Positions 1-64,000 of a stretch of DNA of 64,000 nt are shown here, in pieces. The notes beneath the pieces are model-generated. The model searched no databases. It was not told the origin of the DNA and saw nothing but the letters and a program-made list of their open reading frames with translations. The stretch is taken from contig NZ_BCQV01000009.1 in NCBI RefSeq assembly GCF_001552255.1, forward strand, positions 1 to 64,000. Reading direction: 5' to 3'. This stretch comes from Alicyclobacillus shizuokensis NBRC 103103 (GTDB lineage: Bacteria > Bacillota > Bacilli > Alicyclobacillales > Alicyclobacillaceae). Position 1 is the first letter of the stretch, and each line of letters starts with the position of its first letter. Position numbers and translations under genes: made by a program.

Positions 1-49
1 GGGGGGGGGGGGTGCCGACGCGCCGTGTCAGGATGTCAGGGGTGCCGTG
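1..49. other. Poly-G run and short GCCGTGTCAGG repeats at the window edge
   Basis: Bases 1-12 are all G. They are followed by short imperfect repeats of a GCCGTGTCAGG-like unit that run into the 3' end of sigK. A homopolymer exactly at the first base suggests a contig edge or assembly artefact rather than a biological element. No gene is visible here. Confidence 0.5.
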
Positions 50-802
50 TCAGGAGCGCCGTGTGCTGTCGGAGGGTGGTCGATAGACAAACGGCCGTCG
101 CTTGCGTTGTCCGGTGAACGATTGGTGGAACATTTTCAACAGTGCCCGCTTTTCCAGCCGCGACACGTACGAGCGGGAAATGCCCAGCTCTTCCGCCACC
201 TCGTTTTGCGTCCATTCGCGGCCGTCAGCCAAGGCAAACCGCAGTTCAATAACCTTCCGCTCACGCTCATCGAGGATATCCATCAGCTTCATCATGTTGC
301 GGATTTCTATCCGCTTGTTGACCTCTTCTTCTGTCTCATCCGCCTCAGAACCGAGGACATCTGAGATGGTGATTTCGTTACCTTCTTTATCCGTTCCGAT
401 GGGGCTGTAAAGGGATACATCCTTGCGCGTTTTCTTGAGCGCCCGCAACTGCATGAGGATTTCGTTTTGAATACAGCGCGCCGCATACGTCGCAAATTTC
501 GTGCCTTTCGTCGGCTGGTAGGTCTCGACAGCCTTGATTAGGCCGACGGTGCCGATGGAGATCAGGTCGTCGTGGTCGATGCCGGAGGCATCAAATTTCT
601 TTGCGACGTGGGCCACCAGGCGCAGGTTGTGCTCAATCAGGGCATGGTACGCCTCGCGGTCTCCTTGTTGCCACCGCTCGAAATAGGCTTGTTCTTCTTT
701 TTTGGACAATGGTTGCGGGAATGACTGGTTCACATAGCCGGTCGTCAACGTGAGGTCATGCATGAGAAAATGGGCGGCATTGGCTAAAGACAGCAATCGC
801 AC
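50..802 (-). CDS. sigK: RNA polymerase sporulation sigma factor SigK
   Basis: Late mother-cell sigma factor that directs RNA polymerase to spore coat and maturation genes. The 250-residue product has a hydrophobic N-terminal stretch (about residues 1-25) matching the pro-sequence cleaved from pro-SigK, then region 2 with DLISIGTVGLIKAVETY (79-95) and TKFATYAARCIQNEILM (101-117), the LKKTRKDVSLYSPIGTDKEG block (122-141), and a region 4 helix-turn-helix (about 197-222, LGISRSYVSRLEKRAL). Start is GTG with GGAGGT four bases upstream. The gene is uninterrupted, so it is not split by a skin-type element. A decayed relative lies at 4070-4236 on the same strand. SigE is the closest alternative, but the order and wording of the motifs fit SigK better. 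Confidence 0.93.
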   Translation of the reverse strand: MRLLSLANAAHFLMHDLTLTTGYVNQSFPQPLSKKEEQAYFERWQQGDREAYHALIEHNLRLVAHVAKKFDASGIDHDDLISIGTVGLIKAVETYQPTKGTKFATYAARCIQNEILMQLRALKKTRKDVSLYSPIGTDKEGNEITISDVLGSEADETEEEVNKRIEIRNMMKLMDILDERERKVIELRFALADGREWTQNEVAEELGISRSYVSRLEKRALLKMFHQSFTGQRKRRPFVYRPPSDSTRRS

Positions 803-1163
803 GACACCTCCGCGCGTGGGGCTCAGGATGGATCAGTGTATGCGGGGCGGACAGATAATGTCTGGGCGATGACTGGGGAGACGTCATATGCACTCCGTAA
901 CGAATCGCGGAGGACAATTTTGTTGTCAACGGACATGTTTAGAGTGTGGACGTAGAGGCCGTCGCCAGCCTGATTGATGCCTAGTTGGAAAGACCTTAAA
1001 GGATACTGTAAATGCGGCGGTTGGGAACTGTACAAGCACATGGACCACTGAGAGCTTGACGGACAAGGTCTCATGGCACCTTTGTTTTGGAAAACGTATC
1101 CATTCAATTATTGGCAGTGAGGAAGGAATCTTTCATTCCACGTCGAATATCTGTCGAATATCT
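803..1163. other. Gene-poor stretch upstream of sigK
   Basis: About 360 bases with no convincing coding sequence. The only long reading frame (minus strand, 823-1107) lacks a ribosome binding site and any recognisable motif. The part near sigK should carry its promoter. The remainder grades into AT-richer DNA with the transposase remnant that follows. Confidence 0.5.
835..870 (-). promoter_or_regulatory. Possible mother-cell (SigE/SigK-type) promoter of sigK
   Basis: On the minus strand a CATACACT sequence (835-842) matches the SigE -10 consensus CATACANT. A CATTAT block lies at a plausible -35 distance upstream (about 858-863). It sits 33 bases ahead of the GTG start of sigK. The call rests on consensus matching only. 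Confidence 0.35.
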
Positions 1164-1400
1164 ATGGGAAAACTAACCAAAGTCATGTACGGAGCCATCA
1201 CCAAACGCACATATAAGGGCAAGACCTACACCTCCATCTTTCTTCGACAGACTTACCGGGAGATTGGCAAGGTCAAATATCGCGCGCTCGCCAATCTGTC
1301 CGCGTTCCCCGAGCATGTCGTCGAGCTCGTTCGCCGCGCTTGCTTTCCAAATGAAAAAGAGGTCTTCGCAGAGGAAGAAGAATTCCGCGTCAAAATTTGA
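1164..1400 (+). pseudogene. Truncated transposase N-terminus (IS1634-like)
   Basis: The 78-codon frame contains KRTYKGKTYTSIFLRQTYRE followed by GKVKYRALANLSAFPEHVVE, the typical start of IS1634/IS4-type transposases (short beta strands, then 'REGGKVKxRTxANLS'). It stops after FRVKI, with no DDE catalytic core downstream, so only about the first fifth of a transposase remains. It lies at the upstream edge of an AT-richer block that also holds the ABC exporter and a SOD. That suggests a mobile-element remnant at an insertion boundary. No terminal inverted repeats were identified. Confidence 0.6.
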
Positions 1401-1435
1401 AACAAAAGCATTCGAAGGGAAAGTGAGGGAAGGTG

Positions 1436-2413
1436 ATGGAGCCACATCCGTTGTTAGCGAAAGCCAACGGCAGGTCCATCTCGAAGCACTGTGTAAAGCC
1501 TTCGGTCATTGAAGTAAAAAATCTTCAAAAAAGATACGGCCAAACGGTCGCCGTCGAAGACATCAGTTTTCGAGTCGAAACCGGTGAAATCTTTGTGCTG
1601 GTCGGTCCAAACGGCGCCGGGAAAACGACAATTGTGGAATGCATGGAGGGGTTGCGCGTCCCGGATGGCGGATTGGTCCGCATTCTTGGATTGGACCCAA
1701 GAAAAGATAGAGCGCGCATCTTTCAACAAGTCGGTGTTCAATTGCAAGAAGACCAATTGCTCCCGCGCCAAAAGCTGATTGAGGCGCTGAAGGTGTTCGC
1801 GAGTTTCTACGCCGATCCGTTCCCGTATAAAGAATTGATGGAGGCATGTGGCCTTTCCGGCTTGGAAAATAAATTCTTTGGGAAGTTATCAGGCGGCCAG
1901 AAGCGGCGGTTTATGCTTGTCCTTGCCTTAATTGGCCGGCCAAAGCTTGTGATGTTGGATGAACCCACAAGCGGACTTGATCCGCAAGCGAGGTTCAATA
2001 TTTGGAGCATGCTGGAGCAATTCAAGCGGGAAGGGATGACGATCTTTTTGACGACGCATGACATGAATGAAGCCGAGGAACACGCAGACACATTGTGCAT
2101 GGTCGATCACGGCAAAGTCATTGCGATGGGGGCGCCCAAGGAACTATTGCAGGAAAATCAAATGGGCGTAATGGTTAAAATCCCGGATCAACGAAACTGT
2201 GCACTCGATGAATTGGAGAACATTCCGCATCTCGGCAAATTGGAAAAAGTCCAATCCGATTATTTGCTTTACGGAATCGATTCGGAATTTCTGCCGTCGA
2301 TTCATCGTTATGTTCAGGCCAAAGGCATCCCATTGGATGAAATCGAAACGCGCAAAGCCAACCTCGAGGACTTGTATTTATTTATGACGGGTCGCGTTTA
2401 TCGAAAGGAGTGA
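1436..2413 (+). CDS. ABC-2 type transporter ATP-binding protein
   Basis: ATPase subunit of a drug or lipid-type ABC exporter. It has Walker A GPNGAGKTT (about residues 58-66), Q-loop region QVGVQLQED, signature LSGGQKRR (152-159), Walker B LVMLDEP (172-178), a D-loop SGLDPQ and switch histidine TTHD. The C-terminal 100 residues form the regulatory extension common in DrrA/NatA-type ATPases. Start is ATG 1436 (GTG 1433 is possible); about 25 residues precede the conserved domain, so the true start may be later. The permease begins 9 bases after its stop, so the two form an operon. Codon usage is AT-richer than in flanking genes, consistent with acquisition. Substrate unknown. Confidence 0.9.
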   Translation: MEPHPLLAKANGRSISKHCVKPSVIEVKNLQKRYGQTVAVEDISFRVETGEIFVLVGPNGAGKTTIVECMEGLRVPDGGLVRILGLDPRKDRARIFQQVGVQLQEDQLLPRQKLIEALKVFASFYADPFPYKELMEACGLSGLENKFFGKLSGGQKRRFMLVLALIGRPKLVMLDEPTSGLDPQARFNIWSMLEQFKREGMTIFLTTHDMNEAEEHADTLCMVDHGKVIAMGAPKELLQENQMGVMVKIPDQRNCALDELENIPHLGKLEKVQSDYLLYGIDSEFLPSIHRYVQAKGIPLDEIETRKANLEDLYLFMTGRVYRKE

Positions 2414-2422
2414 GAAATTTTC

Positions 2423-3169
2423 ATGAAATCCATTGCGCGCATGTTTTGGGCAGAAATTTTGTTGTTCGTGCGTGAACCGTTCGCGATGTTTTTCACACTT
2501 CTTTTCCCAGTGATTTTATTGTTGCTCTTTGGCTCCGTGTACGGACATTACGACATGCACAATGGCTTTCGTTTTATTGATATCTACATTCCTTCACTCT
2601 TTGCCATGGTGATTGCGAATCTCGGATTGATTTCGATTCCGATCACGCTCGCCGAATATAGGGAACGGGGCATTCTAAAGCATTATCAAGTAACCCCGAT
2701 GCCACGGTTTGTCTTTTTGACCGTTCAGGTGGCTGTTCAAATCTTTATGTTCTTGATTTCAGCTGTTTTAATTTTAATCGTCGGGAAGATTGTTTTTAAT
2801 ATTCATTATGGCGGAAACCTTTTTGACACGGGTTTGTTCCTGTTGTTAAGTATGGCGATGTTGTATGCGGTCGGTTTTGCCGTCGGTGGGCTGGCGTCTA
2901 CAATAAGGACCGCGCAGACGGCGGGGATGACTCTCTTTTTTATCATGTTTTTTTCTTCGGGTGCCGCCATTCCTAGAAGCGAGTTTCCGGAATGGCTGCA
3001 GCATGTGACCGATTATATCCCTCTTTCCCACGTAGTAGATGTGCTCGATGATTTATGGGTCGGCAAGCGCCTGATTCATTATATGGATTCCACTATATTG
3101 ATTTTAGCCATTCTTGTCGTGGCCTTGATCGTCGCCAAATGGAAATTTCGCTGGGAATCGGTCAGTTGA
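2423..3169 (+). CDS. ABC-2 type transporter permease
   Basis: Membrane partner of the preceding ATPase. The 248-residue protein has six predicted hydrophobic segments (about residues 20-40, 52-75, 103-125, 138-160, 168-188 and 222-242), the ABC2_membrane topology. A conserved loop, ITLAEYRERGILKHYQVTP, lies after the second segment; this EYRERGxLK motif is typical of DrrB/NatB-like permeases. AAAGGAG lies 11-12 bases before the ATG. Together with the ATPase it should form a 2+2 exporter. Like its partner it is AT-richer than the surrounding chromosome. The exported substrate cannot be inferred from sequence. Confidence 0.88.
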   Translation: MKSIARMFWAEILLFVREPFAMFFTLLFPVILLLLFGSVYGHYDMHNGFRFIDIYIPSLFAMVIANLGLISIPITLAEYRERGILKHYQVTPMPRFVFLTVQVAVQIFMFLISAVLILIVGKIVFNIHYGGNLFDTGLFLLLSMAMLYAVGFAVGGLASTIRTAQTAGMTLFFIMFFSSGAAIPRSEFPEWLQHVTDYIPLSHVVDVLDDLWVGKRLIHYMDSTILILAILVVALIVAKWKFRWESVS

Positions 3170-3298
3170 CGAAATACGAGAACCCGATGACGTTGCCATT
3201 GAACGCTATGGAGGGAATGCAGAACAGGATTCGGGACAAAGCACACAGTACGATGACGCCTCATACGCTGACCCACAGAGGATATGACCTAGAGGTGG

Positions 3299-3934
3299 AT
3301 GAACGTGTACGAAAAGTACGAAGTCAGACCGCTCTCGTCCAAGCTCTTGAAACTACGCGGAATTTCCCCGCGAACCATCACGGAGCACTATAAGTTGTAC
3401 GAGGGATACGTCAATAAGGTGAACGAGACCAGGGAAAAGTTACAGGCTGTCGATATGACGAAGGGGAATGCCACATACAGTGAAATTCGTGCATTAAAGC
3501 GCGGCGAAGGTTTTGCCCTGAACGGAGCAAAACTGCACGAACTGTACTTCGAACAATTGGGCGGAAAGGGCGGTTCTCCATCCGGCACTCTGATGAAGGC
3601 TATCCAAACTCAATACGGGTCTTATGACGCATTTTTGCGAGAGTTTCGGGGTTCAGGCCTATCCGGTCGAGGATGGGCCATTCTGGCCCATGATTGGGTC
3701 AGAAACGAACTCTTCGTTTATATCACCGATGACCAACAGGACGGGCATGTGATTCAGTCCACGCCCATTCTGCCGATGGATGTATATGAACACGCCTATT
3801 ACATTGACTATGGCACAAATCGAAGCGAGTATATTACAGCATTCTTGGAAAACCTGGACTGGTCCATCGTAAATATACGGTATCAAACATCCGTGAAGAG
3901 GACCAGTCCACGTTTTCGCATCAGTTTCTCCTAA
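3299..3934 (+). CDS. Fe/Mn superoxide dismutase family protein (SodF-like)
   Basis: Predicted superoxide dismutase, converting superoxide to oxygen and peroxide. All four metal ligands of the family can be placed: His in RTITEHYKLYEGY, His in AKLHELYFEQL, and Asp and His in MDVYEHAYYIDY. The fold order (N-terminal helical hairpin, then the GSGLSGRGWAILAHD beta sheet domain) is complete, although the sequence is divergent from the second SOD of this window (11510-12118). The C-terminal tail (TSVKRTSPRFRISFS) is unusual. Start ATG 3299 sits right behind AGAGGTGG; GTG 3305 is an alternative. It lies in the AT-rich block with the ABC exporter and probably came with it. Confidence 0.82.
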   Translation: MNVYEKYEVRPLSSKLLKLRGISPRTITEHYKLYEGYVNKVNETREKLQAVDMTKGNATYSEIRALKRGEGFALNGAKLHELYFEQLGGKGGSPSGTLMKAIQTQYGSYDAFLREFRGSGLSGRGWAILAHDWVRNELFVYITDDQQDGHVIQSTPILPMDVYEHAYYIDYGTNRSEYITAFLENLDWSIVNIRYQTSVKRTSPRFRISFS

Positions 3935-4069
3935 CCTCAGCTGCATACTGTCGATGGGTCACGTCCATGGTGACGGCATTCTCTCCGAATTCCTACCAGA
4001 AATATCAGGAAGAACGCACATCTTCGATCAACTTCCCGGTTTCGACACAGATAACAGATAATAATTGGT

Positions 4070-4236
4070 GGTAAACTCGTTGCCCTCTTCATCGTGCCGA
4101 TGGAGAGAAGGTCGTTGTGGTCGATGCCGGAGGAGTCAATTTTTTTCGCCATATGGGCCACCAGGCGGTTGCGCATGGAGATGGCCGCACTTTTCTGGTC
4201 TTCTTCTGTCGATCTTGTAAGAGAAACGGGGACACT
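4070..4236 (-). pseudogene. Decayed sigK fragment with internal deletion
   Basis: Reading the minus strand, the block RLVAHMAKKIDSSGIDHNDL then LSIGT closely matches SigK residues 61-85 (RLVAHVAKKFDASGIDHDDL, ISIGT). Directly after this IGT the frame shifts by one and reads HDEEGNEFT, matching SigK residues 138-145 (DKEGNEIT). The intervening 50 or so codons are gone. In sigK both junction points are IGT codons, so the deletion probably arose between short repeats. Upstream, weaker SigK N-terminal similarity is visible. No start, region 4 or intact frame remains, so it cannot encode a working sigma factor. Confidence 0.8.
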
Positions 4237-4388
4237 GTGAAATTCCCGACGTCAGCGGCAGGAATTTTGCGATACACGTCGAAATGGGAGATTCATGGTT
4301 TCATGCGTGGGATGTGAGTATACTTCCGCACGTGTGAGGTGGCATAGGAACGGCCAGAAAAAAACTCTTGGGTGAAGGGGTTGGCGTC

Positions 4389-5621
4389 TTGCGGTTGCGC
4401 AAACAGCTGATGGTCTCCCTGAGTGGCGCTTTGGTGGCCGTGTCCGCGTTGGTTCCGCAGGTGAAGGCGGACAGTCTGAGCGATAAGCAGCAGCGGCTCA
4501 ACAAATTGCAGTCTCAGGCAGACCAGGTGTCCAGCGAAATCGCCCGCCAGCGGGCCAAGGCGAATGCGATTCAAAGCAAGATCGATGATTATCAGGCGCA
4601 TATCGATTCGATGAATCAACAGATTGAAGCGAGCCAGCGCCAGGTCGATGAAATCCGCAGCAAGATAGATCGACTCATGGATCAGATGGCGCAGAATCAG
4701 AAACAGTTGACGGAAGATAAGCGAAAGTTGCGGGAGATGCTTCGAGCAGCCTATGAGTATGGTCAGGTGCCCTACCTGGAGGTCCTCTTCAAGGCTACTT
4801 CGTGGGATGATCTCTTGACGCGGTTGCAGGCGCTTTCTCAGGTCTCTCGCAGCGAGAAGCAACTGGCCGACCGAGTGGCGGCGTTGCAGGTGCAGCTGCG
4901 GGAGCAGCAGCGTGATCAGGAAGCATCCTTTCGGCAGCTGAAAACCAAGGTCCAGCGGTTGCAGGAATTGCGGGATCAGAATCTCGCTCTGCAAAGTGAA
5001 CAAAAGCAAGCGCTGTCCATAGTCAGCCGCGGCTTGGACCTGCAAGAACTGCGCCGCGTCCAGTTGCAGAATCAGATTGGCATGACGCAAGACGAAATCC
5101 AGGAACTGAAACAGGAAGCGCAGCGGTCTGCGGCTCAGGCATCCGCCGCATCCGCATCGGCATCTACATCCACATCCACGAACAGTGGGAGTTCCGCGAG
5201 TGGTGGGTCGTCCCAGACGCCAGCGCCAGCCAGCACAACGCTGCGGTCGGGAAATGGGAGCGACATCGCTACATATGCCGCGTCGTTCGTTGGTCATCCA
5301 TATGTCTGGGGCGCTGCGGGTCCAAATTCCTTCGATTGCTCCGGACTGGTCATGTACGTGTACAACCGATTCGGTATCAGCCTGCCACACTCGTCGTATG
5401 CCCAATTTGGCATGGGAACGCCGGTCGCCAAGTCCGACTTGCAGGCAGGCGATTTAGTATTCTTCAGCACCGACGGTGGCGGGGCGTCCCATGTGGGCAT
5501 CTATCTTGGCAACGGTGAAATGGTGAGCGCGCAATCGCAGCGCAGCGGTGTGAAAGAGGCGTACATCTTCTCTGGATATTGGGCCAACTCTTACATAGGT
5601 GCCCGGCGTATCGTCCAGTGA
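4389..5621 (+). CDS. Secreted NlpC/P60 peptidoglycan endopeptidase with coiled-coil domain
   Basis: Predicted cell-wall DL-endopeptidase. A signal peptide (VSLSGALVAVSALVPQVKA) is followed by about 240 residues of heptad-rich coiled coil, as in PcsB/CwlO-type hydrolases, a Ser/Ala/Thr linker, and a C-terminal NlpC/P60 domain. Catalytic Cys lies in NSFDCSGLVMYVY (about residue 317) and His in GASHVGIYLGNG (about 368). Start is TTG 4389, nine bases after GGGG; an upstream TTG at 4368 is less likely. The coiled coil usually keeps such enzymes inactive until a membrane partner (FtsEX type) engages; no such partner is in this window. Transcribed alone. Confidence 0.9.
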   Translation: MRLRKQLMVSLSGALVAVSALVPQVKADSLSDKQQRLNKLQSQADQVSSEIARQRAKANAIQSKIDDYQAHIDSMNQQIEASQRQVDEIRSKIDRLMDQMAQNQKQLTEDKRKLREMLRAAYEYGQVPYLEVLFKATSWDDLLTRLQALSQVSRSEKQLADRVAALQVQLREQQRDQEASFRQLKTKVQRLQELRDQNLALQSEQKQALSIVSRGLDLQELRRVQLQNQIGMTQDEIQELKQEAQRSAAQASAASASASTSTSTNSGSSASGGSSQTPAPASTTLRSGNGSDIATYAASFVGHPYVWGAAGPNSFDCSGLVMYVYNRFGISLPHSSYAQFGMGTPVAKSDLQAGDLVFFSTDGGGASHVGIYLGNGEMVSAQSQRSGVKEAYIFSGYWANSYIGARRIVQ

Positions 5622-5757
5622 CACATGTGGCGGCCGTTATTCCGGCTGGAATCACGCGTGACGAAAAGACAACGTAAATCATATCGTGATACTGCTTTCC
5701 GCCGAAATCCGAGACGCGTTTGGGCATCCGCTTACGGAGGCCGAGGCGCGTTTTCCT

Positions 5758-6405
5758 TTAGCTCATGGCGAGGGCATGGGCCAGGTGCTCTGCAATGGTG
5801 CGGTGGCCCGCATCATTGGGATGAATCGGCAGCACCGGACTGGCCAGAGCGTCTTCGAGCCGCCCGGACCTGTAGCCTGCGATGAACTCCCGTTGCCTGC
5901 CGGAAAACCATGTGTGCACAGGCACCAGCTCGGCACCGGCGGCTGCGGCGACTTGTTCCGTTGTATGATTTAGTTTGCCAATAGCGCCTCCGGCCAGCGG
6001 GGAGTTCGGAAATGGGTTGTATTGCGTGCAGACCAGAATCCGGGCTTTGCTGACTTTGCGAATGAAGCGGCAGAGAAACGCCAAGTCGTCCGCGTAGGTT
6101 GCGAGTGCTTGCGCTACTGTCGTGGATGGAGCGCCACGCAGCATGCGCAGACCGGCGTACGCCAGGTCGTCTCCACCCACCCAAATCACTACCGCGTCCG
6201 ACCGTCTAAGCGGCAGGACAGGGTTCTCCAGGACGGCAGCAGTCAGAGCGGCGCTCGTCCAGCCGGGTTCCGCCAACACGTGGGCGACGACGGGGCGGCC
6301 TGTTTTACCGAGCAAGCTTGCGGTCAATCCAGGATACGCCCTGCCCGGCGATGTGGCGTCTCGCCCGGCCGTGATGGAGTCTCCGAGTGCGGTGAATCCG
6401 CGCAT
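5758..6405 (-). CDS. SGNH/GDSL hydrolase family protein
   Basis: Predicted esterase or lipase-like hydrolase, cytoplasmic (no signal peptide). Block I ALGDSITAG carries the nucleophile Ser near residue 8. A block III-like VGGDDLAY replaces the usual GxND, and block V HPNDAGHRTIAEHL carries the catalytic Asp and His. The Asn to Asp change in block III deserves attention. GGGGAGG lies eight bases before ATG 6405, which is preferred over the ATG two codons earlier. Divergent from the sulfite-oxidase-like gene; the intergenic region has a TATAGT box pointing rightward. Substrate unknown. Confidence 0.82.
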   Translation of the reverse strand: MRGFTALGDSITAGRDATSPGRAYPGLTASLLGKTGRPVVAHVLAEPGWTSAALTAAVLENPVLPLRRSDAVVIWVGGDDLAYAGLRMLRGAPSTTVAQALATYADDLAFLCRFIRKVSKARILVCTQYNPFPNSPLAGGAIGKLNHTTEQVAAAAGAELVPVHTWFSGRQREFIAGYRSGRLEDALASPVLPIHPNDAGHRTIAEHLAHALAMS

Positions 6406-6650
6406 CCACATTACCTCCCCTTGTATTGCATGTCAAATCTCGTCGAGCGACACCGATAGATGGACCGTAATTCGTCTCCCACAACAGCATGGGAGTCATA
6501 ATAAGGAGAGCGGGCGCGATATGGTATAGTGGGGACAAGCGATGGGGGGCATATGGATTCGTGCTGTCGCCGAGCCGGATGTCCTGCGGCAGAAGGCAGC
6601 GGCAGGGCCGGGCCGCGGCGATTGCGTGCGGATGGAGGAGGCATACATGA

Positions 6651-7316
6651 ATGGAAGGGAATCAGCGGCGGCTGCCACCAGGCCAGTTTTTGACGGAAAA
6701 GTGGCCTGTTTTGCACGCCGGCAGTGTACCCACGGTGGACCTGCAGACGTGGGATTTTCGCATCTTCGGTCTGGTCCGTGCACCCAAGCGGCTCACGTGG
6801 CATGAGTTCCGAGGTCTTCCCGTGACCACAAGCACGTCCGACATCCATTGCGTCACCCAGTGGTCGCGGTATGACAATCACTGGGAAGGGGTCTCCTTTC
6901 GCGACGTGATGGACCTTGTGGACGTGGATGCGGCTGCCAAGTACGTGCTGGTGCACGGTGAACAGGGTTACACCGCCAATCTGCCGCTGGAAGATTTGCT
7001 GCGGGAAGGTGTCCTCTTCGCTTACCGGCACGACGGTCGGGACTTGACGCCCGAACACGGTTGGCCGCTGCGCCTGGTGGTACCTCACCTCTATTTTTGG
7101 AAGAGTGTCAAGTGGGTGCGCGGCATCGAGTTCCTGTGGGAGGACGTTCCAGGGTTCTGGGAGCAGTACGGTTATCATCTGTACGGGGACCCCTGGCAGG
7201 AGCAGCGGTTTCGGGATGATCCGGAGTGGATGGGTACAGGCCCGACGACGGACGAATACTACCGGACTATTCGTTCACGGGTTCGTCGTGGTATGGTGCC
7301 GCCGAGGGAACGATGA
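6651..7316 (+). CDS. Sulfite oxidase-like molybdopterin oxidoreductase
   Basis: 221-residue protein of the bacterial YuiH/SuoX-like group of molybdopterin enzymes. DIHCVTQWSRYDNHWEG contains the Cys that coordinates molybdenum. GYTANLPLEDLL and GWPLRLVVPHLYFWKSVKW are the conserved cofactor-binding loops. There is no Tat signal and no dimerisation domain, matching the short cytoplasmic family. Start ATG 6651 follows GGAGGAGG by about 10 bases. The 3' end overlaps the convergent rnz gene by 50 bp. Physiological substrate unknown; members are often annotated simply as sulfite oxidase-like. Confidence 0.87.
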   Translation: MEGNQRRLPPGQFLTEKWPVLHAGSVPTVDLQTWDFRIFGLVRAPKRLTWHEFRGLPVTTSTSDIHCVTQWSRYDNHWEGVSFRDVMDLVDVDAAAKYVLVHGEQGYTANLPLEDLLREGVLFAYRHDGRDLTPEHGWPLRLVVPHLYFWKSVKWVRGIEFLWEDVPGFWEQYGYHLYGDPWQEQRFRDDPEWMGTGPTTDEYYRTIRSRVRRGMVPPRER

Positions 7317-8220
7317 ACTCGCTGAAGTCGTGGGCCAATTCGGTGCGGGAGAAGACCGAGCGAGCTTCCGCCAATAGTTCTCGCTCGCGGTCGGGTTCGT
7401 AGCGGGAGCTCAGATGCGTGAGTATGAGTTGCTTTACACGCGCCCGGCCTGCCTGTTCCGCCGCCTGGACGCCGGTGCTGTGGTGATGCGTCAAGGCCAG
7501 CGCTGCGTCTGCCTGCGTGTAGGTGGCTTCATGTACCAGCACGTCCGCATCAGCCGCCAATTCCACCGTTTGCGGGCAGGGAAGAGTGTCGCCCATGATG
7601 GCAACCGTGCGGCCGCGAACGGGCGGATCGACAAAATCAGGTCCGTGCAGGACACGCCCGTCCGCCAACCGCACCGTTTTCCCCTGCTTGACGAGCTGAT
7701 ACAGGGGGCCTGGACGCACCCCGAGCGCCTCTAGGGATTCACGACGCAGGCGGCCGGGCTTCGGCGGTTCGACGATCCGATAGCCATAGCAGGTCACGCC
7801 GTGGTTCAGCGCGCGCACGTGAACCGAAAAGCCGTCTGCCGCAAGCCGCTGGCCATCGTGAAGTTCGTGAAGATTCAGCGGATAGGTCAGGTGCACCCCG
7901 CTCGCGGTCAGCGTGGCTTGTAGATAGTCGCCGAGGCCGGAGGGACCATACACGTGAAGCGGCCGCTCTGGGCTCTGGAAAGAACGGCTGGCCAGCAGCC
8001 CCGGCAAACCGTAGATGTGGTCTCCATGCAGGTGGGTCACAAAGATGCGCGTCAGCTTGCTCAGGCGGATGGGGCTGGCCAAGACGCGATGCTGTGTTCC
8101 CTCGCCGCAGTCAAACATCCAGACTTGACCAATTTCCGCTTCCAGGCGCAGGCACAGGGAGCTGACGTTGCGCCGCTTGCTGGGCACGCCTGCACCGGTG
8201 CCGAGAAAATACAGCCGCAT
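7267..8220 (-). CDS. rnz: Ribonuclease Z (tRNA 3' endonuclease)
   Basis: Zinc-dependent endonuclease that removes 3' trailers from tRNA precursors lacking encoded CCA. The metallo-beta-lactamase core is complete: GTGAGVPSKRRN at the N-terminus, zinc motif VTHLHGDHIYGLPG (His63, His65, Asp67, His68), the exosite-bearing region PPKPGRLRRESLEALGVRPG, MGDTLPC, and LTHLSSRYEP near the C-terminus. Length 317 residues is normal for the short bacterial form. The last 50 bases run under the convergent sulfite-oxidase-like gene. It is divergent from the hydroxyacid dehydrogenase gene at 8301. Confidence 0.96.
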   Translation of the reverse strand: MRLYFLGTGAGVPSKRRNVSSLCLRLEAEIGQVWMFDCGEGTQHRVLASPIRLSKLTRIFVTHLHGDHIYGLPGLLASRSFQSPERPLHVYGPSGLGDYLQATLTASGVHLTYPLNLHELHDGQRLAADGFSVHVRALNHGVTCYGYRIVEPPKPGRLRRESLEALGVRPGPLYQLVKQGKTVRLADGRVLHGPDFVDPPVRGRTVAIMGDTLPCPQTVELAADADVLVHEATYTQADAALALTHHHSTGVQAAEQAGRARVKQLILTHLSSRYEPDRERELLAEARSVFSRTELAHDFSEFIVPSAAPYHDEPVNE

Positions 8221-8300
8221 GATGGCACCTCCAGGTCTCCGGCTATGACCGGACGGAAATCAGATTTGAAAGTGATTCATTCGCCAAGGAGTGGGGGACT

Positions 8301-9290
8301 ATGCCGACTGTCTACGTCACTCGGCGCTTGCCCGACGATGTGATGAAACGTCTGCAGGCGTCTGTCCACGTCTCATTTTACCCGAATGACGCCGAGCCGG
8401 TTCCACGCACTCGGCTGTTGGCAGATGTGGCGGGCGCCGACGGCATCCTCAGCATGCTGACCGACCGGGTGGACGCCGAGGTGATGGATGCGGCGGGACC
8501 TCAGCTGCGGGTCATCGCCAACTTGGCTGTCGGGTATGACAACATCGATGTGGGGGAGGCTGAACGGCGTGGTATTGTGGTCACCAATACGCCCGATGTG
8601 CTGACGGAGACCACCGCCGACCTGACTTTCGCCCTGATGATGGCGGCCGCCCGCCAGCTGTCGAGCGCCGAGCGGAGCCTGCGCGCCGGGCAGTGGCGAG
8701 CGTGGAGCCTGCTCTCTTACACCGGAGTCGATGTGTACGGCAAGTGTCTCGGTATTGTCGGCATGGGACGCATCGGGGAAGCGCTGGCCCGGCGCGCCGC
8801 CGGGTTTGGCATGCGCATCCTGTATTTCAACCGTCATCGCCGCCCAGAGGTGGAACAGGCTTCGGGGGCGACCTTCTGTTCGTTTGACGAGCTGCTGGCC
8901 ACGGCCGATTTTGTGGTCGCGCTGGCGCCGCTGACAGCCGAGACACGTGGCATGTTCAACCGGCGCGCCTTTGGCTTGATGAAGCGAACAGCCGTGTTTG
9001 TCAACACTGCCCGCGGTCCCATTGTCGATGAGGAGGCGCTCGTGGAAGCGCTGAGGGAACGGCAAATCTTCGCCGCCGGACTCGACGTCTATGCCGAGGA
9101 GCCTTTGCCGCCCGAGCACCCTCTGCTGCAGTTGGACAACGTGGTGCTGCTGCCGCACATCGGGTCCGCCAGCGTCGAGACAAGGCTCGCTATGGCCCGC
9201 CTGGCGGTGGACAACATTTTGGCGGTGCTGGGCGGGCAAGCCCCGCTGACGCCGGTCGTGGGCCCGACCAGCGGGATCCCACACGCCTGA
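8301..9290 (+). CDS. D-2-hydroxyacid dehydrogenase (glyoxylate/hydroxypyruvate reductase-like)
   Basis: NAD(P)-dependent D-isomer 2-hydroxyacid dehydrogenase. The Rossmann motif GIVGMGRIGEALARR (about residues 151-165) and catalytic residues Arg in NTARGPIVDEEAL, Glu in DVYAEEPLPPEHPL and His in LPHIGSASVETR are all present. The overall pattern (NLAVGYDNIDVGEAERRG, LTETTADLTFALMMAAARQL) fits glyoxylate or hydroxypyruvate reductase (GyaR/GHRB) rather than 3-phosphoglycerate dehydrogenase, since there is no ACT domain. Start ATG 8301 follows AAGGAG by 10 bases. Convergent with iadA, separated by a shared palindromic terminator. Confidence 0.9.
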   Translation: MPTVYVTRRLPDDVMKRLQASVHVSFYPNDAEPVPRTRLLADVAGADGILSMLTDRVDAEVMDAAGPQLRVIANLAVGYDNIDVGEAERRGIVVTNTPDVLTETTADLTFALMMAAARQLSSAERSLRAGQWRAWSLLSYTGVDVYGKCLGIVGMGRIGEALARRAAGFGMRILYFNRHRRPEVEQASGATFCSFDELLATADFVVALAPLTAETRGMFNRRAFGLMKRTAVFVNTARGPIVDEEALVEALRERQIFAAGLDVYAEEPLPPEHPLLQLDNVVLLPHIGSASVETRLAMARLAVDNILAVLGGQAPLTPVVGPTSGIPHA

Positions 9291-9330
9291 GGCGCCTCAG
9301 CAGCAGTACTGCCGTCGCCGGCTGAGGCGC
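9287..9330. terminator. Palindrome-rich bidirectional terminator between convergent genes
   Basis: CTGAGGCGCCTCAG (9287-9300) is a perfect 14-base palindrome overlapping the stop codon of the left gene. GCGCCTCAGC (9292-9301) also pairs perfectly with GCTGAGGCGC (9321-9330) across a 19-base loop. Two alternative hairpins can therefore form in either transcript. No U-run follows. Confidence 0.5.
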
Positions 9331-10634
9331 TGGCGCTCATGCGGGTCCGGGAAGTCGTCCGGATCGTCCTCGTCGGGGCTGACCATGTGGCGTCCCCGCT
9401 GTTTGTCCTCCTTGCCGGTCGCTGGTTTGCTGCCGGGAGCCCCGGGAACGGCGGAGGCGTTTTCGAACGTTCCGAATACAACAGGCTTTCCATTTTCCAC
9501 CATCTGTTGGCCTTTGGCGAACACATGTTGGATTTGAAACTTCTCATCGGTGAGGATGAGGTCAGCGTCCAGCCCGGGGCGAATCATCCCTTTGTGACCC
9601 AGTTTCAGCACCCGCGCGACGTGCCGGGTGACGATGGAGACGGCCGTTTCGACCGGTATCTCCTCTTCCACCACCATGTCGCGCGTCTCCTCCCACAGGG
9701 TCGCAATCGATCCGATGCCCATCGCGACGATTTTTCCCGTGTCATCAAAGATGGGGGAGCTGCCGTTGCTGTCCGAACTCATGGTGATGAGCTGCGGCCG
9801 CACTCCAGCGTCAAGCAGTTGACGGACGGCGCGAGCCGGTTTGACGGAGATGTGGTCGTGTTTATCCGGGCGAATGCCCGACGTAACGTCGACAAATCCG
9901 CCCTGCCGGCCGTAACGGATGGCCTCCCGCAGCAGATCGGGGTTGCGGTTGAGGTGGGTGGGGACGAACACCGAACGGGGGAGTTCCGTCTGTGCCAGGA
10001 CCTCAAACAGAATGTCCAGCCTCGAATCATCGTCACCCACGTGCAGATGCAAAACGCCCGCCTTGCCCGCCAAAAGCCCCCCGACGCGCGCCTCGCTCGC
10101 CAACTCGGCGATGTCGTGCCGGGTTGGATGGCTGGACCGGGAATCGGAGATGGCGATTTCTCCGACACCTATCACCTTGTCGATGAGCACCAGGTCCGAG
10201 CGAGGCGTGCCTGTGATGGTGCGCGTGGGGACCTGGTAGGCGCCACTGTAGATGTAGGTAGTGATGCCTTCAAACTCGAGGCCGTTGGCCTTGGCCAGCA
10301 GCTCGCGGGTACTGCGCGTGACGCCGTCGGTTCCCAGCACACCCACGGCGGTTGTCACACCCGCGGTGGTCAGGTGGCTGAGAGCGATCTCGGGTGTTCG
10401 ATAGTGAAACCCGCCTTCCCCGCCGCCGCCGGCCATGTGCACGTGTTGATCAATCAAGCCCGGGAACGCGTACAGGCCTCGTCCGTCTATCTGCTGGATG
10501 TCCGGCAACACGCCGTGCAGTGACAGGTCATCGGCGATGGCGATGATTTGTTTCCCAGCCATCAGGATGTCCTTATTGCCCATAGGGGTGGGGGCGTAGA
10601 CGGTGGCCCCTTTGATGAGGGTGAGCATGGACAA
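9297..10634 (-). CDS. iadA: Beta-aspartyl (isoaspartyl) dipeptidase
   Basis: Metallo-amidohydrolase that cleaves isoaspartyl dipeptides released when damaged proteins are degraded. Visible family motifs: PGLIDQHVHMAGGGGEGGF (first zinc HxH), YSGAYQVPTRTITG, KVIGVGEIAISDSRSSHPT, VLHLHVGDDDSRLD, PTHLNRNPDLL and SSDSNGSSPIFD. Start is probably TTG 10634, seven bases after AGGAGG; ATG 10628 is the alternative. The product is about 445 residues, longer than the roughly 390 usual for IadA, because of a charged 50-residue tail (GSKPATGKEDKQRG, DEDDPDDFPDPHER) absent from the catalytic fold. Convergent with the dehydrogenase gene. Confidence 0.93.
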   Translation of the reverse strand: MSMLTLIKGATVYAPTPMGNKDILMAGKQIIAIADDLSLHGVLPDIQQIDGRGLYAFPGLIDQHVHMAGGGGEGGFHYRTPEIALSHLTTAGVTTAVGVLGTDGVTRSTRELLAKANGLEFEGITTYIYSGAYQVPTRTITGTPRSDLVLIDKVIGVGEIAISDSRSSHPTRHDIAELASEARVGGLLAGKAGVLHLHVGDDDSRLDILFEVLAQTELPRSVFVPTHLNRNPDLLREAIRYGRQGGFVDVTSGIRPDKHDHISVKPARAVRQLLDAGVRPQLITMSSDSNGSSPIFDDTGKIVAMGIGSIATLWEETRDMVVEEEIPVETAVSIVTRHVARVLKLGHKGMIRPGLDADLILTDEKFQIQHVFAKGQQMVENGKPVVFGTFENASAVPGAPGSKPATGKEDKQRGRHMVSPDEDDPDDFPDPHERQRLSRRRQYCC

Positions 10635-10852
10635 ACGAATACCTCCTGTCAACCTTGGGGGTGATATCCGGTAGTCTACCCGGGGACGCCAGGACGGAAT
10701 CGCCCGCAAGTGGATTGGCGATCCGGTCAGGCAAGCTGTCGAGTGAGCTTCCGATCTGATTGTCGGGCGCGGCTTCGTCCGATAAAGTAGACGGTGGCAA
10801 GGGATTCTCGTGGGTGTCTGTGGATTATCGTTTCTGGGAGCGGGGGAGTTGC

Positions 10853-11449
10853 GTGCAAAGCGTGTTCTTCGCGTTGCTGCATCGATTACGTTCCACCATC
10901 CGCTGGGGCGGCATGATGGCTCTGCAGTCGGAGGATGTGGCGCAGCACAGTTTTGGCGTGGCGCTGATTGCCCATGCGCTATGCGTGATTGATGAATCGG
11001 TGTACGGACAAAAGCCAGATGTGGCCAAGGTGCTGGCGGCGGCGTTGTTGCATGACGCATCGGAAGCCATCCTGACCGACGTGGTGGCGCCCGTAAAAAA
11101 GTACAACGAAGAAGTGGCGGAGGCATTTGGCCGCTTGGAGCGGTTGGCTGAACGGCAATTGGTCGCCTCCCTGCCCCAGGAACTGCGTCCCGCCTATGCG
11201 CAGGCATTGGCGAGAGAGGACGAGAGCGTGGCCGCCTATGTCCATGCCGCAGATAAACTGGACGCTCTCTGCAAGTGTCGATTGGAAGTGCGGCGCGGCA
11301 ATCAAGAGTTTGCATTGGCCGCTGAGCAGATCTCCAAGCAGGTGGCCGCCATCGCGGAAACCATGCCGGCTGTGAGATACTTCGTGGAGCGGTTTTTGCC
11401 CGCCTTTGATCATACCGTCGACGAGTACAGGTATCTGCAGGAAAACTAA
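10853..11449 (+). CDS. HD-domain nucleotidase, YfbR-like
   Basis: Predicted 5'-deoxynucleotidase that removes phosphate from deoxynucleoside monophosphates. The HD metal site is visible: His in SEDVAQHSFGVA, HD in ALLHDASEAILTDV, and Asp in YVHAADKLDALCK. VAPVKKYNEEV and the R-rich N-terminus (HRLRSTIRWGGMM) match YfbR. Start GTG 10853 is chosen because GGGGGAG lies five bases upstream and YfbR homology begins there. Followed directly by a strong hairpin terminator. Confidence 0.85.
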   Translation: MQSVFFALLHRLRSTIRWGGMMALQSEDVAQHSFGVALIAHALCVIDESVYGQKPDVAKVLAAALLHDASEAILTDVVAPVKKYNEEVAEAFGRLERLAERQLVASLPQELRPAYAQALAREDESVAAYVHAADKLDALCKCRLEVRRGNQEFALAAEQISKQVAAIAETMPAVRYFVERFLPAFDHTVDEYRYLQEN

Positions 11450-11475
11450 CGGGGGACGACGCTTGTCGTCCCCCG
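11450..11475. terminator. Hairpin terminator between convergent genes
   Basis: CGGGGGACGAC and GTCGTCCCCCG form a perfect 11-bp stem with a GCTT tetraloop. It lies one base after the nucleotidase stop and 34 bases beyond the sodA stop on the other strand, so it can serve both. No clear U-run. Confidence 0.75.
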
Positions 11476-11509
11476 CGGCCAGCTGTTGCCTTTGGCGCTT
11501 GCAAGCGGA

Positions 11510-12118
<609 letters not shown>

Positions 12119-12309
12119 GACAATCCCTCCAATGCAGTGTAATGGGTGCAACCATCACCACTCATCTTACCGCAACGGACAGACTATTTCCACTCACAGC
12201 TTCAGCTTGTCCGCGGCACCCTCGAATTGCTCAGGGCGAGCATTGATGGTATACATAGGAGGAAGTGGACAAGGCGGCACCTCGTGAGTTGTTGGAGGAT
12301 GTTAGCACA

Positions 12310-13107
12310 TTGTACAGGCGGGTGAACAGTTTGACACTGTTGCAAGGAAAAAACGTCCTGGTGATGGGTGTGGCGAACAAGCGCAGCATCGCCTGGGGAG
12401 TGGCTAAGTCGGCCTACCGGATGGGGGCCAGATTGGTGTTCACGTGTTTAAGCGAACGTGAGCGAGGAAAGATCCAGGAGTTGCTGGATGAGACTATGCC
12501 AAACGAGGACTTTCCTATCGTTCAGTGCGATGTCAGTGACGACGCGCAGATGGACAGGGCGTTTGCGGAAATCGGTGAGAAGGTGTCGGTTCTGCATGGA
12601 CTGGCCCATTGCGTGGCATTCGCCAAAGGCGACGAGTTGCAGGGCGAATACGTGAACACCTCGCGTGACGGGTATTGGTTGGCTCAGAACATCAGCGCCT
12701 ACTCGTTGGTTGCTGCTGCCCGGCGGGCGCGTCCCCTGATGCGGGAGGGCGGTTCCATCGTCACCCTGACCTACCTGGGCGGTGAGCGGGTGGTTGAAAG
12801 CTACAACGTGATGGGTGTCGCCAAGGCGGCGCTTGATGCCAGCATGCGTTATCTGGCCAAGGACTTGGGCAAGGACAACATTCGTGTGAACGCCATTAGT
12901 TCCGGCCCTGTGCGCACGGTGTCGGCCAAAGGGGTGCACGGATTCGACAAGATGCTGCACGTCTTGGCTGAACGCGCCCCGCTGGGCCGCGCAACGGATC
13001 CCGAAGAGGTCGGCGATGTGGCCTCTTTCCTGTTCTCCGACCTCTCCCGCAATGTGACAGGGGAGATCATCCACGTGGACGGCGGCTATCACATCCTGGG
13101 CATATAA
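12310..13107 (+). CDS. fabI: Enoyl-[acyl-carrier-protein] reductase (NADH)
   Basis: Last step of each fatty-acid elongation round: reduction of trans-2-enoyl-ACP. Short-chain dehydrogenase fold with the FabI-specific cofactor loop VMGVANKRSIAWGVAKS, HGLAHCVAFAKGDELQGEYV, TLTYLGGERVVESYNVMGVAK (Tyr-x6-Lys catalytic pair at its end) and SSGPVRTVSAKGVHGFDKML. The frame is open from GTG 12265, but AGGAGG is only two bases from that codon. TTG 12310 (GGAGG 11 bases upstream) or GTG 12322 fits homologue length better, so the start is unsettled. Triclosan-type inhibitors target this family. Confidence 0.94.
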   Translation: MYRRVNSLTLLQGKNVLVMGVANKRSIAWGVAKSAYRMGARLVFTCLSERERGKIQELLDETMPNEDFPIVQCDVSDDAQMDRAFAEIGEKVSVLHGLAHCVAFAKGDELQGEYVNTSRDGYWLAQNISAYSLVAAARRARPLMREGGSIVTLTYLGGERVVESYNVMGVAKAALDASMRYLAKDLGKDNIRVNAISSGPVRTVSAKGVHGFDKMLHVLAERAPLGRATDPEEVGDVASFLFSDLSRNVTGEIIHVDGGYHILGI

Positions 13108-13160
13108 ACGGTCATGACCACCAGACAGCTTGGCCGGACCGGGACGGATGGGCCGGCCGC

Positions 13161-13188
13161 GCGCCCAGCCGAGCAACGCGCTGGGCGC
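13161..13188. terminator. Hairpin between convergent fabI and pyrD
   Basis: GCGCCCAGC (13161-13169) pairs perfectly with GCTGGGCGC (13180-13188) across a 10-base loop, in the 130-bp convergent gap. No U-run on either side. Confidence 0.5.
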
Positions 13189-13236
13189 CTATCTCCTCAT
13201 CCTTGCTATCCCGTACAGAATTATGATTGTGCGGTT

Positions 13237-14334
13237 TCACAGCTGAGCCAGCGTCTTCGCGCGGCTGCCCACCGCTTCCCGGATGTGCGAGAACCCGTCT
13301 CTCGCCAACAGGGACGGCAGTTCTTGTACCAGGCTGCGCACAAGGGCGGGACCGTGGTAGATAAAGGCGGTGTAGACCTGCACCAGGCTTGCGCCCGCGC
13401 AAATCTTCTCATAGGCGTCTTGTGCGGTCGAGACGCCGCCACAGCCGATGATAGGCGTTTGGTCTCCGATGGCCAGGTGCAGGCGGGCAATGACCTGGGT
13501 GGAGCGAGTGCGCAGGGGTTTGCCGCTGAGTCCGCCTTGTTCATGGCTGTGCCGCGAAGAGAGTCCCTCGCGGCGGACGGTGGTGTTGGTCGCAATCAGG
13601 CCGTCCACTCCGGCTTTGCAGAGCCGCTGGGCGATGTGGACGAGCGTATCGTCCGGGAGGTCGGGTGACAGTTTGACAAGCACCGGCGGTCTATGGGGGA
13701 CCATCGCCGTGTTCGCCTGGTACAGCTCGTCGCGCTTCGCCAAGACGCGGGCGACAAGCGGCAGCAGGGATTCTTCCGCTTGCAAATCGCGCAGTCCAGG
13801 CGTGTTGGGAGAACTCACGTTGATGACGATGTAGTCGGCGAGCGGATAGACGGTCTCCATGACCAGAAGGTAATCCTCGGCTGCCCACTCGTTGTGGGTG
13901 GTCTTGTTGCGGCCGCAGTTCACACCGACAATGCCTCGGCGCCGGCGCTGCGACAGATGTTTGCGCAGGGCGGCGGCGCCGCGATTGTTGAAGCCCATGC
14001 GGTTGATGAGCGCCTCGTCCTCGAGGAGGCGGAACAGGCGCGGCTTGGGATTGCCTGGTTGGGGTCTGGGTGTGACGGTGCCGACTTCGAGGAAGGAAAA
14101 GCCGCACGCGAGCAAACCGTCGATGGCGATGCCATCTTTGTCCAGTCCCGCCGCCAAACCAATAGGATGGGGAAAGGACAGCCCCCATAGAGTCTGGGAC
14201 AAGTGCGGCGTTGCTGGCCCGATGCGTCCGAATAGGCGGGCGGCGCCTGGAAACAGGGAAAGGGTACGCAGGGTTATTCGGTGAGCTCGTTCTGGGTCCA
14301 TGTGAAAAAGAACGCTGCGAATCAGGGGATACAT
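13237..14334 (-). CDS. pyrD: Dihydroorotate dehydrogenase (quinone), class 2
   Basis: Fourth step of pyrimidine synthesis, oxidising dihydroorotate to orotate with FMN and quinone. The N-terminal helix pair typical of membrane-associated class 2 enzymes is present (MYPLIRSVLFHMDPERAHR), then GLAAGLDKDG, FLEVGTVTPRPQPGNPKPRL, RMGFNNRG, the catalytic-serine motif VINVSSPNTPGLR, LVKLSPDL and IGCGGVSTAQDAYEKICAGA. Class 1B, the electron-transfer type usual in Bacillus, would lack the N-terminal helices. Start ATG 14334 has GGAGG six bases upstream. It stands alone rather than in a pyr operon. Confidence 0.94.
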   Translation of the reverse strand: MYPLIRSVLFHMDPERAHRITLRTLSLFPGAARLFGRIGPATPHLSQTLWGLSFPHPIGLAAGLDKDGIAIDGLLACGFSFLEVGTVTPRPQPGNPKPRLFRLLEDEALINRMGFNNRGAAALRKHLSQRRRRGIVGVNCGRNKTTHNEWAAEDYLLVMETVYPLADYIVINVSSPNTPGLRDLQAEESLLPLVARVLAKRDELYQANTAMVPHRPPVLVKLSPDLPDDTLVHIAQRLCKAGVDGLIATNTTVRREGLSSRHSHEQGGLSGKPLRTRSTQVIARLHLAIGDQTPIIGCGGVSTAQDAYEKICAGASLVQVYTAFIYHGPALVRSLVQELPSLLARDGFSHIREAVGSRAKTLAQL

Positions 14335-14458
14335 GCAGTTCCTCCCGGACTGAAATAATAGTGCCTGGTGGCTGGGCAAACAGTCGAGTGTCTTTGAGTT
14401 CCAATATACGTTTTGGCACATGAATTGACAAATCTCGCTCTGCGCACGCGGGATGGGT

Positions 14459-14487
14459 TTGATTTATCCGAATATCATGCCTATAAT
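14459..14487 (+). promoter_or_regulatory. SigA-type promoter of the amino-acid permease
   Basis: TTGATT (14459-14464), 17-base spacer, perfect TATAAT (14482-14487), 54 bases before the permease start. Confidence 0.7.
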
Positions 14488-14540
14488 GGTGGCACAAAGC
14501 AGTCATCTTATTTCTTTTTTTAGCTGAAAGGAGAGAACCT

Positions 14541-16142
14541 ATGGCTGGGGCGGCTTCATTCAAAAAAAAGCTGAACCTGCTCGACCTCACGTTTCTAGGG
14601 GTGGGGTCCATCGTCGGTTCGGGCTGGTTGTTTGCAGCGCAGGGGGCAGCTGCGTATGCAGGCCCGAGTGCATGGTTGGCGTGGGTTATCGCTGCAGTGG
14701 CATTCATTCTTATCGGTTTAACGTATGCCGAACTTGGGGGCATGCTCCCGCGCGCTGGAGGTTTCGTTCGCTATCCCAATTATACGCACGGCAGCTTGAC
14801 TGGGTATCTTACGGGATTTGCGGCGATGCTGGCGTATTCCAGCGTGGCCGGCGTCGAGGTGGAAGCGGTGCGCGGGTACGCGTCGCGTTGGCTTCCGGGC
14901 TTGGCCAGCGGTGATGGACCTTCCGCATGGGGTTACATCTTGGAAATCGCGCTGTTGGTGGTCTTCTTCCTCTTGAATTACTGGAGCGTCAATGTATTCG
15001 GCAAGGTCAACTCGATTGTAACGGCTATCAAGTTCATCGTTCCCCTACTGACTCTCATCGTGCTGTTGTTCAGCTTTCATGGCGCCAACTATTCGGTGGG
15101 CGGCGCCAGTCCCGGCGGCTTCAAGGGTGTCATGCAGGCAGTGGCGGTGGCGGGCATCGCGTTTGCGTTTCTCGGTTGGCGCCAGGCGGTGGACTTCGGC
15201 TCTGAGGCAAGAAACCCGCAACGGCACATCCCGCTCGCCATCATTATCGGGATCTCCATCAGCGCGCTGTTGTACATCGCGTTGCAGTTGGTGTTCATCG
15301 GGGCCGTACCGCCCGATGTTTTGGCTAAGGCGGGAGGCTGGGCGCACCTGCAGTTCCAAGACGCGCCCTATGCTGACTTGGCGACCTCGCTTGGCATGGC
15401 GTGGCTGGCTAATGTGCTGTTTGTCGATGCCGTCATTTCTCCGTCTGGGACGGGCAACATCTATGTTTCCGGCACCACCCGCGTGTTGTTTGCCTGGGCC
15501 AAGACGGGCCTGTTCTACTCGCTCTTCGGCAAGGTGGACCGCCGCACCGGTATTCCGCGTGGCGCCCTGTGGTTGTCGTTAATTTTGGCAATCGTCTGGG
15601 TTTTGCCGGAAAACTACAGCGTCTGGAGCGGTTTGGTGGGTGCCGTCACCGGGGCCACAGTGTTGACCTACGTGTGCGGACCGATTTCGGTAACTTCTCT
15701 GCGCAAAACGTCGCCAGACCTCCATCGTCCGTTTAAGCTGGGTGGGCTCGCGGTGATTGCGCCGCTGGCCTTCATCGCCGGCTCGTTCATCATCTACTGG
15801 GGTGGTTGGAACAACAACAGGTTCTTGATTGGTATGACGCTCGCGTCGCTGGTCCTGTACTTTGCCTTCATGGACCGGGATGAGCACTGGCACCAAAAGC
15901 TGAAGTCAGAGTGGCGGTCGGGCATTTGGCTGGTCGTATATTACGTATTCATGATGGTGATGTCCTACATTGGATCGTTTGGTCCTCTGAAAAACCCCAT
16001 CATCCCGTATGGTTGGGATTTGCTGGTCGTCGCGGTGGGGGCCATCATCATTTATTATTGGGCGGTTGCTAGCGCTCTGCCGCAGCCGATCATAGATACC
16101 GATGATGAAGAGGACGTCGCGGTCAAAGCAGCCAATGTTTGA
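14541..16142 (+). CDS. APC-family amino acid permease, YveA-like
   Basis: 533-residue inner-membrane transporter with about 12 hydrophobic segments. The opening LNLLDLTFLGVGSIVGSGWL and the following LTYAELGGMLPRAGGFVRYP are the APC signature and closely resemble the Bacillus aspartate-proton symporter YveA. A substrate-binding glycine-rich unwound helix 1 (GSIVGSGW) is present. GAAAGGAGAG lies about 6 bases before the ATG, downstream of a clear promoter. The C-terminal tail after the last helix is acidic (DTDDEEDVAV). Aspartate or another acidic amino acid is the likely substrate by analogy only. Confidence 0.88.
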   Translation: MAGAASFKKKLNLLDLTFLGVGSIVGSGWLFAAQGAAAYAGPSAWLAWVIAAVAFILIGLTYAELGGMLPRAGGFVRYPNYTHGSLTGYLTGFAAMLAYSSVAGVEVEAVRGYASRWLPGLASGDGPSAWGYILEIALLVVFFLLNYWSVNVFGKVNSIVTAIKFIVPLLTLIVLLFSFHGANYSVGGASPGGFKGVMQAVAVAGIAFAFLGWRQAVDFGSEARNPQRHIPLAIIIGISISALLYIALQLVFIGAVPPDVLAKAGGWAHLQFQDAPYADLATSLGMAWLANVLFVDAVISPSGTGNIYVSGTTRVLFAWAKTGLFYSLFGKVDRRTGIPRGALWLSLILAIVWVLPENYSVWSGLVGAVTGATVLTYVCGPISVTSLRKTSPDLHRPFKLGGLAVIAPLAFIAGSFIIYWGGWNNNRFLIGMTLASLVLYFAFMDRDEHWHQKLKSEWRSGIWLVVYYVFMMVMSYIGSFGPLKNPIIPYGWDLLVVAVGAIIIYYWAVASALPQPIIDTDDEEDVAVKAANV

Positions 16143-16161
16143 CGTTTGACGAATCCTGTGT

Positions 16162-16191
16162 GCGGTCCCGGGCTCGGTGCCCGTGGGCCGC
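16162..16191 (+). terminator. Possible terminator after the permease gene
   Basis: GCGGTCCCGGGC and GCCCGTGGGCCGC form an imperfect GC-rich stem 20 bases after the permease stop, followed by ATCTTTGATTTT. Confidence 0.5.
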
Positions 16192-16265
16192 ATCTTTGAT
16201 TTTGACCCATTGTGGTTTGCGCGGCTGGTTCTGTCACGCAGGTGCCGAGATCGACGTCTAAATGA

Positions 16266-16826
16266 GTGACACGGGGGGTGTGGCGTCCTTTGTTCGAGGC
16301 ATCCAATACCCCACCCGTCGATCCGATGGCCCTTCTGGACGAATGGATGCGCCTGTACGGGCAGGACGTCCTCAATCTGGCTTATTCCTATGTCCGCAAT
16401 TATCATCAGGCGGAAGATATCGCCCAAGATGTGTTCTTGCGTGCGTTTGCCAAGATGGACTCGTTTCGCGGAGATAGCAGCGTAAAAACCTGGTTGTTAA
16501 CCATCACCGCCAACCGTTGCAAAGACTATCTGCGCTCGTGGGTCGTTCAGCGTGTCGTCGTGGATGATGAGCATCTCAACCAGGTCGTGGATGATGTTTC
16601 ACCGGAACTGGAGGTCGCACGGAAGTTGGAAGAGGATGGACTGTGGGCGGCTGTGCACTCCTTGCCGGCCAAGTATAGCGAGGTATTGATTCTCTATTAC
16701 CGACATGACCTCAGCAGCCGGGAGATTGCCGAGGTGTTGAACACGACAGACCAGAACGTCCGTACAAGACTGCATCGGGGCCGAGCGATGTTGAAACGGC
16801 TTCTGGAGGGGGAAGGCAGTCTGTGA
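16266..16826 (+). CDS. ECF-subfamily RNA polymerase sigma factor
   Basis: Extracytoplasmic-function sigma factor with only regions 2 and 4. Region 2: YGQDVLNLAYSYVRNYHQAEDIAQDVFLRAF and TWLLTITANRCKDYLRS. Region 4: LPAKYSEVLILYYRHDLSSREIAEVLNTTDQNVRTRLHRGRAMLK. Start is uncertain: GTG 16266, GTG 16278 or ATG 16326, the last beginning right at region 2. Its stop overlaps the GTG start of the next gene by 4 bases. The neighbour has a transmembrane helix, the usual arrangement of a sigma factor and its membrane-bound anti-sigma protein. The target promoter and signal are not deducible. Confidence 0.93.
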   Translation: MTRGVWRPLFEASNTPPVDPMALLDEWMRLYGQDVLNLAYSYVRNYHQAEDIAQDVFLRAFAKMDSFRGDSSVKTWLLTITANRCKDYLRSWVVQRVVVDDEHLNQVVDDVSPELEVARKLEEDGLWAAVHSLPAKYSEVLILYYRHDLSSREIAEVLNTTDQNVRTRLHRGRAMLKRLLEGEGSL

Positions 16827-17836
16827 ACAAGTATCCGCATGATGTGGAGAGACTGAGGGCGCTTCCGAAGATTCCGTTTTCCCAGACCTTGCATCAGAGA
16901 ATTTTGGCGGCAGCGCAGTCTACCCATGAATCCGAATCGGCGGTCCGTGGGCCGCGGGAGCGGCGCTGGAACCAGTTATTGGGCGTATCCGGCATGCTGG
17001 CGGCGGCTGTCATGGTGGCTGCGGTGCTCTCCTCGGACGTGGTTTCCAATCGTCATGGTCAGCACTCGCAGGTCATCCAGCAGTCCGACTCCAGGGCAGC
17101 GCAGAGCAAGGCTGCGGGCCAGACGGGTTCGCCCATCCCGGCATCGGTTTCTCCTCAGCACGTCCAGGCAGCGCCGTTGAAAGTCGAATCCATCTGGATT
17201 GGGTCTGATGCCGAGCACCCTGGGGATGTGGTTTACGCGCGTTTGCGCAATAACGGCTCCCGCTCCTTGGGACGCTACGATGTTATAGGGGTGTTGGGCT
17301 TTGGTCCTGGTGCGGATAAACAGGATATGCTGAGCTATGATCACCTGATCCTCACGAACGGGCCGGATCGGCCGATTCGTCCCGGCACGGAGGGGACGTG
17401 GTCCTTTCGTCCCCTCGGCGTGAGTGAGAACGAGTGGAACAGCGCCACCTTTCCACATCTGTGGTTTTTGCAGAGCGCGGCCGCGTCGGCACAGTCGTCT
17501 TCACCTTGGCGGCCGGTGTCGGGACTGCAAGTGCAGGACTTGCACGTTCAGCCAGGGGATCATCCGGGCCAGGTGAAGGTAGGAGGCTTCTTGATGAACG
17601 ACCGCCGCACTCGGGCCTCGTTGGACGATGTGTGGGCTATCGTCTGGTTGGCGCCGCCGGGTGTATCTGACTGGACGAATTCGCGCGCCATCCGCTTCAT
17701 CAGCAGCCTGCGAGGGGCGGCGGGCGTTCATTCGCTTGCCGCCGGCCGTTCGCACGCAGTATACTTTCCGCTGCTGGGGCCCAATATCGATTATCGTCAA
17801 CTGGTGCCGCACCTGGTGCTGGTAGAGCCGTCGTAG
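16823..17836 (+). CDS. Probable membrane-anchored anti-sigma protein
   Basis: 337 residues: a roughly 50-residue cytoplasmic N-terminus, one transmembrane helix (about 53-73, GVSGMLAAAVMVAAVLSSDV) and a 260-residue extracytoplasmic part. The exterior region has repeated patterns such as SIWIGSDAEHPGDVVYARLRNNG and a later LQVQDLHVQPGDHPGQVKVGG, suggesting two related beta-sandwich units. No zinc-binding HxxxCxxC anti-sigma motif is seen, so the assignment rests on topology and the ATGA-type coupling to the ECF sigma gene. Start GTG 16823 overlaps the sigma stop codon. Confidence 0.6.
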   Translation: MNKYPHDVERLRALPKIPFSQTLHQRILAAAQSTHESESAVRGPRERRWNQLLGVSGMLAAAVMVAAVLSSDVVSNRHGQHSQVIQQSDSRAAQSKAAGQTGSPIPASVSPQHVQAAPLKVESIWIGSDAEHPGDVVYARLRNNGSRSLGRYDVIGVLGFGPGADKQDMLSYDHLILTNGPDRPIRPGTEGTWSFRPLGVSENEWNSATFPHLWFLQSAAASAQSSSPWRPVSGLQVQDLHVQPGDHPGQVKVGGFLMNDRRTRASLDDVWAIVWLAPPGVSDWTNSRAIRFISSLRGAAGVHSLAAGRSHAVYFPLLGPNIDYRQLVPHLVLVEPS

Positions 17837-17853
17837 GAAGGCGGGGTGATTGT

Positions 17854-18129
17854 ATGACCACGCGGTTCAGTGTGAGCGAACTCGCACAGATGCTGCAGGC
17901 GCCCGTGGAAGTGGTCCGGCAGGCGGTGGATGAACTGGCTGATCATGGAGAGTTGACCGCGGAGTCGTTCGTGTTCGGAGACCGAAACTGGCGCGTCGCC
18001 CCGAGCGATGTGAAACGGGTGCAGGACTGGATAGCGGAGCACAACGCAAAAGGTGAAGCGGTTCATCGAAAACCTGCGCGCAGAGTGCGGCGGAAGGTGG
18101 TCCGGCCAGCGGACACCGCCTGCGATTGA
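17854..18129 (+). CDS. Small HTH-like protein of unknown function
   Basis: 91 residues, basic C-terminus (RKPARRVRRKVVRP). The first 50 residues (FSVSELAQMLQAPVEVVRQAVDELADHGELTAESF) read like a winged-helix or MerR-type helix-turn-helix. GGCGGGG lies about 10 bases before ATG. It starts 18 bases after the putative anti-sigma gene and so is probably the third gene of that operon. A DNA-binding role is inference; no named family was recognised. Confidence 0.6.
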   Translation: MTTRFSVSELAQMLQAPVEVVRQAVDELADHGELTAESFVFGDRNWRVAPSDVKRVQDWIAEHNAKGEAVHRKPARRVRRKVVRPADTACD

Positions 18130-18279
18130 GAGCCGGCCTCGGCTGTTGGTTGCAGTCCCCGGCGGCGTGATCTACACTGGGGGCAATTCCAAAAGTATCA
18201 GGACAGGATTTAGGCTGGTCGCGCGGGTGTGGAATGTGATGTCGCCCGGCGGAAGTGAACGCGAAGGGGTAAAAGCAGC

Positions 18280-19398
18280 ATGAAGATCGGGGTGCCGAAA
18301 GAGATCAAAAACAACGAAAACCGGGTGGCCATGACTCCGGCTGGCGTGCACACTCTGGTTGGAGCCGGTCATGAGGTTTACATGGAGAGCGGAGCGGGGG
18401 AGGGCAGCGGATTTTCCAACGAGGACTTTATCCAGGCGGGAGCGCAGATCCTGGCTGCTGCCGAGGATGTCTGGGGACAGGCGGACATGGTCATGAAGGT
18501 CAAAGAGCCGCTCCCGGATGAGTACCGGTACTTCCGCTCCGGGCTTGTTCTGTTCACGTATCTGCATTTGGCTCCGCTTCCCGAACTGACCAAGGAGCTC
18601 ATGCAAAGCGGCGTGACCGCCATCGCCTATGAGACGGTGCAGCTGCCGGACGGGACGCTGCCACTGCTGACGCCGATGAGCGAGGTAGCCGGTCGGATGT
18701 CCATCCAAGTCGGGGCCCATCATCTGGAGCGTCCTCATCGAGGCCTGGGCGTGCTGCTCGGCGGCGTTCCGGGTGTGCCGGCCGCTAAGGTGGTCGTTGT
18801 CGGCGGGGGCACGGTGGGGCTGAACGCGGCCCGCATCGCGCTGGGCATGGGTGCTCAGGTGTCCATACTGGACATCAACCCGGCGCGGCTGGCGTACATC
18901 GACGAGGTCTATCAAGGCCGGATTCAGACCATCATGTCCAACGATTACAATCTCTATCATGAGCTACAGGATTGCGACCTGCTGATTGGCGCGGTGCTGG
19001 TTCCTGGGGCCCGCACGCCGAAGATCATCAAGACCGATATGGTGCGGTCCATGAAACCAGGCAGTGTCATTGTGGATGTAGCCATTGACCAGGGCGGATC
19101 AGTCGAGACGATTGATCGCATCACCACCCACGATGATCCGACATACGAAAAATTTGGTGTGGTCCACTACGCGGTCGCCAACATGCCAGGGGCCGTACCG
19201 CGGACTTCGACGTTGGCTTTGACCAATGTGACCATTCCGTACGCCTTGCAAATAGCCAATAAGGGGGCGCACCAGGCCATCCGCGACAATGCCGCGTTGG
19301 CGCGCGGGGTGAACGTGGTGGGCGGCAAACTGACTTATGAGGCGGTTGCCGAGTCGTTGAACCTGCCTTACACGCCGCTGGCCGATGTGGTTGGATAG
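18280..19398 (+). CDS. ald: Alanine dehydrogenase
   Basis: Reversible NAD-dependent oxidative deamination of L-alanine to pyruvate, important for alanine use as carbon or nitrogen source and in sporulating Bacillus. The N-terminal signature [20 protein letters not shown], the substrate site MKVKEP, Rossmann motif [21 protein letters not shown], and [20 protein letters not shown] are present; 372 residues is normal. Start ATG 18280 follows GAAGGGG by about nine bases. Monocistronic, with a hairpin about 105 bases after the stop. Confidence 0.97.
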
Positions 19399-19502
19399 TA
19401 TGCGCGGGAGAATCGGCGTGTCGAACCGGGGCCAGTCCTATGCCCTGCATGTCGCTGCCGATGGTTTGGTGTGGAAGTGTTCCTGTTGACCGCAGCATGG
19501 CG

Positions 19503-19531
19503 CGCCCGCTTGGAGGGGTTCCGAGCGGGCG
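19503..19531 (+). terminator. Stem-loop downstream of ald
   Basis: CGCCCGCTTGG and CCGAGCGGGCG form an 11-bp stem (one G-T pair) around AGGGGTT. There is no U-run, so termination efficiency is doubtful. Confidence 0.45.
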
Positions 19532-19625
19532 TGAAACTTATGTGACGATCTGTCCACAAGGCCTGTTTGGTGTATGATAGAGGGGTACTGGGAATGACAC
19601 CGCAAGGGCTGGGGGGAAACTGCGG

Positions 19626-20000
19626 ATGAAAACAGGCTGGGCCGCGCTAGCGGTGGCGACGGTCATGCTGATGGCGGGAGGCTGCGGACAGGCCAATCAG
19701 TCCACGTCCAAGGTCCCGGCCGACGCCGTGAAGGTCAAAGTAGTGGCGTCCGATTTCAAATGGTCGCTGAGCCAAACTGACTTTGCGGTGGGAAAACCGA
19801 TAGATTTTGTCGTCAGTTCGAAGCAGGGGACACATGGATTTTCCATTGATGGCACGGATATCAGTCAGACTGTGTCGCAGGGGGATGCCCCGGTGAATGT
19901 GGTGTTCACTCCGAAGAAGGCGGGCACCTATACGATTCGCTGCGATGTGTATTGCGGTTCTGGACACCAAGACATGGTTGCCAAGTTTCATGTGCATTGA
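19626..20000 (+). CDS. CuA-like cupredoxin lipoprotein
   Basis: 124-residue lipoprotein: signal peptide and lipobox MAGGC, then a cytochrome-oxidase-subunit-II-type cupredoxin domain. The C-terminal CDVYCGSGHQDM has the spacing Cys-x3-Cys-x3-His-x2-Met of the dinuclear CuA site, and an upstream His in KQGTHGFSID would complete it. The glutamate normally between the cysteines is Val/Tyr here, but that ligand acts through its backbone carbonyl. No subunit I or transmembrane hairpin is present, so this is a free CuA domain on the outer face of the membrane. It lies 30 bp ahead of the sufT-like gene and may share its transcript. Role (electron carrier or copper chaperone) is inference. Confidence 0.8.
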   Translation: MKTGWAALAVATVMLMAGGCGQANQSTSKVPADAVKVKVVASDFKWSLSQTDFAVGKPIDFVVSSKQGTHGFSIDGTDISQTVSQGDAPVNVVFTPKKAGTYTIRCDVYCGSGHQDMVAKFHVH

Positions 20001-20030
20001 GCATGTTTCGATGACGAAAGGGTGAGGTGA

Positions 20031-20339
20031 ATGGTCACTGAGGAGCAGGTGCGCAGTGTTCTGACGGAAGTGGTGGATCCTGAGATTCAAATTGATATTG
20101 TCAATCTCGGCATGGTCTATGGGATCGACATATCGGAGGACGGAAAAAAGGTCAAGATCACCATGACTTTGACCACCATGGGTTGCCCAGCTTACGACAT
20201 GCTGCGCGATGACATCATTGAACGGGTTGGCAGCTTTGAGGGTGTGGAGGACGTAGAAGTGGAGTTGACGTTCGATCCGCCCTGGGATAAGGAAATGATG
20301 TCCGAAGAGGCGAAGCTGGTTTTCAAATATTTGTTCTGA
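20031..20339 (+). CDS. sufT: MIP18/DUF59 metal-sulfur cluster assembly factor (SufT-like)
   Basis: Auxiliary Fe-S maturation factor of the MIP18/PaaD family. VVDPEIQIDIVNLGMVYGI, the conserved TLTTMGCPAYDMLRDDI with its reactive Cys, and ELTFDPPWDKEMMSEEAK define the family. Length (102 residues) equals that of short SufT proteins, which support transfer of clusters to aconitase-type apoproteins. AAAGGGTGAGG precedes the ATG. It sits directly upstream of sufCDSUB, which supports the Fe-S role, but a separate regulatory region (20380-20429) lies between them. Confidence 0.88.
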   Translation: MVTEEQVRSVLTEVVDPEIQIDIVNLGMVYGIDISEDGKKVKITMTLTTMGCPAYDMLRDDIIERVGSFEGVEDVEVELTFDPPWDKEMMSEEAKLVFKYLF

Positions 20340-20379
20340 ACAATCGGCGCCCAATAAAATTCGGGCATGCGCCTTGCAA

Positions 20380-20429
20380 TTGACAGCGTATATGGTACGC
20401 TGTGGATGTAAACATGACTTCATGAGTCA
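20380..20429 (+). promoter_or_regulatory. Promoter/operator region of the suf operon with two inverted repeats
   Basis: TTGACA (20380-20385) is a perfect -35 box. Overlapping its end is CAGCGTA-TATGG-TACGCTG (20384-20402), and 13 bases on is TGACT-TCATG-AGTCA (20415-20429). Both have perfect arms and 5-base centres. No good -10 is obvious, so regulator-dependent transcription is possible. The Rrf2 protein encoded at the operon end is an obvious candidate ligand, but that is inference. Confidence 0.5.
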
Positions 20430-20476
20430 ACTTTTAGGTACGCGGCTGAGATCTTGCTGGGAAAGAGGTTGGTCAC

Positions 20477-21262
20477 ATGTCATCGCCGGTATTGACAATT
20501 GAAGATTTGCGTGTGTCTGTTGAAGACAAGGAGATTGTGAAGGGCCTGAGCCTGCAGATAAAAGGCGGTGAAATCCACGCCGTCATGGGTCCCAATGGGA
20601 CCGGGAAAAGCACCTTGGCATCCGCGCTCATGGGTCACCCCGCTTATTCGGTCACGAGTGGCCGGGTGACGTTGGACGGTGAAGATGTCCTGGCCATGTC
20701 GGTGGATGAACGCGCTCGCGCCGGTTTGTTCTTGGCGATGCAGTATCCGGCGGAGGTGTCGGGCGTATCAAATGCCAACTTTCTCCGGACCGCTTTGAAT
20801 GCGCGGCGAGGAGAAGGCAACGAACTGCCGGTCATCAAGTTTCACAGGCTGTTGCAGCAGAAGATGAAGGATCTCAATATCGACCCATCGTTTGCCGAGC
20901 GTTATTTAAACGAAGGCTTTTCCGGCGGTGAGAAGAAGCGCAACGAAATTTTGCAGATGAGCCTGCTGGAGCCGAAGATTGCCATTCTGGACGAGATTGA
21001 CTCGGGCCTGGACATCGACGCGTTGAAGCTGGTGGCCGATGCGGTCAACCAACTGCGCTCTCCCCAGACCGGGTTCCTGATCATCACGCACTATCAGCGG
21101 CTGCTGCAGTACATCGTTCCGGATTATGTGCACGTGATGATGCAGGGCCGAATCGTGAAGTCTGGCGATAAAACGCTGGCGGAGTACCTGGAGGCGAACG
21201 GATACGACACGCTGAAACGGGAACTCGGCATCGTCGACGAGACGGTCGGCGCCGAAGCGTAA
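20477..21262 (+). CDS. sufC: Fe-S cluster assembly ATPase SufC
   Basis: ABC-type ATPase of the SufBCD scaffold; ATP hydrolysis opens the SufB-SufD core for cluster assembly. Walker A GPNGTGKSTLASALMG (about residues 38-53), signature FSGGEKKRNEILQM, and Walker B IAILDEIDSGLDIDAL (the SufC-specific DEIDSGLDID form). Cytoplasmic, with no membrane partner needed. First gene after the regulatory region; sufD follows 12 bases after the stop. Confidence 0.97.
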   Translation: MSSPVLTIEDLRVSVEDKEIVKGLSLQIKGGEIHAVMGPNGTGKSTLASALMGHPAYSVTSGRVTLDGEDVLAMSVDERARAGLFLAMQYPAEVSGVSNANFLRTALNARRGEGNELPVIKFHRLLQQKMKDLNIDPSFAERYLNEGFSGGEKKRNEILQMSLLEPKIAILDEIDSGLDIDALKLVADAVNQLRSPQTGFLIITHYQRLLQYIVPDYVHVMMQGRIVKSGDKTLAEYLEANGYDTLKRELGIVDETVGAEA

Positions 21263-21274
21263 GGAGGTAGGACG

Positions 21275-24226
<2,952 letters not shown>

Positions 24227-24270
24227 CCCTTCCGTGATAACATTGTCGAGCGAAAAGGAGGAGACGGAAA

Positions 24271-25668
24271 ATGGCCAAGTCGCTTCCCGAGATTGAGGAG
24301 TACCAGTATGGTTTTCGGGATCGGGACGTGTCGGTCGTCAAATTCCAGAAGGGCTTGAACCGCAAGGTCGTTGAGGAGATCTCCATGATGAAGAACGAGC
24401 CGGGCTGGATGACCGATTTCCGGTTGCGTTCACTCGAGATCTTTCAGTCCAAACCGATGCCGACTTGGGGCGGAGACCTGTCCGAACTGGACTTTGACGA
24501 TATTACCTATTACGTGAAGCCAACGGAGCGGCAAGGCAAGACCTGGGAGGAGGTGCCGGACGAAATCAAGCAGACCTTTGACCGTCTCGGCATCCCGGAG
24601 GCGGAGCAGAAGTTCTTGGCTGGTGTGTCGGCCCAGTACGAGTCCGAAGTGGTGTACCACTCGATGAAGAAGGACCTCGAAGAGCAGGGCATCCTGTTCA
24701 TGGACACCGACTCCGCGCTGCGGGAGCATCCGGAAATCTTCAAGGAGTACTTTGGAACGGTGGTGCCGCCGGAGGACAACAAGTTTGCTGCCTTGAACAG
24801 TGCGGTCTGGAGCGGCGGCAGTTTCATCTACGTGCCCAAGGGCGTGAAGGCGGAGGTGCCGCTGCAAGCCTACTTCCGCATCAACTCGGAGAATATGGGT
24901 CAGTTTGAACGCACGCTCATCATCTGCGACGATGACAGTTTTGTGCATTATGTCGAGGGCTGCACGGCGCCCATCTACAGCACCAACTCGTTGCACAGTG
25001 CGGTGGTCGAAATCATTGTCAAGGACAGGGCGCGCTGCCGCTATACGACCATCCAAAACTGGGCGCCTAACATTTACAACCTGGTAACGAAGCGGGCCGT
25101 CGCCTACAAGGACGCGACCATGGAGTGGGTCGACGGGAATATCGGATCGAAGTTGACCATGAAATACCCGAGCGTCTACATGATGGACGAGGGCGCGAAG
25201 GCGATGGTGCTGTCGATCGCGGTCGCCGGAAGGGGCCAGCATCAGGACGCCGGTGCGAAGGTTGTTCACAACGCACCCAATACCACGTCGACAATTGTGT
25301 CGAAGTCCATCAGCAAGCACGGAGGCAAGACCACGTACCGGGGGTTGGCCAGCTTCGGACCGAATGCGCGCGACGCCAAAGCGAACATCAAGTGTGATAC
25401 GCTCATCTTCGACGAGGATTCGACGTCCGATACGATTCCGCACAATGATATCAGGAACGACACCGTGACGCTGGAGCACGAAGCGTCGGTCTCAAAGGTC
25501 AGCGAGGAACAGCTGTTCTACCTGATGAGCCGGGGGATCTCGGAAGAGGACGCGACGCGGATGATTGTGATGGGCTTCATCGAACCGTTCACGCGCGAGC
25601 TGCCGATGGAATATGCGGTGGAGATGAACCGTTTGATCAAGTTTGAGATGGAAGGGTCTGTGGGCTGA
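24271..25668 (+). CDS. sufB: Fe-S cluster assembly protein SufB
   Basis: Main scaffold of the SUF system. The 465-residue sequence contains the family landmarks [53 protein letters not shown] (with the essential core Cys), [20 protein letters not shown] and [31 protein letters not shown] lies eight bases before ATG. The order sufC-sufD-sufS-sufU-sufB is the Bacillus order. Followed three bases later by a Rieske ferredoxin gene. Confidence 0.98.
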
Positions 25669-25671
25669 TAT

Positions 25672-25980
25672 ATGAGTTGGATCAAGGTTGCGAGCGCCGC
25701 CCAGATTCCAACCGGGCACATGATGCGTGTGCAGGTGGAGGATGAGGACATCGCTCTGTACCATCTGGATGACGGATGGTACGCGACGTCTGCCATTTGT
25801 ACCCACGCGTACGCCGACTTGACGACTGGCCGCTTGCAGGACGCGCTGGTCACCTGTCCAAAACACGGCGGACAATTCAATGTGAAGTCTGGCGCGGCGG
25901 TCAAACTCCCGTGTGTCGTTGCGCTCGTAACCTATCCGGCCGAAGTGCGCGGAGAGGACGTGTTCATCGATTTTGAATGA
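25672..25980 (+). CDS. Rieske [2Fe-2S] ferredoxin-type protein
   Basis: 102-residue soluble Rieske protein, resembling the ferredoxin subunits of non-haem iron oxygenases. Cluster ligands are visible as AICTHAYADLT (Cys-x-His) and VTCPKHGGQFNVKSG (Cys-x2-His). No transmembrane anchor. It starts three bases after sufB, hence co-transcribed, and no oxygenase gene is nearby. It may act as an electron donor or redox sensor linked to cluster biogenesis; that is inference. Confidence 0.92.
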   Translation: MSWIKVASAAQIPTGHMMRVQVEDEDIALYHLDDGWYATSAICTHAYADLTTGRLQDALVTCPKHGGQFNVKSGAAVKLPCVVALVTYPAEVRGEDVFIDFE

Positions 25981-26065
25981 CCGTGTCCGGTCGCGGTGAT
26001 GAACCGGTGGGCGGACGCAGACCGGGACACGGGGCCGATCCTTATCCGCAGCAACGGAGGGGATT

Positions 26066-26515
26066 GTGGTGCGAGTTTCGAGCAAAACGGAGTATGGGTT
26101 GCGCGCGATGGTGGCGCTGGCGCAGTTGGCCAGCAATCAACGGCCGGTGCCGTTGCCGCGCATCGCGGATCAGGAAGGAATTCCGGAACAGTATCTCGAT
26201 CAGATCATCGCGCGGTTGCGACGAGCCGGCTTTGTCAAGAGCGTGCGTGGGGTCAATGGCGGCTACCTGCTCACCCGCTCGCCTGAGGACATCCGGATTG
26301 GCGAGCTGGTGCGGGTTCTGGAAGGCAGTCTGTCGCCCATTGGTTGTGTCAGTGAGGAAAATGAGTCGCCCGCCGATTTCTGCGGGCTGTATAAACAATG
26401 CCACACTCGCAGTGTCTGGCTCCGTGTGATGGGCGCCGTGACACAAGCGTTGGATAGCATTTCTCTGGCGGACGTGATGCATGACGAAGTTCCGCTGGCC
26501 GTGAAACTTAAGTAG
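26066..26515 (+). CDS. Rrf2-family transcriptional regulator (IscR/CymR-like)
   Basis: 150-residue winged-helix regulator. The N-terminus RVSSKTEYGLRAMVALAQLA, the recognition segment ISEQYLDQIIARLRRAGFVKSVRG-like (here IPEQYLDQIIARLRRAG) and VNGGYLLTRSPEDIRIGEL are Rrf2 hallmarks. Three cysteines in PIGCVSEENESPADFCGLYKQC suggest Fe-S ligation of the IscR kind, unlike CymR, which lacks them. Start GTG 26066 after GGAGGGG. Placed last in the suf transcription unit and followed by a strong terminator, so feedback control of suf is a sensible hypothesis. Confidence 0.92.
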   Translation: MVRVSSKTEYGLRAMVALAQLASNQRPVPLPRIADQEGIPEQYLDQIIARLRRAGFVKSVRGVNGGYLLTRSPEDIRIGELVRVLEGSLSPIGCVSEENESPADFCGLYKQCHTRSVWLRVMGAVTQALDSISLADVMHDEVPLAVKLK

Positions 26516-26530
26516 TGGGGTGGCGTAGAG

Positions 26531-26568
26531 AGCAAAAGGCGGTCCCGAATGCGGGACTGCCTTTTGCT
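26531..26568 (+). terminator. Strong intrinsic terminator of the suf block
   Basis: AGCAAAAGGCGGTCCCG and CGGGACTGCCTTTTGCT pair over 17 positions (one G-T) with a 4-base loop. Because the upper stem is A/T-rich in the right places it can work in both directions; the minus-strand hypothetical gene ends about 60 bases further on. Confidence 0.85.
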
Positions 26569-26628
26569 CTACCCGCTTGACGGAGCCGTCCACGATACAA
26601 CATCGCCACAAATGTCACCCGAGAAACA

Positions 26629-26913
26629 CTATTCGGCGCTGAAGCCCAGATCAATCTTCGGAAGCTGCTGCACCTCTCTCAGTGATTTATCCCGCTGCGC
26701 GCAGGCATTGAGGTATTCACGGTAAAGCGCGTCCACATCGGGGTGCTGTTGCAGCAGTTTTGTATCCAGGACCAAGTGGTTGCCCGACCTGTCATACGCT
26801 ACATGGTTGCTCGGGTTGTATCCGTGATCCCGCAGCGTCGACAGCAGCTTCGACAAGAGTTCTGTCACTTGGAGATGAGCAGCACTCCAGGTTTCCGAAA
26901 TCGGTCCGCTCAT
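26629..26913 (-). CDS. Conserved-looking small protein of unknown function
   Basis: 94 residues from ATG 26913, which has GAAAGGATGG eight bases upstream; an ATG six codons earlier lacks a good site. Largely helical and soluble (TWSAAHLQVTELLSKLLSTL, LYREYLNACAQRDKSLREVQ). No motif recognised. It is divergent from the peroxiredoxin gene and fills an otherwise empty 460-bp gap, which supports it being real. No function is proposed. Confidence 0.65.
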   Translation of the reverse strand: MSGPISETWSAAHLQVTELLSKLLSTLRDHGYNPSNHVAYDRSGNHLVLDTKLLQQHPDVDALYREYLNACAQRDKSLREVQQLPKIDLGFSAE

Positions 26914-27026
26914 GGCGACCCATCCTTTCATGATTTGAAGTGCTGATACTGGGTATAGTATAATCCAGTTGGAACGGCTTCGCCAACTTTTGGTTGTTCA
27001 ATTCCGGATTGAAGGAGGTCATGGTC

Positions 27027-27566
27027 ATGCCGTTGGTGGGCAGTCCTGCTCCCGATTTCGACATGTTGTCGACAAAGAACCTGAAAACCCTGAATGAACG
27101 GGTCAAGTTGTCGGATTACAAAGGCAAATGGCTGGTTCTGTTCTTCTATCCGCAAGACTTTACATTTGTCTGTCCGACCGAGATTTTGGCGATGAACGAG
27201 CGTCTGCAGGAGTTCAAGGACCTGGACGCGGAAGTCTTGGGTGTGAGCACGGATAGCGTACACAGCCACAAGGCGTGGATTGAGACCCCCCGGGACAAGA
27301 ATGGCCTGGGCGGCATTGATTACCCACTTGCGGCCGACTTCACGAAGGAGGTCGCCCGTAAATACGATGTCCTGGTGGAGTCGGAAGGTGTGGCTCTGCG
27401 CGGGCTGTTCATCATCGATCCCGATGGTGTTCTGCGCTATCAGGTGGTTCATGATTTGAACATCGGGCGCAGTGTGGATGAGACGCTGCGTGTGCTGGAG
27501 GCGCTGCAGGCGGGCGGCCTGTGCCCGGCCAACTGGAAACCTGGGGACAAGCTGCTGGAAGTATGA
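27027..27566 (+). CDS. 2-Cys peroxiredoxin
   Basis: Thiol peroxidase that reduces hydrogen peroxide and organic peroxides. Peroxidatic Cys is in FFYPQDFTFVCPTEILAM (about residue 48), resolving Cys in GGLCPANWKPGDKL near the C-terminus; RGLFIIDPDGVLRYQVVHDL is typical of the AhpC/Prx1 class. The 179-residue length is normal. ATG 27027 is chosen because AAGGAGG lies eight bases upstream, while ATG 27021 is too close. No AhpF partner is adjacent, so thioredoxin is the likely reductant. A terminator follows 37 bases after the stop. Confidence 0.95.
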   Translation: MPLVGSPAPDFDMLSTKNLKTLNERVKLSDYKGKWLVLFFYPQDFTFVCPTEILAMNERLQEFKDLDAEVLGVSTDSVHSHKAWIETPRDKNGLGGIDYPLAADFTKEVARKYDVLVESEGVALRGLFIIDPDGVLRYQVVHDLNIGRSVDETLRVLEALQAGGLCPANWKPGDKLLEV

Positions 27567-27603
27567 GCTTGTGGCCGTCGCGCAGAAGCTGTCTGCCGAG
27601 AGG

Positions 27604-27628
27604 AGGGTTCGGGTGACCGAACCCTTTT
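27604..27628 (+). terminator. Intrinsic terminator after the peroxiredoxin gene
   Basis: AGGGTTCGG-GTGA-CCGAACCCT is a perfect 9-bp stem with a tetraloop, followed by TTTGTG. Confidence 0.85.
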
Positions 27629-27672
27629 GTGTTATAGCATGATGCGATGATATGCATGGGATGGGAGCGCGA

Positions 27673-27702
27673 TTGACAGCTGCATTGTCCAACCGCTACA
27701 AT
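27673..27702 (+). promoter_or_regulatory. SigA promoter of fadR-etfB-etfA
   Basis: Perfect TTGACA (27673-27678), 18-base spacer, TACAAT (27697-27702). The start of transcription should fall at the left edge of the operator at 27711. Confidence 0.8.
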
Positions 27703-27710
27703 GTGATAAC

Positions 27711-27728
27711 TGAATGAGCATTCATTCA
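27711..27728 (+). promoter_or_regulatory. FadR-type operator
   Basis: TGAATGAGCATTCATTCA has perfect 7-base arms (TGAATGA/TCATTCA) around GCAT and matches the known Bacillus FadR site (TGAATGAnTAnTCATTCA). It overlaps the expected transcription start of fadR, implying autoregulation relieved by long-chain acyl-CoA. Confidence 0.85.
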
Positions 27729-27744
27729 TTAGGAGGGGAGGCGC

Positions 27745-28419
27745 ATCGGAAACCGTCGGGACGAATCCAAGTATGACGCGATTCTTCGCGCTGCGGTGCA
27801 GGTCATGGCGGAGTCGGGGTACCATCACGCCCAGATTTCCCGCATCGCGCGGGCGGCCGGGGTTGCGGACGGAACCGTCTACCTGTACTTCAAGAACAAA
27901 GAGGACATCCTAGTATCGCTCCTTCGCCGCTCCATTCAGAAGATTGTAGCGACGCTGCAAGACGCTCTGCGCTCTATTGACGACGCGGCGGAGAAGCTGC
28001 AGTTTTTGGTCCACCTGTATCTGCGTGAACTCGGGGCGGATCCAGAACTCGCTATGGTGACACAGGTGCACATGCGCCAGGTGGATGCCGGGATTCGCAG
28101 GGCCATAGGGGACTTCATGAAACCGTTTTATTCCGTGCTGGACGAGATAGTGGAGGCTGGTGTCAGGCAGGGTGTCTTCCATGAACCGATGGATCGGCGC
28201 GTCGCCAGGCGCATGATTTTTGGCACGATGGACGAAACCGTGACCGCCTGGGTGCTCAGTGGCAGCAAGTATGACCTATACGCACAGGCGGATGCTGTGG
28301 TGGACGTGTTGCTCCACGGTTTGTGCGGCAAGCCCGTCGATTGCCAATCTGCCCATTCTGGGAAGCAAGAGAGGGGTGTCCCGGGTGAACATCATCGTGT
28401 GTTTGAAGCAGACGTTTGA
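27745..28419 (+). CDS. fadR: TetR-family fatty-acid metabolism regulator FadR
   Basis: Acyl-CoA-responsive repressor of beta-oxidation genes. DNA-binding domain YDAILRAAVQVMAESGYHHA then ARAAGVADGTVYLYFKNKED, and the C-terminal ARRMIFGTMDETVTAWVL, closely follow Bacillus FadR. Homology begins at NRRDESKYDAIL, yet the frame has no ATG, GTG or TTG between its upstream stop (TAG 27730-27732) and GTG 27796, which lies inside the first helix. ATC 27745 is ideally placed behind AGGAGGGGAGG, so a rare AUC start is proposed. GTG 27796 would remove helix 1. The 3' end overlaps etfB by 35 bases. Confidence 0.88.
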   Translation: MGNRRDESKYDAILRAAVQVMAESGYHHAQISRIARAAGVADGTVYLYFKNKEDILVSLLRRSIQKIVATLQDALRSIDDAAEKLQFLVHLYLRELGADPELAMVTQVHMRQVDAGIRRAIGDFMKPFYSVLDEIVEAGVRQGVFHEPMDRRVARRMIFGTMDETVTAWVLSGSKYDLYAQADAVVDVLLHGLCGKPVDCQSAHSGKQERGVPGEHHRVFEADV

Positions 28420-29155
28420 CACGGAGGAACGGATTGTCCTTGAAGACGGGGTCATCAAGGAAGAGGGCGTCCGCTACGTGATCAATCCGTACGACGAGTA
28501 TGCAGTCGAGGAAGGAATCCGTCTGAAAGAGGAGCATGGCGGCGAAGTGGTGGTCATCTCGGTCGGGCCGTCCCGGACCGAAGAGGCGTTGCGGACCGCC
28601 CTGGCGATGGGGGCCGACGAGGCTATTCTGGCCGATGACCCCGAGTTGTTCGGAGACGAGTACACCATTGCGCGGGTACTGGCGGCTATCATTCAGCAGC
28701 GTGAATACGACATCATCCTCGCCGGGAATCAGGCCGTGGACGACGGCTCTGGGCAGGTGGCCGTGCGTCTGGCGGAGGAATTGGGCATCCCCCATATCTC
28801 CACGTTGACCAAACTGGTGGTGGAAGGGGACCGGGTAACGGGCTACCGGGACGCCGAGGGGAACGAAGAGCATGTGGAAGGGAAACTGCCGATCCTGGTC
28901 ACGGCGCAGCAGGGCTTGAACGATCCGCGTTATCCTTCGTTGATAGGGATCCGCAGAGCGGGCAAGAAGCCCTTGAGTCATGTGACCAGGGCGGATCTAG
29001 GATTGTCCCGGGACGATATCCGTCCCCGCACGCAAGTCGTCAAGACGTTCCTGCCCGCAGCCAAGCAGGCTGGACGCATATTGAGCGGAGACCTGGATGC
29101 TCAGGTGAATGAGTTGATCACGGCCCTGCGTACCGTGGAGAAAGTCATAGATTGA
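28385..29155 (+). CDS. etfB: Electron transfer flavoprotein subunit beta
   Basis: Passes electrons from acyl-CoA dehydrogenases to the quinone pool as an EtfAB heterodimer. NIIVCLKQTFDTEERIVLEDG, INPYDEYAVEEGIRLKEEHGG, GNQAVDDGSGQVAVRLAEEL and YPSLIGIRRAGKKPL are typical of EtfB; 256 residues is normal. Start GTG 28385 lies within the 3' end of fadR (35-base overlap), nine bases after GAGAGGGG. Part of the fadR-etfB-etfA transcription unit, as in Bacillus subtilis. Confidence 0.95.
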   Translation: MNIIVCLKQTFDTEERIVLEDGVIKEEGVRYVINPYDEYAVEEGIRLKEEHGGEVVVISVGPSRTEEALRTALAMGADEAILADDPELFGDEYTIARVLAAIIQQREYDIILAGNQAVDDGSGQVAVRLAEELGIPHISTLTKLVVEGDRVTGYRDAEGNEEHVEGKLPILVTAQQGLNDPRYPSLIGIRRAGKKPLSHVTRADLGLSRDDIRPRTQVVKTFLPAAKQAGRILSGDLDAQVNELITALRTVEKVID

Positions 29156-29175
29156 CAGACTGGGAGGGGACCGGC

Positions 29176-30162
29176 ATGGCCAAAAAGGTGCTGGTGGCGG
29201 CCGATGTACGCGCTGGAAAACTGCGTAAGGTCACATATGAGATGCTGGCGGCAGCGGGACGCGTCGCTGAGGGGGGACCAATCGCAGTCGCCATCCTGGG
29301 ACACCGGGTGGAGAACCTGGCGGCTGGGCTCGGCGATTTTGGCGCAGATACGGTATACGTCGCGGATGCCCCTCAATTGCAGGAGTATACGCCCGCGGCT
29401 TATCGCAAGGTGTTGCTGGAAGTGGTGCGAGGTTTTACGCCGGACGTGATCTTGTTCGCCCATTCGGCGGTCGGGCGGGATTTGGCGCCGATGGTCGCTA
29501 TGCGGATGGGCGCCGGGCAGGTGTCGGACGCCGTGGACGTGGCGATGGAGGGCGGACAAATCGTGTTCACGCGGCCCATCTATGCCGGCAAGGCATTCAC
29601 GAAAGTGGTGGTGCGTGAAGGTGTGACCGTGGCGACCCTTCGCCCGAACAACCTGGAAGCGGCTTCCGGAGGGCAGGGTAAATCTGGGACGATACAAAAG
29701 GTCGACGTCCAGTTGGAGCCGGCGGACCTGAGTACGACGGTGCGGGAAATCGTCCAGAAAACCACCGGCGGGGTAGACCTGGCAGAGGCCCGAATCATCG
29801 TCTCCGGCGGCCGAGGTGTCAAGAGCGCGGACGGATTCAAGCCGCTGTATGAATTGGCCGAGGCCTTGGGCGGTGCGGTTGGCGCCTCCCGCGGCGCCTG
29901 CGACGCCGGCTATTGTGATTACGCCCTGCAGATTGGTCAGACGGGCAAGGTGGTGACCCCGGATCTGTACATCGCCTGCGGTATTTCCGGGGCGATTCAG
30001 CACTTGGCGGGCATGTCGAATGCCAAGGTGATTGTGGCCATCAACAAGGACCCAGAAGCCCCCATTTTTCAGGTGGCGGATTATGGCATCGTCGGCGATT
30101 TGTTTGAGGTGGTGCCTAAGATCACGGCGGCCGTGCGCCAGCTAAAAGGGCAAAGCGTATGA
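29176..30162 (+). CDS. etfA: Electron transfer flavoprotein subunit alpha
   Basis: FAD-binding partner of EtfB. The FAD domain is intact: VSGGRGVKSADGFKPLYELA, GGAVGASRGACDAGYCDY, QIGQTGKVVTPDLYIACGIS and GAIQHLAGMSNAKVIVAINK. ATG 29176 is chosen because GGGAGGGG lies about six bases upstream; the frame is open from TTG 29152. Gene order etfB-etfA behind fadR ties it to fatty-acid oxidation. A perfect hairpin terminator lies about 100 bases after the stop. Confidence 0.96.
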   Translation: MAKKVLVAADVRAGKLRKVTYEMLAAAGRVAEGGPIAVAILGHRVENLAAGLGDFGADTVYVADAPQLQEYTPAAYRKVLLEVVRGFTPDVILFAHSAVGRDLAPMVAMRMGAGQVSDAVDVAMEGGQIVFTRPIYAGKAFTKVVVREGVTVATLRPNNLEAASGGQGKSGTIQKVDVQLEPADLSTTVREIVQKTTGGVDLAEARIIVSGGRGVKSADGFKPLYELAEALGGAVGASRGACDAGYCDYALQIGQTGKVVTPDLYIACGISGAIQHLAGMSNAKVIVAINKDPEAPIFQVADYGIVGDLFEVVPKITAAVRQLKGQSV

Positions 30163-30259
30163 CTCCTGTTCGTCGCACACCCGAGACGGGGACAGACGGG
30201 ACTGACCGTTCTGCCCCGTCTGTATCTGTGCGGTTTCCTTCTCCCCGTTGCCCAGACGC

Positions 30260-30291
30260 AAAAGGGATGGGCACGAATGCCCATCCCTTTT
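30260..30291. terminator. Bidirectional intrinsic terminator after etfA
   Basis: AAAAGGGATGGGC and GCCCATCCCTTTT form a perfect 13-bp stem around ACGAAT. The A-run and T-run at the ends allow termination of etfA from the left and of the small membrane-protein gene from the right. A weaker hairpin (GACGGGG/CCCCGTC) lies at about 30183-30221. Confidence 0.88.
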
Positions 30292-30342
30292 CGCCGAGGC
30301 ACTATGTATAGACGGACAGACGCCCAGGCTGTCCTTGACCCA

Positions 30343-30483
30343 TCACTTGCCGGGGAAAGCTTGCAGCAAGGATACTGCAGCGTCCATGCCGGCGACGTCT
30401 GGAAACGGTGGCTGTGGCCGGAAGGTGAAAAAGGCGACGATGATGAGGATAACTACAAACAGAATTTCGAAGACCCTCCGCAT
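30343..30483 (-). CDS. Small single-pass membrane protein (46 aa)
   Basis: Too short for routine gene finding. A start ATG at 30483 has AAGGGGGAG eight bases upstream. The product is MRRVFEILFVV plus further hydrophobics (residues 5-20 form one helix), then FRPQPPFPDVAGMDAAVSLL outside or inside. It stands between two terminators. Function unknown; the clean ribosome binding site is the main argument that it is real. Confidence 0.6.
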   Translation of the reverse strand: MRRVFEILFVVILIIVAFFTFRPQPPFPDVAGMDAAVSLLQAFPGK

Positions 30484-30656
30484 GATGCGCTCCCCCTTGA
30501 CACGAGTATACCCCAGGATTGCCGCCCCTAGCGGTGTTACGGGAATTATTGTAGCAGACTGGACGGTAGGCTGCACTCGCTTGCAGGACCATGGTGCGAA
30601 TCGATACACTGAATGCGAATGACGACAGTCATACTGCGGCATAGGGGGCGCGGGGG

Positions 30657-30995
30657 TTGGACCCGTTGGATTGGACGCATCAATGGGATGACTACGAGAT
30701 GATGATGTATGTATGCGACGATCCGGATGAGGAAGGCATTCGCATGCAGGTGAGCCGCCGCCAGCATCGCGATGGTGCGGAGGAGTGGGAGCTTCTTTAT
30801 GACCGCAAACTCGCCGATCTTCCTTCTCGTCCGCCGCAGACAGAGCATCCCAAGGAGCGGGAAGACTGGGAGGAGTCGCTGTTGCGCACCCACCTGCATG
30901 AGCACCCGCACCTGGTCGACGAGGAGAAGCGGTACTTGGCGGAGTGGCGGCGTCAACGGTCGGATGAGGAGCCGACGGACGGTGGCGAAAGGTAA
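30657..30995 (+). CDS. Acidic small protein of unknown function
   Basis: 112 residues from TTG 30657 (or TTG 30666), behind the G-rich sequence AGGGGGCGCGGGGG. Rich in acidic and aromatic residues at the N-terminus (WDDYEMMMYVCDDPDEEG), then a charged helical C-terminus (EREDWEESLLRTHLHEHPHL). No motif or family recognised. It precedes the DUF3886 gene by 44 bases and probably shares its transcript. Confidence 0.55.
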   Translation: MDPLDWTHQWDDYEMMMYVCDDPDEEGIRMQVSRRQHRDGAEEWELLYDRKLADLPSRPPQTEHPKEREDWEESLLRTHLHEHPHLVDEEKRYLAEWRRQRSDEEPTDGGER

Positions 30996-31039
30996 AAGCA
31001 TCAATACCATCCAGGCACCCGCAGGAGGGAGGATGCAAG

Positions 31040-31480
31040 ATGGGCAAGCGGCGAAAAAAATCGGCGCCCCGAAACGCCGATGCCGTGGATAAGCCAGAAG
31101 GAGCATGGGACAGAATGGAAGGGACCGTCTCGGCCGGCCGACAGGCGGGTTCGCATCGTTCGGCCGCTCGTGGAACGGCCGACACCGGCAGCGCCAGTGT
31201 GCGTGAGACCCTGTCCGAGCAGGTCTTGGAGAAGCTGGAGCGTCTGCGCCGTGAAGCGGAGCAACAGGCGGCTGCAGCTAAGGCCAAGTCGCACCGCAGC
31301 CGTGCTTCCGCGACCGCAGGGTTGGAAGGCAGCAATTCCGATGGGACGGGCGTAGACGAGGCACCATCCGAAGCCGAACCGACGTTTGCCGAGTTGTTCG
31401 ATCCGCAACCCGAGACCGATGAACTTTCCTTCGCCGAGCTGCTGCGCGAGTCCCGGCTGGACTGGAGAAAATTCAAGTGA
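31040..31480 (+). CDS. DUF3886 (YqkK-like) protein
   Basis: 146-residue, highly charged, mostly disordered protein. The C-terminal LSFAELLRESRLDWRKFK is the conserved ending of the DUF3886/YqkK family, and a coiled-coil stretch (SEQVLEKLERLRREAEQQAA) precedes it. GGAGGGAGG lies seven bases before ATG. The middle is a low-complexity linker. Family function is unknown; it is typical of Bacillus-related organisms, which supports the taxonomic placement. Confidence 0.7.
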   Translation: MGKRRKKSAPRNADAVDKPEGAWDRMEGTVSAGRQAGSHRSAARGTADTGSASVRETLSEQVLEKLERLRREAEQQAAAAKAKSHRSRASATAGLEGSNSDGTGVDEAPSEAEPTFAELFDPQPETDELSFAELLRESRLDWRKFK

Positions 31481-31586
31481 CAGGTTCCACGTGTGAGGCA
31501 TACAGGACAGTGTAAGATATCGAGGGGTGTCGGGCGGAGGCGTGCAGGGCGATGCGTGAGTTCGAAACACTATATTGGAAATTATG

Positions 31587-31631
31587 TATAATTATAGAGA
31601 AACTGAGACCCGCTGTTGCGGGTCATTTTTT
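31587..31631 (+). promoter_or_regulatory. hutH leader: -10 box followed at once by an intrinsic terminator
   Basis: Perfect TATAAT at 31587-31592. The terminator GACCCGC-TGTT-GCGGGTC-ATTTTTT (31607-31631) begins only 15 bases further on, near the expected transcription start. A transcript from here would end after about 30 nt unless the hairpin is prevented. This could be an attenuator for hutH, or the end of the preceding unit overlapping a promoter. Confidence 0.55.
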
Positions 31632-31652
31632 ATGGAGTTAAAGCGCTGCTGC

Positions 31653-31682
31653 GATGTGCAGGGCATTGATGTGCAGGGCATT
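31653..31682 (+). repeat. 15-bp tandem duplication in the hutH leader
   Basis: GATGTGCAGGGCATT occurs twice in direct succession (31653-31667, 31668-31682). It lies between the leader terminator and the hutH start. It keeps frame, so an upstream-extended reading frame would contain DVQGIDVQGI. Confidence 0.85.
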
Positions 31683-31727
31683 GAGGAAAACCCGTATGCG
31701 GACACTGACACGGAGGAGGAGACTGAC

Positions 31728-33245
31728 ATGACGCATCCGGTAGTTGCGCTGGACGGCGAGGGATTGACACCTGAACAGGTGATGGCCGTGGTGGCGGGTG
31801 CCACCGTAGAGGTGGGCGCGCAAGCTTGGGATAAGGTGCAAGAGAGCCGCCAGCGGATAGAGGAGCAGGTCAGGGCGGGGCGCGTGGTGTACGGAGTCAC
31901 GACCGGGTTTGGCAAGTTGGCCGACGTAAGGATCGACAGCCAGGACGTCGATCGATTGCAGGTGAACCTGCTGCGCTCCCATGCGGTCGGGGTCGGGAGG
32001 CCGTTTGCGACCGATGTGGTGCGGGCGATGTTGACCCTGCGCGCCAACTCGTTGGCCAAAGGATTTTCCGGTGTGCGTCCGGAAACGCTGCGCCTGTTGG
32101 TGGAGATGCTCAACCGGCGGGTGCACCCAATTGTCCCGGCGCAGGGTTCCCTGGGCGCCAGTGGGGACCTGGCTCCCCTGGCGCACGTTGCGCTGGTGAT
32201 GATTGGCGAAGGCAAGGCCGAGTTTGGCGGGCAGGTGCTGCCAGGCCATCAGGCCTTGGCCGCCGCCGGGCTGACGCCTGTGCGTCTATCGGCGAAGGAA
32301 GGATTGGCGCTGATCAACGGAACCCAGGCGATGACCGCCGTCGCTGTCCTGACGCTGGTGGAGGTGATGCGAGTGGGGCTGGCGGCGGACGCGGCGCTCG
32401 CCTTGACCATGGAAGCGCTGCAGGGGATTGTCGACGTCCTGGATGAAGACTTGCTGGTCGTACGTCCGCACCGGGAGTTTGTCGAGGTGGCCCAGCGGAT
32501 AAAGGCCTGGCTCCAAGGCAGTTCGCGGGTCTCTCGGCAGGGGGAACTGAGGGTTCAGGATGCCTACTCCATTCGCTGTGCTCCCCAGGTTCACGGGGCT
32601 TCCTGGCAAGCCGTCGGATACGCGCGGGGACGTGTGACGGTGGAGATGAATTCGGCCACAGACAATCCGATAGTCCTGGAGGACGGCCGCATTCTTTCCG
32701 GCGGGCATTTTCACGGCCAACCGATTGCGCTGGCGATGGACCTGCTGAAGATTGGGGCGGCCGAATGGGGCAGCATTTCAGAACGGCGGATTGAGCGCCT
32801 GGTCAATCCATCGTTGAGCGGGCTGCCTGCATTCCTGGCGGCGGACCCTGGGCTTCAGTCGGGCCTGATGATTGCCCAGTATGTGGCGGCGGCGCTTGTT
32901 TCCGAGAACAAAGTGCTGGCCCACCCGGCCAGTGTGGATTCGATTCCCTCGTCCGCCAATCAAGAGGATCATGTCAGCATGGGGACGATTGCCGCCCGCC
33001 AGTGCCGAGAGATTGTGCACAATGTGGCGCGCGTGGTGGCGATTGAGATGGCCTGCGCGGCGCAGGCGGTGCATCTGCAGCAGTGCGCGGGCGGTTTGGC
33101 CCCGGCCACCAGGCGTCTGCTGGAACAGGTGCGGCGTTTTGTCCCGCCTCTCACGGAGGACGCGTCGCTCTCTGAACCCATTGAGCGGCTTGCCAAGGCG
33201 ATATTATCCGGCCAGGTTCCCGGATTCTTGCCTACGGGTGCGTGA
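31728..33245 (+). CDS. hutH: Histidine ammonia-lyase
   Basis: Non-oxidative deamination of L-histidine to urocanate, first step of histidine degradation. The self-cyclising Ala-Ser-Gly triad that forms the MIO cofactor is in QGSLGASGDLAPLAH. YGVTTGFGKLADV, LINGTQAMTAV, QDAYSIRCAPQVHG and NSATDNPIVLEDG are family landmarks; 505 residues is standard. ATG 31728 is preferred because GGAGGAGG lies seven bases upstream. The frame is open to 31575 but crosses a terminator. No other hut genes are in the window, so the rest of the pathway must lie elsewhere or be missing. Convergent with the fumarase-like gene. Confidence 0.97.
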   Translation: MTHPVVALDGEGLTPEQVMAVVAGATVEVGAQAWDKVQESRQRIEEQVRAGRVVYGVTTGFGKLADVRIDSQDVDRLQVNLLRSHAVGVGRPFATDVVRAMLTLRANSLAKGFSGVRPETLRLLVEMLNRRVHPIVPAQGSLGASGDLAPLAHVALVMIGEGKAEFGGQVLPGHQALAAAGLTPVRLSAKEGLALINGTQAMTAVAVLTLVEVMRVGLAADAALALTMEALQGIVDVLDEDLLVVRPHREFVEVAQRIKAWLQGSSRVSRQGELRVQDAYSIRCAPQVHGASWQAVGYARGRVTVEMNSATDNPIVLEDGRILSGGHFHGQPIALAMDLLKIGAAEWGSISERRIERLVNPSLSGLPAFLAADPGLQSGLMIAQYVAAALVSENKVLAHPASVDSIPSSANQEDHVSMGTIAARQCREIVHNVARVVAIEMACAAQAVHLQQCAGGLAPATRRLLEQVRRFVPPLTEDASLSEPIERLAKAILSGQVPGFLPTGA

Positions 33246-33267
33246 GGGAAACCCCGTGCTGGCGGGC

Positions 33268-33298
33268 GGGCGGGCCGGGCGACGGGGCATGCCCGCCC
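33268..33298. terminator. GC-rich hairpin between convergent hutH and fumarase-like gene
   Basis: GGGCGGGC (33268-33275) pairs with GCCCGCCC (33291-33298). It lies 14 bases beyond the minus-strand stop and 22 beyond the plus-strand stop. No U-run. Confidence 0.45.
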
Positions 33299-33311
33299 GA
33301 TGGGCTGTGAT

Positions 33312-34787
33312 TCAATCGCCGCCGTCCGGATCGGACAACGCAGGGAAGCGCGGCGGTGTGTCCAGGGGGATGGCGGCATCCGGGGTCACGGTTCTTGGTG
33401 CCACCTGGGACAGGCGGTCAATGTCCAATGCCCGGTCGATGACGCTGGGTTGTATCCCCACCTGGATGGCGGCTTCGCGCAGGCTCAAGCTGTGGGCAAG
33501 GGCGTGTTTGACAATGCGCGCGGCGGTGTCGTACCCCAATTCCACGTTCAGCGCGGTGGCCAGGGACAGGGAGTGTTCTGCGTACGCCCGGCAGCGATCA
33601 GCGTGGGCCACAATCCCTCGCACACATTTTGTGGTAAAGGCCTCCGTTGCTGTTGCCAGAATGTGAATCTCGTGCAGGAAATTGGCGGCCATGACCGGCA
33701 TCATGACGTTCAGCTCAAGCTGTCCGGCACCGCCAGCCTGAGCGATTGCCGCGTCGCAGCCCTGTACCTGGAACGCCACCATGTTCAGCATCTCGGCCAT
33801 GACGGGATTGACCTTGCCTGGCATAATGGAGGAACCTGGTTGGACGGCGGGCAGCTCAATCTCGGCCAGGCCGGTTCTCGGCCCGGAGGCCAACAGGCGC
33901 AGGTCGTTGGCGATGCGCTGCAGGGCCAGGGCCAGGTTGCGCAGCGCGGCGCTCACCCATACGACCTCGTCTGGATTCTGGTTGAATGTGAACGGGTTCT
34001 CCGCCAGGCGAAAGCCAAGACCGGTGAACTCGGCGACGTTGCGAGTGGCCACCTCTGCAAACCCGGCGGGCGTATTGATGCCTGTGCCCACCGCGTTGCC
34101 CCCCAACCCGATTTCCAGCAGGTTGGCCGCGGCTTGTTCCAGCCAACGCCGGTGCCGTTCCACATTATGGGCATAGGCGAAGAATTCGTCGCCCAAGCGC
34201 ATGGGCACCGCATCCTGCAAGTGTGTCCGTCCAGATTTGACTACGCCAGCAAACTCCTGCCCCTTTTGCCGCAACGCCTGCGCTAACTGCGCTAGGGCGG
34301 GGTCCAACCTGTGCGCCAACAGCTCCATGCCGGCAATCTGCATCGCCGCGTGGATGGTGTCGTTGGTTGATTGGGAGCGGTTGACATCGTCGTTTGGATG
34401 GACCAGGTTATAGTCCCCGCGCGCACCCCCCAACAGTTCGGCCGCCCGGGACGCAATCACCTCGTTGGCGTTCATGTTCTGGGACGTGCCGGCTCCTGCC
34501 TGGTACACATCGACCTGGAATTGGTCATCCAGTTTCCCGTCGATAACTTCTAATGCCGCCTGGCAAATGGCGTTGGCCTTACGCCCGTCCATGACGCCCA
34601 ATTGGGCGTGGGCCTGGGCGGCAGCCCATTTGATGATCCCTTGCGCGCGAATGAAGGCGCGCGGCAGGCGCAGGCCGCTGATAGGGAAGTTTTCCATGGC
34701 GCGGGCGGTCTGCGCGCCGTAGTAGGCGCTTTGTGGGATGCGCAGTTCACCGAGCGAATCGCGGGCAATGCGTGTGGTTTCTGTCAA
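33312..34787 (-). CDS. fumC: Class II fumarase / aspartase superfamily lyase
   Basis: Fumarate-forming lyase of the fumarase C/aspartase family. LGELRIPQSAYYGAQTARAM, AGTSQNMNANEVIASRA, HPNDDVNRSQSTNDT, SGRTHLQDAVPMRLG and the superfamily signature GSSIMPGKVNP are all present. GRTHLQDA favours fumarase, as aspartases usually have GRTQLQDA. Start TTG 34787 has GGGGGG about seven bases upstream. The C-terminal tail (TVTPDAAIPLDTPPRFPALS) is longer than usual. Aspartate ammonia-lyase activity cannot be excluded. Confidence 0.82.
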   Translation of the reverse strand: MTETTRIARDSLGELRIPQSAYYGAQTARAMENFPISGLRLPRAFIRAQGIIKWAAAQAHAQLGVMDGRKANAICQAALEVIDGKLDDQFQVDVYQAGAGTSQNMNANEVIASRAAELLGGARGDYNLVHPNDDVNRSQSTNDTIHAAMQIAGMELLAHRLDPALAQLAQALRQKGQEFAGVVKSGRTHLQDAVPMRLGDEFFAYAHNVERHRRWLEQAAANLLEIGLGGNAVGTGINTPAGFAEVATRNVAEFTGLGFRLAENPFTFNQNPDEVVWVSAALRNLALALQRIANDLRLLASGPRTGLAEIELPAVQPGSSIMPGKVNPVMAEMLNMVAFQVQGCDAAIAQAGGAGQLELNVMMPVMAANFLHEIHILATATEAFTTKCVRGIVAHADRCRAYAEHSLSLATALNVELGYDTAARIVKHALAHSLSLREAAIQVGIQPSVIDRALDIDRLSQVAPRTVTPDAAIPLDTPPRFPALSDPDGGD

Positions 34788-35054
34788 CAGATATCCCCCC
34801 TGGCAAGGATCGTCCCCTTCAAACATGGGTAAAAATGGTTTCCTTTACAATCTTCCCAATCCGCCGTGGTTCGCAACCTCCCTACATCTATTACGCGGAG
34901 CATAGCGATTTTGCACAAAGTATGTTAAAGATCTAGAAAGCAGTGGTCGCTGGTTGACGGTTTTCATCCGGCACTGCCACCTGCCAAGGGCGTTTGCCAG
35001 CCAAAGGGTAGGGCGACGAGCTGTATACCGTAAAATGACGAGAGGTTGTTGACA

Positions 35055-35945
35055 TTGGCGCACTCTGCAGAGCAAGCCAGGTTGGCTGTGGCTGTGGCAG
35101 CAGCACTGGAGGCGGGGCGTTACTTTTCCTCCCGCCTATATAACGACAAACAGGTCAAGAGCAAGTCTTCGCCCAGCGATTTGGTCACGGATGTGGATCC
35201 GAAATGTGAGGACATCATTCGTCGTCATATCCGTTCGTCGTTTGCCGACGATGCGATTTTGGGGGAGGAGACCACAGAACCCGGTTCCGACGCCGCCCGG
35301 GCCGCGGCAAGTCAGGCGGTCGACCAGGAGCGGGTTTGGGTGGTCGATCCGCTCGACGGTACGACCAACTTTGTCCAGCAGATTCCCCTCTCGGCGGTCT
35401 CCATCGCCTATGCCGAGCGGGGGCTGCCGATTGTCGGTGTGGTGTTTGATCCTTATCGGTCCGAGGTGTTTCTCGGCCTGCGCGGTCAAGGCGCATATCT
35501 GTGCAGCGCCGAAGCGGCTGAGGCTTGGATGGGCAGACCGGACGAACCGTTGCCCGGGGTGCGCCTCTCTGCATCCGCCCAGGAGACGGTGGCCCGCAGC
35601 GTGATCGCCACCGGCTTTCCGTCGCGCCATCCGGTGCGCGAGAGCCGAGCCGCGGCATTGGCGATAGCTTCCCAGGTCAAGAGCCTGCGTGTGTTGGGCA
35701 CGGCTGCCATTGAAATGGCGTACGTTGCCGCGGGCCGTCTGGACGCCTATTGGGAATACGACCTGAACGCCTGGGATCTGGCGGCCGGTGCCCTGTTGGT
35801 GACCGAGGCCGGCGGGATTGTCCTTGATGTCGAGGAACACCCATATGATCTCACACTGCGCAACGTGGTGGCGGCCGGACGGGAGAGTCTGGCGCGCGCC
35901 TTGTGCGCACGCATTCAGCATGCAGCGCGAACAGGGGATGAGTGA
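35055..35945 (+). CDS. Inositol monophosphatase family protein
   Basis: Mg-dependent phosphatase of the IMPase/SuhB/CysQ fold. Metal sites GEETTE, WVVDPLDGTTNFVQQIPL and AWDLAAGALLVTEAGG are complete, as is SSPSDLVTDVDPKCED. TTG 35055 is chosen because GAGAGG lies nine bases upstream; TTG 35046 and 35049 are too close to it. The stop overlaps a possible GTG of pncB, so the two are co-transcribed. Substrate may be inositol-1-phosphate, NADP or PAP; not resolvable from sequence. Pairing with pncB hints at NAD(P) metabolism. Confidence 0.9.
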   Translation: MAHSAEQARLAVAVAAALEAGRYFSSRLYNDKQVKSKSSPSDLVTDVDPKCEDIIRRHIRSSFADDAILGEETTEPGSDAARAAASQAVDQERVWVVDPLDGTTNFVQQIPLSAVSIAYAERGLPIVGVVFDPYRSEVFLGLRGQGAYLCSAEAAEAWMGRPDEPLPGVRLSASAQETVARSVIATGFPSRHPVRESRAAALAIASQVKSLRVLGTAAIEMAYVAAGRLDAYWEYDLNAWDLAAGALLVTEAGGIVLDVEEHPYDLTLRNVVAAGRESLARALCARIQHAARTGDE

Positions 35946-35947
35946 GC

Positions 35948-37522
35948 ATGACCAGCGAGGTGCGGCAGCCCCTGCGATGTGAGGTGCCGAAGCCGCCGCG
36001 GGCCGTCCTGGAGCAGGCGCGGCAGCGGGTGGAGGAGATATCGGGCAACGCGGTGTACCGCGACCGTCGGCTGTCGCTGTTGACGGATCTGTACCAGTTG
36101 ACGATGATGTACGGGCAATACCGGCAGGGGCGGGATGGCCAATGGGTCGTCTTTGACCTGTTCTACCGCAATAATCCCTGCGGTAACGGCTACGTGATTG
36201 CGGCCGGACTGGAGCAGGTCGTGTGGTACCTGCACAACCTGCGGTTTACGGACGAGGACATCGCGTATTTGCGCAGCCTGCAGTTGTTCGATGAAGATTT
36301 TCTCGAGCGTTTGCGGCGTTTGCGTTTCACGGGTGACTTGTACGCAGTGCCCGAGGGCACGATTGTATTTCCCAATGAACCGCTGCTGCGCGTGGAAGGC
36401 CCGGTATTCGAGCTGCAGTTTGTGGAGTCAGCAGTGCTTTCTTTTATCAATCACCAGAGTCTTATCGCCACTAAGGCGCAGCGCATGGTGGACGCTGCCC
36501 GGACGGACAGGCGCCATCCCGGCGCCAAGGTGCTGGAGATGGGGCTGCGCCGGGCCCAGAACGCGGATGCTGCGATTTTTGGCGCGCGGGCCGCGTTCAT
36601 CGGCGGGTGTGCGGCGACGAGCAACCTGTTGGCGGCGCAGGCATACAACATCCCTGCGGTCGGCACCATGGCGCACAGCTGGATTCAGAGTTTCCCGAGC
36701 GAACTGGAAGCGTTTCGCGCTTACGTCGATACGTTTCCCGACCATGCGGTGTTGCTGGTGGACACGTATGACGTGCTGCACAGCGGCGTTCCCAACGCGA
36801 TTCAGATTGCCCGCGAATTGGCCGCCAAAGGCAAGCGGCTGCTCGGTATCCGCATCGACAGCGGAGATCTTGCCTATTTGTCCAAGCGGGCTCGAGCGAT
36901 GCTCGACGAGGCTGGGCTGTATGACGTGGGCATCATTGCCTCGTCGGATCTCGATGAGCGAACCATCCGTGAGCTGGTCATTCAGGAGGCCGAGATCACC
37001 GATTGGGGCGTCGGCACCAACCTGATCACCAGCAGCGGCTGCCCGGCGCTGGGGGCCGTGTACAAGCTGGTCGCGCAGGAGGCGGAAGGCTATATGGTGC
37101 CGAAGATCAAGGTCTCCGAAAACCCGGCAAAGATCACCAATCCAGGGCGCAAGCAGTTGCTGCGCCTGTATGTGCACGGGTACGCATCCGCCGACCTGAT
37201 TGCGCTGGCCGACGAGACCTACACGGCCAAGCAGCCTCTGGAATTGTTTGATCCCGTGCACACCTACAAGCGCAAGGTGCTGCGGGAATACGAGATGGAG
37301 TCGCTGTTGACCCCGATTTATCTGGGCGGAGAATTGGTCTATGAGCTTCCCGATGTGCGCGCCATTCGCCGGCGCGTGGAGGACAACATCAGCCGCTTTT
37401 CATCGGAGGTGCTGCGACCGGTCAACCCGCACATTTATCATGTCGACCTGTCGCAGCCGTTGTGGGATTTGAAGCAGCGGCTCCTGCATGAATGGCGGCC
37501 TCGGCAGATGGCCGGCGAGTAG
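35948..37522 (+). CDS. pncB: Nicotinate phosphoribosyltransferase
   Basis: NAD salvage: nicotinate + PRPP (ATP-stimulated) to nicotinate mononucleotide. LLTDLYQLTMMYGQYRQG, FDLFYRNNPCGNGY, VLEMGLRRAQNADAAIFGA, the phosphorylated-histidine site GTMAHSWIQSFPSE, LLGIRIDSGDLAYLSKRAR and GVGTNLITSSGCPALGAVYK identify the enzyme. 524 residues, about 30 more than many homologues, mostly from an N-terminal arginine-rich extension. ATG 35948 has AGGGG ten bases upstream. Confidence 0.95.
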   Translation: MTSEVRQPLRCEVPKPPRAVLEQARQRVEEISGNAVYRDRRLSLLTDLYQLTMMYGQYRQGRDGQWVVFDLFYRNNPCGNGYVIAAGLEQVVWYLHNLRFTDEDIAYLRSLQLFDEDFLERLRRLRFTGDLYAVPEGTIVFPNEPLLRVEGPVFELQFVESAVLSFINHQSLIATKAQRMVDAARTDRRHPGAKVLEMGLRRAQNADAAIFGARAAFIGGCAATSNLLAAQAYNIPAVGTMAHSWIQSFPSELEAFRAYVDTFPDHAVLLVDTYDVLHSGVPNAIQIARELAAKGKRLLGIRIDSGDLAYLSKRARAMLDEAGLYDVGIIASSDLDERTIRELVIQEAEITDWGVGTNLITSSGCPALGAVYKLVAQEAEGYMVPKIKVSENPAKITNPGRKQLLRLYVHGYASADLIALADETYTAKQPLELFDPVHTYKRKVLREYEMESLLTPIYLGGELVYELPDVRAIRRRVEDNISRFSSEVLRPVNPHIYHVDLSQPLWDLKQRLLHEWRPRQMAGE

Positions 37523-37576
37523 TCGCAGGCGCGCAGGGCGCGCAGCGGGCCGGTTTTTACAAAAGGAGGAGCAGCC

Positions 37577-38521
37577 ATGAAGGTGATTCGCATTGCTCCC
37601 AGGGGCTATTGCCACGGTGTGGTGGATGCGATGGTACTGGCGCGACAAGCCGCGGAGGACCCATCTCTGCCTCGCCCCATCTATATCTTGGGCATGATTG
37701 TTCATAATCAGCACGTGGTGGAGGCGTTCGAAAAGGCGGGCATCATCACCCTGGACGGGGCCAATCGCCTGGAATTGTTGGAGCAGGTGAAAGAGGGCAC
37801 GGTCATTTTCACCGCTCACGGAGTCTCTCCGGAGGTGAAGCGGCGGGCCGCGGAGCGGGGACTGCGCGTAATTGACGCGACGTGCCCAGACGTAACGCGC
37901 ACGCACGACTTGATCCGCGATAAGGCGGAACAAGGGTATGATATTGTTTACATTGGCCGCAGAGGCCATCCGGAGCCGGAAGGGGCTTGCGGCGTCGCGC
38001 CCGACTGTGTGCACCTGGTAGAAAACGAACAGGATATTGAGCGACTCAACCTCAGCAATCCGAAGATCGTTGTGACCAACCAGACCACCATGAGTCAGTG
38101 GGATACCGCTCACTTGATGGCGGCGGTCAAGGCAAAGTATCCGCAGGCCGAGGTGTATAACGAGTTGTGCATGGCCACTCAAACCCGGCAACAGGCGGTG
38201 GCGGAGCAGGCCAAGGAGGCCGACCTGTGCATTGTCGTCGGTGATCCCCGCAGCAACAACTCGAACCGGCTGGCCCAAGTGTCCGAGGAAATTGCCGGAA
38301 CAAAGGCCTATCGGGTTGCGGATGTCACGGAGATCCAGCGAGACTGGCTGAAAGGTGTGAAAACGGTCGCCGTGACGGCCGGCGCTTCCACGCCGACCGC
38401 TATCACCAGTGAGGTCATCGCCTACCTGGAACAATTCGATGAGAATGACCGGGCGACCTGGGTGCCGGTGCGCACGGCCAGTGTGGACAAGATCTTGCCC
38501 ACGCCGCGGCGGCGCGCTTAA
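37577..38521 (+). CDS. ispH: 4-hydroxy-3-methylbut-2-enyl diphosphate reductase
   Basis: Last enzyme of the MEP isoprenoid pathway, producing IPP and DMAPP. Three Cys ligands of the [4Fe-4S] cluster are visible in [25 protein letters not shown] and [13 protein letters not shown]. Catalytic Glu and the HGV loop ([11 protein letters not shown]) are present. AAAGGAGGAG precedes the ATG by five bases. Its cluster requirement links it functionally to the suf block. A small membrane-protein gene follows. Confidence 0.96.
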
Positions 38522-38547
38522 CGTCGAAATGGTTGGGAGAGGTGTGC

Positions 38548-38742
38548 GTGGTCCTCACGGTGACCTTGGTCGTGTTGTTCCTGCTGGCGGTGGTCTGCTG
38601 GTTTGTGCGCAAGAAAACCCTGCGCGGACTGTTTGCCACCCTGGCAATTCTCTTCTTTCTGGCCTTTATGGGGCTGCTGGGATATGACATCGGCTATCAG
38701 GCGGGGGTGCGCGGTGTGCACATCTTGGGTTTCCTGATGTAG
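38548..38742 (+). CDS. Small two-helix membrane protein (64 aa)
   Basis: Two hydrophobic segments: VLTVTLVVLFLLAVVCWFV and LFATLAILFFLAFMGLLGYDI, joined by basic RKKTLRG. Start GTG 38548 lies five bases after GGGAGAGG. It begins 26 bases after ispH and is probably on the same message. No family recognised. Confidence 0.65.
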   Translation: MVLTVTLVVLFLLAVVCWFVRKKTLRGLFATLAILFFLAFMGLLGYDIGYQAGVRGVHILGFLM

Positions 38743-38924
38743 CGAGCAGCCGGTCGAGGCGCCAGTCCACTCCGCGTGTCAGGTTAAGGCAGGCGTGAGG
38801 GGTTAGGAACAAGCTTATCCGTCCGATACTGACGACTAGGAGACGGTCACTACGGCGGCTGAGAGTCGGCCGGCGGCGCCTGGTCATGGATGGGTGCTGG
38901 TATGAACGATGTGGGAGGATGCAG

Positions 38925-40376
38925 ATGGCGAAGCAGGATAAAGAGTTTGTGAAGGAAATCACGCCCCAGAGTGAAGACTTTTCACGGTGGTACATTGACG
39001 TGATTCAAAAGGCCGACTTGATGGACTACGCGCCGGTGCGCGGCTGCATCGTGTTCAAGCCGGACGGGTACGAACTGTGGGAGGCCTGCCAACGCGAACT
39101 GGATGTTCGCTTCAAGCGGACAGGCCACCGCAACGCCTATTTCCCGTTGTTTATTCCGGAGAGCTTCTTTGAGAAGGAAAAGGAGCACGTGGAGGGATTC
39201 AACCCGGAGCTGCCCTGGGTGACCGAGGCGGGCGGAGAAAAACTGGAGGAACGCTTGGCCATCCGCCCCACATCGGAGACAGTCATTGGCCACATGTATG
39301 CGCGCTGGATTCACTCATATCGGGATTTACCCGTGCTCATCAACCAATGGGCGAACGTGGTGCGCTGGGAGAAGCGGACCCTGCCGTTTTTACGCACCAG
39401 TGAATTTCTCTGGCAGGAGGGGCACACGGCCCACGCGACGGCCGAGGAGGCGGAGCGGGAGACGCGCCAGATGCTCGATGTGTACACCGACTTTGTCGAG
39501 AACGTGCTGGCGGTTCCGGTCTTCCGCGGGCAAAAGACACCTTCGGAGAAGTTCGCCGGTGCGGTGGCCACGTACTCGCTGGAAGCGATGATGAAGGACG
39601 GCAAGGCCTTGCAGGCGGCCACGTCCCACTACCTGGGGCAGAATTTCGCCAAGGGGTTTGAGATCAAGTATTTGGACAAGGACAACCAGCTGAAATACGT
39701 GTACACCACTTCCTGGGGCATCAGCACCCGCATCCTGGGGGCCATCATCATGGTGCACGGCGACGACAAAGGCTTGGTGCTGCCGCCCAAAATCGCGCCC
39801 ACCCAGGTAATCATCGTGCCCATTGGCCCGCAGAAAGAGCGGGCGCGGGTTGTCGAACACGCCGGAACGCTGCGCGATCAACTCCTGTCGGCCGGGTGGC
39901 GGGTGCGCATGGATGACCGCGAAGATTTCAGCCCCGGTTGGAAGTTTAACGAATACGAAATGCGGGGCGTCCCGATTCGTCTGGAGCTGGGACCGCGCGA
40001 CATCGCCAGCGGTCAAGTGACGTTGGCGCGCCGCGACACCGGGGAGAAGTTGGCCGTGCCGGAGAGCGAATTGGCGGCCAGGCTGCCGCAGTTGATGGAC
40101 GATATCCAGGCGACGATGTATCAAAAGGCCAAACAGTTCGCCGACGACCATTCGCACATCGCGCACAGCCTCGGCGAGATCACCGAGATCATCCAGAGCC
40201 AGCGAGGTTTCGTGTTGGCCGGATGGTGTGGCGATGACGGGTGTGAACGGCGGATTAAGGAGGAAGCGGGGGCGACCAGCCGCAACATCCCGTTCCAGCC
40301 GCCGCAGACGTTGCCGACCTGCGCGGTGTGCGGACGTCCTGCCGCGCATTCTGTGTGGTACGCGAAAGCATACTGA
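38925..40376 (+). CDS. proS: Prolyl-tRNA synthetase (eukaryote/archaeon-type)
   Basis: Charges tRNA-Pro. The short form (483 residues) without the bacterial editing insertion: class II motif 2 region NQWANVVRWEKRTLPFLRTSEFLWQEGH follows motif 1 almost directly, and motif 3 is GLVLPPKIAPTQV-type anticodon-domain joined. A C-terminal zinc-binding domain carries Cys residues in CGDDGCERRIKEEAG and PTCAVCGRPAAHSVWYAKAY, ending in the typical C-terminal Tyr. ATG 38925 has GGGAGG six bases upstream. First gene of a run with proline dehydrogenase. No T-box leader was seen upstream. Confidence 0.95.
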   Translation: MAKQDKEFVKEITPQSEDFSRWYIDVIQKADLMDYAPVRGCIVFKPDGYELWEACQRELDVRFKRTGHRNAYFPLFIPESFFEKEKEHVEGFNPELPWVTEAGGEKLEERLAIRPTSETVIGHMYARWIHSYRDLPVLINQWANVVRWEKRTLPFLRTSEFLWQEGHTAHATAEEAERETRQMLDVYTDFVENVLAVPVFRGQKTPSEKFAGAVATYSLEAMMKDGKALQAATSHYLGQNFAKGFEIKYLDKDNQLKYVYTTSWGISTRILGAIIMVHGDDKGLVLPPKIAPTQVIIVPIGPQKERARVVEHAGTLRDQLLSAGWRVRMDDREDFSPGWKFNEYEMRGVPIRLELGPRDIASGQVTLARRDTGEKLAVPESELAARLPQLMDDIQATMYQKAKQFADDHSHIAHSLGEITEIIQSQRGFVLAGWCGDDGCERRIKEEAGATSRNIPFQPPQTLPTCAVCGRPAAHSVWYAKAY

Positions 40377-40397
40377 GTGGATAGGGGGGACGCACAC

Positions 40398-41312
40398 ATG
40401 GAAGCCATTCTGAGGTCGTTCTTTCAGGCGTTGGCGGCCAACTCGTTGGCAAATCGCTGGGCCAAGCGGTACGGATTGCGCCTGGGCGCCCAGCGGTTTG
40501 TCGCCGGTGAGACCATCGCGGATGCCATCGATACGATTCGCGCCCTTAACCGCTCCGGTATGAAGGTGACGCTCGACCATCTGGGGGAGTTTGTCCGCGA
40601 TGAGGTGGAGGCCCGGGATGCTGCCAAGGTGTGTGTGCGGACACTGACTGCTATCCACGAGTCCGGCGTCGATGCCACACTGTCGTTGAAGATGACGCAG
40701 TTGGGGTTGGACATCCGGCGCGAGCTGTGCATGGAAAATATGCGCTGGATTCTGGATACGGCCGGCCGGTATGGGATCTTGGTCACCATCGATATGGAGG
40801 ACTATCAACACTGTCAGGTGACCCTCGATATCCTGGACGAGTTGCGTCGCGACTACAGCAATGTGGGAACGGTGATTCAGGCCTATCTGTTCCGCAGCCT
40901 GGAGGATGTCGAGCGCCTGGGAGCAGAGGGAGTGCACCTGCGCATCGTCAAAGGCGCGTACAAAGAGCCGGCCTCAGTGGCCTTTCAGGACAAATCGCAG
41001 GTGGACGCCAACTACCTGCGCCTGCTGGAGACGCAGCTGCAAAGCCGCGGCTTCACCGCCATTGCCACGCATGATCCGGCCATCATTGCGCATGCCAAGC
41101 GGTTCATTGCCGAACACCGCATCCCGCAGGACAAATACGAGTTTCAGATGCTGTACGGCATTGCCACGCAGCTGCAGAGCCAACTGGTTGCAGAAGGGTA
41201 TCCGCTGCGCATCTACGTGCCGTATGGAAACGACTGGTTTGGCTACTTCATGCGCAGGCTGGCGGAACGGCCGGCGAACGTGGCGTTTGTGCTACGGGGG
41301 CTGTTTCACTGA
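40398..41312 (+). CDS. Proline dehydrogenase
   Basis: FAD-dependent oxidation of proline to pyrroline-5-carboxylate, monofunctional PutB/FadM type. TIDMEDYQHCQVTLDIL, GTVIQAYLFRSLEDVERL, LRIVKGAYKEPASVAFQDK, the FAD/substrate motif YEFQMLYGIATQLQ and YVPYGNDWFGYFMRRLAERP are all present; 304 residues. ATG 40398 has AGGGGGG upstream. It begins 21 bases after proS. The expected partner, P5C dehydrogenase, is not adjacent. Confidence 0.94.
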   Translation: MEAILRSFFQALAANSLANRWAKRYGLRLGAQRFVAGETIADAIDTIRALNRSGMKVTLDHLGEFVRDEVEARDAAKVCVRTLTAIHESGVDATLSLKMTQLGLDIRRELCMENMRWILDTAGRYGILVTIDMEDYQHCQVTLDILDELRRDYSNVGTVIQAYLFRSLEDVERLGAEGVHLRIVKGAYKEPASVAFQDKSQVDANYLRLLETQLQSRGFTAIATHDPAIIAHAKRFIAEHRIPQDKYEFQMLYGIATQLQSQLVAEGYPLRIYVPYGNDWFGYFMRRLAERPANVAFVLRGLFH

Positions 41313-41492
41313 GCCTTCGCGGGTGGACTCGCGCGTGCGGTGCTATAAGGAGATGGGGGCCAGGTGTCCCCCTCCTTACGAATCCATCGCTTAGAAACCT
41401 GATTATGCCATATGTTACACTGGGGCAGAAGGGAAGGGCCGGGACGCCTGCGACAGCTTTCGGTCCTCGCCGGTCTTGAGGGGGAAGCCGCC

Positions 41493-43100
41493 GTGGAAAC
41501 GACGATTCTGTGCATCTTGCTGGTTGTGGTCATCGTACCGCCGATTGCGTTTGTCGGCTACATGTACGCGCTCTCCAAGAAACCGCAGCATTCGGTGATT
41601 CGCGCCCACCCCTATCTGGGGTGGCTGCGCTATTTGCTGGAGAAGCTGGGCCCTGAGTTTCGCCAGTACTGGTTTGACCACGACACCGCCGGCAAGCCGT
41701 TTTCGCGGGCGGACTACCTGGCGGTCGTGTTTGCCAGCAAATACCGAACGGACCTCATCAGTTTTGGCGCCAAGCGCGATTACGAACAGCCCGGTTTCTA
41801 TCTCTCCAACGCGTTGTTTCCGAAGTTGGCCGAGGAACTGCGCGTGGACAACGGCGCTGTGGTGCCGGCTCACAAGTATGAAATCGTCAAGGAGACCCTG
41901 TTCACTCGGCACGAGCGAATGGTCGCCGACAAAGCGCGGAAGTGGTTATACACGGACGAGGATGCGATTGTGGTCGGCCCGCAACGGCGTCACCCGTGGC
42001 GATTGCAAGGCATGTTTGGCGCGTCGGCCACATCCTACGGGGCGGTGGGCGAGCATTACATCCGAAGCACCGGAAACGGCGTGCGGATGGCGGGCGGATC
42101 GTGGATCAACACGGGCGAAGGGGGCGTGGCTCCGGAGCACCTGGAGACGGGGGCCGATGTGATTGCCCAGATTGGCCCGGGCCTGTTTGGGTATCGGGAC
42201 GATGCGGGGAACTTCTCGCTGGCGGAGTTTGTCAAGAAGGCGAACGAACCCAACATCAAGGCGTTTGAACTGAAGTTTGGGCAAGGGGCGAAGATTCGCG
42301 GCGGACACCTGGAGGGCGCCAAAGTCAACGCCAAAATCGCCGCCATCCGCAAGGTGTCGCTGGGCCAGACGGTGAACTCCCCCAACCGCTTTCCGTTTTT
42401 GCAGAACGAGGAGCAGGCGTTGCGTTTTGTGCGGACCCTGCAGGTGGAAGGCGGGAAACCGGTTGGCATCAAGATTGTCGTAGGCGATGCCAAGCGCCTT
42501 GTGACTCTGTTTGAGGCGATGCAGCGGCTGGACATTTATCCGGACTTTATCACCGTTGACGGCGGCGAAGGGGGCTCAGGCGCCACCTTCAAGGCGATGG
42601 CGGACAGCATGGGTCTGCCGCTGTACGCCGCCTTGCTGACGCTGGACGACGTGGCCCGCGAGATGGGCGTGCGCGATAAGTTTGTCGTGTTCGCCTCGGG
42701 CAAGTTGATTACGCCGGACAAGGTCGCCATCGCGCTGGCGCTGGGGGCGGACTGTGTCAATTCGGCCCGCGGCTTCATGATGGCCAACGGCTGCATCATG
42801 GCGTTGCAGTGTCATACGGGCAAGTGTCCGACCGGCGTAACCACGACGGATCCGAAGTACCAGGCGGCGCTGGTACCGGAGGAGAAGCAGTGGCGGGTGA
42901 TGAACTACATTCTGCAGATGCGCGAGAGCCTGTTTGCGCTGGCGGCGGCTGCCGGTCTGGAAAGCCCGCGCCAGTTGAGCCGCGAGCATGTGGTATATAA
43001 GAACGAGTACGGGCGTAGCGTGCGGGTCAGCGAATTGTTTCCCTACCCGGCCCCCCGGCAGGGAGCGAAGCCGGCGCCAGACGCGCGGGGAGCGGTGTGA
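41493..43100 (+). CDS. FMN-binding glutamate synthase family protein, membrane anchored
   Basis: 535 residues: one N-terminal transmembrane helix (TILCILLVVVIVPPIAFVGY) and a GltB-type synthase (alpha/beta barrel) domain. FMN site FITVDGGEGGSGATFKAMAD, LGADCVNSARGFMMANGC, and QCHTGKCPTGVTTTDP with the [3Fe-4S] cysteines. The amidotransferase and C-terminal beta-helix domains of true glutamate synthase are absent, so ammonia or another amino donor must be used, or the enzyme does something else. Start GTG 41493 has GAGGGGG eight bases upstream. Located behind proline dehydrogenase. Confidence 0.9.
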   Translation: METTILCILLVVVIVPPIAFVGYMYALSKKPQHSVIRAHPYLGWLRYLLEKLGPEFRQYWFDHDTAGKPFSRADYLAVVFASKYRTDLISFGAKRDYEQPGFYLSNALFPKLAEELRVDNGAVVPAHKYEIVKETLFTRHERMVADKARKWLYTDEDAIVVGPQRRHPWRLQGMFGASATSYGAVGEHYIRSTGNGVRMAGGSWINTGEGGVAPEHLETGADVIAQIGPGLFGYRDDAGNFSLAEFVKKANEPNIKAFELKFGQGAKIRGGHLEGAKVNAKIAAIRKVSLGQTVNSPNRFPFLQNEEQALRFVRTLQVEGGKPVGIKIVVGDAKRLVTLFEAMQRLDIYPDFITVDGGEGGSGATFKAMADSMGLPLYAALLTLDDVAREMGVRDKFVVFASGKLITPDKVAIALALGADCVNSARGFMMANGCIMALQCHTGKCPTGVTTTDPKYQAALVPEEKQWRVMNYILQMRESLFALAAAAGLESPRQLSREHVVYKNEYGRSVRVSELFPYPAPRQGAKPAPDARGAV

Positions 43101-43124
43101 CGAAAAGCGCAGGAGGATGAGACG

Positions 43125-44225
43125 ATGGAAAATCGACTCGCGGACCGGCGTCACCGTCTGTATCGATTGATGCAGGAACAGGGCGTCGAAACGGCTGTCG
43201 TGGCCTCGGTGCCGAGCATCTATTACCTGACCGGGGTGTGGGTGGAACCGGGCGAACGGGTGCATGCCCTCATTCTGCGGGCGGACGGGGACCCCGTTTG
43301 GGTGGCGGCGGAAATGTTCAAGCAGGAGATTGAGGGCAGCGGGGTGGAGATGCACTATTTCCAGGACGGGGACAATCCGTATGAGCGGTTGGCCGAGGTC
43401 ATCGGCAGCGGCAAGAACCTGGTTGTGGACGGGGAGTGGCCGACTCGCCACCTGCTGGGCCTGGCGTCCGCCCTGCGCCTGGAACGGTTGCCAGGGAATG
43501 CGGATTTGCTCCTGCAGCGCCTGCGCGTCATCAAGGATGACCAAGAGATCCAGGCGCTGGAACGGGCCTCCCAGATGGCGGACGCGGTGGTCGGGAAGCT
43601 GGCCGAACAGTTGCGTCCCGGCATGAGCGAGCGGGCGGCGGCCGAACTGCTGGCCGGTCTGTGGCGGGAGGCGGGCGCTCTGCAGATGTCCTTTCCGCCC
43701 ATAATCGCGTCCGGGAAGCAAGGGGCCGCCCCTCATCACGAACCGGACGACACCCCGCTGGCCCGAAACAGCACGGTGATTGTCGACACTGGAGGCGTTT
43801 ACGACCACTACTGCAGCGACATCACGCGCACCTTTGTCTTGGGCCGCCCGAGCGAGGAGATGGAGCGGGTGTACAAAGTGGTGTGGGCCGCCCAGCAGGC
43901 GGGTGTGCAGGCGGCCAAGCCGGGACGCACGCTCCACGATGTGGATGCGGCCGTGCGGGAAGTGATCATGGAGGCTGGGTATGGAGAATACTTCACCCAC
44001 CGCACCGGGCACGGGGTGGGGTTGGACATTCACGAGGCGCCGTACGTGATGGCGGGCAACACACAGGTGCTGGAACCGGGCATGGTGATGAGCGTGGAAC
44101 CCGGGGTGTACCTGCCGGGGAAGTTTGGGGTACGCATCGAGGACCTGGTGGTGGTGGAAGAAGGAGGCGCTCGTTCGTTGAACAGGGCGGCCAAGACCTG
44201 GGAGTCGATGTGCTTGGACGTGTGA
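43125..44225 (+). CDS. M24-family Xaa-Pro peptidase
   Basis: Metallopeptidase with the pita-bread fold of prolidases and Xaa-Pro aminopeptidases. Metal ligands: Asp in VDTGGVYDHYCSDITRTF (two), His in HRTGHGVGLDIHEAPY, Glu in MVMSVEPGVYLPGKFG and Glu in VRIEDLVVVEEGG. Creatinase-type N-terminal domain (residues 1-125). Cytoplasmic, 366 residues. AGGAGG lies about eight bases before ATG. Completes a proline-centred run: it could release proline for the dehydrogenase upstream. Confidence 0.93.
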   Translation: MENRLADRRHRLYRLMQEQGVETAVVASVPSIYYLTGVWVEPGERVHALILRADGDPVWVAAEMFKQEIEGSGVEMHYFQDGDNPYERLAEVIGSGKNLVVDGEWPTRHLLGLASALRLERLPGNADLLLQRLRVIKDDQEIQALERASQMADAVVGKLAEQLRPGMSERAAAELLAGLWREAGALQMSFPPIIASGKQGAAPHHEPDDTPLARNSTVIVDTGGVYDHYCSDITRTFVLGRPSEEMERVYKVVWAAQQAGVQAAKPGRTLHDVDAAVREVIMEAGYGEYFTHRTGHGVGLDIHEAPYVMAGNTQVLEPGMVMSVEPGVYLPGKFGVRIEDLVVVEEGGARSLNRAAKTWESMCLDV

Positions 44226-44322
44226 GCGCGGCGCTGCAGTCAGGCACCGAATGACGTGCAGCGAGGGAACAAGAGCCGCGGAATGGCCAGGCCGGAGCCG
44301 ACTGCGCTTTTTGCGGCGCCGG

Positions 44323-44634
44323 CTATTCTGCGTCCTTTTCCAACATGGCGATGGGGACGGCGATTTCGGCGCCATCGGACATGCGGGTGCCCCATGCCAT
44401 GATGCCCTTCACTTTTGACACGGTCAGCCGGTCGTACTCCTCGGCCAATCGGTAGGTTTCTCCGATGGCAATGCGGATGTCTTGCTGAACGAGGTACGAT
44501 TTAGCCAAATACCACTTTTTCATCAGGACTTCGTACTCGCTCCAGTTTTCTGCGTCATAAGCGCGCTGCCCCTTTTGCTGCAGCTCCTTCATCTCACGCT
44601 GCAGCTGTTCCGGCGTCATGTCGCTGTACAGCAC
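44323..44634 (-). CDS. DUF1811 protein, YfhH-like
   Basis: 103 residues. SDMTPEQLQREMKELQQKGQ, LAKSYLVQQDIRIAIGETYR, LTVSKVKGIMAWGTRMS and a final AVPIAMLEKD match Bacillus YfhH (DUF1811). Its function is unknown; SH3-like beta fold reported for the family. Start GTG 44634 has GGGAGGG seven bases upstream. Stands alone between the peptidase and ytrI genes. Confidence 0.85.
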   Translation of the reverse strand: MLYSDMTPEQLQREMKELQQKGQRAYDAENWSEYEVLMKKWYLAKSYLVQQDIRIAIGETYRLAEEYDRLTVSKVKGIMAWGTRMSDGAEIAVPIAMLEKDAE

Positions 44635-44732
44635 GCCATTTCCCTCCCTTTCTTGTACCCTTTGATTATACCGCATGCAGGGATGGCCTGACGGGGGCCC
44701 GAAGACCCGGTGGCGGGCGAAGGCGGGGTGTC

Positions 44733-45194
44733 TCATTCAACCGCGGTCAGTGTCACCTGCAGGTAGGGAACCTCTCCGATGACCAGGGTTTTGACGTGGA
44801 ACCGGTACGCTTTGTCGTCGATGGTGATGGTCCGCCCGTCGATGATGGACGGGATGAAGGCCGGCGTTTCGACGAGCGGATCCAGCGGCAGGCCGACCAA
44901 AAACGCCAGCCGTTGTTTCACGTATTCGGCCGCCCTGATTTTTTGCAGTTCGGTCACGTCACTGGGCGCCTGCACGATTTCAACACTGAACTTTTGAATC
45001 GTCGGCTTTTGTACGGGCCTTTCCGCCTGGTCCTTGAGGTGTTGGATCTGCGCGTTGAGTTCCTCGATGGTCGTTTCCGATTTCTGCAGCTCGGTGGAGA
45101 GGGTATCGATACGTGACCCCAGCACGCACAGCATGGCCACAGCCCCCACCAGTGCGCCCAGGATGAGGAGTGTGACGGCGAATCGCAGTTTCAT
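44733..45194 (-). CDS. ytrI: Sporulation membrane protein YtrI-like
   Basis: 153 residues: N-terminal transmembrane helix (FAVTLLILGALVGAVAMLCV), coiled coil (LSTELQKSETTIEELNAQIQ), then a small C-terminal domain with FSVEIVQAPSDVTELQKI. Its ATG overlaps the ytrH stop (ATGA), the arrangement of Bacillus ytrH-ytrI, which is SigE-dependent and needed for normal spore formation. Sequence identity to YtrI is hard to judge by eye, so the name relies partly on the ytrH neighbour. Confidence 0.75.
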   Translation of the reverse strand: MKLRFAVTLLILGALVGAVAMLCVLGSRIDTLSTELQKSETTIEELNAQIQHLKDQAERPVQKPTIQKFSVEIVQAPSDVTELQKIRAAEYVKQRLAFLVGLPLDPLVETPAFIPSIIDGRTITIDDKAYRFHVKTLVIGEVPYLQVTLTAVE

Positions 45195-45535
45195 TTGGGG
45201 AGTTCGCTCCCGTGCGCGCCGTAGAGGGTCTGAATCAGCCAATAACCGACCTGGCAGCCGAAAAAGGCGGCGGATAGGTAGGTGAATTGTTTGCCCAGCA
45301 CATGGAGGTTGGCGTTCAGGACGCCCGTCTCGATGGCGCGCAGCGTGTCCATCGTGCCGCCCAAGGTGCTGACCATCGCCCAAATTTTGAGCCGGTCTGC
45401 GAGCTGCAGCATGTACCCCATGGGAGCAGGCCAGTGGATGAGGACCGCCGCCACACCGCCGAGCAAGGAGCCGCCGAGAACCATGCCCATCGCGATAAAG
45501 AAATAGGCGAACAGGTTGCCGAGAAAGCCGTTCAA
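45191..45535 (-). CDS. ytrH: Sporulation membrane protein YtrH
   Basis: 114-residue membrane protein with three hydrophobic stretches. FIAMGMVLGGSLLGGVAAVL, LKIWAMVSTLGGTMDTL and FFGCQVGYWLIQTL closely follow Bacillus YtrH. Mother-cell-expressed and required for wild-type sporulation in B. subtilis. First gene of the ytrH-ytrI pair; divergent from the SNF2 helicase gene. Adds to sigK as evidence for a spore former. Confidence 0.88.
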   Translation of the reverse strand: MNGFLGNLFAYFFIAMGMVLGGSLLGGVAAVLIHWPAPMGYMLQLADRLKIWAMVSTLGGTMDTLRAIETGVLNANLHVLGKQFTYLSAAFFGCQVGYWLIQTLYGAHGSELPK

Positions 45536-45686
45536 TCGTCTCGCCTCCGAAAAACGGGTTTGCCGTTGCTGCCTATCGAGAAACAGGTCCGTCGCTCGTA
45601 CTCAAACATACGGGACAAGGAGGGCGAATATGCGGTCGGTGCCATTCTTGTCCGAGTGATATAATGACGGAATAGGGTTTGACTGC

Positions 45687-48600
45687 ATGGAGGCGGACAA
45701 CACGGTGGAGGACAGCCACATCAACGGGACATCTGAGCTTGTGGGAGCGGGAGATATCCGTCGCTGGCAAGATGGACAGGGTGGTGCGCAGGTTAACGGG
45801 GTGTTTCTCGCGCAGGATCCATGGACACAGATGGGCACCGGGTTCCTCTGGCTGGATGGAGGTTCTGCCGCGCAATTGGAAGATCTGGCCTTGGTGTTGG
45901 GTGTGGCGGGTCGACCGCAACTTGGGCCGTTTCAGGCTGGTCCTGCACTGGCGCTGTCCGGGCGGGAGTTTGCATGGCTGCTGAGCAACGAGGAAATATG
46001 GCAGCAAGCCGTTGTCGGCCCGGAGTTGGCCGTGCATTTGGGCATAGCGCGATTGGCCCGGATCTTGGTGCAGCGCGCGGATGTGCTGCCGTTTGCCGCT
46101 TTATGCGATTGGGATTGGGGACAGGTGCTGCGGATGCCTGTGCGGCTGGCACAGGAAGACGGCGTTTTTGTCCGCCATGACGAAGGCCCGACCGGCCGGT
46201 ACGCAGGTATGCTGATCCCGGCCTGGCGTGTGGAGGCTGGAGCTGCGCTGTACCGGGCGTACCTCGGCCAGGCTGCTGATTTGCCCAGGCTGGCCGGAAA
46301 CGAGCACGCGCTGGCGGCATGGCTGTGGGTATGCACGGACTGGCTTGGACGCCGTTCGCTTGTCGATTCGCCCCGGGTGCACGAGGTGTCCACGCGCCAG
46401 CCGTTTCAAATCCGGTACCGCGGTGAAGAGGAGCTGTTGGCCGATTGGCGCCGCAGTTTAACCGACACTAGCCCACAGGGGCCGCTGCTCGGGTTTGTGG
46501 CGGATCACTGGCTGATGATGCGAATGTTGGCATTGGAGCTGCGCGGCTCTGGGTGGGAGGGCGCGCTGTTCGACACGACGGGGAAAGCGGATTGGCAGGT
46601 CGGATTTGAACTCATTCCTCCCACACAGGACGAGAGCGGGACGTGGACGCTGCGCGCTCTGCTCGTGCATCGATGGTTTGCTTGGCGCGCGCCGCTCGCA
46701 AAGTGGTGGCAGCAGCCAGAACGGGGACGGTGGCGGATTGGCAGTGGGGTGCTCCGCGAGCCGGACCGTTGGTTTCTGCCGCAGCTGGCCAGGGCGGCTG
46801 AAGTATGTCCGGCTGTGGCGCGCCTGCTCGTTCAGCCTGCGCCCGCAGAGACCGCGGTGGGCGCAGGAGAGGTCATGGAGTTGGTGAATCAGCATGTTCC
46901 CCGTTTGCTGGAGGCCGGATTTGCTGTGTTCACCCCCAGGTGGGAGCACGTCGACCTGCAGGATGTCCGCATTCGCGTCGGGGTGAAAAGGGTGAGCCGC
47001 CGGCGGCTGGCGAGCAGGAGAAGCGCCACCGCGGACTCTTGGTTTGACGTGGACAGGTTGATTGAGTTCGACTGGTCTGTGGCGGTTGGCGACGAGGAAC
47101 TGTCCAGAGAACAGTTTGAGGCGCTGGTACGTGAACAGCAGCCGTATGTACAATCAGGGGGAACATGGAAACGCGTCCCGGTGGAGGCCATTCTGGAACG
47201 AATCCGGGATTTGACAAAAGGGGTGCGTACGGGAACATCGGTCTGGGATTTGGCCCGATCGGTGTTGCAGGCGGACGATACGGACGTGCCTGTGGAGGTT
47301 TCCTTTTCCGCCGAAGCGGCTCCCGCGCAGCAGTTCCTCAGGTCGTTGGCAGAAGCGAAGGCCCCACCGCCGCGCCCGTTGCCGAACGGGTTTCGGGGCG
47401 TGTTGCGGGATTATCAGAAGCACGGGGTGTTCTGGCTCCTGCAACTGCGCGATCTGGGCATCGGCGGGTGTCTGGCGGATGACATGGGGCTTGGCAAAAC
47501 CATTCAGGTACTGGCGTTCCTGCTCAGCCTCAAGGAGCAGAGACAGGCGCGGGGACCGCACCTTTTGGTCTGTCCGACCTCCCTTTTGTCCAATTGGCGA
47601 GCAGAAATCCAGCGGTTCACGCCGGACCTGAAGCTTTACATTCACCATGGGGCTGCACGCCACGGGTTGGACCAGACGGGACGCACAACCCTGTCCAAGG
47701 CGGTGGCCACGGTCGATGTGGTGCTGACGACGTTTGCCACGCTTGTCCGCGACATCGAAGAATTAGCGCAGGTGGCGTGGGATGCGGTGGTCGTCGACGA
47801 GGCTCAGAACATTAAGAATGTAGATACGAAACAGGCGGCCGCCGTGCGCAAGCTCAAGGCGCGGCAGCGGATCGCCTTGACGGGGACGCCGGTGGAGAAC
47901 CGGCTCATCGAACTGTGGGCCATCATGGACTTCGTGAACCCGGGGTATCTGGGGGGACAGTCCTGGTTTCGACGGCATTTTTCCGGCCCCGTCACCGCCC
48001 AGCCGCAGGGGCCGCAGGTGCGCCGCCTCAAGCGCTTGCTGACGCCGGTTCTGTTACGGCGTCGCAAGACCGATCCGTCGGTACAAGCGGAACTCCCGGA
48101 GAAATGGGAGGTGCGCGACACGGCCGGACTGAAGTCGGAGCAGGCGGCGTTGTATCAGTCGATTGTCGATGATTTGTGGCAGCGCCTGCCCCGTGCGGGA
48201 TCGGAGATGTCGCGCAGGGGGCGGATTCTGGCCGCTTTGACGCGCTTGAAGCAGGTGTGTGACCACCCTTGCCTGGTGGCCGGCGGCCGCGGGGATGTGG
48301 ACCGGTCCGGCAAGCTGTCGCTGCTTGTGGACCTGGTGGAAGAGGTGGTCGAGCAAGGGGAGGCGGGGCTTGTTTTCACACAGTTTCGCGAGATGGGCGA
48401 AATCATTTGCGATGTCCTCGCCGAGAGGTTTGGCTGGAGACCGGGATATCTGCACGGCGGACTGCGCCCCGGCGAACGCGGTGAATTGGTGGCCCGTTTC
48501 CAGGCGGGATGGCCAGCGCCGCCCATCCTCGTCCTGTCGCTGAAGGCTGGAGGGGTTGGACTCAACCTGACGCGGGCCAACCACGTGTTCCACTTCGACC

Positions 48601-48857
48601 GCTGGTGGAATCCGGCTGTCGAAGACCAGGCCACGGATAGGGCGTTTCGCATCGGGCAGACGCGGGACGTGCAGGTGCACAAGCTGGTTTGTTCGGGCAC
48701 GCTGGAGGAGCGTATCGACGAACTGATTGCGGCCAAGCGGCAATTGTCAGCCGCCGTGGTTGGGGAGTCCGAGGGGTGGATTACGGAACTGGCCGACGCG
48801 GACTTGCAGGCTCTGTTCCGCTTGGACGTGGAGTCGGCGCTGGAGGAGGATGGTTGA
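45687..48857 (+). CDS. SNF2-family helicase (YwqA-like)
   Basis: 1056-residue Swi2/Snf2 ATPase. The N-terminal 560 residues contain the bacterial SNF2-associated domain. Then come helicase lobe 1 (LRDYQKHGVFWLLQL, Walker A ADDMGLGKTIQVLAFLL, LLVCPTSLLSNWRAEI, DEAQ box VVDEAQNIKN, LTGTPVENRLIELW) and lobe 2 (GLVFTQFREMGEII, LSLKAGGVGLNLTRANHVFH, DQATDRAFRIGQTRDVQVHK). It translocates on double-stranded DNA rather than unwinding it, by family analogy. TATAAT lies 22 bases upstream of ATG. The stop shares one base with the start of a SWIM-finger protein, the pairing known as ywqA/ywqB in Bacillus. Confidence 0.94.
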   Translation: MEADNTVEDSHINGTSELVGAGDIRRWQDGQGGAQVNGVFLAQDPWTQMGTGFLWLDGGSAAQLEDLALVLGVAGRPQLGPFQAGPALALSGREFAWLLSNEEIWQQAVVGPELAVHLGIARLARILVQRADVLPFAALCDWDWGQVLRMPVRLAQEDGVFVRHDEGPTGRYAGMLIPAWRVEAGAALYRAYLGQAADLPRLAGNEHALAAWLWVCTDWLGRRSLVDSPRVHEVSTRQPFQIRYRGEEELLADWRRSLTDTSPQGPLLGFVADHWLMMRMLALELRGSGWEGALFDTTGKADWQVGFELIPPTQDESGTWTLRALLVHRWFAWRAPLAKWWQQPERGRWRIGSGVLREPDRWFLPQLARAAEVCPAVARLLVQPAPAETAVGAGEVMELVNQHVPRLLEAGFAVFTPRWEHVDLQDVRIRVGVKRVSRRRLASRRSATADSWFDVDRLIEFDWSVAVGDEELSREQFEALVREQQPYVQSGGTWKRVPVEAILERIRDLTKGVRTGTSVWDLARSVLQADDTDVPVEVSFSAEAAPAQQFLRSLAEAKAPPPRPLPNGFRGVLRDYQKHGVFWLLQLRDLGIGGCLADDMGLGKTIQVLAFLLSLKEQRQARGPHLLVCPTSLLSNWRAEIQRFTPDLKLYIHHGAARHGLDQTGRTTLSKAVATVDVVLTTFATLVRDIEELAQVAWDAVVVDEAQNIKNVDTKQAAAVRKLKARQRIALTGTPVENRLIELWAIMDFVNPGYLGGQSWFRRHFSGPVTAQPQGPQVRRLKRLLTPVLLRRRKTDPSVQAELPEKWEVRDTAGLKSEQAALYQSIVDDLWQRLPRAGSEMSRRGRILAALTRLKQVCDHPCLVAGGRGDVDRSGKLSLLVDLVEEVVEQGEAGLVFTQFREMGEIICDVLAERFGWRPGYLHGGLRPGERGELVARFQAGWPAPPILVLSLKAGGVGLNLTRANHVFHFDRWWNPAVEDQATDRAFRIGQTRDVQVHKLVCSGTLEERIDELIAAKRQLSAAVVGESEGWITELADADLQALFRLDVESALEEDG

Positions 48858-49621
48858 TGGTGAACAGCAGCAGGCTGCCGGAGAAAGAGACACAACCGGT
48901 AGGCGCCACTGCGCGCTTTGATGAGACGTGTTGGCAGCCTGTGTGGGCCGGTGTGGACAAAGGGGCGTTGCGCAGGGCCAAGGGATTGGCGGTGGACGGG
49001 GTTCTGGATTGGCATTACGAGCCTGGGCTGGTGGCGGCCAGAGTTCGTGGATACGGGCCAGTCCCGGAATACGAGGTCCACTTTCCGCTGGTCGATAATT
49101 GGCGGCCTCGCGCCGAGCAGGTGGCGGATTGGTTCTCCCGTCATCCGGACTGGCTCGCCGGGCTGATGGCTGGCAGTTTGCCGCTGGCGTTTTTGCAGCG
49201 CCTGCATAGCGCAGGCATGGCGCTGTGGCCGGGCGATGCATACGCGGCGCGGTTTCGCGCCGACGCCAGCTGTACCTGCCGAGAATCTTCTCCGTGTGCA
49301 CACGTCTTGGCAGCTGCACTGGCTTGGGTTCGGGAACTGGCGGATGAGCCGGTGCAATTGTTGGCCTCGGTTGGATTGGACGTTGGGCGCACGCTGGATG
49401 AGGTGCACCGGCTGACCTACGAGCGACTCTCCGGAACCAGGGCCGTGGACGAAGGAATCCAAGGCTCCGTGGAAACCGAGGCCCGGCCATGGCAGCCGTG
49501 GCCCGAGGAGGAACGCGTACAGATGAGCGGCGACGAATCGGGATCCGGACGGACCGAGGACCCTGTCATGCTGTCGCGCAACCTGTCTCTGTATCTGCGT
49601 GCACCCCTGGGCCCGGTGTGA
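48857..49621 (+). CDS. SWIM zinc-finger protein (YwqB-like)
   Basis: 254 residues. The SWIM motif Cys-x-Cys-x5-Cys-x-His is visible in DASCTCRESSPCAHVLAAAL at the centre. The N-terminal half has W-rich repeats (CWQPVWAGVDKGALRRAKGL). The C-terminus is acidic and disordered. The start ATG overlaps the helicase TGA by one base, with GGAGGATGG just ahead, so translation is coupled. The SWIM finger should bind DNA or the helicase; mutual dependence with the SNF2 protein is an inference from the conserved pairing. Confidence 0.88.
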   Translation: MVNSSRLPEKETQPVGATARFDETCWQPVWAGVDKGALRRAKGLAVDGVLDWHYEPGLVAARVRGYGPVPEYEVHFPLVDNWRPRAEQVADWFSRHPDWLAGLMAGSLPLAFLQRLHSAGMALWPGDAYAARFRADASCTCRESSPCAHVLAAALAWVRELADEPVQLLASVGLDVGRTLDEVHRLTYERLSGTRAVDEGIQGSVETEARPWQPWPEEERVQMSGDESGSGRTEDPVMLSRNLSLYLRAPLGPV

Positions 49622-49635
49622 TGCTGTGGCCGGTT

Positions 49636-49782
49636 TCACATCGCGTGCGGGGGATGGGTTGCATCGTCCGATTCGGAAGTGTCGGTGCTGTGTTCGGCGG
49701 ATTCGGCGGTGAGTGTTTGTCGGGCAAACAAGCCGAGCAGACCGCCGAGAAAGACGACCGTGACAATCAGGCCAACGCCCAC
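49636..49782 (-). CDS. Small membrane protein (48 aa)
   Basis: Start GTG 49782 has AAAGGGG about eight bases upstream. One transmembrane helix (VGLIVTVVFLGGLLGLFA) is followed by an acidic tail (ESAEHSTDTSESDDATHPPH). Convergent with the SWIM gene. No family recognised. An in-frame ATG at 49860 would add 26 residues but lacks a binding site. Confidence 0.5.
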   Translation of the reverse strand: MGVGLIVTVVFLGGLLGLFARQTLTAESAEHSTDTSESDDATHPPHAM

Positions 49783-49986
49783 AAGTGACACCCCTTTGCA
49801 GCGGTTCAGCAGGGCGGACTGGAACGGATCGCCGAGCTGGCTGGGAGTTTTGCTTCTCAATACGTATAGACGGGAAACGAGGCTTGTTTGTTGCAGGCAA
49901 CAGCCAAATCGAGATGAATTTGTTGAGCCGACAGAGGACTCATGGCTTCAGACGGGCAGCGGAGAGCGGAAATGGAGGATGGTGCA

Positions 49987-51153
49987 ATGCGCGAAGCGGT
50001 GATTGTCGACGCGATTCGTACGCCGATTGGCCGCAGGCATGGGGTCTTGTCGGGGGTACACCCGGTGGACTTGATGGCGGACGTGTTGAAGCAGCTTCTG
50101 CAGCGCAACCCGGTGCAGCCGGGGCTGGTGGAGGACGTCATCCTGGGGTGTGTCGATATGGTCGGGGAACAGGCGGCCAATGTCGCCCGCAACGCGTGGC
50201 TCAGCGCGGGGCTCCCGGAGTCGGTGCCCGGCGTCACCCTGGATCGACAGTGCGGATCGAGCCTACAGGCGTTGCAGTTTGCCGCCCAGGGGGTGATGTC
50301 CGGCGGGTATGATCTGGTCGTCGCCGGCGGGGTGGAGTCGATGTCCCGGGTGCCGATGTTCAGCAATTTCGGCCAAGGTGTGGGATCGCCGCTGGTGCCG
50401 CGCCTGGCGGCCAGGTATGGGGTGACGGGCGCGTGGTTCAGCCAGGCTGCGGGGGCCGAACGGATCGCCAAGGAGTGGGGAATCAGCCGTGAGGAATTGG
50501 ATGCGTTCAGTCTGCGCAGCCATCAACGGGCGGCGCGGGCTCGGGACAGCGGGTGGTTTGCAGAAGAAATGGTGCCCGTGAGGGTGAGTGTGAATGGGGA
50601 GTCGGTGTGTATCTGTGAGGATGAGGGGATTCGTGCGGACACCTCGATGGAAAAGCTGTCCGGGCTCAAGCCGGCCTTTCCGGGTCTTGACCTGATAACC
50701 GCGGGCAATGCCAGTCAGATTTCCGACGGGGCGAGTGCGGTGCTGGTGGCTTCCCGGGAGGGGGCAGAGCGGCTGGGGCTGAGGGTGCGCGCCCGGCTGG
50801 TCTCCTTTGCGGTGGTGGGGGTCAATCCGGTGACCATGCTGACGGGGCCGATTCCGGCGACCGAGAACGTGCTGCGGCGCGCGGGCCTGTCGCTCAAGGA
50901 TATCGACTTGTTTGAGGTCAACGAAGCGTTTGCTTCCGTCGTGTTGGCTTGGCAGCGCGAGACGGGGGTGGATTGGGAGCGCATCAACGTCAATGGCGGC
51001 GCGATTGCGCTGGGGCATCCGCTGGGGGCTACCGGAACCCGCCTTGTAGCCACCCTATTGTGTGAACTGGAACGGCGGCAGGGACGATACGGCCTCATCG
51101 CCGTCTGTGAGGGGGGAGGCATGGCCAACGCGGTGGTTTTGCAGCGCCTATGA
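49987..51153 (+). CDS. Thiolase (acetyl-CoA acyltransferase)
   Basis: 388-residue thiolase, cleaving 3-ketoacyl-CoA or condensing acetyl-CoA. Nucleophilic Cys in TLDRQCGSSLQALQFAAQGV, GGVESMSRVPMF, GNASQISDGASAVLVAS, VNVNGGAIALGHPLGATGTR-type His motif and C-terminal CEGGGMANAVVLQR with the second Cys. ATG 49987 has GGAGG eight bases upstream. No adjacent beta-oxidation gene; degradative (FadA) versus biosynthetic role cannot be decided. Confidence 0.92.
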   Translation: MREAVIVDAIRTPIGRRHGVLSGVHPVDLMADVLKQLLQRNPVQPGLVEDVILGCVDMVGEQAANVARNAWLSAGLPESVPGVTLDRQCGSSLQALQFAAQGVMSGGYDLVVAGGVESMSRVPMFSNFGQGVGSPLVPRLAARYGVTGAWFSQAAGAERIAKEWGISREELDAFSLRSHQRAARARDSGWFAEEMVPVRVSVNGESVCICEDEGIRADTSMEKLSGLKPAFPGLDLITAGNASQISDGASAVLVASREGAERLGLRVRARLVSFAVVGVNPVTMLTGPIPATENVLRRAGLSLKDIDLFEVNEAFASVVLAWQRETGVDWERINVNGGAIALGHPLGATGTRLVATLLCELERRQGRYGLIAVCEGGGMANAVVLQRL

Positions 51154-51200
51154 GCCCGGACGGTCAGGCGGCCGTCCCGGCTGCACCAGACGCAGGTGGC

Positions 51201-52430
51201 TTATTCGCCCGTGATGTATTGGTTGCGCCCGGCGGCGATGGCGGCTGCGCTCATCAGCGCGGAGACGGCCACCAGCAGGAAGAGCGGCAGTCGCCAGGTT
51301 TGGCCGTGGTCATAGAGGGAGCCCAGGAGGACGGGACCGGCGGCGGCCATCAGGTAGCCTATGGATTGGGCCATGCCGGAGAGTTTGGCCGCTTGACGAG
51401 CGTTGTGGGTGCGCAGTCCCATGTACGCCAAGGCCAGGCTGATGCTCGCTCCCTGCCCGATGCCGATGCCGACGATGGCCGACCCGGTCAGCACGGGTGT
51501 GGGAAAACACAGGGCGACAAACCCGCCTGTGTAAATCAGTCCAAGGATGAGCGCGAGCGAGCGTTGATCCGTCAAGCGGGCGGCGAGGATGGGTGTGAGA
51601 AACGTAGCCGGCAGGCCGATGAACTGTGTGATGGAGAGCAGCCAACCAGCCGTGCTCACGCTGTATCCGTCCGAGTGGAGGATGTCCGTGAGCCAAGCTA
51701 CGGCCGAGTAGAACAGAAACGATTGCAGGCCCATGAACACGGTGACCATCCAGGCCAACGGTGCCCGCCAGACGCCGCCGGAACGGCGGTCGGGCACCGC
51801 CCGCGCCGGCTCCGGCCGCTCTGCGCGCAGCTGCGGCAACCAGACGAGGATGGCGCACAGACCAAGCGCGCTCCAGCACAGCAGGGTGTTTCGCCAGCCC
51901 CAGCCGGCGCCATGGGCGAGCGGGATGCTGATGCCGGAAGCCAACGCCGCACACACGTTCATCGCTGTCGAGTAGCTGCTGGTGAGAAGCCCGACTTGGT
52001 TGGGAAAGCGGTGTTTGACGACGGCCGGCAAAAGGACGTTGGCCACAGCGATGCCCAGGCCGACAAGCGCCGTGCCCGTGAACAGGGCCAGGGTCCGTCC
52101 ACCGGAGCGGACGAGGGTGCCTGCGACCAATGCGGCAAGCCCCAGCATAAGGGTCCGCTCATTGCCGATGCGTTGTCCGAGGCGAGGCACCCAGGGCGAG
52201 AAGATGGCAAACGCGAGCAGTGGCAGAGTGGTGAGGAGACCGGCCAGGGTGTTGCTCAGGGCAAGAGACGAGCGGATGTCGTCGACCAGCGGGCCGACGG
52301 AGGTCAAGGCCGGCCGCAGATTGAAGGCAATCAGAACGATTCCCGCAACCAACAGCAGCTTGCGCCTGGTGGCGGCATGATGTACTGCGAGATCGGGTTT
52401 CACTTCGGCAGGGGGAGAATTTGGCTTCAC
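51201..52430 (-). CDS. MFS transporter, CynX/NimT-like
   Basis: About 409 residues with 12 hydrophobic segments. LIAFNLRPALTSVGPLVDDI is the CynX/NimT (cyanate or nitroimidazole transporter) signature at helix 1, and GIGIGQGASISLALAYMGLR in the second half supports it. Start GTG 52430 has AGGAGAA eight bases upstream; an earlier ATG (52496) is less likely. Convergent with the thiolase gene; a GGACGG/CCGTCC hairpin lies between. Substrate unknown. Confidence 0.88.
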   Translation of the reverse strand: MKPNSPPAEVKPDLAVHHAATRRKLLLVAGIVLIAFNLRPALTSVGPLVDDIRSSLALSNTLAGLLTTLPLLAFAIFSPWVPRLGQRIGNERTLMLGLAALVAGTLVRSGGRTLALFTGTALVGLGIAVANVLLPAVVKHRFPNQVGLLTSSYSTAMNVCAALASGISIPLAHGAGWGWRNTLLCWSALGLCAILVWLPQLRAERPEPARAVPDRRSGGVWRAPLAWMVTVFMGLQSFLFYSAVAWLTDILHSDGYSVSTAGWLLSITQFIGLPATFLTPILAARLTDQRSLALILGLIYTGGFVALCFPTPVLTGSAIVGIGIGQGASISLALAYMGLRTHNARQAAKLSGMAQSIGYLMAAAGPVLLGSLYDHGQTWRLPLFLLVAVSALMSAAAIAAGRNQYITGE

Positions 52431-52630
52431 GGCGGATTCTCCTATCCTTAATGAATCACTATACAGGAGCATAATGGTCTTGTTTTGCTCGCGCAAGGAA
52501 TGCGAGGGGGTACGGTACCCGATGGGAGCGGCGGGAGGCGGAGCGAAGGTCCAGCGTCCGTGTGGCCCCGGCCGTGATAAGGCTGTTCACGGCTTCAACT
52601 GCGCTCCCAGAACAGGTGCAATTTGGATGA

Positions 52631-52694
52631 GAACATGTGTTTGTTTTCGCTGCGGGTGCGGGTATAATAGACCTCACAAACAGAACATATGTTC
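52631..52694 (+). promoter_or_regulatory. SOS-type promoter with two LexA/DinR boxes
   Basis: TATAAT (52663-52668) with a TTGTTT -35 (52641-52646, 16-base spacer). GAACATATGTTC (52683-52694) is a perfect Bacillus-type LexA/DinR box (GAAC-N4-GTTC) just downstream of the expected start. GAACATGTGTTT (52631-52642) is a one-mismatch box over the -35. The two are 52 bases apart centre to centre. Confidence 0.8.
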
Positions 52695-52712
52695 CCATCG
52701 GGAGGTACCCAG

Positions 52713-54014
52713 ATGCGATACACACTGTTTGGCCTGGGGGAAGGGGTGCGCATCGATGAAGGTCCTCGCCTGTGGGCCTCCGTCGAGCGAGGTCGAGTCA
52801 GCGACGCGTCGGCTGCTGCCCGTAAACAAGGGCTTCGGCCGGGAACGCCGACAGCCACCGCCAAGGCGCTGGTGCCTGGACTGGCGCTGTACGAAGAACC
52901 TGCTTCACCCTCGCGGATGATGGAGCAGGTCTGGAGCACCCTGTGGGGCTATACCCCGTGGTTGGAGACTGTAGGGAAAGATTCTTTTTTTATCCAAGTA
53001 CCAGGCTCTGTCCCTCCTTTGCAGGAAATCCGAGAGATTATGCAACAATTGGACACGAATTTGCCAGAAGGATCTCGCTTTTGCATGGGGTTGGCGGAGA
53101 CTCCAAAATTGGCTCGGGCGTTGGTGCAGTGGGCGGCGAGTAGAAGGCGGGAGATGCCAAGGATAAGCCGCACGATGGGCCGGCAGCGTTTATGGATTTC
53201 TCCCGGACTTACGGGGCGGCGGAAAATCTCCTCGGAGCGGGACGGAATTCGGCATGCAGACAGTGGCGATAGGCCCGCAGCGGTTCATCCTCCCGCTGCG
53301 GCGCCGGGGTGGATTCTCGCCTTGCCGGTCGATGCCGTATGGTTTCTTTCCAGCGATGTACAAGCGAAATTGAAGGAGTTCGGCGTGTTTCGCTTGGCTG
53401 ATCTGGTGGCTCTTCCCGACGCGGATATCATGCGTTGGTTTGGACGAGAGTCGCTGCTGTGGAAGCAGGCGTTTGCCGAGGTGCCTCCCGGACAAATTCA
53501 GGTCAATTATCCGCCCGCAATCTATTCTGAAGAATGGGAATCTCGTGTTGGAGAAACCATGCCTGCGGAGTACATTCCCAAGCTAGTGGAGGCGCTGATG
53601 GCAGCGGTCGTAGATCGCCTGCAGAAGGCGGGGCGCACCGCCCTGCGGGCAGGGATGGTTTGGAAGTCTACATCCAGCGAGGGACGGTTTGCACAGGCGG
53701 CTGGGCGGCCGCTGCATCGCCTGTCGTCGTGGCTGGCGCATCTGCAGGAAGGCGTTCGGCGGTGCCGGGAGGAGGCGGCGCGGGCCGGTGGGATTGCATA
53801 CGTGGAGGTCTACGCGGCCGATTTGCAGCCGCTTCGCGTTCGTCAGTCCAGGTTTACCGTGAAAAACGGCTTGCTGATTCCAGATAGATGGGAAGCAGGG
53901 CGGAAGATAGAGCACATCATGACGCAGATCAACGGCCGGTTTCCAGACAAACTGCGCATCGGGGTGCGCGGAAGCCTCCGGGAATTACGCTGGCGGATGG
54001 TGGCGGAGGCGTGA
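52713..54014 (+). CDS. imuB: ImuB-like catalytically inactive Y-family polymerase
   Basis: 433-residue protein with Y-family architecture. SDASAAARKQGLRPGTPTATAKALVPGL corresponds to the fingers region (ARxxGVRxGMPxxEAxxLCP), and ADLVALPDADIMRWFGRE to the thumb's helix-hairpin-helix. The metal-binding residues of active enzymes are missing: no Asp in the first strand (RYTLFGLGEG) and no SxDE motif (TVGKDSFFIQV instead). ImuB proteins share this loss and act as adaptors bringing DnaE2 to the clamp. ATG 52713 has GGGAGG seven bases upstream, 18 bases beyond a LexA box. No ImuA gene precedes it. Confidence 0.75.
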   Translation: MRYTLFGLGEGVRIDEGPRLWASVERGRVSDASAAARKQGLRPGTPTATAKALVPGLALYEEPASPSRMMEQVWSTLWGYTPWLETVGKDSFFIQVPGSVPPLQEIREIMQQLDTNLPEGSRFCMGLAETPKLARALVQWAASRRREMPRISRTMGRQRLWISPGLTGRRKISSERDGIRHADSGDRPAAVHPPAAAPGWILALPVDAVWFLSSDVQAKLKEFGVFRLADLVALPDADIMRWFGRESLLWKQAFAEVPPGQIQVNYPPAIYSEEWESRVGETMPAEYIPKLVEALMAAVVDRLQKAGRTALRAGMVWKSTSSEGRFAQAAGRPLHRLSSWLAHLQEGVRRCREEAARAGGIAYVEVYAADLQPLRVRQSRFTVKNGLLIPDRWEAGRKIEHIMTQINGRFPDKLRIGVRGSLRELRWRMVAEA

Positions 54015-54253
54015 CGCGGATTGTCCGGCGTCCTATTCAGATTGAATCATGGTGTGCGCATGTGCCGCAGCAGTTTCGCGATAAGGGAACTCTGCACCGG
54101 GTGGCCGATTGGCTCGATGTATGGAGGGAAATGGGGAATTGGTGGGAGGGGGAGGGAGAACGGTGGATGATTCGGGTGATGACCGTGGATGGCCAAATCT
54201 TTGATCTGGAGTCGTCGGATGGACAATGGTGGCTGTATAAGGTGTGGGATTAG
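54011..54253 (+). CDS. Small DUF6504-like protein coupled to imuB
   Basis: 80 residues from GTG 54011, overlapping the imuB stop by four bases (GTGA). The pattern PIQIESWCAHVPQQFRDKGT, DVWREMGNWWEGEGERWMIR and SSDGQWWLYKVWD resembles DUF6504, a domain found beside ImuB/DnaE2 in Actinobacteria (short beta-rich, G-x-WW motif, ending in xWxLxxVYD). The next gene begins 11 bases after its stop. A structural or regulatory role in the mutasome is inference. Confidence 0.7.
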   Translation: MTRIVRRPIQIESWCAHVPQQFRDKGTLHRVADWLDVWREMGNWWEGEGERWMIRVMTVDGQIFDLESSDGQWWLYKVWD

Positions 54254-54264
54254 GGGGATGCCGG

Positions 54265-57200
54265 GTGTTTGTACACCTTCACTGCCATTCTTCGTTTTCC
54301 TTTCAGGACGGCGCGTCCACGATTGAATCCTTGGTGGCGCAGGCGGCCGCCGAAAACATGCCGGCAATGGCATTGACAGACCACAATACGATTGCCGGCC
54401 TGCCCGAGTTTCATCACTGGGCGTCCGTATATGGGATTCAGCCGATTTCGGGGGCGGAGTTGACGCTGGAGGATGGGACGCACCTGACCGTGCTCGCGGA
54501 AACCCCTTTGGGTTACGAAAACCTCTGCCGATTGTTGACCCTCGCTCACGAGGGCCGTCGGCGGCAGCCGGCTTTGCCGGAGCAGGAGCTGTTCCGGCAC
54601 GGTCAAGGACTGATTGTGCTGTCCGGATGCCGCCGCGGCCGCATTCCCCAACTGGTTCTACAGCACCGGGCATCCGAGGCTAAAGAGACCGCCAGGCGCT
54701 ATCATGATCAATTTCCAGGGGCGTTTTATTTGGAACTGCAGGGAGACGAATATCCTCGGACCCACTGGCTGAATCGGCAATTGGCAGACCTTGGGAAGGA
54801 TCTGGATATTCCTTTGGTGGCCAGCAGCAATGTCCATCACGCCACGCCTGAACAATTTCCTGTTTACGACATCTTATCCTGTATTCGTATGGGGATCGCC
54901 GTTCATGATCCGTCGGGGGAGCGGCCGCTCAATCCCAATCGTTGGCTGCATGATGCGGCGGAAGCAAGGCGGCGATTCTCGGCGTATCCGCAAGCGTTGG
55001 AGAACACAATGCGGATTGCAGAACGCTGCCAAGTGGTCGTGAAGCTGAACCAGTCCCTGTTTCCAGCCTATCGGCTGCCCCGTGGTGAGACCAGCGCTGC
55101 CGCCTATCTGCGCAGGTTGGTTTGGCGCGGGGCGCGTGAGCGGTATCCGCATGTGGACGGGGAGCTGCGGGCCAGGCTGGATCATGAATTGACCATCATT
55201 GAACGCTTGGGTTATGTGGATTATTTCCTCGTGGTATGGGATATTGCCAACTTCGCGAGAAGTCGCCGCATCCGCTACGCTGGGCGGGGGTCCGCGGCAG
55301 ATTCGGCCGTAGCCTATTGCCTGTACATTACCGACGTCGATGCGGCGGGGCGAGGATTGTTGTTTGAACGGTTTTTGAGTCTGGAACGGGCAGAGAAACC
55401 GGACATTGATATCGACTTTGACAGTCGGCGCCGGGATGAAGTGATGGAGTATGTGTACCGGACGTATGGAGAGCAGCATGTGGCGCGGGTGGCGACGTAT
55501 CAAACGTTTCGGGGCAAATCGGCCATCCGCGCGGTGGGAGCTGCGCTCGCCCTGCCCGAGGATCTGGTGGATCAGCTGGCCAAGCGGATTCCTTGGGGAA
55601 CACGGGCGGATCGACTGGAAGAGGTGTTGCAGCGGGTGCCAGAACTCAGGCCATATCGGGCGCATCAGCGGCAATTCGCCTGGCTGTGGCGATTGGCCGC
55701 TAGCATAGCCGGCTTTCCTCGCCACTTTGGTTTACACCTGGGGGGTGTGGTCATCAGCAGCCGTCCTTTGTTTGCAGTGACTTCGCTGCAGCCGTCTGCC
55801 AAAGGAGAGCGAATGATTCCGTTCGATAAGGAGGCGGCGGAGATGGTGGGCTTGGTCAAGCTGGACTTATTGTCGCTGCGCACGATGTCCGCGATTGACG
55901 ATGCCATCGGATTGCGGGAGAGTCAACAGATGGCCTTGGATTACGAAGCCATACCGCTGGATGACCAGGCGACGTTCCGCAGGCTGGGGCGGGGAGAGAC
56001 GGTCGGTGTTTTTCAGTTGGAGAGCCCCGCACAGCGCGCGCTGCAAACCCGTCTGCAACCGGATCGCTTGGAAGATATTGTGGCCAGTGTCGCTCTGATT
56101 CGACCCGGCCCTATCAAGGGCAATATGGTTGATCCGTTTTTGCGCCGGCGCAAAGGGCTTGAACCGGTTTCCTATTTGCATCCAAAATTAGAACCCATTC
56201 TTGGCAAGACCTATGGGGTGGTGCTGTTTCAAGAACAAGTGATTGAGATTGCCACAGCGATTGCCGAATTCACGCCCGGCGAAGCTGACCAGTTGCGGAG
56301 GGTGATGAGCCATGCCCGCTCCACAGCAGAGATGGAGAGGATAGGCGAGCAATTCCTCGCCAAGGCGGCGCAAGCGGGGGTGGAGGAGGAGGTGGCCAAA
56401 ACCATCTTCTCATATATCCAGGGATATGCCAGTTATGGATTTTGTGAGGCGCACGCTGCAGCTTTTGCCACCACCGCGTATAAGACGGCGTATTTGCTGG
56501 AGCATTACCCGGCCGAATTTTATGCGGCCGTCTTGAATCAGTACCCGATGGGGTACTACCCGATTCACGTGATTGTGGCAGAGGCCAGACGGCGAGGGAT
56601 CTCTGTGCTGGGTGTGGACATCAATGCCAGTGAGTGGTCCTGCCGTGTCACCGATGGGCAAATTCGCTTGGGGTTTCGTTTGCTGAAGGGAAGTCAAGAG
56701 ACGCTGATTCGCACTCTGGTGGACGAGCGCCGGGCTCATGGACCCTATCGTTCGGTCTGCGACGTGCTTTGCCGTGTCCCGCAGCTGGACACCCTGTTAG
56801 CTCAGCACCTGATTCGGGTGGGAGCGTTCGATGCTTTGGACTCCCGACGGCGGCACTTGCTGTGGCGGCTGCCGGAATGGCTGCGTCTGCGCCACGCCCG
56901 GCATGCGAGACTGCCCCTGTTGCCGGATGCGCTGATGAGGGACGGCGAGGGCGGGCGGACGCGTCGGGACGATGGACCCGGGGATTTGCCTTTTGCCGTA
57001 AAGTTGGCGGATGAGTACAGTCTGTTGGGGGTGGGCCTTTCCGGACACTGGCTGGAACTGTATCGCCCTTTTTTGACCAAGAACGGTTACGTACCCATTC
57101 AAAATTTGGATTCTGCTGAGGATGGAGAAGAAGTGTGGGTGGCCGGTTTGGTGGTCTGTCCCCATCGGCCGCCTACCAAGAGCGGGCGTACGGTTGTCTT

Positions 57201-57390
57201 TTTTTCACTGGAGGACGAAAGTGGCATCGTCGACGCGACGATGTTTGAGTCGGTGTATCGGCGAAGCGGCGCTGTCGTATTTACTCCCCAAGGTCGCATT
57301 GTCGGGGTGCGCGGGCGTATTCAGCGCCGGTGCGGTGCCCGTCCCAGTCTGATAGCATGGGAGGTTTTGCCGCTTCATACAGGCCTGTAA
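54265..57390 (+). CDS. dnaE2: Error-prone DNA polymerase III alpha subunit, DnaE2-like
   Basis: 1041-residue C-family polymerase. The PHP domain (VHLHCHSSFSFQDGAST, ALTDHNTIAGLPEF) is at the N-terminus, and the palm carries GRGSAADSAVAYCLYIT and the catalytic triad region KPDIDIDFDSRRRDEVMEYV. GVFQLESPAQRALQ, VALIRPGPIKGNMV and FTPGEADQLRRVMSHARS follow, with a C-terminal OB fold (VWVAGLVVCPHRPPTKSG). Length and the SPAQR wording match DnaE2/ImuC, not DnaE1 or PolC. GTG 54265 has AGGGGG seven bases upstream. Last gene of the SOS cassette; translesion synthesis with ImuB is expected. Confidence 0.93.
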   Translation: MFVHLHCHSSFSFQDGASTIESLVAQAAAENMPAMALTDHNTIAGLPEFHHWASVYGIQPISGAELTLEDGTHLTVLAETPLGYENLCRLLTLAHEGRRRQPALPEQELFRHGQGLIVLSGCRRGRIPQLVLQHRASEAKETARRYHDQFPGAFYLELQGDEYPRTHWLNRQLADLGKDLDIPLVASSNVHHATPEQFPVYDILSCIRMGIAVHDPSGERPLNPNRWLHDAAEARRRFSAYPQALENTMRIAERCQVVVKLNQSLFPAYRLPRGETSAAAYLRRLVWRGARERYPHVDGELRARLDHELTIIERLGYVDYFLVVWDIANFARSRRIRYAGRGSAADSAVAYCLYITDVDAAGRGLLFERFLSLERAEKPDIDIDFDSRRRDEVMEYVYRTYGEQHVARVATYQTFRGKSAIRAVGAALALPEDLVDQLAKRIPWGTRADRLEEVLQRVPELRPYRAHQRQFAWLWRLAASIAGFPRHFGLHLGGVVISSRPLFAVTSLQPSAKGERMIPFDKEAAEMVGLVKLDLLSLRTMSAIDDAIGLRESQQMALDYEAIPLDDQATFRRLGRGETVGVFQLESPAQRALQTRLQPDRLEDIVASVALIRPGPIKGNMVDPFLRRRKGLEPVSYLHPKLEPILGKTYGVVLFQEQVIEIATAIAEFTPGEADQLRRVMSHARSTAEMERIGEQFLAKAAQAGVEEEVAKTIFSYIQGYASYGFCEAHAAAFATTAYKTAYLLEHYPAEFYAAVLNQYPMGYYPIHVIVAEARRRGISVLGVDINASEWSCRVTDGQIRLGFRLLKGSQETLIRTLVDERRAHGPYRSVCDVLCRVPQLDTLLAQHLIRVGAFDALDSRRRHLLWRLPEWLRLRHARHARLPLLPDALMRDGEGGRTRRDDGPGDLPFAVKLADEYSLLGVGLSGHWLELYRPFLTKNGYVPIQNLDSAEDGEEVWVAGLVVCPHRPPTKSGRTVVFFSLEDESGIVDATMFESVYRRSGAVVFTPQGRIVGVRGRIQRRCGARPSLIAWEVLPLHTGL

Positions 57391-57598
57391 TCTCCTCTCT
57401 CGGTTGGCCTTGCCCTGTTTCATCCGGTAAGATGGATTTTGTTGTCGCGTGCATCTGGGTGAGTGGATGTCCGGGGCACCATCCGATAGAACATTGAAAT
57501 ACTTTTTTGTGAATGATCGGATTGAAAACAGGGGATTACCAGTCAGCCGCAGAATACATGGGGCGTGCCAGACCAATCTGAACGAGGGAGGATGACGG

Positions 57599-58675
57599 AT
57601 GCATCTGTCTACTGTAACCCGGTTTTCCTGGCTGCGCTTGCCTGTATTGGCCGCCGCCCTCGCTGTGACCATGGGGCTTCTGCCGGCTTGCGGGAAGACC
57701 ACGTTGGCTGCAGACAACGGTCGTTTTCCCGCGCCGGTCGAGGAAGGCGGGGCGACGCTCGACTGGGGGCAAGACGTCAAGACGCAGGCCCTGCGGATGA
57801 TTCGCCACAGCCACCGTTACTGCTATCTTGACGTGTATGAGTTGTCGGACCCGGATATCCTCAAGGCTCTTGTCGCGGCGAAACAACGCCAGGTGGATGT
57901 GCGGGTGGTCGTCGATGCGACAGAAAGCCATTCGCAGCAAGACGCTGTCCCCATGCTGGAGCACGCAGGGGTTCCCGTACAATCTCTGCACATTCATCAG
58001 GGCATTTCGCACATCAAGATGCTGCTGGCGGATGGCGGCGATTCCGGGGTGTTGCTGGGCGGAATGAACTTCGGGGACAGCAGCTGGGAAAACAATGATG
58101 CGTCCGTTTACATCCGGCATCCCAATCCGTCGTTTCTCGCTTTGTTCCATTGGGACTGGAAACGCGCACAGGGTCTGCCCGCCGCAGCACCCAAGACTCA
58201 ACCGCCCCTCGTCACCGACGGGCAGATTGAGACACAGGTCATCCAAGCGATTCAATCGGCTCACCAACTGGTGTGCTTAGAAGCGTTTGACCTGACGGAT
58301 CGTGACGTCCTCAACGCCCTCATCGAGGCCGTCAACCGTGGGATCATCGTGGAGGTGTTGCTGGACCCCAATCAACCCTACAATCGCAAAGCCGCCGAGG
58401 AGCTGCGCGACGCAGGGGCGACCGTTCGCTTCTATCGACCCTACGGCGAAGAGTGGATGCACGCCAAGATACTCGATGTGGATCATGGAACTACCTTCAT
58501 CATCGGGAGTGCCAATTTCAGCCACCAAGCGTATACCTACAACCATGAGGGTGATTTGGAATTTCACCATATGAAGCGGTTCGACGCCTCTTTCCAAGCC
58601 AATTTTTCAATTCAAATCTCACGCGGCACCGACTATCCGGTGGCCAGCGCTCGGTCCGATGAGGGTGGAGACTGA
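57599..58675 (+). CDS. Phospholipase D-like lipoprotein
   Basis: 358-residue exported protein with two HKD active sites. Signal peptide and lipobox LPAC near residue 30. First motif SHIKMLLADGGDSGVLLGG, second WMHAKILDVDHGTTFIIGSA; both have His-x-Lys-x4-Asp. Two such half-sites form one active centre for phosphodiester hydrolysis or transfer. GGGAGG lies eight bases before ATG. Followed after four bases by a PAP2-type phosphatase gene. The product could act on phospholipid or extracellular DNA; not resolvable. No cardiolipin-synthase transmembrane helices. Confidence 0.9.
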   Translation: MHLSTVTRFSWLRLPVLAAALAVTMGLLPACGKTTLAADNGRFPAPVEEGGATLDWGQDVKTQALRMIRHSHRYCYLDVYELSDPDILKALVAAKQRQVDVRVVVDATESHSQQDAVPMLEHAGVPVQSLHIHQGISHIKMLLADGGDSGVLLGGMNFGDSSWENNDASVYIRHPNPSFLALFHWDWKRAQGLPAAAPKTQPPLVTDGQIETQVIQAIQSAHQLVCLEAFDLTDRDVLNALIEAVNRGIIVEVLLDPNQPYNRKAAEELRDAGATVRFYRPYGEEWMHAKILDVDHGTTFIIGSANFSHQAYTYNHEGDLEFHHMKRFDASFQANFSIQISRGTDYPVASARSDEGGD

Positions 58676-58679
58676 ATCG

Positions 58680-59210
58680 ATGACGTTCGAACGTGTGCAG
58701 CCCTATGATGAGCGATGGGTGATGTATGTATGCGGTTTGTGGCGGCGATGGCCTACACTCAATGCCTGTATGATGGTCATTGCGCGCTGGACACCGATTG
58801 TCATGGTCTGCGTCATCGCTGCGGCCGCCTTGTCCCAGACATCGTCTGCGACGCGCCTGGCCGGGTTTTCGGCGATAGCAGCCGCCGTCTTGGCGCGTGC
58901 CATCAACGAATTGGTGACCCGAGTGTTTCGGCGTCCGCGCCCGTTTGAGCGACTGTCGTTTCTGCCGTTGCTTGCGCATGAACGCGGCGGCTCCTTTCCC
59001 AGCAACCATGCCACGGGCGCCTTCGCCTTGGCGGTGAGTATGACGGGCGTGCCTGGGGTGGGGCTCATCCTGTTCGTACTGGCCGTGCTCCTGGCCATAT
59101 CGCGCGTGTACGTAGGACTGCACTATCCCACGGATGTTCTGGCCGGGGTTCTGCACGGGACCTTTGTGGCGGTCGTGGTTTCCACTGCTGTGAGCGTATG
59201 GCTGGCGTAA
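58680..59210 (+). CDS. PAP2-type undecaprenyl-diphosphatase, BcrC-like
   Basis: 176-residue membrane protein with about five hydrophobic segments. Phosphatase motifs RPRPFERL, GGSFPSNHATGAFALA (catalytic His) and SRVYVGLHYPTDVLAG (second His and Asp) are in BcrC order and wording. BcrC-type enzymes recycle the undecaprenyl carrier for cell-wall synthesis and give bacitracin resistance. The Lys that usually precedes motif 1 by seven positions is Thr. GGTGGAG lies nine bases before ATG 58680. Co-transcribed with the preceding lipoprotein. Confidence 0.88.
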   Translation: MTFERVQPYDERWVMYVCGLWRRWPTLNACMMVIARWTPIVMVCVIAAAALSQTSSATRLAGFSAIAAAVLARAINELVTRVFRRPRPFERLSFLPLLAHERGGSFPSNHATGAFALAVSMTGVPGVGLILFVLAVLLAISRVYVGLHYPTDVLAGVLHGTFVAVVVSTAVSVWLA

Positions 59211-59262
59211 TGCATAGTTCCCCATGTACCTGTGCACGGTAGAGCCCAGGAGGCTGATCAGC

Positions 59263-59697
59263 ATGCGTTGCCGCTCGTTCGTTTGGCGTGCCCGCAGGTT
59301 TTGGCATCGTTGCCGCTGGTTTGCGGTGGTGTTCATCGTTTTGACTGGAATCGTCTCGGTCGATCCGCTTCCGTTTGGTCCTTTCCTCCAGGTTCCCCAG
59401 GTATTCGCACAGACCGCCGTTCGAGTGGTGCTCCGCGATGGGGCCATTTCTCCTGGGCAGATTGAGGCGCGCGTGGGCCAAGCCGTTAACCTGACGGTGG
59501 TCAATCAAGGACGCCAGGTGCATAACTTAGTCATCCCGGACTTTTACGTGTTCTTGCCCAATCTACCTGCCGGGGGACAGACCACCGCTTCCTTCACACC
59601 CGATAGGTCCGGACGGTTTCCGTTTTATTCGGACCGGTTGATGCAGGGCAAACGTGTGCCCGAGCCCGGCATGCGGGGCACCCTCGTCGTCCGCTGA
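59263..59697 (+). CDS. Exported cupredoxin-like protein lacking the Cys ligand
   Basis: 144 residues: a long basic signal/anchor segment (WFAVVFIVLTGIVSVDPLP) then a cupredoxin fold (GQIEARVGQAVNLTVVNQGR, HNLVIPDFYVFLP, AGGQTTASFTPDRSGRFPFY). One candidate His (QVHNLVIP) is present, but the usual Cys-His-Met loop is SDRLMQGKRVPEPGMRG with no Cys or His. Copper binding is therefore doubtful. GGAGG lies nine bases before ATG. Downstream of the PAP2 gene. Confidence 0.75.
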   Translation: MRCRSFVWRARRFWHRCRWFAVVFIVLTGIVSVDPLPFGPFLQVPQVFAQTAVRVVLRDGAISPGQIEARVGQAVNLTVVNQGRQVHNLVIPDFYVFLPNLPAGGQTTASFTPDRSGRFPFYSDRLMQGKRVPEPGMRGTLVVR

Positions 59698-59814
59698 GGC
59701 GCCTTCATGCTATGATTTCATGCTATACTTTGATGTGACATGATGGCTCATGGCCATCAGCGGTCTGACCACAAGGGCAGAAGGATTCAATCAGGAGGAC
59801 AGGGGGCCGAGAGG

Positions 59815-60261
59815 ATGGCGAGCACGATGCGGGTCACGGCAAACTGGTTAGGGCGGCGCCACTTCGCAGCGGTTGGTCCCTCCGGCTGCCAAGTGGAAAT
59901 GGATGCGGCGGCTGAGGTTGGCGGTGAAGGCCACGGAGCGCGTCCCATGGAGTTGTTGCTGATGGGGCTCATCGGATGCACGGGCATTGACGTCACCATG
60001 ATTCTCGAACGCATGCGCCAGCCCCTGAGTTCCTTAACGATTGAGGCGAATGGGACGCGGCGCGAGGAGTATCCACAGAAGTTTACGGAAATCCACCTCT
60101 ATTATCGAATGGCGGGGGATGTGGATGCGGATAAGGCGTGGCGCGCGATTCACCTGAGCGAAGACAAATACTGCAGCGCTTCGGCCTCGCTCCAAGCAGA
60201 GATTGTGCCCCATTTAATTCTCAACGGGCAAGAGGTTGCAGACGTCATGGCACCCGCGTGA
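59815..60261 (+). CDS. OsmC-family protein
   Basis: 148-residue OsmC/YhfA-type protein. RPMELLLMGLIGCTGIDVTMIL and LSEDKYCSASASLQAE carry the two reactive cysteines of the hydroperoxide-reducing family. Start ATG 59815 is directly behind GAGAGG; ATG 59827 is possible. Convergent with the HIT gene. Peroxidase activity is usual for OsmC/Ohr, but the YhfA branch has no proven substrate. Confidence 0.88.
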   Translation: MASTMRVTANWLGRRHFAAVGPSGCQVEMDAAAEVGGEGHGARPMELLLMGLIGCTGIDVTMILERMRQPLSSLTIEANGTRREEYPQKFTEIHLYYRMAGDVDADKAWRAIHLSEDKYCSASASLQAEIVPHLILNGQEVADVMAPA

Positions 60262-60274
60262 CGTTCCGCTGTGC

Positions 60275-60293
60275 GGGCGGCGGCTCGCCGCCC
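60275..60293. terminator. Hairpin between convergent OsmC and HIT genes
   Basis: GGGCGGCG-GCT-CGCCGCCC, a perfect 8-bp stem with a 3-base loop, no U-run. Confidence 0.5.
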
Positions 60294-60344
60294 ACCCGCT
60301 TTGCCTGCCCCGTGGGTGCGGCGGCGCCGTCACTTGTCACGGAT

Positions 60345-60689
60345 TCAGCCGGGCGGCCACTGCAGCTGCCGACCGCCGACGACGTGATAGTGCAGATGTG
60401 GGATGGTCTGCTGCCCGTGGCGCCCGATGTTGGTCACGATGCGGTATCCGTCCGCGGCAATGCCAAGGTCTTCTGCGACCTTTTGGACCGCCAGGTGCAG
60501 CCGCCCAATCAAGGCGCAATCCTCCTCTTGAATATGGTGTGCGGAGGGAATGTGCTTTTTCGGGATGACCAGGACATGCACGGGAGCCTGCGGCTGAATG
60601 TCTTCAAACGCCAGCAGGTCTTCGCTTTCGTAGACCTTTTTGGCCGGCACCGCGCCCGCGACAATCTTGCAAAACAGGCAATCTTCCAC
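60345..60689 (-). CDS. hinT: HIT-family protein (HinT-like)
   Basis: Purine nucleoside phosphoramidase of the histidine-triad superfamily, 114 residues. CLFCKIVAGAVPAKKVYESE, PQAPVHVLVIPKKHIPSAH and the triad QQTIPHLHYHVVGGRQL are typical. GTG 60689 is chosen because GAGG lies seven bases upstream and homology starts at EDCLFCKI. Divergent from the dat gene. Confidence 0.93.
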   Translation of the reverse strand: MEDCLFCKIVAGAVPAKKVYESEDLLAFEDIQPQAPVHVLVIPKKHIPSAHHIQEEDCALIGRLHLAVQKVAEDLGIAADGYRIVTNIGRHGQQTIPHLHYHVVGGRQLQWPPG

Positions 60690-60869
60690 CTTTCCACCTC
60701 GTTCCTCGGCAACGTAGACTTCAGCAAGATTGTAGGACAATCGGGTGTCTGACTTCAAACGCTGAGTTCCAAGCCAGGTCTCTGTGCGCGGCGCTGGATT
60801 GATTCCTGTCTCGCTTTTCTCGTACTGTATGGGCAAGCAACAGCATGTATGGATGCGGAGGTATGCACC

Positions 60870-61808
60870 ATGTCCACCCTTTACTTTTATGACGGTCACT
60901 TTTACGAGGGAGACCCGGCGGCGGTGCCCCTGGAAGACAGGGGGCATGAATTTGGCGACGGTGTGTACGAGGTTGTGCGGGTGTACGGAGGCCGACCATT
61001 TCTCTTGGATTGGCACCTGGAGCGATTTGAACGCAGCTGCTCCGCCATCGCTTTGCACAACCCGTTGCCGCGCGCGGATTGGATCCGGCTGATTCACGAG
61101 GCCGTCCTCCGCAGCCATGAGTCTGAGGCCCAGGTCTACTGGCAGCTGACACGAGGGGCGGCGCCGCGCGTTCACTGGTTTCCCCAGACCGATTCGAAGA
61201 TCACATTGATTGTTCGTCCGCAGACCGCTGCTGCGTCGACGGGCGGCGCCACGCTGCTGGCATACCCGGATGAGCGGTGGGCCAATGTCTTCGTCAAGAC
61301 CATCAATCTTTTGCCCAATGTCCTGGCGAAGGAATCAGCTCACCGCGCGGGCGCTGACGAAGCGCTGTTGGTGCGCGGCGGCGTGATCACCGAAGGAGCG
61401 GGCAGCAACGCCTGGTTTGTCTCGGAAGGAAAGTTGTACACGCATCCAGCGGATCGCCACATCCTCCCTGGAGTAACGCGCCGCCTGGTGCTGCAGTTGG
61501 CCCAATCCCTCGGTATCCCAACGGAAGAGCGGGCTGTGACGTTGTCCCAATTGAAGAACGTCGAAGAGGTCTTTATGACGGGCACAACCACGGAAATCTT
61601 GCCCGTACAAAAAATTATCGCCGAGTCATCATTGCTCAACCAATTATCCACGCCGCAGGAGGCCCCACCGGAATCCCTGCTTTACGAGTGTGTCCATCCG
61701 GTGGAGCTCTGGGCGCAGACGGGCGAGGCCCCGGTGACGGAGCGGCTGCGCGCCGCCTTCGCGGAAGCGGTCGCTCACTGTCGCAACCACGCGCCGATGA
61801 GTCCCTGA
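60870..61808 (+). CDS. dat: D-amino acid aminotransferase, class IV
   Basis: PLP enzyme of fold type IV, 312 residues. VKTINLLPNVLAKESAHRAG carries the PLP lysine, and LEDRGHEFGDGVYEVVRVYG, VRGGVITEGAGSNAWFV and MTGTTTEILPV fit Dat. It can supply D-glutamate or D-alanine for peptidoglycan. ATG 60870 has GGAGG eight bases upstream. The C-terminal 40 residues extend beyond common Dat length. Branched-chain aminotransferase is the main alternative, but the motif wording favours Dat. Confidence 0.88.
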   Translation: MSTLYFYDGHFYEGDPAAVPLEDRGHEFGDGVYEVVRVYGGRPFLLDWHLERFERSCSAIALHNPLPRADWIRLIHEAVLRSHESEAQVYWQLTRGAAPRVHWFPQTDSKITLIVRPQTAAASTGGATLLAYPDERWANVFVKTINLLPNVLAKESAHRAGADEALLVRGGVITEGAGSNAWFVSEGKLYTHPADRHILPGVTRRLVLQLAQSLGIPTEERAVTLSQLKNVEEVFMTGTTTEILPVQKIIAESSLLNQLSTPQEAPPESLLYECVHPVELWAQTGEAPVTERLRAAFAEAVAHCRNHAPMSP

Positions 61809-61969
61809 ATGGATGGGAAGCCGTAAACCACACGTCCGTGGCCCGCACGCTTGGCGCCGGTTGCCGATCTGTTCGTCGAGCTGCCATCCGGCGCCCCCAG
61901 TCCCGAGCCGGACTGTCTCTAGGTAGTCTGTTCAATTTGGCAGCGGTTTGCTATGATAATAGAAAATCT

Positions 61970-61983
61970 ACCGACTGGTCGGT
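61970..61983 (+). promoter_or_regulatory. TetR-type operator upstream of fadN
   Basis: ACCGACTGGTCGGT has perfect 6-base arms around TG, a layout common for TetR-family acyl-CoA regulators. A TATGATAAT element (61952-61960) lies just upstream and could be the -10. The operator differs from the TGAATGA site before fadR. Confidence 0.7.
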
Positions 61984-62015
61984 TTGGATTGAGTCGGTGT
62001 GAGGGGGATGAGACG

Positions 62016-64000
62016 GTGAATCGACGAATTCGCAAGGCGGCCGTGCTCGGTGCGGGTGTTATGGGCGCAGCCATTGCCGCTCACCTGGCCAACGCTGGAC
62101 TTTCCGTCCTGCTTTTGGATATACCTCCAGACCACTTGACTGACGCGGAGCGAGCACGCGGACTCTCACTGAATGGCCGCAGGGTCCGCAATCGTATAGC
62201 CGAAAGCGGGCTGGCCGCGGCTTTGCGGGCGAAACCTGCCGCGTTGTACGACGCGGCCGACGCCGAACGGATTGAAGTTGGTAATCTGGATGATGACCTC
62301 GGCCGCTTGCGTGAATGCGATTGGGTTGTGGAGGCGGTGGTTGAAAACCTGGACATTAAAAGGAACCTCTTTCTCAGAGTGGCCGAAGCGACGGGTGAGC
62401 ACACCATCGTCAGTTCCAACACTTCCGGCCTTTCCATCGCCACCATGGCGGCGGATTGCCCCGTCTCCTTCCGGCGACGTTTTCTCGGGACGCACTTTTT
62501 TAATCCTCCCCGCTACATGAAGCTGCTCGAAATCATTCCAGGTCCGGAAACCGACCCTCAGGTCGTCACCGCGATGGTCGAGTTCGGCCAACGCACATTG
62601 GGCAAAGGGGTTGTGGTGGCCAAGGACACGCCCAACTTTATCGCCAATCGCATCGGGACGTACGGATTGATGGTCACATTGCAGGCGATGGAGAAATACG
62701 GATTGGGCGTCGACGAAGTGGACGCCATCACAGGCCCAGCTATGGGGCGGCCCAAGAGCGCGACTTTTCGCACCCTCGACCTGGTGGGATTGGACACCAT
62801 GGTGCACGTCGCTCGCAACGTACAGCAGGCGGTGACGGATGACCAAGAAAAGAAAGCGTTTGCTATTCCTCCTTTTATTGAACAGATGGTGGCTCGGGGT
62901 TGGTTGGGCGAGAAAACCGGCCAGGGTTTTTTCCGCCGCGTGGAAACCGACAAGGGCCGCGAGATCCTTGCCCTCGACCTACAGACGATGGAATATCGGC
63001 CGCGCAGAAAATTTGCCTCCGCGTCGCTCGCGGCGGCGAAGCGGGCCCAGGATGTCCCGTCAAAACTGCGGGCGTTGGTGTATGGGGAGGATGCGGCAAG
63101 CCGATTCGCGTGGGACGTGCTCAAGTCGGTCTTGCTCTACACGGCCCGCAAGCATGGTGAAATCGCCGATGACATCCTGTCAGTGGATAGGGCGATGAAA
63201 TGGGGTTTCAATTGGGACCTGGGGCCGTATGAGACCTGGGATGCCCTGGGGGTTCGCCGGTCAGTCGAACGGATGCAGCAGGAAGGTGAAGAGATTCCGG
63301 ATTTTGTCTCGGAGATGCTGGCCTCTGGACAGGAAACGTTTTACCTGCGCAGTCTCGCCTCCGAGCCCCGGTTTTACGTCGGGCGTGGCCAGTACCGGGA
63401 TGTTGAAGAGCCCAAGCAGATCATTTCGCTCGCCCGCTTGAAGGAGCAGGGAAAGGTCATCCGCAAGAACTCGGGGGCGAGCTTGCTTGATATTGGGGAT
63501 GGAGTGGCTTGCCTCGAGTTTCACTCGTTCAAACAGGCGATTGGAACCGATGTGATACAGATGATTCAACAAAGCGCCGACGAGGTGGAAAAGAATTGGC
63601 GGGCCCTGGTCATCGCCAACGAGGCTCCGAATTTCTGTGTGGGCGCCAACCTGATGGTGATGTTGATGGAAGCCCAGGATGAGAACTGGGATGAGATTCA
63701 ACTCGCCGTGCATCAGTTCCAACAGGCGATGATGCGCTTGAAGTACCTGGCCAAGCCGGTTGTGGCTGCTCCCCATCAGATGGCGCTGGGGGGAGGCGCT
63801 GAGGTCTGCCTGGCCGCCCATCAGGTGCAGGCGGCGGCTGAGACGTACATCGGTTTGGTGGAGGTCGGCGTCGGTTTGATCCCCGGCGGTGGAGGCAACA
63901 AGGAGATGTTGATCCGGGCGCTGGAGGGAGTCCCAGACGGTGTCCATGAGCGCCTGGACAGCTTTGTGCAAAAGGCCTTTGAGACGATTGCCCTGGCCAA
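62016..64000 (+). CDS. fadN: 3-hydroxyacyl-CoA dehydrogenase / enoyl-CoA hydratase, FadN-like (partial)
   Basis: Runs off the right edge; about 661 codons are present. N-terminal NAD-binding domain: KAAVLGAGVMGAAIAAHLAN. Hydroxyacyl-CoA dehydrogenase motifs SSNTSGLSIATM, LGTHFFNPPRYMKLLEIIPG and VVAKDTPNFIANRIG follow. A second HCDH_C-type helical domain lies at about 330-450. The C-terminal crotonase domain (NFCVGANLMVMLMEA, MALGGGAEVCLAAHQVQAAA, GLIPGGGGNKEML) has reversed domain order compared with FadB, as in Bacillus FadN. GTG 62016 has GGGGG eight bases upstream. fadA and fadE probably follow beyond the window. Confidence 0.93.
   Translation, partial: MNRRIRKAAVLGAGVMGAAIAAHLANAGLSVLLLDIPPDHLTDAERARGLSLNGRRVRNRIAESGLAAALRAKPAALYDAADAERIEVGNLDDDLGRLRECDWVVEAVVENLDIKRNLFLRVAEATGEHTIVSSNTSGLSIATMAADCPVSFRRRFLGTHFFNPPRYMKLLEIIPGPETDPQVVTAMVEFGQRTLGKGVVVAKDTPNFIANRIGTYGLMVTLQAMEKYGLGVDEVDAITGPAMGRPKSATFRTLDLVGLDTMVHVARNVQQAVTDDQEKKAFAIPPFIEQMVARGWLGEKTGQGFFRRVETDKGREILALDLQTMEYRPRRKFASASLAAAKRAQDVPSKLRALVYGEDAASRFAWDVLKSVLLYTARKHGEIADDILSVDRAMKWGFNWDLGPYETWDALGVRRSVERMQQEGEEIPDFVSEMLASGQETFYLRSLASEPRFYVGRGQYRDVEEPKQIISLARLKEQGKVIRKNSGASLLDIGDGVACLEFHSFKQAIGTDVIQMIQQSADEVEKNWRALVIANEAPNFCVGANLMVMLMEAQDENWDEIQLAVHQFQQAMMRLKYLAKPVVAAPHQMALGGGAEVCLAAHQVQAAAETYIGLVEVGVGLIPGGGGNKEMLIRALEGVPDGVHERLDSFVQKAFETIALA

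Follow-up and report, generated by a model that had tools for sequence, protein, structure and literature searches.

A putative LexA-controlled error-prone polymerase operon of the DnaE2X type, with a two-box promoter, in Alicyclobacillus shizuokensis

A three-gene operon of the acidophilic spore-former Alicyclobacillus shizuokensis NBRC 103103 very probably encodes an error-prone polymerase machinery (a "mutasome") under LexA control, of the type that combines the polymerase DnaE2X with an inactive homologue of Y-family polymerases (iPolY) and a standalone C-terminal domain of ImuB (ImuB-C). It lies in a window of 64,000 nucleotides, positions 1 to 64,000 of contig NZ_BCQV01000009.1. Read directly from the sequence are the gene order, the lost acid of the Y-family protein, the DUF6504/ImuB-C family of the second protein, the place of the polymerase in a tree, the lack of a detected ImuA and a conserved two-box promoter (Table 1). 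The cassette is real and conserved, and it belongs to a described kind. It is neither the first for Bacillota nor a true ImuA-ImuB-DnaE2 cassette, because a DnaE2X system of inactive PolY, standalone ImuB-C and DnaE2 was published for Kyrpidia tusciae in 2019 (PMC6511836) and its type classified in 2026 (PMC12926913), and because DnaE2 in Alicyclobacillus was mentioned in 2012 (PMC3274465) and is implied in PMC3919608.

Table 1. Features of the operon and its promoter, with positions in the window
Feature	Position	Strand	Basis
Distal LexA box GAACATGTGTTT, right end overlapping the -35 element	52631..52642	+	Pattern search
-35 element TTGTTT, 16 bases upstream of the -10 element	52641..52646	+	TTG here in 49 of 51 TATA[AC]T-bearing two-box sites
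-10 element TATAAT, between both boxes	52663..52668	+	Sequence; comparison of two-box sites
Proximal LexA box GAACATATGTTC, perfect, directly past the -10 element	52683..52694	+	Pattern search
iPolY, inactive Y-family polymerase homologue, 433 aa	52713..54014	+	Pfam IMS 31.7 bits; catalytic Glu column without acid, 30/30 rows
Clamp-binding-like motif QSRF, residues 378-381	53844..53855	+	Q in 30/30 rows
RecA-NT-like motif KIEHIMTQINGRFPDKLRIG, residues 398-417	53904..53963	+	Conserved in the family
DUF6504 protein, standalone ImuB-C domain by family, 80 aa	54011..54253	+	PF20114 26.0 bits, cut-off 24.2
C-family DNA polymerase, DnaE2X clade, 1041 aa	54265..57390	+	PHP, polymerase, HhH and OB domains; tree; motifs

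Genes 1 and 2 share four bases (GTGA, 54011-54014), and genes 2 and 3 are separated by 11 bases (54254-54264), an arrangement already noted in the initial annotation; the three genes are probably carried on one mRNA. The machine-listed reading frame of gene 1 begins at 52689, within the proximal LexA box, and its start was taken as 52713, downstream of GGGAGG.

The first protein had been described as a Y-family protein with its catalytic acid lost, and this is confirmed: the column of the catalytic Glu is without acid throughout the alignment, A. shizuokensis included. The Asp adjoining the lost Glu is retained in 13 of the 30 rows, the A. shizuokensis protein among them, so the assignment of iPolY as catalytically dead rests on the lost Glu together with a lost N-terminal Asp, which falls in the loose N-terminal end of the alignment. 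Glu and Asp are both intact in the genome's own PolY. Contrary to the initial annotation, gene 1 encodes less than a complete ImuB, the ImuB C-terminal domain being encoded by gene 2 (PF20114). The QSRF motif, whose Q aligns where the active PolY of the genome has QLRLF, probably binds the sliding clamp. The RecA-NT-like motif is conserved and lies at the expected position, but its likeness to RecA is weak: when scored against it, RecA's own N-terminus is equalled or exceeded by 83 of 31,668 background windows and is surpassed by a different window of RecA itself. RecA is a candidate partner of the cassette. An AlphaFold model of iPolY from a two-sequence alignment was useless (pLDDT 33).

PF20114, the family of the second protein, is found as well at the C-terminus of the Novacetimonas hansenii ImuB (residues 430-508). 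The gene of this ImuB stands between one for a "damage-inducible protein" and one for an error-prone polymerase, and its own annotation reads "DUF6504 family protein". Judged by this membership of one curated family, the DUF6504 protein is the C-terminal domain of ImuB as a gene of its own. It had been proposed as a possible third part of the mutasome; since the ImuB C-terminal domain resides in gene 2, it is instead the missing piece of ImuB and no new component. In two further ImuBs Pfam gave no DUF6504 match, single-sequence profile comparisons were weak, and the AlphaFold model of the ImuB-C protein, again from two sequences, was moderate (pLDDT 69) and matched no PDB entry at E 0.001 or better. 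DUF6504 separates iPolY from DnaE in 29 of the 30 loci fetched, including that of A. shizuokensis; in one genome (G024) it has been lost from the cassette and a copy is found elsewhere. A phage or plasmid origin was rejected, as searches gave no match to phages at E 0.01, no confirmed case in viral contigs and two plasmid records. The term DUF6504 was absent from the literature searched, and the assignment ties a Pfam family named for its "unknown function" to ImuB-C in a testable way.

The third protein carries Pfam PHP, alpha, finger, HhH and OB matches and the polymerase motifs PDIDIDF and KLDLLSL. Its top NCBIfam model, "error-prone DNA polymerase", reaches 875 bits, under the cut-off of 939, and a DnaE1-type model reaches 862. 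In a DnaE tree of 31 rows, 13 of them with an odd letter make-up, the A. shizuokensis polymerase falls in a 10-row clade (support 100), DnaE2X, beside DnaE2A; the main rows, those of DnaE1 and DnaE3, stand apart (100). Gene context was the ground on which the present analysis assigned the labels 2X, 2A and main, 2A being used for rows whose annotated neighbours include ImuA and/or ImuB, and for their relatives. Within this clade, a 4-row set (99) contains A. shizuokensis and K. tusciae. The claim of a DnaE2-side polymerase is thereby upheld, the tree setting it apart from DnaE1.

These placements bear on the frame of the initial annotation, a classical ImuA-ImuB-DnaE2 cassette minus ImuA. The enzyme families, the LexA-type boxes and an inactivated Y-family protein ahead of a DnaE2-side polymerase are those such a cassette would have, but ImuB-C is a separate gene, the tree disfavours this reading by placing the polymerase outside the clade of ImuA- and ImuB-bearing rows (100 vs 100), and nothing ImuA-like was detected in the genome; it is very unlikely. 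The genome-wide search with the PF00154 profile matched recA, a second RecA on contig C7, a weak stretch that by eye is RadA, and three further stretches, all short and weak. Since this profile gives a known ImuA 22.8 bits, a similar one should have shown up, although stronger divergence could have hidden an ImuA from the search. Of the "complete mutasome lacking ImuA" once claimed, the lack of a detected ImuA stands; what falls is the true cassette, given the separate ImuB-C and a polymerase outside DnaE2A. The second RecA (C7:131542-132777) was rejected as the missing ImuA: its neighbour is an SSB-like gene, its contig appears phage-like by eye, and nothing ties it to the cassette. The host belongs to a cultivable group of Bacilli in which the proposed replacement of ImuA by RecA becomes testable.

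A different function, SOS-induced accurate repair synthesis, would make DnaE2X a back-up gap-filling polymerase with PHP proofreading and the operon non-mutagenic. It would suit the PHP domain (134.6 bits, with an HLHCHS motif) and the PolY of the genome, available for translesion work, whose active site is intact and whose gene is preceded by a box at a distance of 73 bases. The inactivated Y-family partner of DnaE2X points against it, to translesion synthesis. To our knowledge, DnaE2 systems put to genetic test are mutagenic, which also counts against accurate repair. For mycobacterial DnaE2, such genetic tests are described in PMC10421592. Accurate repair is considered unlikely, and the cassette would be expected to drive mutagenesis.

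The search of 81 genomes gave iPolY matches in 39, and 38 genomes were counted as cassette-bearing; one (G074) was left out because of its single weak match (E 3.8e-4) without DUF6504, and another (G046), which has DUF6504 and DnaE2X with no iPolY match, is likewise not counted. The cassette is present in 34 of the 41 searched genomes of the host family, which, with the K. tusciae and Alicyclobacillus reports cited above, overturns the supposed rarity in Bacillota. Downstream lie a PLD lipoprotein gene (57599-58675) and a PAP2 gene (58659-59210), which follow the cassette in 21 and 20 of 24 loci, respectively. Both were rejected as cassette parts: PLD occurs in 58 of the 81 genomes, 20 of these outside the 38 with the cassette, and therefore marks a conserved neighbourhood. 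Contig C7 holds a second DUF6504 gene together with a DnaE, a RecA, an SSB-like and an SRAP gene. Such a contig would lend itself to the idea that the cassette was carried by chance on a recently acquired mobile island, but the constancy of the PLD neighbour and the presence across the host family argue that it is inherited and not recent, and the idea is scarcely credible.

The promoter had been described as a TATAAT framed by a perfect box and a one-mismatch second box, and the positions in Table 1 agree. The sequence of the second box is as described, but its mismatch is no flaw: PMC2248561 quotes CGAACRNRYGTTYC as the Gram-positive LexA consensus, and the distal box ends in GTTT in 28/28 loci with the pair, a count from the search that allowed one mismatch anywhere, the later pair searches having required GTTT and being uninformative on this ending. 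A general promoter scan did not list the -35 element because only 3 of its 6 bases fit TTGACA; TATA[AC]T is present in 51 of 53 two-box sites, and the spacer to the TTG is 16-18 bases. Lone GAACN4GTTC sites are at chance (2 in the window vs 1.05 expected), as is the CGAACN4GTTCG form, and single-box statistics were not used as proof. The pair, unlike the single box, exceeds chance: the full 3.63-Mb genome has a single match to GAACN4GTTT-N30..41-GAACN4GTTC, and the 81 genomes have 53 matches to this two-box pattern vs 3 for a reversed-pattern control.

These 53 sites divide into 36 before iPolY, assigned by eye from the coordinates of iPolY matches and box pairs, 14 others that were read and 3 remaining, and the cassette is thus preceded by the two-box promoter in 36 of the 38 genomes that bear it. 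Thirteen of the 14 have a PolY match and one (G049) has only a small leading gene; by eye, a small leading gene stands at 11 and a YolD-like reading frame at 9, Pfam having been run on one of these PolY-YolD type gene sets (L166). The promoter therefore also heads PolY-YolD type operons in neighbouring genomes. The last three are two sites without a -10 element and a full pair in genome G008, which lies 6.3 kb upstream of the cassette on the same strand with other genes intervening; the G008 cassette itself has the proximal box only. In the host genome, boxes are present at lexA, polY and the cassette operon. The paired boxes and the lexA gene are features of a LexA regulon and support the LexA-type control claimed earlier, and the operon is predicted to be induced by DNA damage.

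It is tentatively proposed, as a possibility somewhat short of probable, that in the host's order of Bacilli the promoter with its two operators serves as a dedicated gate to mutagenesis with a high threshold, one box doubling as the -35 element and the second lying past the -10, a layout retained ahead of two operons for error-prone polymerases that are unrelated to each other (DnaE2X-iPolY-ImuB-C and PolY-YolD). With such a gate before both, mutagenic synthesis would open only once damage outlasts accurate repair, and the layout may explain how two kinds of mutagenic polymerase are kept tightly closed in these acidophiles. The paired switch appears little described and is the addition of the present analysis.

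In the mechanism envisaged for the error-prone operon, LexA bound to both boxes, over the -35 element and just behind the -10, would keep it off in undamaged cells. Upon damage, RecA filaments would promote self-cleavage of LexA, and three proteins would be made from one mRNA and may form a complex. The inactive Y-family protein would act as a scaffold, its Q-x-x-F motif probably contacting the sliding clamp and its C-terminal RecA-NT-like motif probably contacting RecA. This scaffold would be linked to the PHP side of DnaE2X by the ImuB-C protein, an in trans version of the role of the ImuB C-terminal domain, and DnaE2X would synthesize DNA across the lesion at the cost of mutations.

The ImuA-ImuB-DnaE2 mutasome is known from M. 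tuberculosis, P. aeruginosa and Caulobacter. By analogy, the A. shizuokensis operon would share with it an inactivated Y-family scaffold, an ImuB-C domain, a DnaE2-type polymerase and LexA-type control, but no ImuA was detected, ImuB is split over two genes and the polymerase lies outside the clade of ImuA-bearing rows. The PolY-YolD operons of neighbouring genomes are presumably of the YqjW/UvrX type, the Gram-positive counterpart of Pol V. They have the same two-box promoter, whereas their PolY keeps SVDE, YolD replaces ImuB-C and DnaE2 is absent; the naming follows PMC6511836. No such operon was seen in the A. shizuokensis genome, where only polY and iPolY exceed the IMS cut-off. The standalone ImuB-C genes that accompany SRAP, ligase or photolyase (PMC3765255) encode the same small domain, with LexA boxes nearby in several relatives among the matches listed, but mostly have no adjoining polymerase in the stretches read. 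At locus L071 a PolY lies about 3 kb from the standalone ImuB-C gene, and the copy on C7 has a DnaE at about 10 kb. The K. tusciae type, in which RecA is counted as a further member beside DnaE2X, inactive PolY and standalone ImuB-C, differs in an iPolY identity of about 25% over the matched part and in a single degenerate box, AAACATACGTTT, as against two full LexA boxes in A. shizuokensis. It is alike in gene content and order, the lack of ImuA, the inactivated Y-family protein and the standalone ImuB-C, and its polymerase groups with that of A. shizuokensis.

The cassette comprises an inactive Y-family homologue (iPolY), a DUF6504 gene and a C-family polymerase labelled DnaE2X from its gene context. 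The three genes, with their overlap and gap, lie at the coordinates of the initial annotation, as does the TATAAT element framed by a perfect and a second LexA box. The machine-called ORF of gene 1 starts upstream, at ATG 52689 within the proximal box. Genes for a PLD-family lipoprotein and a PAP2 protein (57599-59210 in the window) lie downstream of the cassette in most relatives examined, and the PLD gene is also present in 20 genomes without the cassette.

Coordinates of the cassette and its promoter elements in the window
Feature	Position	Strand	Remark
Distal LexA box	52631-52642	+	GAACATGTGTTT
-10 element	52663-52668	+	TATAAT, promoter of the cassette
Proximal LexA box	52683-52694	+	perfect
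Gene 1, Y-family homologue	52713-54014	+	ATG at 52713 preceded by GGGAGG
Gene 2, DUF6504	54011-54253	+	shares 4 bases (GTGA) with the end of gene 1
Gene 3, C-family polymerase	54265-57390	+	GTG start; 11-base gap after gene 2

Protein 3 carries PHP, polymerase, HhH and OB domains (Pfam) and the polymerase motifs PDIDIDF and KLDLLSL. In a DnaE tree of 31 rows (quick LG+G4, SH-aLRT supports only; residue composition unusual in 13 rows), protein 3 falls within a ten-row clade of DUF6504-linked polymerases (support 100). Next to this clade stands one made up of the DnaE2A rows and Thermomicrobium (support 100), and the set closest to protein 3 includes the Kyrpidia tusciae polymerase (support 99). 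The main DnaE1 and DnaE3 rows form the opposite side of the tree (support 100), in agreement with the proposed DnaE2-side identity of the polymerase. On the Thermomicrobium roseum megaplasmid (L052, 2703-8168), a RecA-like gene, a Y-family homologue and DnaE2 are consecutive, and this polymerase branches basal to the DnaE2A rows.

The genome encodes four C-family polymerases: gene 3, PolC, a DnaE set among accD-accA-pfkA-pyk, which are the usual surroundings of DnaE in Bacilli (neighbourhood and genes named by eye), and a third DnaE, carried by contig C7. Two Y-family proteins exceed the Pfam IMS cut-off, gene 1 and one PolY. A genome scan gave a single named relative, Alicyclobacillus kakegawensis NBRC 103104, whose counterparts are 83% identical to gene 1 and 95% identical to gene 3. 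On contig C7, a region judged phage-like by eye (80029-83547, 89974, 90231-90893, 93734-93976, 131542-132777; L009, L139, L059, L061) has its own 1172-aa DnaE, RecA and SSB-like protein, a SRAP gene (Pfam) preceded at 257 bases by a LexA box, and a second DUF6504 (ImuB-C) gene near a uracil-DNA-glycosylase-like gene (by eye).

Protein 1 matches Pfam IMS at 31.7 bits. An alignment of 30 protein 1 rows, the window's included, against the PolY of the same genome revealed no acid in the catalytic Glu column in any row (Ser, Ala, Gly, Val or Thr instead); the adjoining Asp is retained in 13, among them the window's protein. The N-terminal catalytic Asp column, where the alignment is loose, holds Arg or Lys throughout, and all 30 rows have Gln at the position of the PolY clamp motif QLRLF. 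Near the C-terminus lies a family motif with the consensus QVNRKFPxxLxxGxRPxFREL, which bears no more than a suggestive resemblance to the N-terminus of RecA: the score of that N-terminus is reached by 83 of 31,668 background windows and exceeded by another RecA window, and the PolY motif at the corresponding place scores better (5/31,668).

Protein 2 matches Pfam DUF6504 at 26.0 bits (cut-off 24.2). The same model covers residues 430-508 of Novacetimonas hansenii ImuB (33.3 bits). The gene of this ImuB is itself annotated DUF6504 and has a 'damage-inducible protein' gene on one side and that of an error-prone DNA polymerase on the other. Five residues (W38, E40, G42, W44 and W45) are invariant among 21 aligned DUF6504 sequences, and the C-terminus of Pseudomonas psychrotolerans ImuB has a similar GWWDGEDAR stretch, with a profile-comparison probability of only 6.4%. 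Against an ImuB-C identity, Pfam reported no DUF6504 in two further ImuBs, and the DUF6504 profile scored low against single proteins (39.7% for N. hansenii ImuB, below 1% for two others). We nevertheless conclude that DUF6504 represents the ImuB-C domain described in PMC3765255, encoded here as a separate gene. On this reading protein 2 is the missing piece of ImuB, in place of the earlier view of it as a possible third part.

Orphan ImuB-C genes occur in relatives at L062 (4988-5239), L069 (9038-9966), L071 (8448-8894), L073, L074 and L077, directly downstream of a LexA box in all of these loci except L069. The L069 copy shares four bases with a SRAP-like gene, and ligase-like genes lie near the orphans in L063 and L069 (neighbours named by eye).

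A mutasome lacking ImuA had also been proposed, and a genome-wide RecA-family search agreed, detecting no ImuA. It returned recA, a second RecA beside the SSB-like gene on C7, one weak match (E 1.3e-4) in an ORF identified by eye as RadA, and three further matches that were both short and weak. Since the same model finds P. psychrotolerans ImuA at 22.8 bits, a comparable ImuA ought to have appeared.

iPolY and DUF6504 are both present in 38 of 81 genomes searched, including 34 of 41 in the window's family; DUF6504 was found in 105 of 398 genomes drawn from the phylum. A same-strand DnaE2X-type match lies close by in 28 of the 29 best-scoring loci outside the window's genome (in L093 it spans just 63 bases, where the locus ends). 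Of the 30 loci fetched, 29 have DUF6504 placed between iPolY and DnaE; in L041 the best DnaE piece starts about 640 bases further. In L191 (genome G024), DUF6504 is absent between iPolY and DnaE2X, and another on contig C33 of that genome may substitute for the lost copy.

The promoter is conserved as well. Box pairs with starts 42-53 bases apart occur in 28 of 30 loci; one of the other two (G039) was read from mid-gene, and its pair appeared in the genome search. The two-box pattern (GAACN4GTTT-N30..41-GAACN4GTTC) has a single occurrence in the window's genome; the 81 genomes together contain it 53 times, versus three times for a reversed-pattern control. TATAAT or TATACT follows in 51 of the 53 sites, 16-18 bases past a hexamer that starts in the distal box end and begins with TTG in 49 of these 51. 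The distal box thus provides the -35 element, and this accounts for its GTTT end. The pair precedes the cassette in 36 of 38 cassette genomes, the exceptions being G008 (proximal box only) and K. tusciae (a single degenerate box).

Another 14 pattern sites head PolY-type operons in neighbours, with a PolY match at 13, a small first gene (72-108 aa) at 11 and a YolD-like last gene at nine (small genes by eye). In L166, the sole set scanned with Pfam, PolY matches IMS (103 bits) and YolD is recognised in the final protein (41.6 bits); the first protein (1281-1535, 84 aa) has no Pfam match. Proteins similar to it by eye lead PolY-YolD type operons behind two-box promoters at ten other sites in this order of Bacilli. 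LexA boxes also occur at lexA and polY, and a perfect one (C22:5-16; L145) lies 76 bases upstream of a radical-SAM gene weakly resembling spore photoproduct lyase (18.8 bits, under cut-off).

According to PMC2248561, Firmicutes promoters carry one to three LexA motifs, so multiple boxes per se are not new. No paper found for Alicyclobacillus with LexA and the SOS response deals with this promoter, nor was the term DUF6504 found in the literature searched; the conserved two-operator promoter is the least described part of the cassette. By analogy with the models in PMC6511836 and PMC12926913, DnaE2 would be held jointly by ImuB-C and the Y-family thumb, and RecA would stand in for ImuA. The presumed rarity of such cassettes in Bacillota did not stand. 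The operon of K. tusciae has been described in PMC6511836; in PMC12926913 the type is called DnaE2-iPolY-ImuBC-RecA and is reported to accompany all three replication systems; PMC3919608 reports PolC, DnaE3 and DnaE2 together in three genomes, which a footnote implies are K. tusciae, A. acidocaldarius and Sulfobacillus; and PMC3274465 mentions dnaE2 in A. acidocaldarius. The cassette is therefore well supported as a further case of an already published system type.
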